Made by a program: the position numbers and the translations under genes
Shown here: positions 1 through 26,001 of the stretch, piece after piece
Position numbering within the stretch: position 1 is the stretch's first letter
Layout: each line of letters begins with the position of its first letter
Source: a virus
Length of the DNA: 26,001 bases
Direction: 5' to 3' (one strand)
Virus record (IMG/VR): IMGVR_UViG_3300037882_000503
Span: 1-26,001 of that record
The notes under the pieces: model-generated
What the model saw: the letters and a program-made list of their open reading frames with translations, nothing else
What the model was told of the DNA's origin: nothing
The model's database searches: none

Positions 1-75
1 ACCTGCGTTATGCCAACCTGAGTTCTGCCGACCTGCGTTATGCCAACCTGAGTTCTGCCGACCTGCGTTATGCCG
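1..75 (+). repeat. 30-base tandem repeat coding for pentapeptides
   Basis: Two complete identical 30-base units (1-30 and 31-60) and a partial third (61-74) lie head to tail. Each unit encodes ten residues, that is two pentapeptides. Identity at the nucleotide level, including third codon positions, suggests recent unit duplication rather than old repeats held only by protein selection. The array continues leftwards out of the window. Confidence 0.9.
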
Positions 76-341
76 CTGGTAACAGTGAGCAAATTAAAAG
101 CATTTTTGTATCAGAAGTTTATCCAATCGTTTACACAGTTGATTATTTGCAGATTGGATGCGAGCGCCATTTAATTTCTGAGTGGGCTGATTTTGATGAT
201 CGCCGGATTTTAGAAATGGATGGAAAAATAGCGCTTGAATTTTGGAAGCAATTCAAGGATTTTATTTTTATGTCAATTCAAATTGCTCCTGCTGCTGCAA
301 CTGGATTTGTTGAAAAAGATGAAGAAGAAAAAAACGAGTAA
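3..341 (+). CDS. Pentapeptide-repeat protein, 5' end outside the window
   Basis: The frame is open from the window edge to a stop at 339-341, giving the last 112 residues. Residues 1-25 of the visible part follow the A(D/N)LXX pattern (ADLRY, ANLSS alternating), which builds a right-handed quadrilateral beta-helix in pentapeptide-repeat proteins. After about residue 26 the repeats stop and a non-repetitive, acidic C-terminal domain follows (a WADFDD stretch, a hydrophobic run near FKDFIFMSIQ, and a Glu/Lys-rich end). Family members include DNA-mimicking gyrase protectors, but many have no known role, and nothing here points to a specific target. The repeat count and true start lie upstream. 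The repeat assignment is seen directly; function is unknown. Confidence 0.8.
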   Translation: MRYANLSSADLRYANLSSADLRYAAGNSEQIKSIFVSEVYPIVYTVDYLQIGCERHLISEWADFDDRRILEMDGKIALEFWKQFKDFIFMSIQIAPAAATGFVEKDEEEKNE

Positions 342-369
342 TTGCATAAACACAGATAGGATATAGGCA

Positions 370-480
370 TTGGTTAGTTCCAACTTGATCTTTGTATTGA
401 ATACAGCGCTTTTTACGATTGGATTGATGGACTTAATTGGGGTGAATGATGGTAATCGACTTTTACGCATGGCTGGATAA
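370..480 (+). CDS. Possible short one-helix membrane peptide (TTG start)
   Basis: A 36-residue frame opens just after a stop at 364-366 and would start at TTG 370. It has a strongly hydrophobic middle (IFVLNTALFTIGLMDLIGV) and a basic C-terminus, the look of a small membrane peptide. AGG-rich sequence lies just upstream but very close to the start. It overlaps the next small gene out of frame. An internal ATG at 427 would give only 17 residues. This is weak and may be chance. Confidence 0.2.
   Translation: MVSSNLIFVLNTALFTIGLMDLIGVNDGNRLLRMAG
393..405. promoter_or_regulatory. 13-base inverted repeat in the first intergenic gap
   Basis: TGTATT and AATACA face each other around a single G in the 104-base gap after the pentapeptide gene. 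The size and symmetry fit a dimeric repressor half-site pair, but only one copy is visible and no clear promoter flanks it. It could be chance in AT-rich sequence. Confidence 0.2.
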
Positions 481-553
481 GCGCAAGATTAAATTGCTGC
501 GCGGATTTAAGCACGATAGCTCTAGTAGAGATTGGGCTTATGAACACCAATAG
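446..553 (+). CDS. Small hypothetical protein, 35 aa
   Basis: The frame starts at tandem ATG codons (446 and 449), with a GGGGTGA ribosome binding site ending at 444, best placed for the second ATG. The product is basic (DKRKIKLLRGFKHD) with a Ser-rich end. It overlaps the next gene by 14 bases, as is usual for the packed small genes of this cluster. No family is recognised. The evidence is the good ribosome binding site and tight overlap, not similarity. Confidence 0.45.
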   Translation: MMVIDFYAWLDKRKIKLLRGFKHDSSSRDWAYEHQ

Positions 554-716
554 CATGATGGCCAGAATCTACTTGCGAGAGGCAAAGGCTACCCGTTGGC
601 GTAACTGGAAGATATCGCTATTGGGTTATGCAGCAAAGCGCCGGGCAATGTATTTTGAGCTTATCAGGTTGGCTAGAAATACAGAATTTAAAGAAGTTCA
701 ATTGGAGTTATTTTAG
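540..716 (+). CDS. Small basic hypothetical protein, 58 aa
   Basis: ATG 540 to TAG 714-716. The product is rich in Arg and Lys with a likely amphipathic helix through most of its length (MARIYLREAKATRW to the ELIRLARN region). The stop overlaps the GTG start of the next gene by one base, so translational coupling is likely. No family is recognised. As part of the nin-like block of accessory genes it may be a small nucleic-acid-associated or host-modifying protein, but the sequence does not show this. Confidence 0.5.
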   Translation: MNTNSMMARIYLREAKATRWRNWKISLLGYAAKRRAMYFELIRLARNTEFKEVQLELF

Positions 717-988
717 TGAGTAATCCGCATTTTCTATATCACAAGCAAAAGGAATCATGGGAGGCATTCGAGCGTGACTTTGAGGTGTTCGACAAAAACC
801 GCAAAGCATACCGCAATATCGGATGCCGACCAGAAACCAGATCATGGTTTTACCGTGCCAAAGGCGTTAAGGAAGTAACCAGAAAGTCACTAGCCGATAT
901 CCTAATCGTAAAGGCTGAGCAGGAAGAGTTAAGAAAAGCAAATTTGATATTGTCTACTGAAAATCAGGTTCACAATGGACGAAATTAA
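716..988 (+). CDS. Hypothetical protein, 90 aa, GTG start
   Basis: The frame begins at GTG 716, directly overlapping the previous stop (TAGTG), with a GGAG ribosome binding site at about 704-707. The product is highly charged. Aromatic and basic residues fill the first 60 positions (FLYHKQKESWEAFERDF, NRKAYRN, ETRSWFYRAKG), followed by a helical Glu/Lys-rich tail. I do not recognise a family. The charge pattern would suit a small nucleic-acid-binding or adaptor protein, but that is only an impression. Confidence 0.55.
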   Translation: MSNPHFLYHKQKESWEAFERDFEVFDKNRKAYRNIGCRPETRSWFYRAKGVKEVTRKSLADILIVKAEQEELRKANLILSTENQVHNGRN

Positions 989-1000
989 CGGGAGATTGTA

Positions 1001-1252
1001 ATGGAAGTAACAGACAACACAAAAACGCTGGCTAATGCTTTGGCAGAAATAAAAAAGCTGCGCATTGAATTAATCACATCTTTTGGTGAAGCGCAGTCGG
1101 CGCTGGAGCAATTGGTAGAGGTGCGCCAGAAATTAGAGGCGGCAGAGGATCGCATTATCGACTTAAAAGAGGTAATCGTTTCATATGGGCACTTAGCTGC
1201 AAGTGATGCGCGCAAGATAAATGAGCTAGAATCAGAGTTAAAGCCATCATGA
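1001..1252 (+). CDS. Coiled-coil hypothetical protein, 83 aa
   Basis: ATG 1001 is preceded by a GGGAG ribosome binding site. From residue 8 to 80 the protein is almost all helix-forming with heptad-like hydrophobic spacing (LANALAEIKKLRIELI, LEQLVEVRQKLEAAEDRI, INELESEL), so a long coiled coil and oligomerisation are likely. Short coiled-coil proteins of this type are common among phage accessory genes and rarely have a known function. It overlaps the next start by four bases (ATGA). Confidence 0.6.
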   Translation: MEVTDNTKTLANALAEIKKLRIELITSFGEAQSALEQLVEVRQKLEAAEDRIIDLKEVIVSYGHLAASDARKINELESELKPS

Positions 1253-1674
1253 AAAGCTATATAAAATATTGCTCAATCACTATAAGAGACGGAGATGATT
1301 TTAGTTTCAATCCGGAATCTTATCGCATCAATGGGTATGCTGTTCTGCCTGTAGAGATGCTGTGCAATACTCTTGGTGTTGAGTGCAATGGTTTTGTTGA
1401 TGCTATAGAGTCAGGCAAAAACGACAACTTAGTATCTGATGTGCATAAAAGATTGCATGACTCATTACAAGACAATATTGCAAACAGGTCTACTGCACCG
1501 CAAGCAGCAGCTATACCGACTGCTTGGAAAAATATGCTTATTGAGCTATGCGATACATTGCGTCAAGTTTTCCCAGAGTTTGATGATACAGATACTGCTC
1601 ATCGCGAAATAATGGAACTTTTGCGTGAGGCCGACGAATTGCTATCAGCAGCACCAAAGCCAGAGGGAGAGTAA
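1249..1674 (+). CDS. Hypothetical protein with Ead/Ea22-like C-terminal helix, 141 aa
   Basis: ATG 1249 sits in an ATGA overlap with the preceding stop. The N-terminal half (about residues 1-80) looks like a small mixed alpha/beta unit with no motif I recognise. The C-terminal half (about residues 93-135) resembles the helical tail of Ead/Ea22-like lambdoid early proteins: a WKNMLIELCDTLRQVFPEF helix, a short acidic loop, a second helix EIMELLREADELL, and a Pro-rich end. That similarity is from memory of the family's general look and is weak. The gene is coupled to the next by a TAATG junction. Confidence 0.55.
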   Translation: MKSYIKYCSITIRDGDDFSFNPESYRINGYAVLPVEMLCNTLGVECNGFVDAIESGKNDNLVSDVHKRLHDSLQDNIANRSTAPQAAAIPTAWKNMLIELCDTLRQVFPEFDDTDTAHREIMELLREADELLSAAPKPEGE

Positions 1675-1853
1675 TGAACCAGCCAGACAGAGAAAAATTT
1701 GAGTGGGCATACATCCTCCGTAGCATGCCTGATATTACGGTAGAGGCAGCAAAGCGTTTCATGGAAGAACACCGAGACGGTAACACATACTCTGACGATG
1801 ATATCGCAGAGGCTTGGGCTGATGAGAAATTGGGGCTTGATTGGTATGGCTAG
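1674..1853 (+). CDS. Small acidic hypothetical protein, 59 aa
   Basis: ATG 1674 overlaps the preceding TAA by one base, with a GAGGGAGA ribosome binding site inside the previous gene. The product is acidic and predicted helical, with a YSDDDIAEAWADEKLGLDW segment near the end that looks like a small helix-loop-helix. No family is recognised. It overlaps the NinB-like gene by eight bases. Confidence 0.55.
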   Translation: MNQPDREKFEWAYILRSMPDITVEAAKRFMEEHRDGNTYSDDDIAEAWADEKLGLDWYG

Positions 1854-2355
1854 GGCTGAAAAAATCATTGATGGCGATGTGCAGATAGAGCCATTTGCTG
1901 CAAAGCTTACTGAATGGCTTCGCAAGGCAATTAAGCTAGGAGCCGTGCGCATAGTTGCAGAAAATACCAATGGGGAAGAAGAACCAAAAAGCGATGGGCA
2001 GCGCGAGAAGTTCCACGCAATGATTGGAGACATAAACAAAACCGGTGTGATTGTTATGCCTGGTCGCCGCGTGGTTTTGAGTGATTACGATGCAGAGCAG
2101 TGCAAGGCGCTTTTGGTAATGTGGTTCGCAAACGAAAAGGCAGCTATGGGCGAGGCATTAAAGAAGCCGCCAAGGCACTTTACTTGCCCGCTAACCGGAG
2201 AGGAAATAACTATCCGACCTAGCACAATTCAGTGGGGCAAAAAGCTAACCTGCGAGTTTGTGGAATACCTTTACGCAACTGGCGCAATGACCAATACAGT
2301 TTGGTCTGAGAAGGCGCTAGAGGCGTATCAGTCATATCGTGAGGCACAACAATGA
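1846..2355 (+). CDS. ninB: NinB-like recombination protein, 169 aa
   Basis: NinB (Orf) of lambda is a single-strand-DNA-associated recombination mediator that can substitute for host RecFOR functions. This product has the family's usual layout: a GQREKFHAMIGDI segment (the conserved 'Q..FHAML.DI' motif), a central tryptophan- and lysine-rich part, and a C-terminal KKLTCEFVEYLYATGAMTNTVWSE segment matching the 'M...E.IEYIYAFGAE..V.WS' end. The frame stays open back to 1798, but ATG 1846 is preferred: it follows a GGGG ribosome binding site by about eight bases and overlaps the previous gene only slightly. Together with NinG downstream it marks this stretch as a nin region. Confidence 0.8.
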   Translation: MARAEKIIDGDVQIEPFAAKLTEWLRKAIKLGAVRIVAENTNGEEEPKSDGQREKFHAMIGDINKTGVIVMPGRRVVLSDYDAEQCKALLVMWFANEKAAMGEALKKPPRHFTCPLTGEEITIRPSTIQWGKKLTCEFVEYLYATGAMTNTVWSEKALEAYQSYREAQQ

Positions 2356-2501
2356 CACCATATCAGCAATCAATCTATGATCTAGGCGTAAAGGCTCACA
2401 GGGAAGGGCGGGATGACATTAACCCGTTCGGATATGGCGATATGCTTGAGCTGTGTTCGTGGTCTGCTGGCTTCTTTGATAGCTTCAGGGGAATGGTATG
2501 A
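2352..2501 (+). CDS. Rmf/CrpP-like small protein, 49 aa
   Basis: ATG 2352 overlaps the NinB-like stop by four bases. The product reads YDLGVKAHREGRDDINPFGYGDMLELCSW and then a GFFDSF end. This is the spacing seen in ribosome modulation factor (Rmf) and CrpP-fold proteins: G..A...G...NPF, a variable loop, then W..GF. Rmf dimerises stationary-phase ribosomes, but phage and plasmid relatives of the fold have no settled role. The fold assignment rests on a short motif and is moderate; any ribosome effect is speculation. Confidence 0.5.
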   Translation: MTPYQQSIYDLGVKAHREGRDDINPFGYGDMLELCSWSAGFFDSFRGMV

Positions 2502-2611
2502 ATAATCCAACTGATGAAGAGCTGGCGATGATTGGCTATCTGGCATTTATGTCCATTGTTGGCATTACTGTTTTAATTTTATCTGGATTTTTCGCATGGT
2601 TAAGCCACTAA
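2498..2611 (+). CDS. Single-helix membrane peptide, 37 aa
   Basis: ATG 2498 overlaps the previous stop by four bases (ATGA). After an acidic N-terminus (NNPTDEE) there is one long hydrophobic helix from about residue 9 to 34 (MIGYLAFMSIVGITVLILSG and FFAWL), so it should be an inner-membrane peptide. It overlaps the NinG-like gene by 16 bases. No family is recognised; small phage membrane peptides of this kind are often exclusion or lysis-timing factors, which cannot be judged here. Confidence 0.5.
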   Translation: MNNPTDEELAMIGYLAFMSIVGITVLILSGFFAWLSH

Positions 2612-3165
2612 AGGAGCGCCGTTGTAAGTCGCGCACATGCCGCGCACAATTCACTCCGAAGCAATCAGGGCTTAATGTGCAGAAGTATTGCAATCCTGCT
2701 TGTGAGCTTGATGATGCGCAGATGGGGGTGGCAGCCAAGCCTAAGCCAAAAGCAAAGCAGCGTAAGCTATCTGCAATCAAAAAAGAGCTTTGGGATTTGT
2801 TCAGCCTGCATCAAAAGCTTGTGCACAGTAAAGACGGGAAATGGTGCAACTGCTACACATGCGACAAGCCTATCGAAATAGGTACTATTGACTGCCAAGG
2901 CGGGCACTGCTTCAGTAAGGCGGCTAACGGGGCGCTGTACTTTGACGAGCGAGCAGTGAGGCCGCAATGTTCATACTGTAACTGCGGAGAGGGCGGCAAC
3001 CATTACATATTTAACGAGCGACTGAAGCAAGAGATAGGCCTTGCAGCGTGGCAGGATATGTTCGACAACAGAAAGACTTTGCGCACCGGTTCGCGTCAAG
3101 TTTATATAGAAAAAATTGAATACTACACGGCGGAAAATAAGCGCCTATTGGAGATAAAGAAATGA
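2596..3165 (+). CDS. ninG: NinG-like (Rap) recombination endonuclease, 189 aa
   Basis: Lambda NinG, also called Rap, is a structure-specific endonuclease that cuts recombination intermediates such as Holliday junctions. The family pattern is clear: an N-terminal zinc knuckle (C10, C15, C32, C36), a basic linker rich in Lys and Pro, a tryptophan helix (KKELWDLFSLHQKLVHSKDG), then a second Cys/His set (C84, C86, C89, C100, H104, C125, C128, C130) with the GGHCFSKA and RPQCSYCN stretches and a GGNHYIFNERLKQEIG segment that match the conserved 'GH....R....N...QC..CN...GN' core. Length is close to the family's usual 190-205 residues. It is coupled to the next gene by a four-base overlap. Confidence 0.85.
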   Translation: MVKPLKERRCKSRTCRAQFTPKQSGLNVQKYCNPACELDDAQMGVAAKPKPKAKQRKLSAIKKELWDLFSLHQKLVHSKDGKWCNCYTCDKPIEIGTIDCQGGHCFSKAANGALYFDERAVRPQCSYCNCGEGGNHYIFNERLKQEIGLAAWQDMFDNRKTLRTGSRQVYIEKIEYYTAENKRLLEIKK

Positions 3166-3308
3166 GAGAATCAAAGTGTCCTCAGTGCCAACATCATTCC
3201 CTATACGTAATGCCAGCAGCATGTAAAACTATCTGCGCAAATTGTAAGGTTGAATCGCCTATCGTTAAGTTGTGCAAAGATATTAACGCTAGTTCTGTGA
3301 AGTGTTAA
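3162..3308 (+). CDS. Small zinc-ribbon protein, 48 aa
   Basis: ATG 3162 overlaps the NinG-like stop by four bases. Two Cys pairs (CPQC near residue 6 and CANC near residue 26) form a typical four-Cys zinc ribbon, followed by a short basic tail with two more cysteines. Such one-domain ribbons in nin regions are taken as nucleic-acid or protein adaptors. It is the last gene before the long noncoding stretch, and its stop falls about 20 bases ahead of the first strong RNA hairpin. Confidence 0.6.
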   Translation: MRESKCPQCQHHSLYVMPAACKTICANCKVESPIVKLCKDINASSVKC

Positions 3309-3920
3309 ACTGAAATTGTTGTGAATGCGTAGGCGATACGCGACAGGCTTAAGACTGTTTCCTTGAAGCACCTGACTATCTAAGCAGCAATGCTACGGGT
3401 AGCGCGAAATGAAGTAGCGTCCGTGAATGCCGGTTTCGCACCCGGTCACAACACCGCCCATTCTAACGAGTGGGCAACCTGAAGCCCACTTGCTGAGGTG
3501 CGTGATGCTCGCACAACATCGAACGGCAGGACGATAGGCGAGTGGTATTCAGGTTGTGAATTCGCCGAAAGGCAAAAAGAGCAGTAGGCGAGGAAGGGCG
3601 GATGCCCATAGCCGAAGACCGGCGCAGAGCTGGCAGGTCGTCAGAAAGGGCGGCAACTATGCAGCAAGTAGCGACTGAAATTCAGGCAGTAAAAAATATG
3701 CGGAAAATCGGCGTGATGAGTGGAGTAAAACGAGGTTCGAATCCTTACGCTGCACCAAACTCCAAGCGCGCATGTTCGCAGTAATCCAGATTTAACCAAA
3801 ACCCGTGCAAGCACCTCGCTGCGGCGATCTGGTAAATAAGCATGTAGGGCACGGTAGGACTTGTAACCGCATTGCGCACGGTTCCCTGATGCGGCCTGAA
3901 CGGGGATTAACTAACAGCAA
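3309..3920 (+). ncRNA. Large structured noncoding RNA (GOLLD-like candidate)
   Basis: About 610 bases hold no gene-like frame with a ribosome binding site but many perfect stems in + sense: 3327-3331 with 3337-3341; 3343-3346 with 3355-3358; 3467-3475 with 3484-3492 (nine pairs); 3498-3502 with 3510-3514; 3537-3541 with 3562-3566; a GAAA-tetraloop hairpin 3564-3573; 3596-3599 with 3604-3607; 3611-3614 with 3620-3623; 3786-3791 with 3827-3832; 3867-3872 with 3889-3894. CCGTGC at 3803-3808, enclosed by the 3786-3832 stem, can pair with GCACGG outside it, so pseudoknots are likely. GC content is higher than in neighbouring genes. Size, phage setting, pseudoknots and a tRNA-like element fit what is known of GOLLD RNAs, which are induced in lytic growth. 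The class is my inference and was not checked with a covariance model; the exact ends are unknown. Confidence 0.7.
3660..3757 (+). other. tRNA-like element ending in CCA within the large RNA
   Basis: A T-arm with the canonical loop TTCGAAT at 3736-3742 is closed by GAGG/CCTT and followed by GCTGCACCA. TGCAGC at 3660-3665 is the exact complement of GCTGCA at 3749-3754 and can form the acceptor stem. It is not a normal tRNA: the T-stem end is mismatched, the spacing to CCA is one base off, the 5' part lacks a clear D-arm, and I find no convincing anticodon arm in the 65 bases between. It could be a decayed tRNA, a tRNA mimic that recruits host RNase P or CCA-adding enzyme, or a module of the larger RNA. 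Confidence 0.45.
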
Positions 3921-4169
3921 ATGAAAGACAATATGACCACTAACTTACTACAGGAGCGCGCCTACATGGCGCTGCTGATGACGATGAATGAAGAACTGCC
4001 ATCGCTGCCAGAGGTTGCGCACTTGGAAAACCCAAAGCCGGTTAACCAGTTTCACGCTCAGATGCTTGAGCAGGCAAACAGCCCGGCAACTCACAAGCAC
4101 TGGCCAACACAATCACAAGCAAGAGTCGAGCCATGCAGAGGGTATGAATGGCCGAGTAATGCGATATAG
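3921..4169 (+). CDS. Hypothetical protein, 82 aa
   Basis: This frame lies between the structured RNA and the FtsK-gamma-like gene. ATG 3921 is drawn as start; ATG 3933 is an alternative with a GAAAG ribosome-binding-like sequence ahead of it. The N-terminal half is helical (LLQERAYMALLMTMNEELPSL) and the rest is polar with Pro, His and Gln. No family is recognised. The 3' half overlaps a longer out-of-frame reading, so the gene is plausible rather than certain. It ends eight bases before the next start. Confidence 0.45.
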   Translation: MKDNMTTNLLQERAYMALLMTMNEELPSLPEVAHLENPKPVNQFHAQMLEQANSPATHKHWPTQSQARVEPCRGYEWPSNAI

Positions 4170-4177
4170 GGGGATTT

Positions 4178-4426
4178 ATGGAAACGCACGAATACATTGA
4201 GCGAAACACTAAAACCTTTATTGATGCCGCCGATAAAAAAAAGGTTTTTGGCTGTAGCTATGTTCAGCGACTATGTCGAATTGGCTACAATCAGGCGCAG
4301 CATACAATTGAAGAAATGTTAAATCGCGAAATTATAAATACTGAGGGAGACTACACTTTCAGTTTTGTACGACAAATCAGTCCGCACCTTCGCCCGAGTA
4401 GTCGGGCTTTTTTATTAGTGGTATAA
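4178..4426 (+). CDS. Stand-alone FtsK-gamma-like winged-helix protein, 82 aa
   Basis: ATG 4178 follows a strong AGGGGGA ribosome binding site. Residues about 27-53 read SYVQRLCRIGYNQAQHTIEE and then MLNREII, which matches the helix-turn-helix core of the FtsK gamma domain ('S.LQR..RIGYNRA...ME..G.V'), the winged helix that reads the polar KOPS sequences and contacts XerD. The motor and membrane parts of FtsK are absent, so it could be a KOPS binder, an FtsK competitor or a repurposed regulator. The last 12 codons run through an intrinsic terminator hairpin and the stop codon lies in a -10 box, so the C-terminal tail is shaped by those sites. Confidence 0.7.
   Translation: METHEYIERNTKTFIDAADKKKVFGCSYVQRLCRIGYNQAQHTIEEMLNREIINTEGDYTFSFVRQISPHLRPSSRAFLLVV
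4392..4413 (+). terminator. Intrinsic terminator inside the 3' end of the FtsK-gamma-like gene
   Basis: GCCCGA at 4392-4397 pairs with TCGGGC at 4402-4407 around a four-base loop and is followed by six T residues at 4408-4413. This is a textbook rho-independent terminator. It overlaps codons of the preceding gene, ending the transcript that carries the large RNA unless an antiterminator acts. Confidence 0.8.
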
Positions 4427-4427
4427 T
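4419..4427 (+). promoter_or_regulatory. Extended -10 promoter for the structural genes
   Basis: TGG followed by TATAAT (4422-4427) is a perfect extended -10 element for a sigma70-type polymerase. No good -35 box lies 16-18 bases upstream, where the terminator stem sits, which is acceptable for extended -10 promoters. Transcription would start near 4434, about 20 bases ahead of the first structural gene. The TAA stop of the FtsK-gamma-like gene lies within the -10 hexamer. Confidence 0.6.
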
Positions 4428-4454
4428 CGAATAAACATTAATCAGGTGATAGCT

Positions 4455-4733
4455 ATGGCGTTAATACTGATAAACAACCAAACGGCGGCAACAGAAAGCA
4501 ACCCTTTCAAGGTTCCGCCAAGCAGAACCCCGAGCCTCAAGGCAAGCGGTCTTACCGGCGCTGAAGTAGTAACCCTACAGTGCGAGATAAACGGCCAGTT
4601 CGCCGACGTTCTTGATAGCGCGGGCGCTGTAGTCACAATGACCGCCACCAAGCCACACATCACAATCAATGCTGACGGAACCTATAGGGTTACCAAAGGC
4701 GTAACCGCTGCAACCACTGTCCAGCTAGGATAA
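4455..4733 (+). CDS. Small phage structural-type protein, 92 aa
   Basis: ATG 4455 is chosen over the in-frame GTG at 4446 because CAGGTGA at 4443-4449 is then a well-spaced ribosome binding site. The product has a polar N-terminus (INNQTAATESNPFKVPPSRTPS) and then a beta-rich domain of Thr, Val and Ala strands (EVVTLQCEINGQFADVL, VVTMTATKPHITINADGTYRV). This looks like an Ig-like or decoration-type fold. No family is recognised. It is the first gene after the extended -10 promoter and pairs with the next gene as a two-gene unit ahead of the terminase operon. Confidence 0.6.
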   Translation: MALILINNQTAATESNPFKVPPSRTPSLKASGLTGAEVVTLQCEINGQFADVLDSAGAVVTMTATKPHITINADGTYRVTKGVTAATTVQLG

Positions 4734-4745
4734 TAGGAGACAATC

Positions 4746-5201
4746 ATGCTAGTACCACGCAAACACCTACAGCCAACACTCAAAGACTTTTACGACTACT
4801 TGGATTCTATTGGCGGGTATATATCGTCAACCATTGCCTCTGGTAGTGCAGTAGCTCTGACTAGCGCCACAGCAGCCAACGTGACATCAATAACCCTGAC
4901 TGAGGGCGAGTGGGATATTAGCGGATCTATAGCGTTTCTTCCAGCTGCATCTACATCAATCACGGTGCTTGGTGGTTCATCAAACGAAACATCAGCAACC
5001 ATTGGTGGTGCTCATAACTCATTTGCGCGAACTATGGCGGCATTAGTTCCTGGCGCGGTAGCTCAGATTCAGCCAATCCCAGTGCATCGCGTTGTTGTGC
5101 CTGCGGGATCAACTCAGGTGATGTACCTTGTGGCGCGCGCTACCTTCACCGTTAGCACTTTGGGCGCATACGGGATTATTCAGGCTCGTCGCGTAGCTTA
5201 A
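4746..5201 (+). CDS. Phage structural protein with beta-sandwich domain, 151 aa
   Basis: ATG 4746 has a TAGGAGA ribosome binding site 8 bases upstream. After a short helical start (HLQPTLKDFYDYLDSI), residues about 45-148 are a Thr/Ser/Ala-rich beta domain containing the pattern ITLTEGEWDISGSIAF and then LPAASTSITVLGG. This 'tdGeWDvsGsv.F....tt.t...gsi..tsAtl' pattern is common in small phage virion proteins, either decoration or fibre-associated. It ends 6 bases before a terminator, so it closes the two-gene unit. The exact virion position cannot be told from sequence. Confidence 0.6.
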   Translation: MLVPRKHLQPTLKDFYDYLDSIGGYISSTIASGSAVALTSATAANVTSITLTEGEWDISGSIAFLPAASTSITVLGGSSNETSATIGGAHNSFARTMAALVPGAVAQIQPIPVHRVVVPAGSTQVMYLVARATFTVSTLGAYGIIQARRVA

Positions 5202-5206
5202 TCAAT

Positions 5207-5236
5207 AGGGCTGTTAATTCAGCCCTTAACCTTTTC
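5207..5236 (+). terminator. Intrinsic terminator before the terminase operon
   Basis: AGGGCTG at 5207-5213 pairs with CAGCCCT at 5220-5226 across a six-base loop. The tail after it (TAACCTTTTCTC) is T-rich but interrupted, so termination may be partial, which would let some transcripts run into the terminase genes. Confidence 0.6.
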
Positions 5237-5253
5237 TCACGATAGGTTATACT
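5226..5253 (+). promoter_or_regulatory. Weak sigma70-type promoter for the packaging genes
   Basis: TTAACC at 5226-5231 (four of six matches to the -35 consensus) and TATACT at 5248-5253 (five of six to the -10) are 16 bases apart. The -35 region overlaps the end of the terminator hairpin. Start would fall near 5260, about 34 bases before the small terminase ATG. Confidence 0.4.
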
Positions 5254-5293
5254 GTAACAACTCAATACGAGGCAATTACAGGAAACTGGCAAA

Positions 5294-5614
5294 ATGAGCA
5301 ACAGCGAGAACATCGCAACTAGAAACAGAAAGGCAAGACAAGAAGCTCTTAGAGACTATTTAGAGAGCAGGGGTCTAGTTGAGCATGTTATTGATTTGGC
5401 GGATAAAATAGGCGACGAGTCAAACAAGCTTCCTCCTGAGATGATAACAAGGATTAAGATATCAATTGATACCCGTTTAAGGCTGATTAATAAGTACCTC
5501 CCAGACCTTAAAAGCACCGAGATTACCGGTGATCCTGATAGCCCTTTACACTTCAAGGCATCGAGACTAAGTGATGACGAACTCGCAGCAATCGCTTCAA
5601 GCGCTAGCAGCTAG
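5294..5614 (+). CDS. terS: Terminase small subunit-like protein, 106 aa
   Basis: The small subunit binds the packaging start site and recruits the large subunit. Evidence here is position directly before the large terminase, a basic N-terminal helix (TRNRKARQEALRDYLESRG), an acidic middle, and a C-terminal segment with IKISIDTRLRLINKYLPDL that recalls the 'L.iDtrkW.l.KL.P..YG' oligomerisation helix of P22/Sf6-type small subunits. At 106 residues it is shorter than P22 gp3 (162) or Sf6 gp1 (140). Its 3' end overlaps the large-subunit start by 41 bases. ATG 5294 is preceded by a purine-rich stretch (GGAAACTGGCAAA). Confidence 0.7.
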   Translation: MSNSENIATRNRKARQEALRDYLESRGLVEHVIDLADKIGDESNKLPPEMITRIKISIDTRLRLINKYLPDLKSTEITGDPDSPLHFKASRLSDDELAAIASSASS

Positions 5615-6974
5615 CGAGCTGTTAGCAAGGCGCAACGCTAGAAAGTCTCTTATATCATTTGCGTCATACACAAATCCTTCGTACATACCAGCAAGCCATC
5701 ACGCATTAATAGCTGATGGCTTGGAAGCAGTTGCGCTCGGCGACATTAAGCGACTGATGATTACAATGCCGCCAAGGCACGGAAAGAGCGAACTAGCATC
5801 AAGACGATTTCCAGCTTGGTATCTTGGCAACAATCCAGATAAGCAGATAATTGCGGCAAGCTATAACAGCGACCTGTCAAATGACTTTGGGCGAGAGGTT
5901 CGCAACATAGTCAACTCTGATGAGTACCTGTGCTTGTTCGATGTTAGGCTGGCTCAAGACTCTCAAGCTGCAAACAGATGGCACACTGACAAGCATGGAG
6001 TTTATGTGGCTGCTGGTGTGGGGACTGCTATTACTGGGCGCGGTGCAAATATCCTGCTAATTGATGACCCATTCAAAGACCGACAAGAGGCAGACAGCGA
6101 GACAAGGCGCGAAACGGTTTGGAATTGGTACACATCTACAGCGTACACCCGCTTAATGCCCGGTGGTGCAGTTGTTGTTATTAATACTCGTTGGCATGAT
6201 GATGATCTTAGTGGGCGACTACTTGAGCAAGCCAAAAGTGGTGGCGATCAATGGGAGCTAATAAGCCTTCCTGCGTTAAATGATAATGGTGAGGCGCTTT
6301 GGCCTGAGTGGTATCCGGTTGAGCGCTTACAAGAGATAAAATCCGTATTGCCTGCCCGCGATTGGAATAGTCTTTACCAGCAAAACCCAGTGCCTGATGA
6401 GGGCGACTTCTTCAAATCGGCATGGTTTGGTGAATACGATGAGATTCCCGAAGGCTTGGTGTATTATGGAGCCAGCGACTACGCAGTGACCGAGGATGGT
6501 GGAGACTTCACTGAGCACGGCATTTATGGTGTAGACCAGAATAAGAATATCTATTTTGTTGATTGGTGGAGAGGAAAGACCACCTCGGACAAGTGGATAG
6601 ATGCAATGTGCGACCTTATCATCGCTCACTCGCCTTCAATATGGTTTGGTGAGTCTGGTGTAATCAAGAAAGCTATTGAGCCTTACATGGTTCAGCGTAT
6701 GACCGAGCGTAACGCTTTCTGCCGCATAGAGTGGATGCCAAGCGTTAACGATAAGCCTACTAGGGCAAGACCATTCCAAGGCATGGCAAGTATGGGAAAG
6801 GTATTTTTTCCAAAGAATGCGCGCTGGAAAGGTGATGTTATAACGCAGCTTTTAAGGTTTCCCGCTGGTAAGCATGATGACGCTGTAGATGTGTGCTCTC
6901 TTGCTGGGCGAGGGATAGAATTCTTTAAACCGAAGATTAAACCAAAACCTATACCAATAGAGGGCTGGCAATGA
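5574..6974 (+). CDS. terL: Terminase large subunit (ATPase and nuclease), 466 aa
   Basis: This is the DNA-packaging motor and cutter docked on the portal. The N-terminal ATPase has Walker A PPRHGKS (residues 66-72) and Walker B ILLIDD (160-165), with the coupling-region INTRWHDDDL near 203-212. The C-terminal RNase H-like nuclease shows an acidic residue in YGASDYA (D302), an acidic position in GESG (E360), and KHDDAVD (D435, D436) as the third metal site. ATG 5574 is used; GTG 5571 lies directly before it and gives one more residue. The 41-base overlap with the small subunit is long, but no later Met comes before Walker A. Length is normal for a P22/Sf6-type enzyme. Confidence 0.95.
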   Translation: MTNSQQSLQALAASELLARRNARKSLISFASYTNPSYIPASHHALIADGLEAVALGDIKRLMITMPPRHGKSELASRRFPAWYLGNNPDKQIIAASYNSDLSNDFGREVRNIVNSDEYLCLFDVRLAQDSQAANRWHTDKHGVYVAAGVGTAITGRGANILLIDDPFKDRQEADSETRRETVWNWYTSTAYTRLMPGGAVVVINTRWHDDDLSGRLLEQAKSGGDQWELISLPALNDNGEALWPEWYPVERLQEIKSVLPARDWNSLYQQNPVPDEGDFFKSAWFGEYDEIPEGLVYYGASDYAVTEDGGDFTEHGIYGVDQNKNIYFVDWWRGKTTSDKWIDAMCDLIIAHSPSIWFGESGVIKKAIEPYMVQRMTERNAFCRIEWMPSVNDKPTRARPFQGMASMGKVFFPKNARWKGDVITQLLRFPAGKHDDAVDVCSLAGRGIEFFKPKIKPKPIPIEGWQ

Positions 6975-9121
6975 AGTCAGAACAATACGAAGACGAAGGC
7001 GATGAGGACGTAAGCGATATCGTCACCATGCTTGAAAAAGCGCAGAGTGCCGATGCAGACCAGCGCGAACAAGCAAGGGAGAATGAGCATTTCATATATA
7101 AAGCTGACGGTATGTGGGAGCCTAGCGTTGTCAAGATGTTCTCTGACGCTCCGCGCTACACGTTTGATAAGACAACCCCAATTATTGACTCTATTGCTGG
7201 TGAGATACTTCAGGCAGAGTTTGCCGTAAAAGTAATACCTGGCAGCGGTACAGCAAGCAAAGAAAACGCCGAGCTTTACACCGGTCTAATCCGCAACATT
7301 GAGAACATATCGGGATTTGAGGATATCGTTCACGCAACGGCTTGTGGGATGCTGGTGTCCGGTCAGGACGGATGGAGGGTTGTCACTGAGTACATCGACG
7401 ATGACAGTTTCGACCAAGACCTGAAGATCGAGAAGATTGCAAACTTCAATGACCGAGTTTGGTTTGATCCTGCAAGCGAGAAGCAAGACAGATCTGACGC
7501 AGATTGGGTTATTGTCCTGCACCAAATCACACATGAAGAATATGAGCGCCGCTTTCCTGACGAAGATGATCAGTGTGCAAGCATTGGCGATGCTGTAACG
7601 AGCAACGTCTACTCGCACAAGCCAGAGGATATGGTGACCATTGGCGAGTACATCTACAAGAAGCGAAAAAAGCGTGAGCTTGTGGAAATGTCCAATGGCA
7701 TGGTATTTGACAAGGGCAGTGATGAGTACCTTTCATTGGCTGATGAACTTGCAGCCGCTGGCGTAACAGAGAAGCGCACCCGTAAGCGTGATGATGTTGT
7801 CGTATGCACCCGCTTTTTCGATAACGATAAGTGGCTGAGCAAGTCGAAAGAAACCGTGTTTGACTATATTCCGGTCATCCCTGCTTATGGCTCATTCATA
7901 ATTTCCGAGAATAAACAGGTTTGGGTCAATGGCTCAAAAGTATCCCGCCTAAAAGACCAGCAGCGCGTTTACAATTATGTGCGCTCTCGCCAAATCACTG
8001 AGATTGCATTGGCTCCGCGCGCTAAGTGGATGGTTACCCCTGAGCAGATTGAAGGCTTTGAGGGTGAATTCGCCAAGATGAACACCTCTCAAGCTCCGTT
8101 CCAGCGATACAACCACGAAGATGGGCAGCCGCCTCCATTCCGCGCTGGTGGAGCTGAGATGAACCCGGCACTTGACCAAGCTGCTGCTGCAATGGCTCAA
8201 GATATCATTGAGACTGGTGGTGTGTTCGCTGCAAATCTTGGCGATAACCCTAACGCGCAGTCAGGCGTTGCGATAAAGGCGCTCCAGAACAAAGGTGATA
8301 CAGGCACCGTTAAGTATTTCCGCGCGCTTGAGGTAGCCATTGCTCACACAGGGCGCATCCTGATTAAGGCAATCAAGAAGGTCTACGACACTGAGCGCCA
8401 AATCAGAATATTGGCTGAGGATGGCACAAGCGAAAGCAAGACGATTAATCAGTCTGTATTTGACCAACAATCAGGCCAGATGGTTACGCTTAATGACCTA
8501 TCGCAAGGCCAGTATGACGTTGTGTGTTCGTCCGGTGCATCGTTCCAGAATCGCCAGCAAGAGACTGTTCAGGCCATTATTGAAATGGGTCAATACGACC
8601 CTTCAATTATCCAGCAAGGCAAAGACATTCTGCTTAAGAACACTAACGCACCCGGCATGGACGTTCTGTCCGAGCGCGCGCGTGATCAGCTATTCAAGCA
8701 AGGCATGATACCTGAGGCACAGCTTACCGACGAAGAGCGCCAGCAGGCTCAAGCTGCGCAACAGAACCAACAGCCTGACCCGAACATGATCGCATCACAA
8801 GCGATGATGACCGAGGCGCAGGCCAAGATGAAGGGTGCGGAAAATCAAGCCGCCAAGGTTGAGTATGACGCGCAGATCCAAATGGCCAAAGTCGGAATCG
8901 ATCAAGAGAAATCAAAATTCGATATGATGATGGATAGGCTTGATAAGCAAGCGGCAATGCTTCAGGCATTCTTTGATGCACAGAAAACCCAAGCAGAAAC
9001 CAAGCAGATCATGGTTGATACTGCAATAAATGGCGCTCAAGCTGTTAAGAATATAGAACGGCAAGATAGAGAAATCGCCAAAACAGACACAATAATTGAT
9101 CAATCTATGAATCAGATGTAA
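6971..9121 (+). CDS. P22-type portal protein, 716 aa
   Basis: The portal forms the dodecameric ring through which DNA enters and leaves. Length is close to P22 gp1 (725 residues), far longer than portals of most siphoviruses. The N-terminal 450 residues carry the P22-portal features (YTFDKTTPIIDSIAGEIL, then the NDRVWFDPASEKQDRSDADW stretch typical of the family), and the last 150 residues are a long Gln/Ala/Met-rich helical barrel (about 585-700), as in P22, where it extends into the capsid. It starts in an ATGA overlap with the terminase. The coat and scaffold downstream fit the assignment. Confidence 0.9.
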   Translation: MKSEQYEDEGDEDVSDIVTMLEKAQSADADQREQARENEHFIYKADGMWEPSVVKMFSDAPRYTFDKTTPIIDSIAGEILQAEFAVKVIPGSGTASKENAELYTGLIRNIENISGFEDIVHATACGMLVSGQDGWRVVTEYIDDDSFDQDLKIEKIANFNDRVWFDPASEKQDRSDADWVIVLHQITHEEYERRFPDEDDQCASIGDAVTSNVYSHKPEDMVTIGEYIYKKRKKRELVEMSNGMVFDKGSDEYLSLADELAAAGVTEKRTRKRDDVVVCTRFFDNDKWLSKSKETVFDYIPVIPAYGSFIISENKQVWVNGSKVSRLKDQQRVYNYVRSRQITEIALAPRAKWMVTPEQIEGFEGEFAKMNTSQAPFQRYNHEDGQPPPFRAGGAEMNPALDQAAAAMAQDIIETGGVFAANLGDNPNAQSGVAIKALQNKGDTGTVKYFRALEVAIAHTGRILIKAIKKVYDTERQIRILAEDGTSESKTINQSVFDQQSGQMVTLNDLSQGQYDVVCSSGASFQNRQQETVQAIIEMGQYDPSIIQQGKDILLKNTNAPGMDVLSERARDQLFKQGMIPEAQLTDEERQQAQAAQQNQQPDPNMIASQAMMTEAQAKMKGAENQAAKVEYDAQIQMAKVGIDQEKSKFDMMMDRLDKQAAMLQAFFDAQKTQAETKQIMVDTAINGAQAVKNIERQDREIAKTDTIIDQSMNQM

Positions 9122-9138
9122 GATATAAACAACACCTA

Positions 9139-9169
9139 CGCGAGGTTATCGCGGCTTAACTGAGGTTAT
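9139..9169 (+). promoter_or_regulatory. Short hairpin and repeated GAGGTTAT ahead of the scaffold gene
   Basis: CGCGA (9139-9143) and TCGCG (9149-9153) make a 5-base-pair hairpin in the 54-base gap after the portal gene, with no T-run, so it is not an intrinsic terminator. The octamer GAGGTTAT occurs at 9142-9149 and again at 9162-9169; the second copy is the ribosome binding site of the scaffold gene. The first copy is locked in the hairpin. This may tune scaffold translation, or be chance. Confidence 0.3.
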
Positions 9170-9175
9170 AACGCT

Positions 9176-9994
9176 ATGAGCGGCACTGAGCTACAAGATG
9201 ATATTTTCATCGAACCGGATGCGGAATTAGACTTAGGGACAGAAGACGAAAACGAATCCGTTGGTGACTTAGCCCCACCAGCTCCTGATACTGAGCATAA
9301 AAAGATCGAGTTTACAGATGAGCAGCAAGAGCTTTTTAACCGTGAGATAGGCAAGAAGACCTTTAAGTTGCGCGAAGAACAGCGCCAGCGTGAAGAGTTG
9401 GAACGCCGGATCGCGGCATACGAATCTCAAAACGTTCAGCAAGAGCAGGCACCTGTTGTGCCCGATGTTCCTGACCAGTGGGATGAAAACTACGAGCAGA
9501 AACTACGGCAGCGGGAAGAAGCATTAACGAAGCGCGGTGAATGGAACGCGCGCCAAGCTTATGCAGCACAGCAGGCTCATCAGGCGGAACAGCAAAAGGC
9601 ACAATTGAAGCAGCAACAAAATGCGCAAATAGCTGATGAATTCTTCAAGCGCTCGGTTCAGTCCGGCATTAGCAGAGAGGAAATTATTAGCCAAGGCACG
9701 ATGGTTGGTGATTACATAGGCGATAACGGACTGGCGGAGGCGTTGTTACAAGACGAATCCGGCCCGTTAATAATTTCCTATTTAGCATCCAATTATGAAG
9801 ACCTTGAAGCGGTTGGAAATCTTGCAAAACAAAGTCCTACCCTTGCCGCCATATACATTGCTGAAAAGATTAAGCCAAAAGTTGCCGCCAGAAAACCAAA
9901 AACCACTCAGGCTCCCGAGCCGGTAGATATCATTCGAGGCGCAGGCGCGACGAAGAAAGATAAATACCATGTCGAGGGCGCCACCTTTGAATAA
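9176..9994 (+). CDS. Scaffolding protein, 272 aa
   Basis: Scaffold guides coat assembly and leaves the procapsid. The product has the expected make-up: an acidic, flexible N-terminus (DDIFIEPDAELDLGTEDENE), a long charged helical middle rich in Glu, Arg and Gln (about residues 55-160), and a basic C-terminus (KIKPKVAARKPKTTQ, ATKKDKYH). In P22 gp8 a basic C-terminal helix-turn-helix binds the coat. It lies between portal and coat exactly as in P22. It is a little shorter than P22 gp8 (303 residues). ATG 9176 follows GAGGTTAT by six bases. Confidence 0.85.
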   Translation: MSGTELQDDIFIEPDAELDLGTEDENESVGDLAPPAPDTEHKKIEFTDEQQELFNREIGKKTFKLREEQRQREELERRIAAYESQNVQQEQAPVVPDVPDQWDENYEQKLRQREEALTKRGEWNARQAYAAQQAHQAEQQKAQLKQQQNAQIADEFFKRSVQSGISREEIISQGTMVGDYIGDNGLAEALLQDESGPLIISYLASNYEDLEAVGNLAKQSPTLAAIYIAEKIKPKVAARKPKTTQAPEPVDIIRGAGATKKDKYHVEGATFE

Positions 9995-10007
9995 ATGGGG
10001 CTAAATC

Positions 10008-11285
10008 ATGGCGAATAATCTCAGTGCAAACACTACGGCGAAAGTCGCGCGCATTTTCTTGAAGGCGTTCGAATCTAACCGTGTTTTATCAAAAACCGTC
10101 AACACTTCAATGTTGACCCCGCAGTTCACGCCGCAATTTGGCGAGACTGTACAATTTAAGCGTGCGCATCAATACCGCACTATCTCCACTGCTGGTGGTG
10201 ATATTTCGGCAGCAACCAAGAACGATATTATTTCAGGCACTGCTGCGGCAACTGTTCAGAACTACTTGACTGTTCCTATTGACTGGACAAACCGCGAAGA
10301 AGCATTGCAGCTTGACCAGATGGAGGAAATCATCGCCCCGGCTGCTGAGCAATTGGCAATCGACTTGGAAACCGACTTTGCCCGCTACATGCAACGCAAT
10401 TCTGCATTGCACTTGGGCACTATCGGCACTCCAATCGCATCATGGGGCGACGTTGCAAGCACTGGATCATTGCTTACTTCTGTTGGTGTTCCACAGGCTG
10501 GTAAACGTTATGCGGTAATGAACCCATTCGCTGTACAGGCATTGGCTGAGACTCAAGCAGGTCTTGCTGGTGGTTCTGCTAGCTTGGTTGACACCGCTTG
10601 GGAGCGCGCACAAATCCCACGCAACTTTGCTGGCGTTACCGGCCTGATGTCTAACGCGCTGCCTCAAGTTACCTTGGGCGCCACTTCAGACCGTGCCGGT
10701 ACTGTTGCAGCGACACCTGATGCGACTTATGTAACCGCCCGATTGACTATGACACAATCAATTCAACTGACTGGATTAAGTACTAGCGTAACCAATGCTG
10801 TGCGCGCTGGTGATACCATCAAAATTACTCAGTCAGGCCGTAACCTGTTGAACATTCGCAGCCGAAACGTTGCTTATGACCAATCCGGCCCGATTACTTG
10901 GTACTACAAAGTTGTGACCGGTGGCAATACTGACGGTTCTGGCAATGTAACGGTAACTGTTACTGCTGCGGCATTGAAAGAAACCAACGGCCAGTACGAC
11001 ACCATCAACAACGCAATCACTTCTGGTGACACGTTCGAGATTTTGGGCACTGCTGGGCAGATCGTGCAACCCAACTACTTCTATCACGAAGATGCGTTCG
11101 GTATTGGCTTTATCAAACTGCCAAAGTTGCACACTTGGGACACTATTGCTACCACTAGCGATGGTATTTCAGTTCGTGTTACTAAGTACTCTGACGGAGA
11201 CAAAAACAACCAGTCTATCCGTTTCGATATTCTCCCGGCTTACGCAACACTTAACCCACTATTTGCCGGTAACTTCTACGGCTAA
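10008..11285 (+). CDS. Major capsid protein, P22 coat family, 425 aa
   Basis: This HK97-fold shell protein is close in length to P22 gp5 (430 residues). Family features include the N-terminal helix (AKVARIFLKAFESNRVLSKTV), PQFGETVQFKR after it, the TVPIDWTNREEALQLDQMEE segment, and a central insertion of about residues 215-345 rich in beta strands (TVTVTAAALKE, ITSGDTFEILG) in the place of the P22 telokin-like I-domain. The end runs ILPAYATLNPLFAGNFYG. GGGGC ahead of ATG 10008 gives the ribosome binding site. Leucine is mostly TTG here, unlike several neighbours. A strong terminator follows directly. Confidence 0.95.
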   Translation: MANNLSANTTAKVARIFLKAFESNRVLSKTVNTSMLTPQFTPQFGETVQFKRAHQYRTISTAGGDISAATKNDIISGTAAATVQNYLTVPIDWTNREEALQLDQMEEIIAPAAEQLAIDLETDFARYMQRNSALHLGTIGTPIASWGDVASTGSLLTSVGVPQAGKRYAVMNPFAVQALAETQAGLAGGSASLVDTAWERAQIPRNFAGVTGLMSNALPQVTLGATSDRAGTVAATPDATYVTARLTMTQSIQLTGLSTSVTNAVRAGDTIKITQSGRNLLNIRSRNVAYDQSGPITWYYKVVTGGNTDGSGNVTVTVTAAALKETNGQYDTINNAITSGDTFEILGTAGQIVQPNYFYHEDAFGIGFIKLPKLHTWDTIATTSDGISVRVTKYSDGDKNNQSIRFDILPAYATLNPLFAGNFYG

Positions 11286-11290
11286 TGAAG

Positions 11291-11319
11291 GCACCCCGCT
11301 TCGGTGGGGCTGCTTTTTT
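11291..11319 (+). terminator. Intrinsic terminator after the coat gene
   Basis: CCCC and GGGG arms, extended by GCA opposite TGC with one bulged base, enclose a GCTTCGGT loop, and a run of six T residues ends at 11319. It would lower transcription of tail genes relative to the coat gene, a common arrangement for a protein needed in hundreds of copies. Confidence 0.8.
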
Positions 11320-11328
11320 GAGGTTTAT

Positions 11329-11523
11329 ATGATTGTCACCGTATTCAAAAAGCTAGATTCAGAAGTCGTAAAGTCAATGATCTATGATCGCGATAAAAAG
11401 CGAATGCTAGATGAAGGTTGGCTTGAGACTTATGTCGAGGCTGACGCAGTAGTTAAGCGCACCCGTAAATCAAAAGAAAGCCAAGGTGAATCAGATGGCG
11501 ACGACAGCGGCGCAACTTCTTAA
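11329..11523 (+). CDS. Small hypothetical protein after the coat gene, 64 aa
   Basis: ATG 11329 follows the terminator, with GAGG about five bases upstream; an open frame further back overlaps the coat gene and is a shadow. The N-terminal half is a compact alpha/beta segment (MIVTVFKKLDSEVV, DRDKKRMLDEGWLETY) and the last 25 residues are charged and disordered (RTRKSKESQGESDGDD). No family is recognised. It overlaps the gp4-like gene by 29 bases. Its location in the head-to-tail switch of the operon suggests a minor virion or assembly role. Confidence 0.55.
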   Translation: MIVTVFKKLDSEVVKSMIYDRDKKRMLDEGWLETYVEADAVVKRTRKSKESQGESDGDDSGATS

Positions 11524-11932
11524 ACAATCGCTTCAGGAAATACTTGTTCAGGCCTCTGAAGCACCATTAGAGGCTGATGAGTACCGCGATTGCATCTTTG
11601 TAATGAATACCTTTATGGCAGATCTCGAAGCCAATGGCGTTGATATTGGTTACACGCCAGTTGATTCATTAAGTGATGTTATAACAGTGCCTGATGGGGC
11701 AATCATGGGCATGGTGTCAAATATCGCCATTCTAATAGCCCCACAATTTGGCAAAGCAGTTCCTTTTGAGCTTGGCAAGAAGGCCAAGAAAGGCATGAGC
11801 ACTATCTACCGCTTAGGCCAGACAGTTGCTATTACCGAATTCCCCAACACTATGCCGACTGGATCAGGTAATACCGGTGACGGATTGTGGTACGACACAT
11901 TTTACCCTGGGGCTGAAGATGGCAATAGTTAG
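11495..11932 (+). CDS. P22 gp4-like tail accessory (head completion) protein, 145 aa
   Basis: P22 gp4 binds beneath the portal after packaging, stabilises the DNA, and has peptidoglycan-hydrolase activity. This product has the gp4 helical layout: an N-terminal helix (AAQLLKQSLQEILVQASE), a helix of EYRDCIFVMNTFMADLEANG followed by a GYTPVDS turn, then a helix VSNIAILIAPQFGKAVPFEL, and a flexible end. The 'ALN.MLaeW...G' and 'l..nLA.riap.yg' themes match the family. ATG 11495 is chosen over 11486 for the AAGGTGA ribosome binding site. It overlaps the gp10-like start by 14 bases. Confidence 0.75.
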   Translation: MATTAAQLLKQSLQEILVQASEAPLEADEYRDCIFVMNTFMADLEANGVDIGYTPVDSLSDVITVPDGAIMGMVSNIAILIAPQFGKAVPFELGKKAKKGMSTIYRLGQTVAITEFPNTMPTGSGNTGDGLWYDTFYPGAEDGNS

Positions 11933-13334
11933 CCTTCCAATTTTTGGCGGGTCATACGCCACCAAATCGAAGCTGTTTAGCGCTCAGCAGCTTACGAATT
12001 TTTACTACGTACCAGCACAGGGCGCAGCATTATCTGATGGGTACATCATCGGTACTGACGGGATAACTCAGGTCGCTACCATTGGCAATTACCGCAACGT
12101 CTCGCGCGGATCGCTAGTGATGGATGGTATTGGTTATTACGTTCAGGGCGAAAGGCTTGTACGACTCAATGCTGATATGACTTTGACCGATCTTGGCGAG
12201 ATTGCCGGTGAGGATCGGGTATCGATGGCCACCAACGGCACCCAGCTAATGATTCTCAATGATCTTGGTGATGGGTACATATTCGAGGCGGGGACACTTA
12301 CTGATATCACAGCGCCGGGATTCACTGACAACGGGATACCGCAAATAGCCGTTTACTTTGATGGCTATTTCATCTGCTCAACCGATGAAAAGAAATTCAT
12401 TAAGTCTGACATTGATGACGGTTTTGTATGGAACCCATTGGACTTCTCTCGTGCCGATGGCGATCCCGATGAGATAGTCGCCCCGCTGAGCTTCCGTGGC
12501 CAGCTTTATATGTTGGGAGCTATTACCGGTGAGGCATTCCAGAATGTCGGCGGCGCTGACTTCCCTATCGCAAAGATTAAGGGCCTTATCATTAACAAAG
12601 GTCTTTCATTCCGTCATGCCGTTGTATCTGCCTCTGATTCATTTTTCTGGATTGGAGCGGGGGAGAATGAATCCCCTGCTGTTTGGTCGTCCAATGGGCA
12701 ATCAGCCGACAAAATATCAACAGACGCTGAAGATTTCATCATCCGTGGCGAGCTTCAAAAGGAAGGAATTCAAAATACCTTCGGATTCTATTACGCGCAG
12801 GACGGGGCTTATTTTGTTGGATTCAGCCTCCCTACAAAAACGATAGTTTATGAGCTGATGGCAAAGCGCTGGCACATGCGTGAATCGATTATTGATGACA
12901 TTAGCGAGCGCTGGCGGGTTAATTCGCTGTGCCAAGTTTATGGTGGAATCTATGTCGGCGATAGCCAAGATGGGCGAATTGGAAAGCTGTCTGACGATGT
13001 TTATCAAGAGTATGGAAACTCGATAATTAGCACATGGATCACGCAGCCATTTTCAAAGCTTGGTGAGTATTTTTCTGTACCTATGCTTGAGGTCGCTTGT
13101 GAGTCAGGTGTCGGTACCAGAGAAGATCCCAACCCACAGATTAGGCTGTCATGGTCTAAAGATGGTCGTAATTTCAGCGATGAGCGCCCAAGAGCATTGG
13201 GCAAGGTCGGGGAGTATCTTCGTCGCGCTATCTGGCGCAGGCTTGGCGGATTCTCTCGATTGGCAGTTATGAAGCTTGTTATCTCAGACAACTGCAAAAA
13301 AATTATTTTGAAAATGGAGGCGGATATTCAATGA
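11919..13334 (+). CDS. P22 gp10-like tail hub / DNA stabilisation protein, 471 aa
   Basis: P22 gp10 (472 residues) forms the hub below gp4 to which the needle and spikes attach. This product is essentially the same length and begins MAIVSLPIFGGSYATKS, like the family's 'PI.gG.Y....' start, followed by repeated beta-propeller-like strands (DGIGYYVQGERLVRLNAD, GQLYMLGAITGEAFQNVGG, VGDSQDGRIGKLSDDVY). Fragments such as GREDPNPQIRLSWSKDGRNF-type sequence at about 405-430 and FSRLAVMKLVISD at the end match the C-terminal domain. ATG 11919 is the true start; the frame upstream lies within the gp4-like gene. Confidence 0.85.
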   Translation: MAIVSLPIFGGSYATKSKLFSAQQLTNFYYVPAQGAALSDGYIIGTDGITQVATIGNYRNVSRGSLVMDGIGYYVQGERLVRLNADMTLTDLGEIAGEDRVSMATNGTQLMILNDLGDGYIFEAGTLTDITAPGFTDNGIPQIAVYFDGYFICSTDEKKFIKSDIDDGFVWNPLDFSRADGDPDEIVAPLSFRGQLYMLGAITGEAFQNVGGADFPIAKIKGLIINKGLSFRHAVVSASDSFFWIGAGENESPAVWSSNGQSADKISTDAEDFIIRGELQKEGIQNTFGFYYAQDGAYFVGFSLPTKTIVYELMAKRWHMRESIIDDISERWRVNSLCQVYGGIYVGDSQDGRIGKLSDDVYQEYGNSIISTWITQPFSKLGEYFSVPMLEVACESGVGTREDPNPQIRLSWSKDGRNFSDERPRALGKVGEYLRRAIWRRLGGFSRLAVMKLVISDNCKKIILKMEADIQ

Positions 13335-13588
13335 CAGGCATATCTCCACCAGTTCCACATTTGCCAATTACAGATGATCGCATGGTCATGCAGCAATCTT
13401 ATATGCAGTGGACGCAGGATATTAGCCAAAGAATTCCTATAAGGGGTGATGGCTCGCCTGAAGGGGTGGTGAGCGCACCTCAATACACTGAATACATCGA
13501 CAGAACCGGAACAACCGGATCAATCAAGTGGATAAAGATGCTGCCAAATATTGCTGGCGATGTAAAAGCCGGATGGGTGCTTGAATGA
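13331..13588 (+). CDS. Small virion protein at the tail-needle position, 85 aa
   Basis: ATG 13331 overlaps the gp10-like stop by four bases, where P22 has its needle gene 26. The product is only 85 residues, against 233 in gp26, so it cannot be a full trimeric coiled-coil needle. Its C-terminal half (GSPEGVVSAPQYTEYIDRTG, IKWIKMLP, GWVLE) matches the 'GsPeGvv.A..gt.Y.d..G..g...y.K..g....GW' module seen at the ends of many phage tail proteins. The first 40 residues may be a helix. It could be a fibre tip or adaptor; I do not call it a needle. Confidence 0.6.
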   Translation: MTGISPPVPHLPITDDRMVMQQSYMQWTQDISQRIPIRGDGSPEGVVSAPQYTEYIDRTGTTGSIKWIKMLPNIAGDVKAGWVLE

Positions 13589-14145
13589 TATTCAAAAAGA
13601 TACTGTCAGGGCTTAACGTTGAGCCTATTAGGCTTTCACTTTTTAGCAATCCTCAGCTTTGGGATCAGAACCCGCAGCGCAGGATTGGAAATGGAAGCCC
13701 GCACAGTGAAATGACAGATATATGGGTCAGGTTTGGCGATACGTCTAACGGGGACTTTTCCTCATCGGTGGCTGAGCATGATTCTATTTGGTATCCGTCT
13801 GCTGATGTGATTGAAGGCGCCAAGAGAATAGCTTTTGATGTAATGGCGGCTGTTGATGGTGAGCGGCTTGGCGGGATACTGATTACAAAGTTGCCGCCCG
13901 GTGGTAGAATACACCCACACTCTGATTCAGGGTGGCACGCTGAGTATTATGAAAAGTTTTATGTAGCCATTTCCGCACCCGATAAATCAGTATTTGGGTT
14001 TGATGGCGGCGAAATTATCGCAGATAACGGCGATTGCTGGTTGTTTAGAAACAACATAGCCCACTGGGTTATAAACGACAGCGATCAAGACCGTATTTCG
14101 ATGATTATTTGCATAAAGACTGACAAATTCATGGGTGCCGCATGA
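13585..14145 (+). CDS. 2-oxoglutarate/Fe(II) oxygenase-like protein, aspartyl/asparaginyl hydroxylase type, 186 aa
   Basis: The double-stranded beta-helix core is suggested by PPGGRIHPHSDSGWH (residues about 104-118), giving the H-x-D iron site as H112 and D114, and GDCWLFRNNIAHWVINDSDQ (149-168), giving the distal His160, with R170 as a candidate 2-oxoglutarate-binding Arg. This is the layout of the aspartyl/asparaginyl beta-hydroxylase group (PF05118). An intact triad suggests an active enzyme. The substrate is unknown: it could be a virion protein, host protein or small molecule. It overlaps both neighbours by four bases, so it is part of the virion operon. Alternative: an inactive jelly-roll structural protein, less likely given the conserved triad. 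Confidence 0.75.
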   Translation: MIFKKILSGLNVEPIRLSLFSNPQLWDQNPQRRIGNGSPHSEMTDIWVRFGDTSNGDFSSSVAEHDSIWYPSADVIEGAKRIAFDVMAAVDGERLGGILITKLPPGGRIHPHSDSGWHAEYYEKFYVAISAPDKSVFGFDGGEIIADNGDCWLFRNNIAHWVINDSDQDRISMIICIKTDKFMGAA

Positions 14146-14495
14146 CAGCAGAAAAGATCGAATTACCAGAAGTAGAGCTTGCCCTTCCTGACGGAATTTT
14201 CATCAAGCAGATGCTGATGGAAAAGACCGGCACACATGTCCCACAGCACTCACACACCTATGAACACGCCTCTATGCTGGCGGCTGGATCAATTCGCGTC
14301 TGGCAAAACGGCGAGCTTATGGGTGATTTTAAGGCTCCTATACCTATTAACATTCCCGCATACATCAAACACACGTTTATGAGCCTTGAGCCTAACCCGG
14401 TTGTTTACTGCATTCACAGAATAGACCGGACTGGGCAGGTTGATATCCACGAAGAGCACCAATTCAGCGATCAATTTATCAGCGAGGTTAGCTAA
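14142..14495 (+). CDS. Cupin-fold protein, 117 aa
   Basis: Residues about 28-80 show a cupin: THVPQHSHTYEH (H36, H38, E41 or H42 as candidate metal ligands), LAAGSIRVWQNGEL with the strand and turn after motif 1, then INIPAYIKHTF (Pro72, H77) as motif 2. The first and second motifs are spaced as in small single-domain cupins. It starts in an ATGA overlap with the oxygenase-like gene, so the two are probably translated as a pair. Function could be metal-dependent chemistry, ligand binding, or a jelly-roll spike cap. No specific substrate can be read from the sequence. Confidence 0.7.
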   Translation: MTAEKIELPEVELALPDGIFIKQMLMEKTGTHVPQHSHTYEHASMLAAGSIRVWQNGELMGDFKAPIPINIPAYIKHTFMSLEPNPVVYCIHRIDRTGQVDIHEEHQFSDQFISEVS

Positions 14496-15077
14496 ATGCC
14501 TTGGGGTGTAGCAATAGCAGCAGCCGTAAGCGCTTATGCGGCAAACAGACAAAACGCAGCCGCTAAAGATGCGTCAAAAGCTCAATCCGCTCAGAACCAG
14601 CAAGAGCGCGACTTTATTCTTAAGCAAACCAGCCAAGCCAGAGACGATGTTAATCGAATCTATGGCGGGCAGGCTCAAAATTCAATGATGGGAGGTCAGG
14701 CGGCGCTTGATATTTTGCGTGGCGCACTCCCTCAGCAGGCTGGACTTTTTAATCAGGGGCAGAATAACGCAATGTCGGCGATATTGGGCGGACAGGTCAC
14801 GCCGTTTGCGCAGCCTGATTTTGGGTTTATCCCTCAGTCATTGCCTCAATACGGCACATACCAGCAAGTTGCACCAAGTGGCGCGCAGCCTATTGGGCCG
14901 GATCAAATGGGTGTCAATCAAGCGGCAAATCAGGCAGCAAAAAATGGACTCCCAAGCACTAAAGACCTTCTTAATCCGCTGAATTACGCAAAAGATCCGG
15001 TCGGCGGCGCAAAGTCTATCGTGAAGAAAATCGAATCTAAAGACCCTGTTCGTAAGGCCCTCAAAAAATTATTTTAG
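14496..15077 (+). CDS. Ejection (DNA transfer) protein, gp7-like, 193 aa
   Basis: The N-terminus WGVAIAAAVSAYAANRQN is a short hydrophobic Ala helix of the sort seen at the start of many podovirus ejection and internal virion proteins. It is followed by a Gln/Ala-rich helix (KAQSAQNQQERDFILKQTS), a Gly/Gln/Pro-rich flexible middle, and a basic end (KKIESKDPVRKALKKLF). Length is near P22 gp7 (229 residues), and it opens the run of proteins in the gp7-gp20-gp16 position. In P22 these leave the virion ahead of the DNA and form a conduit across the cell envelope. It begins right after the cupin stop. Confidence 0.65.
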   Translation: MPWGVAIAAAVSAYAANRQNAAAKDASKAQSAQNQQERDFILKQTSQARDDVNRIYGGQAQNSMMGGQAALDILRGALPQQAGLFNQGQNNAMSAILGGQVTPFAQPDFGFIPQSLPQYGTYQQVAPSGAQPIGPDQMGVNQAANQAAKNGLPSTKDLLNPLNYAKDPVGGAKSIVKKIESKDPVRKALKKLF

Positions 15078-15085
15078 GTGGAGTA

Positions 15086-16780
15086 ATGACAAAGATGATT
15101 AATCCATCAATGCAAAATCAAATGATGAGGGCGCCTACACCTCAATATCTGGCCATGAGCGCAGCACAAGGCCAGCAACAAATGCAGCCCCAAGTTATGC
15201 CTTCACAGCCCACAGCTCAGCCTTACCAATACACACCAGCAGCAGCCCCTCAAATGCCTAATATGCAGTATGGCCTACAGGGCAGCGAATCCGCCTTGGG
15301 TGCTGGCTATCAGCAAGCGCTAAGCGGTGTTCAAGGCGGAGTTGATATGGCTCGGCAAGCTCTGCTTGGTTCAACAGGGCTTGGCATAAATACCGGCTTG
15401 GCTGGACAGCAGCTATATGGCAATCAAGCAATCAATGCTTTGCAGGGTGCGCAAGGCTATAACCAGATGCTTGGAAATAAAGCCATAAATACGATCGGAG
15501 GCGCAAACCAGCAACAACAGTTATACGGTAATCAGGCGCTCGGAAGCATAAATAACGCAGTTGGTATGCAGCAGCAGTTCGGCAATCAAGCACTTGGCGG
15601 ATTGAATAACGCCCTGTCATCTCAGCAGCAGTATGGAAACCAAGCTCTAGGCGCCATCAATAAGGCAACTGGAGCGGCGTCGAGCGCGATAAATAAAGGG
15701 CTAGGAAGTGTTAATACCGCATTTAATGAAGGTGTTAGTGCTTTAAATCAGTATATTCCGCAAGGAACTAATGCCTTTAACCAAATGGCTAATTTTTCAG
15801 GATCTGGCCCTGGCGGTGCAGCGGCGCAACAACAAGCCTATGACAGCTACATGGAAGGCCCTGATATTGCATTTTTGAGAGAGCAGGGCGAAAGGTCTGT
15901 TCTTCAGAATGCGCGCGCGGCTGGAGGTGTTGGTGGAAACGTATTGAAAGAGCTTCAGCGATACGGAACTGGGGTGGCATCGCAAGGATTCAATGATTAC
16001 TACAATCGATTAAAGGGTGTTGCAGATATGGGGTTTGGCGCCTCTCAAGGTGTTGGATCGCTAAGGGGTCAGCAAGCCGGAATCGTTGGTAATCTTTCTT
16101 CTCAGCAGGCGCAAAATGCATTGCAGGGCGGCCAAATGTCGTCCAATGTTTTAAGCAACCTTGGAAATAATGCAATACAAGGTGCGCAGATTGGTGCGGG
16201 GATTTTAGGAGATATGGGAAGCAGCGGCCTTCAGGGTGCTCAATTGTCATCAAATGTCCTTGGCAACATGGGTTCAAATACCATGCAAAATGCCAATGCG
16301 GCGGCCAATATTTATGGCAACCTTGGGTCAAATTACAGCAACACAGCTGGGCAAATGGCTAACGTTTATGGTGATCTTGGCGCGGGGTCGATGAATGCGT
16401 CAAACACACTGGCAAACATGTACAACAATGCCGGGTTAAGCGCTGGCGATTATGCTTATGGCACCGGACAGCTTCTTTCTGGTGGTAGATTGCAGGCTGG
16501 TCGAGATATTTCCGCAATACAACAGGCGCAAGGCCAAGGCTTGTCAAATATTGTTGGCGGAGGCGCTTCAAATATTGCTCAGTTGTTGTCTGGTGTCGGT
16601 GATACGATTAACACGCAACAAGGCAATTTAGCCAGCATACTTGCCAACCTTGCAACCAACACATCAAGCACAGCAGGCAATCAAACAAGCGTGGCGCAGT
16701 TTATGAAGTCGCCGGACTACGTTAATCAGTTGTCGCAAGTTCTTGGCGCAGCTGGTGCGGCGTATCAATACGGGAGATAA
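15086..16780 (+). CDS. Ejection-type virion protein with two 18-residue repeat arrays, 564 aa
   Basis: The protein is very rich in Gln, Asn, Gly and Ala with almost no cysteine, as expected for an unfolded, ejectable protein. A Pro/Gln-rich leader (1-60) is followed by a first array with G112, G130, G148, G166 and G184 exactly 18 apart (core YGNQALG.INNA), a non-repeat middle (about 230-320, including FLREQGERSVLQNARAAGG), and a second array anchored at L346, I364, L382, M400, S418 and M436, again 18 apart (core LQGAQLSSNVLGNMGSN). Eighteen residues equal five helical turns, so long amphipathic helices are likely. GGTGGAG provides the ribosome binding site. It sits in the P22 gp20-like position. 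Confidence 0.7.
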   Translation: MTKMINPSMQNQMMRAPTPQYLAMSAAQGQQQMQPQVMPSQPTAQPYQYTPAAAPQMPNMQYGLQGSESALGAGYQQALSGVQGGVDMARQALLGSTGLGINTGLAGQQLYGNQAINALQGAQGYNQMLGNKAINTIGGANQQQQLYGNQALGSINNAVGMQQQFGNQALGGLNNALSSQQQYGNQALGAINKATGAASSAINKGLGSVNTAFNEGVSALNQYIPQGTNAFNQMANFSGSGPGGAAAQQQAYDSYMEGPDIAFLREQGERSVLQNARAAGGVGGNVLKELQRYGTGVASQGFNDYYNRLKGVADMGFGASQGVGSLRGQQAGIVGNLSSQQAQNALQGGQMSSNVLSNLGNNAIQGAQIGAGILGDMGSSGLQGAQLSSNVLGNMGSNTMQNANAAANIYGNLGSNYSNTAGQMANVYGDLGAGSMNASNTLANMYNNAGLSAGDYAYGTGQLLSGGRLQAGRDISAIQQAQGQGLSNIVGGGASNIAQLLSGVGDTINTQQGNLASILANLATNTSSTAGNQTSVAQFMKSPDYVNQLSQVLGAAGAAYQYGR

Positions 16781-16783
16781 GAT

Positions 16784-17980
16784 ATGGCTGACATTGGTAC
16801 GATGTTACAGGCTGTTAGTGCCGGACTTTCTGGTAACTTGCCGCAGTTTAATATGCAGCAAGACCAGCGCCGCATGATCGCCCAACAAGAGCAGGAAGCC
16901 CAACAGCAAAAACAGCAGATGCTATCAAAAGAGCGTTATGCAGCAATGGTTCAGGACGCCTACCAATTACAGAAATTGATTGGCGGAGGAAAGATGGGTG
17001 CGGCTGTAAAGCTTCTTGATAATCGCATTGAGTCAATCAATAAACTTGGTGGTGACCCTTTTGACTCGCTGCGCGTGAAAGACCTGCTTGTTTCTGGTGA
17101 TCCAGCAAAGTTTGAGCAACTTCAAAAAGGCCTACAGGAAACAGTGGATGCTGGTGCAATATTCTGGCAGCCGCCCGAAGCCGCGCAAATGAGTCCGGCT
17201 GAAGCTGAAAAGGCTAAGCTTGCGCGTGATAAGTTTGAGTGGGAGAAGAATAACCCCGATGCGCGCGGTGACTCTGAAGGCGTTCAATCCTCTCAAATTC
17301 TTGATGATGGCACTGTTGTTCAGGTGCTGAAAAGTGGTAAAACAAGAGTTGTTGACCCTACTGGTTCAGAGCTTAGCGGACAGGCTAGGGCTGACGCAAT
17401 AAGATCAGCCCAAGAGTACGGGGTAGATATCCAGTCTGGCAGGGCAGGCGGTCGCACCACGGCAGCAGGTACAGCAAAAAGAGTTGATGAATTTATAAAC
17501 CAAGGCGTAACCGCAGCGCAATCTATTCCAGTTATGAAGCGAGCCGTTAGCCTTCTTGATCAAATAGAGACTGGCGGAATAGATAAGGCGTCTATAGAGG
17601 CTAAAAAGCTTTTTGGTATTGAAAGCGCGGATGAAGGGGAGGTTTCATTTTTGCTTGCCAAAAATGTTCTGTCTCAACTGAAAGAAACGTTTGGCGGTGC
17701 TTTTACAGTAGAAGAAGTAAAAAGGCTTACCGATATTGAGGCGGGGCTAGGGCGCTCAACCGCGTCAAATAAGCGAATAATTGCACAGGCAATGAAGATT
17801 GCGGAAAGAAAAGCGGAGCGCGGCATAAAAGCCGCCGAAAAAGCTGGTGATGATTTTACAGCTCAGGACATTGCTGACTATTTAAAATCCGATCTTACCC
17901 CTCAAGACTTTGGCGCAACAAATGGAATAACAGAAGAAACTGCTGCACAGCGTTTGGCGAGGTTAAAAGGTGGCAACTAG
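16784..17980 (+). CDS. Ejection (DNA transfer) protein, 398 aa
   Basis: ATG 16784 comes three bases after the previous stop. The N-terminal part is a Gln-rich helix (QQEQEAQQQKQQMLSKER) followed by helices to about residue 150, a Pro-rich linker, a small beta element near 165-190 (ILDDGTVVQVLKSGKTRVVD), and a helical C-terminal domain (about 230-390) containing LFGIESADEGEVSFLLAKNV and FGGAFTVEEVKRLTDIEAGL. The last part resembles the conserved helical domain in injection proteins of marine and lambdoid podoviruses. It overlaps the next gene by 11 bases. P22 gp20 is the likely counterpart in role; exact one-to-one homology is not shown. Confidence 0.6.
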   Translation: MADIGTMLQAVSAGLSGNLPQFNMQQDQRRMIAQQEQEAQQQKQQMLSKERYAAMVQDAYQLQKLIGGGKMGAAVKLLDNRIESINKLGGDPFDSLRVKDLLVSGDPAKFEQLQKGLQETVDAGAIFWQPPEAAQMSPAEAEKAKLARDKFEWEKNNPDARGDSEGVQSSQILDDGTVVQVLKSGKTRVVDPTGSELSGQARADAIRSAQEYGVDIQSGRAGGRTTAAGTAKRVDEFINQGVTAAQSIPVMKRAVSLLDQIETGGIDKASIEAKKLFGIESADEGEVSFLLAKNVLSQLKETFGGAFTVEEVKRLTDIEAGLGRSTASNKRIIAQAMKIAERKAERGIKAAEKAGDDFTAQDIADYLKSDLTPQDFGATNGITEETAAQRLARLKGGN

Positions 17981-19676
17981 AGAAGAGTTTTTAAGCATTG
18001 CTGAGCAGGCATTGCGGGAAGGCGATGATGCCACAGCTATGGCGGCAATGGATGAGGCTGAAAAGCTAAGTTCGGCGCCGCAAGAAAAAAGCATGATGCA
18101 GTCAATTAACGAAGCGATCACTTCTAATCCTATTGGTCGCGGCGTGTCTGAGTTTGCAGCAGGCGTAAACCGTGGCGCCACAGGCTTAGTGGATTTTGCC
18201 GCATCGCTACCTAATGCTGCCATGCAAGTAGCTGGAATTGATTCACAGATCCCATCGCTCACAAAAGCAATGGCCCCAGCAACTCAGGGTAATTTTATGC
18301 AGGAAGGCATTGGGCGTGATGTTGTGCGCGCTGCGGGTGAAGTTGTACCTTCATCTATCGCTATGGGGGCAGGGCTTAGGTCGGCAGCTCAGGCTTTGCC
18401 TTCTATGGGGCAGGCCGCAGAATCTACCGGCGCTGGAGTTTTGCGTCAGATGGGAAGCTCTACCCTTGCTCAAGATGCTGGCTACGGTGCGCTATCGGGA
18501 GCCGGTGGCGCCGCTGGCGCAGCATTAGGGCAGAAAGTTGGCGGTGATACAGGTGAGCAAGTAGGCGCTATGCTAGGGTCTATCGCAGCCCCAGTAGCGG
18601 CAGCTGGGGCTATACAGGGCGCAAAAGGGGTAATTGATCGATCTCAGGAAGCATCTTTGATAAAAGAAGCAGCCCCCACTATTGACGCATTAAAAACCAA
18701 AGCGAGAGAGGTTTACAAGAAAATAGATGACACTGGCGCTGTTGTTAGCTCTGATCGCTTTGATCAGTTATCAAGAGAATTAGCATCAACAATGAGATCG
18801 AGCGGATTTAATAAGAAGATTCACCCAAAGGTATCTGCCGCGCTTGATGAAATAGATCTTAACACCGGAAAGAATCAGCCACTAAGCGAGGTTGATATTT
18901 ATCGCAGAATAGCAAGGAGTGCCGCAGCAAGTTCGGAGCCTGATGAAGCTAGATTGGGGTCTGAAATGGTCGCTAAAATTGATGAGTTTATGGACTCTTT
19001 AAAACCGGACGATCTTGTTGGCGGAAACTCTCAAGGCGTGGGGAAAATGTACAAAGAAGCGCGCGGATTATGGTCGCGCGCAAAAAAAGCCGAAGATATT
19101 GAGCTAATCATAGAAAAGGCAAAAAACCAAGCAAGCGGATTTGAGAACGGCCTTCGCAGGCAAATGGCATCTTTTATTAACAACCCCAAAAATTTAAGGG
19201 GGTACACAAAAGATGAGCTTGCCGCCATGCAAAAAGTTGTTCGCGGTGGTGGTCTTGAGAATACCGCAAAGTTTTTAGGGAAATTTGGCTTTACTGAGGG
19301 GCAAGCTACTAGTGTGCTCATGAGTTCTCTAGGTGTTGCCGGTGGCGCTGCTGTAGGTGGTAGTGTTGGCGCCGTTGCCGTTCCATTGGTAGGGCAAGTA
19401 AGTAAGAACCTTGCGCAAAAGATGACTCGCAACAATGCGGAAATGGTGTCTCGCATCGTCCGGTCTGGAAAAGATGCAAACTCTATTGCCAAGGCTTATT
19501 TTTCTAGCGTGCCGCCGCGCCAAAGAGCTGCTGAAGACTTGGCAGAACTGCTGCTAAAAACAGGCGCAGAAGGGAAGTTAAATATTCCCAACGCAGACCC
19601 ACAAATCAAAAAGATTATTTCAGACAGTGCCTATATAATGGGCGCCATTAACTCGCAAAAAGAAGAGGAAAAATAA
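17970..19676 (+). CDS. Large ejection protein, gp16-like, 568 aa, GTG start
   Basis: GTG 17970 lies in the end of the previous gene, with GAGGT about nine bases upstream. The N-terminus has a REEFLSIAEQALREGDDATA helix, a short motif often found in phage internal proteins. Residues about 50-205 are rich in Gly and Ala with amphipathic and hydrophobic helices (GYGALSGAGGAAGAALGQKV and IAAPVAAAGAIQGAKG), suited to membrane insertion. The rest is charged helix (KAREVYKKIDDTG, KKAEDIELIIEKAKNQ) and ends with another Gly/Ala/Val stretch near 450-470. P22 gp16 is 609 residues and partitions into membranes, so the role of transmembrane conduit protein fits. Confidence 0.65.
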   Translation: MATREEFLSIAEQALREGDDATAMAAMDEAEKLSSAPQEKSMMQSINEAITSNPIGRGVSEFAAGVNRGATGLVDFAASLPNAAMQVAGIDSQIPSLTKAMAPATQGNFMQEGIGRDVVRAAGEVVPSSIAMGAGLRSAAQALPSMGQAAESTGAGVLRQMGSSTLAQDAGYGALSGAGGAAGAALGQKVGGDTGEQVGAMLGSIAAPVAAAGAIQGAKGVIDRSQEASLIKEAAPTIDALKTKAREVYKKIDDTGAVVSSDRFDQLSRELASTMRSSGFNKKIHPKVSAALDEIDLNTGKNQPLSEVDIYRRIARSAAASSEPDEARLGSEMVAKIDEFMDSLKPDDLVGGNSQGVGKMYKEARGLWSRAKKAEDIELIIEKAKNQASGFENGLRRQMASFINNPKNLRGYTKDELAAMQKVVRGGGLENTAKFLGKFGFTEGQATSVLMSSLGVAGGAAVGGSVGAVAVPLVGQVSKNLAQKMTRNNAEMVSRIVRSGKDANSIAKAYFSSVPPRQRAAEDLAELLLKTGAEGKLNIPNADPQIKKIISDSAYIMGAINSQKEEEK

Positions 19677-20704
19677 TGGCCGTTAGATTGCTAGACGCAT
19701 TTTCACAGTATTTCAGCGATGGCGGCGAGGTATTAACAGACGGACAGCTCAGGTTTTTGGCCTCTGGAACAAATGACGAGATTGATTCCTTTTCCGATAT
19801 CAATCTTCAAAACCCTAACGCAAACCCGCTTCCATTGCTTGCCGGTGGGCGTGTACCTTCATGCTTCGGTCAGAATCGCTATTACAAAATCAGGCTAGAA
19901 TATACTGATAATTCGCTCATACAGGAATTTGACCCCGTTGGTGGTGTTGCTGCTGCCGGTGAGTTTAGTCCTTGGAATTCGCAAACGTCATACTTTGAGA
20001 ATCAAATCGTTTCTTATGGTGGATTGTTTTGGATAAGTCTAGATGATTTGAACCAGGACAATGAGCCAGGTGTAGATGCTGGCTGGGATCAATTCAATCT
20101 AACCGACTATTACAGCCCGTTAAGTGAGTATGTAGCCAATGATTGGGTTTTGTATTTGGGTGTTTGGTATAAAGCCAAAGCAACATCTACCGGCCAAACA
20201 CCAAGTGTTAGCAGTGCCTATTGGGATGCCGAGAAAAATCTATTTCAGTGGAATTCAACAACCACATATCCAGCAAATGCCTATATTTATGAAGGTGATC
20301 TGCGCTACAAGTCAATGCAAGGCACAAACCTAAATCACCAGCCAAGCACTGACACATCGTTTACGTGGTGGAAGCCTGAATATCGTGTTGATCTTGAAAG
20401 CAGCCCACAATTAATAAAGGTTCGATCTGTTACCGGTGGTGGAGCATTGCTAGCCGAGTGGTGCAATGTTATTGAGGACGGGAACGCAGGCTACACATTG
20501 CCGCTGGCAAACTCTGTACCTTCAGGCACCTATCTTGTAATCACAAAATCTGACATTGCGCGCACACTCTACCCCATCATCACTAGAGCGGGATCTGACA
20601 CCATTCGCTGGCTTGGTGGGACTGATACGTCATTCCAAATTGATACGCAATGGGCAGACTCGATGATCCTCTATTCCAACGGCACAAACCAGTGGAGCTT
20701 TTAA
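19676..20704 (+). CDS. Adhesin-like tail protein with three carbohydrate-binding-like modules, 342 aa
   Basis: The N-terminus (FSQYFSDGGEVLTDGQLRFL, then NANPLPLLAGGRVPSCFG) resembles the virion-binding head domain of P22-like spikes ('FsDG.pLsgGkly.y.aGT..p...y.d..g...N P..l...G'). Three modules follow at about residues 97-140, 147-185 and 191-234, each with W/Y-x-x-Y, a VxYxGxWY-like strand and a final xxWxx; the pattern is that of ChtBD3/CBM5/12 modules that bind chitin and related glycans. The last 100 residues are beta-rich. It starts one base inside the previous stop. It probably forms a fibre or capsule-binding arm. No enzymatic domain is visible. Confidence 0.7.
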   Translation: MAVRLLDAFSQYFSDGGEVLTDGQLRFLASGTNDEIDSFSDINLQNPNANPLPLLAGGRVPSCFGQNRYYKIRLEYTDNSLIQEFDPVGGVAAAGEFSPWNSQTSYFENQIVSYGGLFWISLDDLNQDNEPGVDAGWDQFNLTDYYSPLSEYVANDWVLYLGVWYKAKATSTGQTPSVSSAYWDAEKNLFQWNSTTTYPANAYIYEGDLRYKSMQGTNLNHQPSTDTSFTWWKPEYRVDLESSPQLIKVRSVTGGGALLAEWCNVIEDGNAGYTLPLANSVPSGTYLVITKSDIARTLYPIITRAGSDTIRWLGGTDTSFQIDTQWADSMILYSNGTNQWSF

Positions 20705-20705
20705 C

Positions 20706-21179
20706 ATGTTTTTAAGATCAGCAATGTTTCCATCGACTGGCGGCCAAAAGGCAACAAAGTCGCTTGTAAATAAATTCTCTCAAGCTTCATGGGCATCGAT
20801 TTCCATTGCTTCTTCTACCGGCAGGGGTGGGATTGCCGCGCTTTCTGGATCAATGACTGCAAACACCTTGAAAACCTTGCTAAGCGTTAGTGGTGTCGGC
20901 GTAGTTATTCCGCAGCTAACCTTCAGGGTTAATGACACAACAAGCAGAACTATCAGAGTTAAAATAACTGTTGATGGGATTGTAGTTAGCGATTCTACAA
21001 GCGCTGCAATAACAACCTTGGACAATGGGGGGATATGGGCCGGAACTGCCACATTTACAAACCCATCAATGGTAATTCCAGCTATAAAGTCAAACAGCAC
21101 AATGCTTATCGAATACGCATCAAGTCTAACAGAAACCGATAAAATAACCGCTGAATACATTTACAATACTGAGGCATAA
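20706..21179 (+). CDS. Beta-rich phage structural protein, 157 aa
   Basis: ATG 20706 follows the preceding TAA by one base. The product is a Ser/Thr/Ile/Val-rich beta protein (ITVDGIVVSDSTSAAITTLDN, TMLIEYASSLTETDKITAEYIY) with the alternating pattern of small jelly-roll or Ig-like tail proteins. N-terminal MFLRSAMFPSTGGQKATKSL is polar and could attach to the preceding fibre. No family is recognised. Its position between two adhesin-region genes suggests a virion role. Confidence 0.6.
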   Translation: MFLRSAMFPSTGGQKATKSLVNKFSQASWASISIASSTGRGGIAALSGSMTANTLKTLLSVSGVGVVIPQLTFRVNDTTSRTIRVKITVDGIVVSDSTSAAITTLDNGGIWAGTATFTNPSMVIPAIKSNSTMLIEYASSLTETDKITAEYIYNTEA

Positions 21180-21181
21180 TC

Positions 21182-21604
21182 ATGGGCGAGTATGTAGAGA
21201 GACAATTGCCGGGCGGAGGGACTATTTTGGAGTGGGTAAGCCCACCCCCACCGGTTACCCACAAAAAGGAAGGGCTTAATCGTACCGAGTGGATTAGTTT
21301 GTTCACCGAAGATGAGCAGTTGCTTCACACCAAGACAAAAGCGCTGATTGATGACATGAACGCAGATTTCAGCTACTTGTCCGGCGGGCACTTGATGGAC
21401 GTTTTAGCTGTATCGATTGGTCGCCAAAATGACACTTACCGCGATTTGATGAGAAACGTGTTTTTCCATTTCGAGTCTGCCGCATACCCTCCCGGGATCA
21501 GCGTAACATCACCAAACGTGATGCGCGCGATGGCAGTACAAGTTGCGCTTGGATTAATTACACAGGCAAGCAGCAACACAAAGCTTTTAGGATTGCCGAT
21601 ATAA
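21182..21604 (+). CDS. Hypothetical protein, 140 aa
   Basis: ATG 21182 is three bases after the previous stop. The N-terminus has a Pro-rich stretch (LEWVSPPPPVTHKKE), followed by mostly helical sequence (EWISLFTEDEQLLHTKTKAL, DDMNADFSYLSGGHLMDVLA, PNVMRAMAVQVALGLITQ). I recognise no family. It lies at the end of the virion gene block, closing just before a hairpin oriented for the minus strand. It might be a small tail chaperone or regulator; nothing in the sequence decides this. Confidence 0.55.
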   Translation: MGEYVERQLPGGGTILEWVSPPPPVTHKKEGLNRTEWISLFTEDEQLLHTKTKALIDDMNADFSYLSGGHLMDVLAVSIGRQNDTYRDLMRNVFFHFESAAYPPGISVTSPNVMRAMAVQVALGLITQASSNTKLLGLPI

Positions 21605-21625
21605 AAAAGCCCGGCATAACCGGGC
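21603..21625 (-). terminator. Intrinsic terminator for minus-strand transcription
   Basis: GCCCGG at 21609-21614 pairs with CCGGGC at 21620-21625 around CATAA. Six A residues precede it on the + strand, so on the minus strand the hairpin is followed by six T, the form of a rho-independent terminator. No T-run follows it on the + strand. I see no minus-strand gene in the window for it to serve, so it would stop antisense transcription arising in the lysis region. Confidence 0.7.
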
Positions 21626-21651
21626 GGAAGGATCGGAGTCAACCAATCAAC

Positions 21652-21668
21652 GTTAAATCAAATTTAAC
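21652..21668. promoter_or_regulatory. Inverted repeat upstream of the lysis cassette
   Basis: GTTAAAT and ATTTAAC are perfect 7-base arms around CAA, in the 84-base gap before the lysis cassette. This could be a repressor or activator site, or a weak hairpin. I see no clear -35/-10 pair next to it. AT-rich inverted repeats also arise by chance, so confidence is limited. Confidence 0.3.
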
Positions 21669-21688
21669 ACACTTTAGAGGGTTGTCAA

Positions 21689-21772
21689 ATGGCCAGAAAA
21701 TCTCCACCAATGCAGCCGCAGAAAGTAGCGGTAACTCCAAAGCCAAAAAAAGCCAAGGCGCCAAAAAAATGA
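21689..21772 (+). CDS. Lysine-rich 27-residue peptide
   Basis: ATG 21689 has an AGAGGG ribosome binding site (about 21676-21681) with normal spacing. The peptide is Lys/Pro/Ala-rich (VAVTPKPKKAKAPKK) and ends in an ATGA overlap with the next gene, so it may be a leader that couples translation of the membrane protein. The alternative frame, opening at TTG 21682, would fuse a polar 29-residue leader to the membrane protein. The ribosome binding site favours the peptide, but both are possible. Confidence 0.4.
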   Translation: MARKSPPMQPQKVAVTPKPKKAKAPKK

Positions 21773-22188
21773 TTTTTAGAATATTCATGGCATTTACGGT
21801 GGTTATTGGGTGCTATTTTTTCCCGAGCTATGTTGATTCTGAATTTACGAATCTAGCTAGACTCAGGGAGAATACCTATTTCAGCGCCGTACTAATTGCC
21901 TGTTTATTGATATTTGTTCGCGGCTGGACAGCTATTTTTATTTGTCTTGTTGAATGCGGATTAATGTACTGCAATCTTCACATAGCATTTAATTGGGGTT
22001 TACGCGACACAATTTTTATATCGCAGCATTACACGACATTACAGCAGGCCGCGTTTTATGCTGAGCTTGCTATAATTGGTGCACGAATAATTACGGGATT
22101 GCGCGAGATTGGAGCAGATGCTGACAGTTATTTTAATTGGGTTCGTGCTCTTATTGGCAGTACTGGCAATAGGAAGCGCGGCGCATGA
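21769..22188 (+). CDS. Integral membrane protein at the start of the lysis cassette, 139 aa
   Basis: ATG 21769 overlaps the small basic peptide's stop; the frame is open to TTG 21682 but that part is polar and probably not translated in this frame. Hydrophobic segments lie at about residues 2-18 (IFRIFMAFTVVIGCYFF), 40-66 (SAVLIACLLIFVRGWTAIF and beyond) and 95-110 (FYAELAIIGARIITGL). The C-terminus is polar and basic. The placing directly ahead of holin-like genes suggests a role in lysis or lysis inhibition, or superinfection exclusion. No family is recognised. Confidence 0.6.
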   Translation: MIFRIFMAFTVVIGCYFFPSYVDSEFTNLARLRENTYFSAVLIACLLIFVRGWTAIFICLVECGLMYCNLHIAFNWGLRDTIFISQHYTTLQQAAFYAELAIIGARIITGLREIGADADSYFNWVRALIGSTGNRKRGA

Positions 22189-22469
22189 GAAGTATTGCAG
22201 AGATCGCATTAAGCGCAAAGCTTGCCGCATCAACCGCAGCCGCGACAATGGCTAGTGGTTTTGCTTATTTTGTTGGGCTGATACCTGACGACATAGGAAA
22301 ATTTGCCTCCCTCCTTGGCGCCATACTCACAATTGTAATGCTTGGTTACTGGCGCGCGCAGACAAAAAAAGTTGAACTCGAAAACAAGATATTGCAGCGG
22401 CGACTAGTTGCAGCTGAGCGCGACGCTAACCACTTGAGGCGGGCAACTGATGGAAACCCTAAGACTTAA
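22185..22469 (+). CDS. Holin-like membrane protein with two helices, 94 aa
   Basis: ATG 22185 overlaps the previous stop by four bases. Helix 1 at about residues 14-33 (AASTAAATMASGFAYFVGL) and helix 2 at 38-57 (GKFASLLGAILTIVMLGYW) are joined by a short turn (IPDD), followed by a charged coiled-coil tail (VELENKILQRRLVAAERDAN). This is the form of class II holins of about 90 residues, which time lysis by opening the inner membrane. It overlaps the next small membrane gene by 20 bases, a pairing seen for holin with antiholin. Confidence 0.65.
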   Translation: MRSIAEIALSAKLAASTAAATMASGFAYFVGLIPDDIGKFASLLGAILTIVMLGYWRAQTKKVELENKILQRRLVAAERDANHLRRATDGNPKT

Positions 22470-22671
22470 TCTAATCCGCTGGAATGCCGCGCCTCTGTGC
22501 GTCGTGGCGTTCCTTTGCTGGCTCACATACCTACTTGTTGAAAAGCTTTTATCAATGAGCTGCGATGCTGACACGGGCGTCTACGTTGCGCTTGCCGGAC
22601 TTGTGGCAACAATGGGCGGAATTATTTACAAGCTGTACGACTCAATGCAGAAAAACAGGGGCGAAGATTGA
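22450..22671 (+). CDS. Second holin-like (holin or antiholin) protein, 73 aa
   Basis: ATG 22450 lies within the end of the previous gene. Two hydrophobic helices (about residues 14-34, PLCVVAFLCWLTYLLVEKLL; and 43-62, GVYVALAGLVATMGGIIYKL) are joined by a short polar loop with a cysteine (SMSCDADT). The C-terminus is short and charged (DSMQKNRGED). Size, topology and position directly ahead of the endolysin fit a holin; which of the two genes is holin and which antiholin cannot be told from sequence. Confidence 0.65.
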   Translation: METLRLNLIRWNAAPLCVVAFLCWLTYLLVEKLLSMSCDADTGVYVALAGLVATMGGIIYKLYDSMQKNRGED

Positions 22672-23174
22672 AAATATCAGCTAGCGGCATCAAGCTTAAA
22701 AAGTATTTCGAGTCGTGCAAATTGCAGGCTTATCCAGATCCGGGAAGCAAAGACGGGCATCCTTGGACAATCGGCTGGGGGCACACTGGGAAAGAGGTTG
22801 TGAAGGGGTTGGTGTGGACTCAAGAGCAGGCTGATGCAGCGCTTGTTAGTGACGCTGAAAGATTTGAGCGTGACGTTGAGTCACTAGTAAAAATACCCAT
22901 TAATCAAAACCAGTTCGATGCACTTGTTTGCTTTGCGTTTAATGTTGGGTCAGATATTGACGCGGATAATATAGCCGAAGGGCTTGGCGACTCCACTCTG
23001 CTAAAAATGCTTAATGCCGGAAACTTTGAAGGCGCAGCGGCTCAGTTTCTGCGCTGGAATAAAAACGATGGCAAAGTCATGTTAGGGCTTTCCCGCCGCC
23101 GCCTAGCCGAGAAATATTTATTCGAAGGTCACAATGTTGACTACTGCATCGCCCGCGCACAGGAGCTTAATTAA
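22668..23174 (+). CDS. Endolysin, GH24 lysozyme (T4/R-type), 168 aa, TTG start
   Basis: This muramidase cleaves the cell wall at lysis. The catalytic E-x8-D pair of the family is Glu15 and Asp24 in FESCKLQAYPDPGSKDG, and WTIGWGHTG supplies the conserved 'T.GyGHt' stretch (Thr34 or Thr40 as third residue). FDALVCFAFNVGSD and GAAAQFLRWNKNDGKVMLGL followed by SRRRLAEKYLF match the rest of the fold. TTG 22668 overlaps the previous stop (TTGA) and follows CAGGGGCGA, so it is preferred over later Met codons, which lie inside the fold. No signal peptide or signal-anchor is visible, so export would depend on the holin. Confidence 0.9.
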   Translation: MKISASGIKLKKYFESCKLQAYPDPGSKDGHPWTIGWGHTGKEVVKGLVWTQEQADAALVSDAERFERDVESLVKIPINQNQFDALVCFAFNVGSDIDADNIAEGLGDSTLLKMLNAGNFEGAAAQFLRWNKNDGKVMLGLSRRRLAEKYLFEGHNVDYCIARAQELN

Positions 23175-24676
23175 TGGCATTGCCGCAAGATTTTACACTT
23201 GAGCTGGTAGAAGACGTTAATGGTAACTACGGTAGCGTGGCAGTACCTTTTCCGCTCCCTGCTGCGTATCGTATGCCCGCAGCAAAAATGCCAATGGCCT
23301 TGGTCTTCCCTCGACCAGATGCTGAAACGCAAACATACGCAAGGCATAGGTGGGCGCACCCAAGCTTTCAATACAAAATCTCAATAGGTGTTCAGGGTGG
23401 AAATTGGCCGTTTAAGTATGAGCTAATTTCCGCTCCTACTGGTGCCACTATTGGCAGCTATATGGTTCAGCCAAACTACGGAACCATAACATGGGATCCA
23501 TCCGCATCTAGCGGAACTGAGTCATTTACTGTGCGCGTCACAGATAATGATGGCAGTACGGTAGACGCCATATGGACGGTAACAATTGATGCGACTAGAT
23601 TTATATTTGTTGATCCAAATGCCGTAACAAGTGGCACCGGGACAATAGCATCACCGTTAAAGCTTTGGACGGATTGGTATAAAAACGACCATAACGATGC
23701 AACTTACGCCGGTAAAATTCTTGTTCTGCGAACCGGCGACCACATTCTTTATGGCGCATCTGGTGACACTCCAGACGTTTACAATATACAGATCAACTCT
23801 GCGATTAAGCCAGCAGCGATAATAGGCATACCCGGTGAGTCTGCAATTGTTGACTGCACAAGCGGGAAGATTTTAATCCAGACCTGTACAGATACATTTT
23901 ACAGAGACTTTGAATTAAAGGACGCATGCCAGCTGGTCGATAACGCGCACTTTTTTTGGCTGACTACCGCTACGGTAAGCAGGGCAACATTTCAAGATTT
24001 GATAATGAGGGATTTTGATCAAGGGCTAGTTGGAACTGATAACGCTAACGCGATATTTGTGGCTAATACCGCAAACAAAAATTACTTCATGGTATCAGGA
24101 TGCACTTTCGATAACTTCACTGTTTTAAACAATGGGGGATTTATCGATATGTATGCTCTCTCATATTTCTTGATTGAAAATAACATTTTCAGAAATTCAA
24201 ACGTTAGCCTTGGTGTTCACGCTAAAGCAACGGTTGCATTTGGAACGATGCGAAATAATGACTTTTCGGAAGGCATAAGCGGTGTTTGTATGGCGATTGG
24301 CTATAGCGCATCCTCCCCATCGCTTCCGCATGATCACGAAATGTGCTGGAATAAGTTTAAAAATACTGGCGGCGTTGCCACATTCCGGTGTGTCGAGCTG
24401 CAAGGATACCCAGGGCAAACCTACAACACGTACGCATACAGAAATACATCATACGGTGGCTGCCCAGTTATTCGATTTGTCGGGGCTGAAAACTTCGGAA
24501 TAGATGCAAATTTTGTTGTTTCTCTTGATCCAATTACCGGCGTCAACTGGAATATGAGCATTGCTGATGTGACAGTCGCAAATTTTGCAACGACTGACTT
24601 GACTGCGATAAATGCGGATATGACACCGACCGACCCAACTAAACGGTTCACAATCGGCTGCGAGGCTTGGAAATGA
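23174..24676 (+). CDS. Tailspike-like protein with parallel beta-helix, 500 aa
   Basis: ATG 23174 overlaps the endolysin stop by one base. Residues 1-70 have a proline-rich attachment-type start. Residues about 71-142 form a cadherin/Ig-like beta domain (KYELISAPTGATIGSYMVQP, WDPSASSGTESFTVRVTDND). From about 143 to 480 the pattern is that of a right-handed parallel beta-helix (IVDCTSGKILIQTCTDTFYR, NYFMVSGCTFDNFTVLNNGG, FLIENNIFRNSNVSLG, GTMRNNDFSEGISGV), typical of pectate-lyase-fold spikes that cut or bind surface glycans. Catalytic residues cannot be picked. The place between endolysin and spanin is unusual for a spike. Confidence 0.75.
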   Translation: MALPQDFTLELVEDVNGNYGSVAVPFPLPAAYRMPAAKMPMALVFPRPDAETQTYARHRWAHPSFQYKISIGVQGGNWPFKYELISAPTGATIGSYMVQPNYGTITWDPSASSGTESFTVRVTDNDGSTVDAIWTVTIDATRFIFVDPNAVTSGTGTIASPLKLWTDWYKNDHNDATYAGKILVLRTGDHILYGASGDTPDVYNIQINSAIKPAAIIGIPGESAIVDCTSGKILIQTCTDTFYRDFELKDACQLVDNAHFFWLTTATVSRATFQDLIMRDFDQGLVGTDNANAIFVANTANKNYFMVSGCTFDNFTVLNNGGFIDMYALSYFLIENNIFRNSNVSLGVHAKATVAFGTMRNNDFSEGISGVCMAIGYSASSPSLPHDHEMCWNKFKNTGGVATFRCVELQGYPGQTYNTYAYRNTSYGGCPVIRFVGAENFGIDANFVVSLDPITGVNWNMSIADVTVANFATTDLTAINADMTPTDPTKRFTIGCEAWK

Positions 24677-25857
24677 TTAGTTTATCAATGGCTGGCCTAA
24701 CGGCGGGCACTTATAACACGCCTCCAGCGGGATGGACTAGGCCAGCATGGTCCCAAACCACACAGATAACCACATCTGGCGGGGCAAACCACTTTCAGCG
24801 GTTGTCGGGCACTGGATTGCAGGCTGGCGCATGGGTTAATACAGCGCCATATGTTGGTAACACCATTTTTGCATCTACCACCCATGGTACAACCGCAACT
24901 CAGTCCGGCAATGATTCCGCTCGCTTATGTATAGTTAATTCATCTGGAAATGGCTATTCGCTTTGGCTGAGTCAAGCCGGAACAACCGCGCGAATATATC
25001 TTGTAGTCGCCGGAACCCTGACAACTCAACTTGTCGAGTTTACAGGCTACGGAACCGGATACTCGCAAATATTTGAATTGCGCTGCACCGATAAGACAAC
25101 GGGCACATTTAAATTTTTGCGTAATGGGTCTCAGGTTGGCAGTGACCTAGTTGACACAACGTACACCGGACTTGATTATGCTGGCTGCACGTCCACCGGC
25201 GGACGAGGTACAGGAATGACGGTTGGCGCTATTTTTGATGTGCTGACATTGTCAAATCCAATTGTTTCTGGATCGGCATTTAGCGGTACATGCGTAGGCG
25301 CTACAGATGGTGCAGGGACAATGACAGTTAGCAGCTTGGTTGTGCCGATAACGTTTACAGGCGGGGGCACTGCATTCAGCGGCACATTTCCTGCGCCTGT
25401 TGATGATACCGCATACCCTGTGATGAATTCTGCTTCGCTCAATTTTACTATTGCTAGTGGAGCAAATAGCAAGGTTGTTGCAAGACCATTCAATGCTCCC
25501 GCAGGAACCGCAGTTACACAGTTTGGCATTGTGATTGATACCGATCCGCTTTACTTAGGATATCCATTTGACCAAGCCGGTAATCCACTGATTACTGGCG
25601 AGTATGTTTACGCTGAATTGCCATCACCTGCTGTGATAGATCCTGATAGCCGTATACGCGATTTTGATCCGGGTGATCTACCCTACACCACAACTTTAAT
25701 AATCCATCGCACGAACGGCAAGACATACCTACACGATATGACGTTTACGGCTAGCGGTGTTGGACCAACACCAACACCAAGCGAAAACGGTTTAACTTCT
25801 CATGGACTTACATCGGTAGGACTAACATCAACCGGTTTAACTTCGGTGGGGTTATGA
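24673..25857 (+). CDS. Beta-rich tail protein with GLTSx repeat tail, 394 aa
   Basis: ATG 24673 overlaps the previous gene by four bases; the in-frame TTG two codons upstream is not needed. The N-terminal half looks like a concanavalin-type jelly roll or similar beta domain (GYSLWLSQAGTTARIYLVVAG, FELRCTDKTTGTFKFLRNGS). A second beta domain covers about 205-290, and a third ends around residue 370 (TTLIIHRTNGKTYLHDMTF). After a Pro/Thr linker (VGPTPTPSENG) the last 22 residues are four and a half copies of GLTSx. It is coupled with the spike upstream, so a partner of the spike or a second adhesin is likely. Confidence 0.65.
   Translation: MISLSMAGLTAGTYNTPPAGWTRPAWSQTTQITTSGGANHFQRLSGTGLQAGAWVNTAPYVGNTIFASTTHGTTATQSGNDSARLCIVNSSGNGYSLWLSQAGTTARIYLVVAGTLTTQLVEFTGYGTGYSQIFELRCTDKTTGTFKFLRNGSQVGSDLVDTTYTGLDYAGCTSTGGRGTGMTVGAIFDVLTLSNPIVSGSAFSGTCVGATDGAGTMTVSSLVVPITFTGGGTAFSGTFPAPVDDTAYPVMNSASLNFTIASGANSKVVARPFNAPAGTAVTQFGIVIDTDPLYLGYPFDQAGNPLITGEYVYAELPSPAVIDPDSRIRDFDPGDLPYTTTLIIHRTNGKTYLHDMTFTASGVGPTPTPSENGLTSHGLTSVGLTSTGLTSVGL
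25791..25857 (+). repeat. Degenerate 15-base repeat coding for GLTSx
   Basis: Four and a half copies of a 15-base unit (gg-tta-act-tcx-xxx type) encode GLTSH, GLTSV, GLTST, GLTSV and GL at the protein's C-terminus. Synonymous differences between units show the peptide is kept more strictly than the DNA. The five-residue period with a central Leu is that of pentapeptide repeats. Confidence 0.75.
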
Positions 25858-26001
25858 TTAGGCTCTATGTGGCCGCTGGATTGCTCTTAGCTGCCGGTTT
25901 AGCTTACTGGCGCTATGATTATGTAGTAACTCAGAACAATGAGCTTAAAACGCAACTGGCGAGCATTGGCGGTGTTCTGGAAGCAGAGCGTAAGCAATCA
26001 C
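25854..26001 (+). CDS. Inner-membrane spanin (Rz-like), truncated by the window
   Basis: ATG 25854 overlaps the preceding stop by four bases, with GGTGGGG as ribosome binding site. The first 49 residues are a short N-terminal anchor (YVAAGLLLAAGLAYW) followed by a charged helical stretch (TQNNELKTQLASIGGVLEAE), the arrangement of Rz-type i-spanins, which link to an outer-membrane lipoprotein to fuse the membranes in the last step of lysis. Genes of this type usually contain or precede an Rz1 lipoprotein gene, which would be outside this window. Confidence 0.65.
   Translation, partial: MIRLYVAAGLLLAAGLAYWRYDYVVTQNNELKTQLASIGGVLEAERKQS

Follow-up and report, generated by a model that had tools for sequence, protein, structure and literature searches.

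Nature of the stretch between the nin and late genes

The window (the whole 26,001-base stretch analysed here, an IMG/VR record of a podovirus-like phage) raises the question of what lies at positions 3309-3920 if it is not a gene. The genes recognised in the window are NinB (weak), NinG, terminase and, downstream, late genes, and the stretch is bounded by a small zinc-ribbon ORF ending at 3308 and an ORF starting at 3921. No ORF longer than 60 aa was found on either strand of 3309-3920, and each of the six frames is interrupted by stops. The longest open frame between the two flanking ORFs is at most 90 codons, with ORFs below 61 aa. A hidden gene was rejected since the frames are closed, in agreement with an earlier reading of the letters alone (the sequence-only reading), which had found no credible gene here and had proposed a large structured noncoding RNA of + sense.

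The minimum free energy (MFE) of the stretch is unremarkable, with z = -0.52 on the + strand and +0.61 on the - strand relative to dinucleotide shuffles, and a single fold of unusual stability was therefore rejected. The at least ten perfect stems that had been claimed are represented by stems at 3327-3341, 3456-3475, 3476-3483/3548-3555 with 3486-3494/3537-3545, 3498-3514, 3518-3535, 3564-3573 and 3637-3654, but stems listed for the window alone are weak evidence because the MFE is no lower than that of the shuffles. Covariation in homologous regions, on which the sequence-only reading had staked its claim, was found and is strong, and it is because of this covariation in relatives that we call the structured RNA real. 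Comparison of the sequences makes it very probable that a structured, modular RNA of + sense is encoded at the locus (Table 1).

Table 1. Features of the RNA locus in the window
Feature	Positions	Strand	Remarks
Extended -10 promoter-like box TGTTAAACT, then GAAATTGTT	3303..3311	+	Putative promoter
5' domain; closing helix GUUGUG (3318-3323)/CACAAC (3447-3452)	3318..3452	+	From sequence
Hairpin GCCCAUUC-UAAC-GAGUGGGC	3456..3475	+	Kept in 12 family loci
Variable long helix, directly 3' of hairpin	3476..3555	+	9 loci, unrelated arms
Apical part of long helix: GUGCG-UGAUGCU-CGCAC (3498-3514), AUCG/CGAU (3518-3521/3532-3535)	3498..3535	+	Kept in L006
Repeated RNA unit, TAGG class	3560..3659	+	~30 copies, ~25 contigs; consensus fold
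Unit closing hairpin GUCGU-CAGAAAGG-GCGGC	3637..3654	+	GAAAG loop conserved, stem replaced among phages
Degenerate tRNA-like element	3660..3757	+	From sequence; 3' of unit
3' module AGCGCGCATGTTCGCAG..CCAGATT..GATCTGG..GTAGGGCACGGTAGGACTTGTAACCGCAT	3758..3890	+	Near-identical in L021, L028, L033
Small ORF, role unassigned	3921..4169	+	Directly 3' of RNA; kept in relatives
Intrinsic terminator GCCCGA-GTAG-TCGGGC TTTTTT	4392..4412	+	Precedes late genes

Relatives of the locus

Relatives that share the gene order of the window were found among IMG/VR contigs by NinG and terminase searches. Short local matches of their gaps to the window exposed the modules, and motif scans raised the set to ~25 contigs, in which the RNA region measures ~0.3 to 0.9 kb. 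The + sense and the site of the RNA are constant, after NinG/RusA-type resolvases and before terminase. Among the genes tested, the upstream neighbours are NinG or RusA-type resolvases, and the downstream neighbours are small or large terminases of several families. The exception in synteny is L039, where the RNA adjoins an exonuclease VIII gene; the module order is also reversed in this contig. A search of 12 records for an integrase found none, and the phages that carry the family are uncultured and apparently lytic, with small genomes.

Outside these contigs, BLAST of NCBI phages with the window, L018, L014 and L172 gave no similar DNA, and the listed matches of L021 were all on its tRNA-Pro stretch. 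The motifs tried had no match in ~85,000 prokaryotic genomes, a 25-base motif had none in bacterial genome contigs, the RNA model matched 0 of 397 genomes of one family in a search run without a positive control, and the unit described below was absent from the genome-borne terminase relatives L159-L170. The RNA and the phage's own genes had no 12-mer in common in a search for antisense matches.

The terminases of the window and its closest terminase relative, L007, are 97% identical, whereas their RNA regions do not align, and modules are therefore exchanged faster than genes. At this site L007 (positions 1-540) carries other modules, among them a tRNA-Met; its GGACAGACC hairpin module also occurs in L172 and covaries by eye.

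Hairpin and long helix

The 5' domain holds a hairpin, GCGUA-GGCGA-UACGC (3327-3341), and its closing helix can also be made out in L028 and L035; in L018 and L024 it reads GUUGUUAUUCG/CGAAUAACAAU. The domain is followed by a hairpin with the consensus GCCCATT-N-GNRA-N'-AGTGGGC. Across the 12 family loci its loop is GNRA-type or UAAC, the latter in the window, and its closing pair covaries (C-G, A-U, G-C, U-G).

The long helix that abuts the hairpin confirms the long-range pairings claimed earlier. Its arms in the window are AACCUGAA (3476-3483) with UUCAGGUU (3548-3555), then CCACUUGCU (3486-3494) with GGCGAGUGG (3537-3545); as DNA these read AACCTGAA/TTCAGGTT, then CCACTTGCT/GGCGAGTGG. The apical part is 80% identical to that of L006 over 80 bases. 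A helix of 15-20 bp is found at the same place in L006, L021, L025, L035, L039, L082, L090 and L127; in this set of nine loci including the window, L090 and L127 are near relatives and the rest differ throughout. No strong abutting helix was found in the long-helix test at the family loci L005, L028 and L033.

In alignments that are small (6 to 9 sequences each) and were delimited by hand, 98.6% of the cells of the long helix were paired and seven of its eight pairs had changed on both sides, which was matched by 0 of 500 shuffles. For the hairpin and long helix together, 97.2% of the cells were paired, nine pairs (29 cells) had changed on both sides, and the covariation score was 0.595, compared with 0.129 ± 0.035 in shuffles; 0 of 500 shuffles were as good on percentage paired and score, and slid controls reached 37-48%. 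The stems are replaced wholesale because, we suggest, only their shape is selected. Arms that are almost wholly replaced and still pair give a clear example from nature of selection acting on the shape of an RNA.

The same hairpin, GCCCATT-N-GNRA-N-AGTGGGC, occurs at ~60 other places in viral contigs. Together with the adjoining terminase genes, this would suit an element that works as DNA, i.e., a replication origin, a packaging site or a mobile hairpin. We consider this highly improbable. The long helix was present at 0 of the 64 hairpin occurrences outside the family, so it belongs to the RNA family and not to the hairpin motif. The GNRA and UAAC loops, the pseudoknot and the tRNA-like folds are RNA features, and the strand is constant relative to transcription. 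The helices also contain G-T without A-C pairs, at 21 vs 0 in the hand-listed set, whose choice was GU-permissive and hence biased, and at 6 vs 2 by symmetric scoring.

The hairpin motif alone was rejected as diagnostic of the family since most of its 74 sites lie in other contexts. In L056-L122 (e.g., L061:2178-2197) a GCCCATT-N-GCAA-N-AGTGGGC hairpin without the long helix often sits in a short gap directly 5' of an ORF.

The repeated unit

The second module is a unit of ~100-200 nt that begins with ATTCGCC-GAAA-GGC and finishes with a closing hairpin and CAACTA. In the window its order is a GCC-GAAA-GGC hairpin (3564-3573, with a GAAA tetraloop, as had been pointed out), AAAAAGAGCAGUAGG, an internal hairpin, a CCGG..CUGG hairpin, the closing hairpin and CAACUA. 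The start motif was counted ~30 times in ~25 family contigs, with at most three copies per contig. Two classes were distinguished, the TAGG class (window, L003, L021, L123, L127 and L146) and a sister AGC class (L028, L033, L090, L127, L013 and L029). Units stand in tandem in L008, L090 and L127, among others; often tRNA-like elements lie between them.

The AGC-class unit was 100% paired, and 8 of its 13 pairs had changed on both sides. Among these are pairs of a pseudoknot, in which the loop of a small AGC..GCU hairpin pairs further downstream (CAUGG/CCAUG, UGCGG/CCGUG, AGCAG/CUGCU). The pseudoknot that had been suggested was thus recovered as a covarying one in this sister class of the window's unit. 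In the closing hairpin of the same class the AUGAAAGR loop is kept and the stem is rewritten, with four of five stem pairs changed on both sides and 100% paired.

Model R2, which was built without the window, recovered the window unit at 32.8 bits (E 6.7e-5), and the models of the TAGG and AGC classes found each other's members. Over 436 kb, every match of the unit models to E = 1 sat at a family RNA locus.

tRNA-like elements and the 3' module

The window's tRNA-like element has a 5' TGCAGC that pairs with GCTGCA, a D-arm-like hairpin, a T-arm (GAGG-TTCGAAT-CCTT) and an encoded CCA. The tRNA-like end reported earlier is therefore present as T-arm, acceptor strand and CCA at 3730-3757, but neither ARAGORN nor Rfam called a tRNA in the window. 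In relatives this place, immediately 3' of CAACTA, is taken by tRNA elements, canonical or degenerate, which in many arrays precede the next unit. All 12 NCCA-ending tRNA-like elements lie within RNA regions, and none lies elsewhere in the scanned loci.

The 3' parts differ among relatives, being a tRNA-like element plus an AGCGCGC module (window, L021, L028), a GGACAGACC module (L172, L007), or the unit followed by a terminator (L014, L029). In the 3' module of the window a CCAGAUU/GAUCUGG helix is kept in L021, L028 and L033.

Stx phages have a tRNA array in the late leader, and the locus could be an ordinary array of this kind in which the tRNAs have decayed and structured spacers only aid processing. 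Canonical or recognised tRNAs are indeed present in relatives (Met in L007, Pro in L021, Thr in L025, Tyr in L123), and the units often fit exactly between tRNA ends. The window has no canonical tRNA with a usable anticodon, and the relatives are mixed in this respect. We regard such a decayed array as distinctly unlikely, because some arrays are without any detected tRNA, and because covariation is seen within the units and the hairpin/long-helix module themselves, which also occur in tandem. Furthermore, the short 13-nt anticodon arm GTGGTCGCACCGC is common to L029:5314-5385 and L137:about 3316-3390 (- strand), while a compensatory pair distinguishes the acceptor stems of the two, so these anticodon-less elements look maintained rather than decaying. 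A search for wider use of such anticodon-less tRNAs returned L029 and L137 only, a third match looking coding.

The full array of L172 (G007) has two tandem units and no tRNA. The RNA is hence independent of the tRNA-like elements, and tRNA punctuation was rejected as a universal rule. Acceptor, T-arm and usually CCA are kept, and the anticodon arm is short, palindromic or over-long, in L014, L024, the second copy of L025, L029, L040, L082 and L137. Because the parts kept are those for RNase P and 3' processing and the anticodon often is not, the tRNA-like modules are most likely maturation or stability elements and not decoders. Those without an anticodon raise a question about RNase P, or about tRNA mimicry, during phage infection.

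Two further elements were observed. L137:3518-3590 (- strand) is called tRNA-Ile by ARAGORN, yet it matches the tmRNA model at 34.2 bits (cut-off 47); its anticodon arm is short, and it carries the alanine identity element, a G3-U70 pair. The element at L024:2779-2859 has a long variable region, and its anticodon arm is a perfect palindrome, GCAATCTAGATTGC.

Promoter-like box and terminators

Directly 5' of the RNA, eight contigs (window, L005, L021, L028, L035, L082, L090 and L127) have TG[TG]TA[AG][AG][ACG]T plus GNAATTGTT; the box common to them is TGTTAAA-like (the GAAATTGTTGTG box) and is followed by GAAATTGTT. A consensus promoter scan that required a -35 did not report the box at 3303..3311, the -35 not being recognised. 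Downstream of the RNA, 16 intrinsic terminators were found on the + strand vs 3 on the - strand over 38.5 kb, and they are on the same strand as the RNA in most family contigs. The limits of 3309-3920 proposed earlier are revised in part, since the 5' end of the RNA likely lies at ~3318, not at 3309, and the transcript may extend to the terminator at 4392-4412. In the same region, an 82-aa ORF (4178-4426) resembles an FtsK gamma-like domain at E 1.6e-6, just under the Pfam cut-off; it is isolated and lies 5' of the late genes.

If the conserved box upstream is a promoter (its -35 is unrecognised), it would, with the terminators downstream, give the layout of a put-type system. The position and the downstream terminators fit a cis-acting late leader as well as they fit an RNA acting in trans, i.e., an RNA that, like HK022 put, would bind the RNA polymerase emerging from the late promoter and allow read-through of the pre-terminase terminators, replacing the Q protein. 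The RNA occupies the position of the lambda pR' leader, same-strand terminators separate it from the late genes in most contigs, and the Q families PF06530 and PF03589 were unmatched in 11 records, with E. coli giving matches as a control. On the other hand, Q proteins are diverse and several records may be fragments, so the two absent Pfam families weigh little. At about 70 nt, put RNAs are short compared with the ~0.3 to 0.9 kb here and do not require parts that resemble tRNAs, and modules are swapped even between the window and L007. On balance we think a cis-acting leader rather unlikely. Its bolder form, in which a phage group without recognisable Q switches on its late genes by a large modular antitermination RNA, far larger than put and with stems rewritten for shape alone, we hold to be a long shot. 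The locus also bears on whether an RNA stands in for the Q protein.

Proposed role of the RNA

By analogy with the known large phage RNAs, we lean slightly towards a stable RNA gene of the general GOLLD/ROOL kind with optional tRNA-like maturation modules. Covariation, modularity, cross-finding models, synteny, the promoter-like box, the terminators, the NCCA elements and the lytic setting were counted for a stable RNA; complete arrays without tRNA-like elements (L172/G007), the unremarkable MFE, the small hand-delimited alignments and the equal fit of position and terminators to a cis-acting leader were counted against it. A leader-like transcript would start near 3318 at the early/late junction and end at the intrinsic terminator. 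It would fold as a chain of independent modules, comprising the hairpin plus long helix, the GNRA unit with its pseudoknot or closing hairpin, and the tRNA-like elements. It may accumulate as a stable species in the late phase and could act in trans or have a structural or scaffolding part, on the model of GOLLD and ROOL. Since modules recur and shuffle, each can be studied in isolation.

Comparison with known RNAs

Judged against Rfam 15, the phage, viral and genome collections and a literature search of limited extent, the RNA is best read as a new large modular phage RNA family, although unpublished or subscription work may exist. It would add a further large phage RNA family, unrelated to GOLLD and ROOL, in apparently lytic small-genome phages. 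To our knowledge, GOLLD and ROOL are large phage RNAs without known function; GOLLD is raised during lysis and forms a 14-mer cage. No Rfam 15 family reached gathering in the window, GOLLD and ROOL gave no hit in 3162-4180 at E<=10, and their models had no match in the relatives. The RNA was not filed under GOLLD or ROOL because these defining models are unmatched, and any Rfam family was rejected as its identity on the same ground. Membership of GOLLD, which had been left unconfirmed, is accordingly not supported, and the suggestion of a new family probably holds.

In GOLLD the 3' region is universally conserved and the 5' part less so (PMC12286853). The window RNA resembles it in being large, phage-borne, structured and near or containing tRNAs and in its less conserved 5' part (PMC12286853), and the family is likewise phage-borne and tRNA-associated. 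Unlike GOLLD, the family has swapped modules as its 3' parts and no universally conserved 3' region; its modules are repeated and shuffled, and its stems are replaced wholesale. ROOL, another large and structured RNA of phages, lies near tRNA islands (PMC12286853). The window RNA is also large, structured, phage-borne and tRNA-linked, but the family differs in layout, lacks the fixed P1-P19 fold and has no Rfam match.

In genome position, directly 3' of a late-type promoter (putative here) and 5' of terminators and late genes, the window RNA would match HK022 put and the lambda pR' leader (6S RNA), but it is much longer, modular and has tRNA-like parts. The T4 tRNA cluster contains stable structured RNAs C and D, whose function is not known, among the phage tRNAs. 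By description alone these are similar in being structured RNAs interspersed with phage tRNAs; they are single species, whereas the window family is a repeated, shuffled unit. In eukaryotes, MALAT1-mascRNA and tRNA punctuation use a tRNA-shaped element as a processing signal in a noncoding transcript. The window family also has tRNA-shaped elements, which here are optional and have a putative role in processing.

Follow-up and report, generated by a model that had tools for sequence, protein, structure and literature searches.

The window, that is, the whole 26,001-nt stretch of DNA analysed here (IMG/VR virus record IMGVR_UViG_3300037882_000503), carries a P22-like virion operon. Its genes are ordered as portal (phrog_156), scaffold and coat positions, an Hc3/gp10-like stopper upstream of the cassette (profile match to phrog_578, E 4e-102), an 85-aa ORF, an oxygenase-like gene (H), a small cupin gene (C), an ejection-type gene (E) and, two genes 3' of the H/C pair, a DNA-ejection-like gene (phrog_598, E 7e-18). 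In P22 the matching interval is occupied by genes 26 and 14, and gene 7 comes next. ATGA junctions couple the 85-aa ORF to H and H to C, with an H-C overlap of 4 nt, and the stop codon of C abuts the ATG of E (14493-14496). An earlier note on this DNA had described H and C as a coupled pair between tail-hub-type and ejection genes, and this arrangement was confirmed, both ORFs lying at the coordinates tabulated below. The 85-aa ORF is kept in the closest relatives only and was therefore placed outside the cassette. Comparison of the window with locus L005 gave a dN/dS of 0.072 in H and, with dS saturated, one of 0.022 in C, and because of this purifying selection and the conserved metal triad described below, chance ORFs were ruled out for both genes. 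PADLOC returned no match.

Table. Features of the H/C cassette and its neighbours (positions in the window).
Feature	Coordinates	Strand	Basis or remark
Upstream ORF, 85 aa, function unassigned	13331..13588	+	ATGA overlap with H
H, PF05118-type Fe(II)/2OG oxygenase, 186 aa	13585..14145	+	ORF, Pfam, predicted fold
H triad codon H112	13918-13920	+	
H triad codon D114	13924-13926	+	
H triad codon H160	14062-14064	+	
H codon R170, 2OG-type Arg	14092-14094	+	
C, cupin, 117 aa, four-His site	14142..14495	+	ORF, alignment, predicted fold
C codon H36	14247-14249	+	
C codon H38	14253-14255	+	
C codon H42	14265-14267	+	
C codon H77	14370-14372	+	
E, gp7/T7-gp14-position ejection-type protein, 193 aa	14496..15077	+	N-terminus MPWGVAIAAAV
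E codon Pro2	14499-14501	+	proposed substrate residue
DNA-ejection-like protein (phrog_598)	15086..16780	+	next after E

H scored above the Pfam gathering cut-off for PF05118 (Asp/Asn beta-hydroxylase; E 1.7e-8, 34.9 vs 22.6 bits), in agreement with its earlier description as an Asp/Asn-hydroxylase-like protein with an intact HxD...H triad (H112, D114 and H160). Loss of this triad among homologues had been named beforehand as evidence that would refute the earlier note's reading of the pair; the triad was present in 156/156 distinct H sequences. At the position of R170, an Arg following the distal His which we take to be the 2OG-binding Arg of PF05118 enzymes, 141/156 sequences have Arg, 13 Tyr, and one each Ile and His. 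The Tyr-bearing clade (L026, L114-L117, L119-L124, L126 and L127) keeps the triad, the four-His cupin and a proline at residue 2 (Pro2) of E. A structural model of H (mean pLDDT 94.2) has the double-stranded beta-helix oxygenase fold according to Foldseek and VIA-align matches, the top Foldseek PDB match being L-proline cis-4-hydroxylase (4p7w, E 4.3e-9), with human AspH (5apa) at 2.8e-7. VIA-align returned proline 3-hydroxylase 1e5r (Z 15.6, rmsd 2.6, 151 aligned), 4p7w (Z 15.5, rmsd 2.7, 169 aligned), a nucleoside-antibiotic hydroxylase (Z 15.2) and AspH (Z 14.6, rmsd 2.8, 156 aligned); with Z differences below 1 read as ties, the nearest folds of the modelled protein would be L-proline hydroxylases, tied with AspH. 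Searching PDB sequences with a profile of H gave, among 2OG oxygenases, proline 3-hydroxylase (E 0.022), the nucleoside-antibiotic beta-hydroxylase just named (0.066) and 4p7w (0.57), all of them weak matches. From its sequence, H is an Fe(II)/2OG oxygenase-type protein with a conserved active site and a predicted hydroxylase.

The earlier note had also recognized a small cupin with candidate metal ligands, a description that holds for C. Although its score against Cupin_2 (PF07883) is below the Pfam gathering score (14.5 vs 27.2 bits), the model of C is a cupin barrel (mean pLDDT 76.5, core blocks 84-95) with 247 PDB matches at E <= 0.001. Residues H36, H38, H42 and H77 are invariant in an 18-sequence alignment extending down to 25% identity, and form an HxHxxxH plus distal His layout, predicted to be of the four-His type. 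All four His were present in 119/119 distinct cupins associated with H, none being broken, and in 0/55 distinct H-less cupins of the set assembled before the E-selected scans. A mixed alignment of cupins was too divergent to serve as a query. H and C are thus each a member of a known superfamily.

For E of the window, profile searches gave no significant family match. Among its homologues elsewhere, 5/6 matched the PHROG category 'DNA ejection' and some records annotate DNA ejection. P22 gp7 is grouped with T7 gp14 as an outer-membrane ejection protein in a review (PMC8954989).

The idea of the cassette as a rare insertion was rejected after IMG/VR scans with H profiles, which yielded 424 H relatives among 443 stretches and 487 among 524; the two sets overlap, and the best 80 relatives of each were kept. 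A species-genome scan gave 20 H relatives, some of them on contigs from soil isolates that hold an H-bearing prophage (Paraburkholderia tropica LMG 22274, Cupriavidus basilensis KF708 and Variovorax boronicumulans NBRC 103145), and H was present in only 3/50,697 phage records. Loci were gathered with H, cupin and E queries, and the class frequencies given here are therefore not population frequencies. Among 150 distinct-E loci with H, the orders were HC (101), CH (18), SH (17), HG (8) and H alone (6), where S is a sulfotransferase-like protein (1/4 tested above the Pfam cut-off) and G a GNAT acetyltransferase-like protein. The gene 5' of H varies, being terminase-like in L002, sulfotransferase-like in SH loci, the cupin in CH loci and the 85-aa ORF in the window. 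The gene 3' of the cassette is constant across the HC, CH, SH, HG and H-only orders and encodes an Ala-rich protein in the gp7/T7-gp14 position. This adjacency to E is kept in differently arranged genomes, with one exception (L067), in which H is present and no E-like gene follows.

Cupins of this kind also occur on their own. When the cupin of a relative was used as tblastn query, 50 phage records matched, and in each of the ten examined the cupin lay directly 5' of an E-type gene. Nine of these E-type genes are annotated as, or resemble, the ejection gene of a virion operon; in the tenth (R8W) the cupin is followed by a gene for an 82-aa protein starting MSFVATAV, which precedes the connector gene. 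No H was found in the stretches of these 10 records that were read, and their cupins lack the full set of metal ligands. In VPMS1, BA3, VvAW1, X14 and R8W (L030, L032, L036, L033 and L035), the degenerate cupin preceding the ejection gene carries the annotation short tail fiber protein or tail fiber adhesin, labels that look like propagated misannotation.

Other proteins occupy the same slot. A sulfotransferase-like P-loop protein with a GLPRSRTAWL motif takes the cupin's place 5' of H in L046, L047, L061, L062, L064, L065, L067, L070, L073, L075, L079, L086, L099 and others, and L323 has a sulfotransferase-like protein, no H, and an E with Gly2. A divergent H accompanies a GNAT-like protein in L002 (8983-10055), L003 (8992-10056), L276, L311, L326, L328, L372 and L374; where resolved, the E proteins of these loci start with MVAAAV or MGVT, never MP. 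In L299, L310, L317 and L329, which have neither H nor cupin, other small proteins fill the slot before E, and one slot protein of an unassigned family (about 145-150 aa) goes with E proteins with MPNP or MPDP ends. Limnohabitans phage DC33 (PQ492659.1, L002) is filed under Inoviridae, although the genes next to H in its 39-kb genome are of podovirus type. Two similar H loci about 30-40 kb apart were present in each of IMGVR_UViG_3300027734_000108 (L016/L019) and IMGVR_UViG_3300026519_000012 (L064/L068), perhaps reflecting a concatemer or assembly duplication.

The residue following the initiating Met of E was then compared among 280 distinct E proteins, with N-termini inferred from DNA. A four-His cupin was accompanied by Pro2 in 125/125 distinct E (119 with H and 6 without), and a broken cupin in 0/96, residue 2 being Ser in 65, Thr in 21 (Ser/Thr 86), Ala in 8, and Gly and Val in one each. 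Pro2 was likewise found with H plus S (17/17), with H alone (6/6) and overall with H in the absence of a GNAT (142/142). With H plus GNAT it was found in 0/8 (Val in 5, Gly in 1, two starts unsure), and with neither H nor cupin in 10/28. Residues D45, W117 and K124 of H are invariant in 148/148 non-GNAT sequences; in the 8 GNAT-paired H proteins, whose E lack Pro2, W117 and K124 are absent in 8/8 and D45 is kept in at most one. Position 3 of E is variable (of 148, W in 102, F in 22, A in 15 and other residues in the remainder), and residue 2 of the gene after E, used as a control, showed no link (Pro in 17/131 with the cassette, 18/88 with a broken cupin and 9/35 others). The 6 distinct E with a four-His cupin, Pro2 and no adjacent H represent 11 loci, and H was not found elsewhere in the records of 5 of them (20 records searched in all, being contig fragments). 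A simpler rule, in which Pro2 follows H alone, is weakened by these loci, by Pro2 with neither gene and by Val2 with GNAT-paired H. Since the E-selected scans contained both H-less Pro2 loci and loci with Val2 and H, the tight pair is that of cupin site and Pro2: the cupin metal site covaries with E residue 2.

Loci cut before E and L067 were excluded from these counts, as were L202, L203, L204 and L210 (E-cupin overlap above the rule; MTW starts by eye) and L215, L216, L218 and L219 (start unresolved). The E starts of L085, L027 and L263 were set by hand from the DNA as MPW, MPA and MPW, respectively, L263 having a short ORF between H and E; all others were picked by ribosome-site score, start codon and, partly, distance and length, with residue 2 playing no part. 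Met1 is normally removed by the host aminopeptidase when it precedes residues of the types seen at position 2 of E. Apart from unsure starts and one Leu, all position-2 residues permit this removal, and residue 2 is therefore probably the true end of mature E.

Shared descent was considered as a source of the covariation. Between phages with and without the cassette, the E proteins from residue 26 onwards (E bodies) can share more than 50% identity. On an E-body tree of 97 rows, from which eight rows with long branches had been dropped and in which 69 rows have a known cupin state, that state changes 10 times, and over well-supported branches 6/6 independent contrasts were concordant with Pro2 in 200/200 pairings (p 0.031). 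An earlier 105-row tree with the cassette as trait gave 6/6 in 177/200 pairings, and five concordant pairs plus one non-differing pair in the other 23; with H as trait only 4 independent pairs were available, usually 3 of them concordant. Further E clusters point in the same direction: L001, which has H, starts with MPW and L030/L031, whose cupin is broken, with MSW, while L041 and the window start with MPW and L206 with MSW. The cupin's own tree shows 2 changes of state, with about one clade per state. The many changes on the E tree, set against 2 on the cupin tree, indicate that cassettes moved under different E bodies, and as each cupin state forms about one clade, each E-body contrast could stem from a recombination in which the opening codons of E moved together with the cassette. 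Selection is nevertheless the simpler reading of the Pro2 link, as Pro2 stays constant although position 3 does not and although C, H or some other gene can lie directly beside E.

Comparison with known systems gave partial parallels. The L-proline hydroxylases 4p7w and 1e5r share the fold of H and are its best PDB matches, but they act on free L-proline and have 260-280 residues with an extra C-terminal part, whereas H has 186 aa and lies in a phage virion operon; the alignment of H ends at target residue 175-185, so that the length and C-terminal part of these enzymes have no counterpart in H. Human AspH is a protein hydroxylase that shares PF05118 with H and has a fold within 1 Z of the best, but H lacks its TPR domain and EGF-like substrate, and structural alignments show 10-13% identity. 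The chlorovirus collagen prolyl hydroxylase vCPH (5c5t), a virus-encoded 2OG prolyl hydroxylase, matches the fold of H and differs in subfamily, virus and substrate type, with no tie to an ejection protein. Small Mn cupins of the TM1459 and hydroxynitrile-lyase types are among the best fold matches of C and share its HxHxxxH...H layout; His52 and His58 of TM1459 are metal-site residues according to PDB entry titles. C is, however, about 11-25% identical to these cupins, which have no phage virion setting. In gene position, the T7 gp13-gp14 and P22 gp14-gp7 pairs resemble the cassette in placing a small protein directly before a gp14-like ejection protein, and T7 gp14 starts with MCWAAAIP, close to MPWGAAAA. 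T7 gp13 (PF11090) and P22 gp14 (PF11039) nevertheless belong to families other than those of H and C, and hhalign of T7 gp13 with the cassette GNATs, with only two sequences on one side, gave no match. Neither the cassette nor matched evolution of a cupin metal site with one ejection-protein residue was found in the open-licence PMC papers searched.

The conserved active sites, the fixed adjacency to E and the covariation of cupin site with residue 2 are the observations from which we infer that H and C form a maturation cassette for the E protein encoded directly 3', in which H would hydroxylate N-terminal Pro2; we put the probability of this reading at about 0.5. Host methionine aminopeptidase would remove Met1 of E and expose Pro2, H would then hydroxylate this N-terminal proline as the likeliest site, and the four-His cupin would bind or further process the proline end. 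In other phages a sulfotransferase-like protein, or H alone, would stand in for the cupin. By analogy with T7 gp14, finished E would be packed and then injected as the outer-membrane part of a DNA conduit. E as substrate, Pro2 as site and the purpose of the modification are all read from this pattern and carry different weights: action of the cassette on E is likely, and the E N-terminus is the better-supported place of action. Non-GNAT H goes with Pro2 even where no cupin is present, its closest folds are those of proline hydroxylases, and D45, W117 and K124 are kept in this class only, D45 with at most one exception; four-His/Pro2 loci lacking H, and loci in which Pro2 is preceded by other genes, argue against H acting on this residue. 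The fold tie with AspH, the replacement of R170 in 15 H proteins and the lack of an E-like gene after H in L067 also count against the reading; given this mixed evidence, hydroxylation of Pro2 by H is held at about even.

The same loci suggest an alternative in which E is still the partner of the cassette but the target of H is a different E residue or another virion protein, the cupin alone reading Pro2 and the H-Pro2 link being indirect. The four-His cupins with Pro2 and no H (6/125 distinct E) and the Val2 or Gly2 of GNAT-paired loci are consistent with this, but cupin-less H still goes with Pro2, both alone and with the sulfotransferase-like protein, and class-specific H residues change when residue 2 changes; we regard it as unlikely. 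H and C might instead be assembly factors or virion parts that retain an enzyme fold and chaperone membrane-active E, with the residue-2 link due to recombination hitch-hiking. T7 gp13, a 'probable scaffold', precedes gp14 as P22 gene 14 precedes gene 7, cupins without metal ligands fill the same slot, and the cupin tree shows only about two switches of state. Against this stand the invariant triad of H, the four-His site of every H-associated cupin and the fixation of Pro2 despite a variable residue 3 and a changeable neighbour, and a chaperone role of this kind appears unlikely.

Targets outside E fare less well. Action of H on a host molecule, for example an LpxO-like hydroxylation of lipid A, or on a metabolite, would fit a weak similarity to the LpxO model (NCBIfam NF033391, E 0.0022) and the occurrence in phages of 2OG oxygenases described in the literature as auxiliary metabolic genes (PMC9599517). 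The score of H is, however, far under the cut-off of that model (17.1 vs 500 bits), and H sits in a virion operon beside E, with whose residue 2 the cassette covaries, making a host target improbable. The earlier note had suggested a modified virion protein, for example a needle or fibre residue, or a host molecule acted on at entry. A virion-protein target is retained as likely, and tail-type genes are indeed often upstream of the cassette, but the upstream gene is not constant between lineages; the constant neighbour is E, whose residue 2 follows the cassette, and hydroxylation of needle or fibre is accordingly very improbable.

Extending the preferred reading, maturation of E at its N-terminus, to podophages generally, we tentatively suggest that these phages possess an N-terminal maturation system for the first ejection protein, a possibility we hold with less than even confidence. 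Residue 2 and the adjacent enzyme would evolve as a matched pair: Pro with a 2OG oxygenase and a four-His cupin or sulfotransferase-like enzyme, Ser/Thr with a cupin devoid of metal, and Val/Ala in many cases with an acetyltransferase-like protein. There is no settled account of how short-tailed phages keep a membrane-active protein quiet in the particle and let it open in the host envelope, nor a clear chemistry for the small genes that precede it, such as T7 gene 13 and P22 gene 14; a metal site that switches with one ejection-protein residue offers a sharp test on one peptide. If the proposed O2-requiring hydroxylation of an N-terminal proline is true, the DNA conduit of the particle would depend on chemical tailoring, phages would encode an enzyme acting on an N-terminal proline and possibly useful as a tool for modifying proline ends specifically, and there would be reason to reconsider hundreds of phage genes at present labelled auxiliary metabolism or tail fibre.
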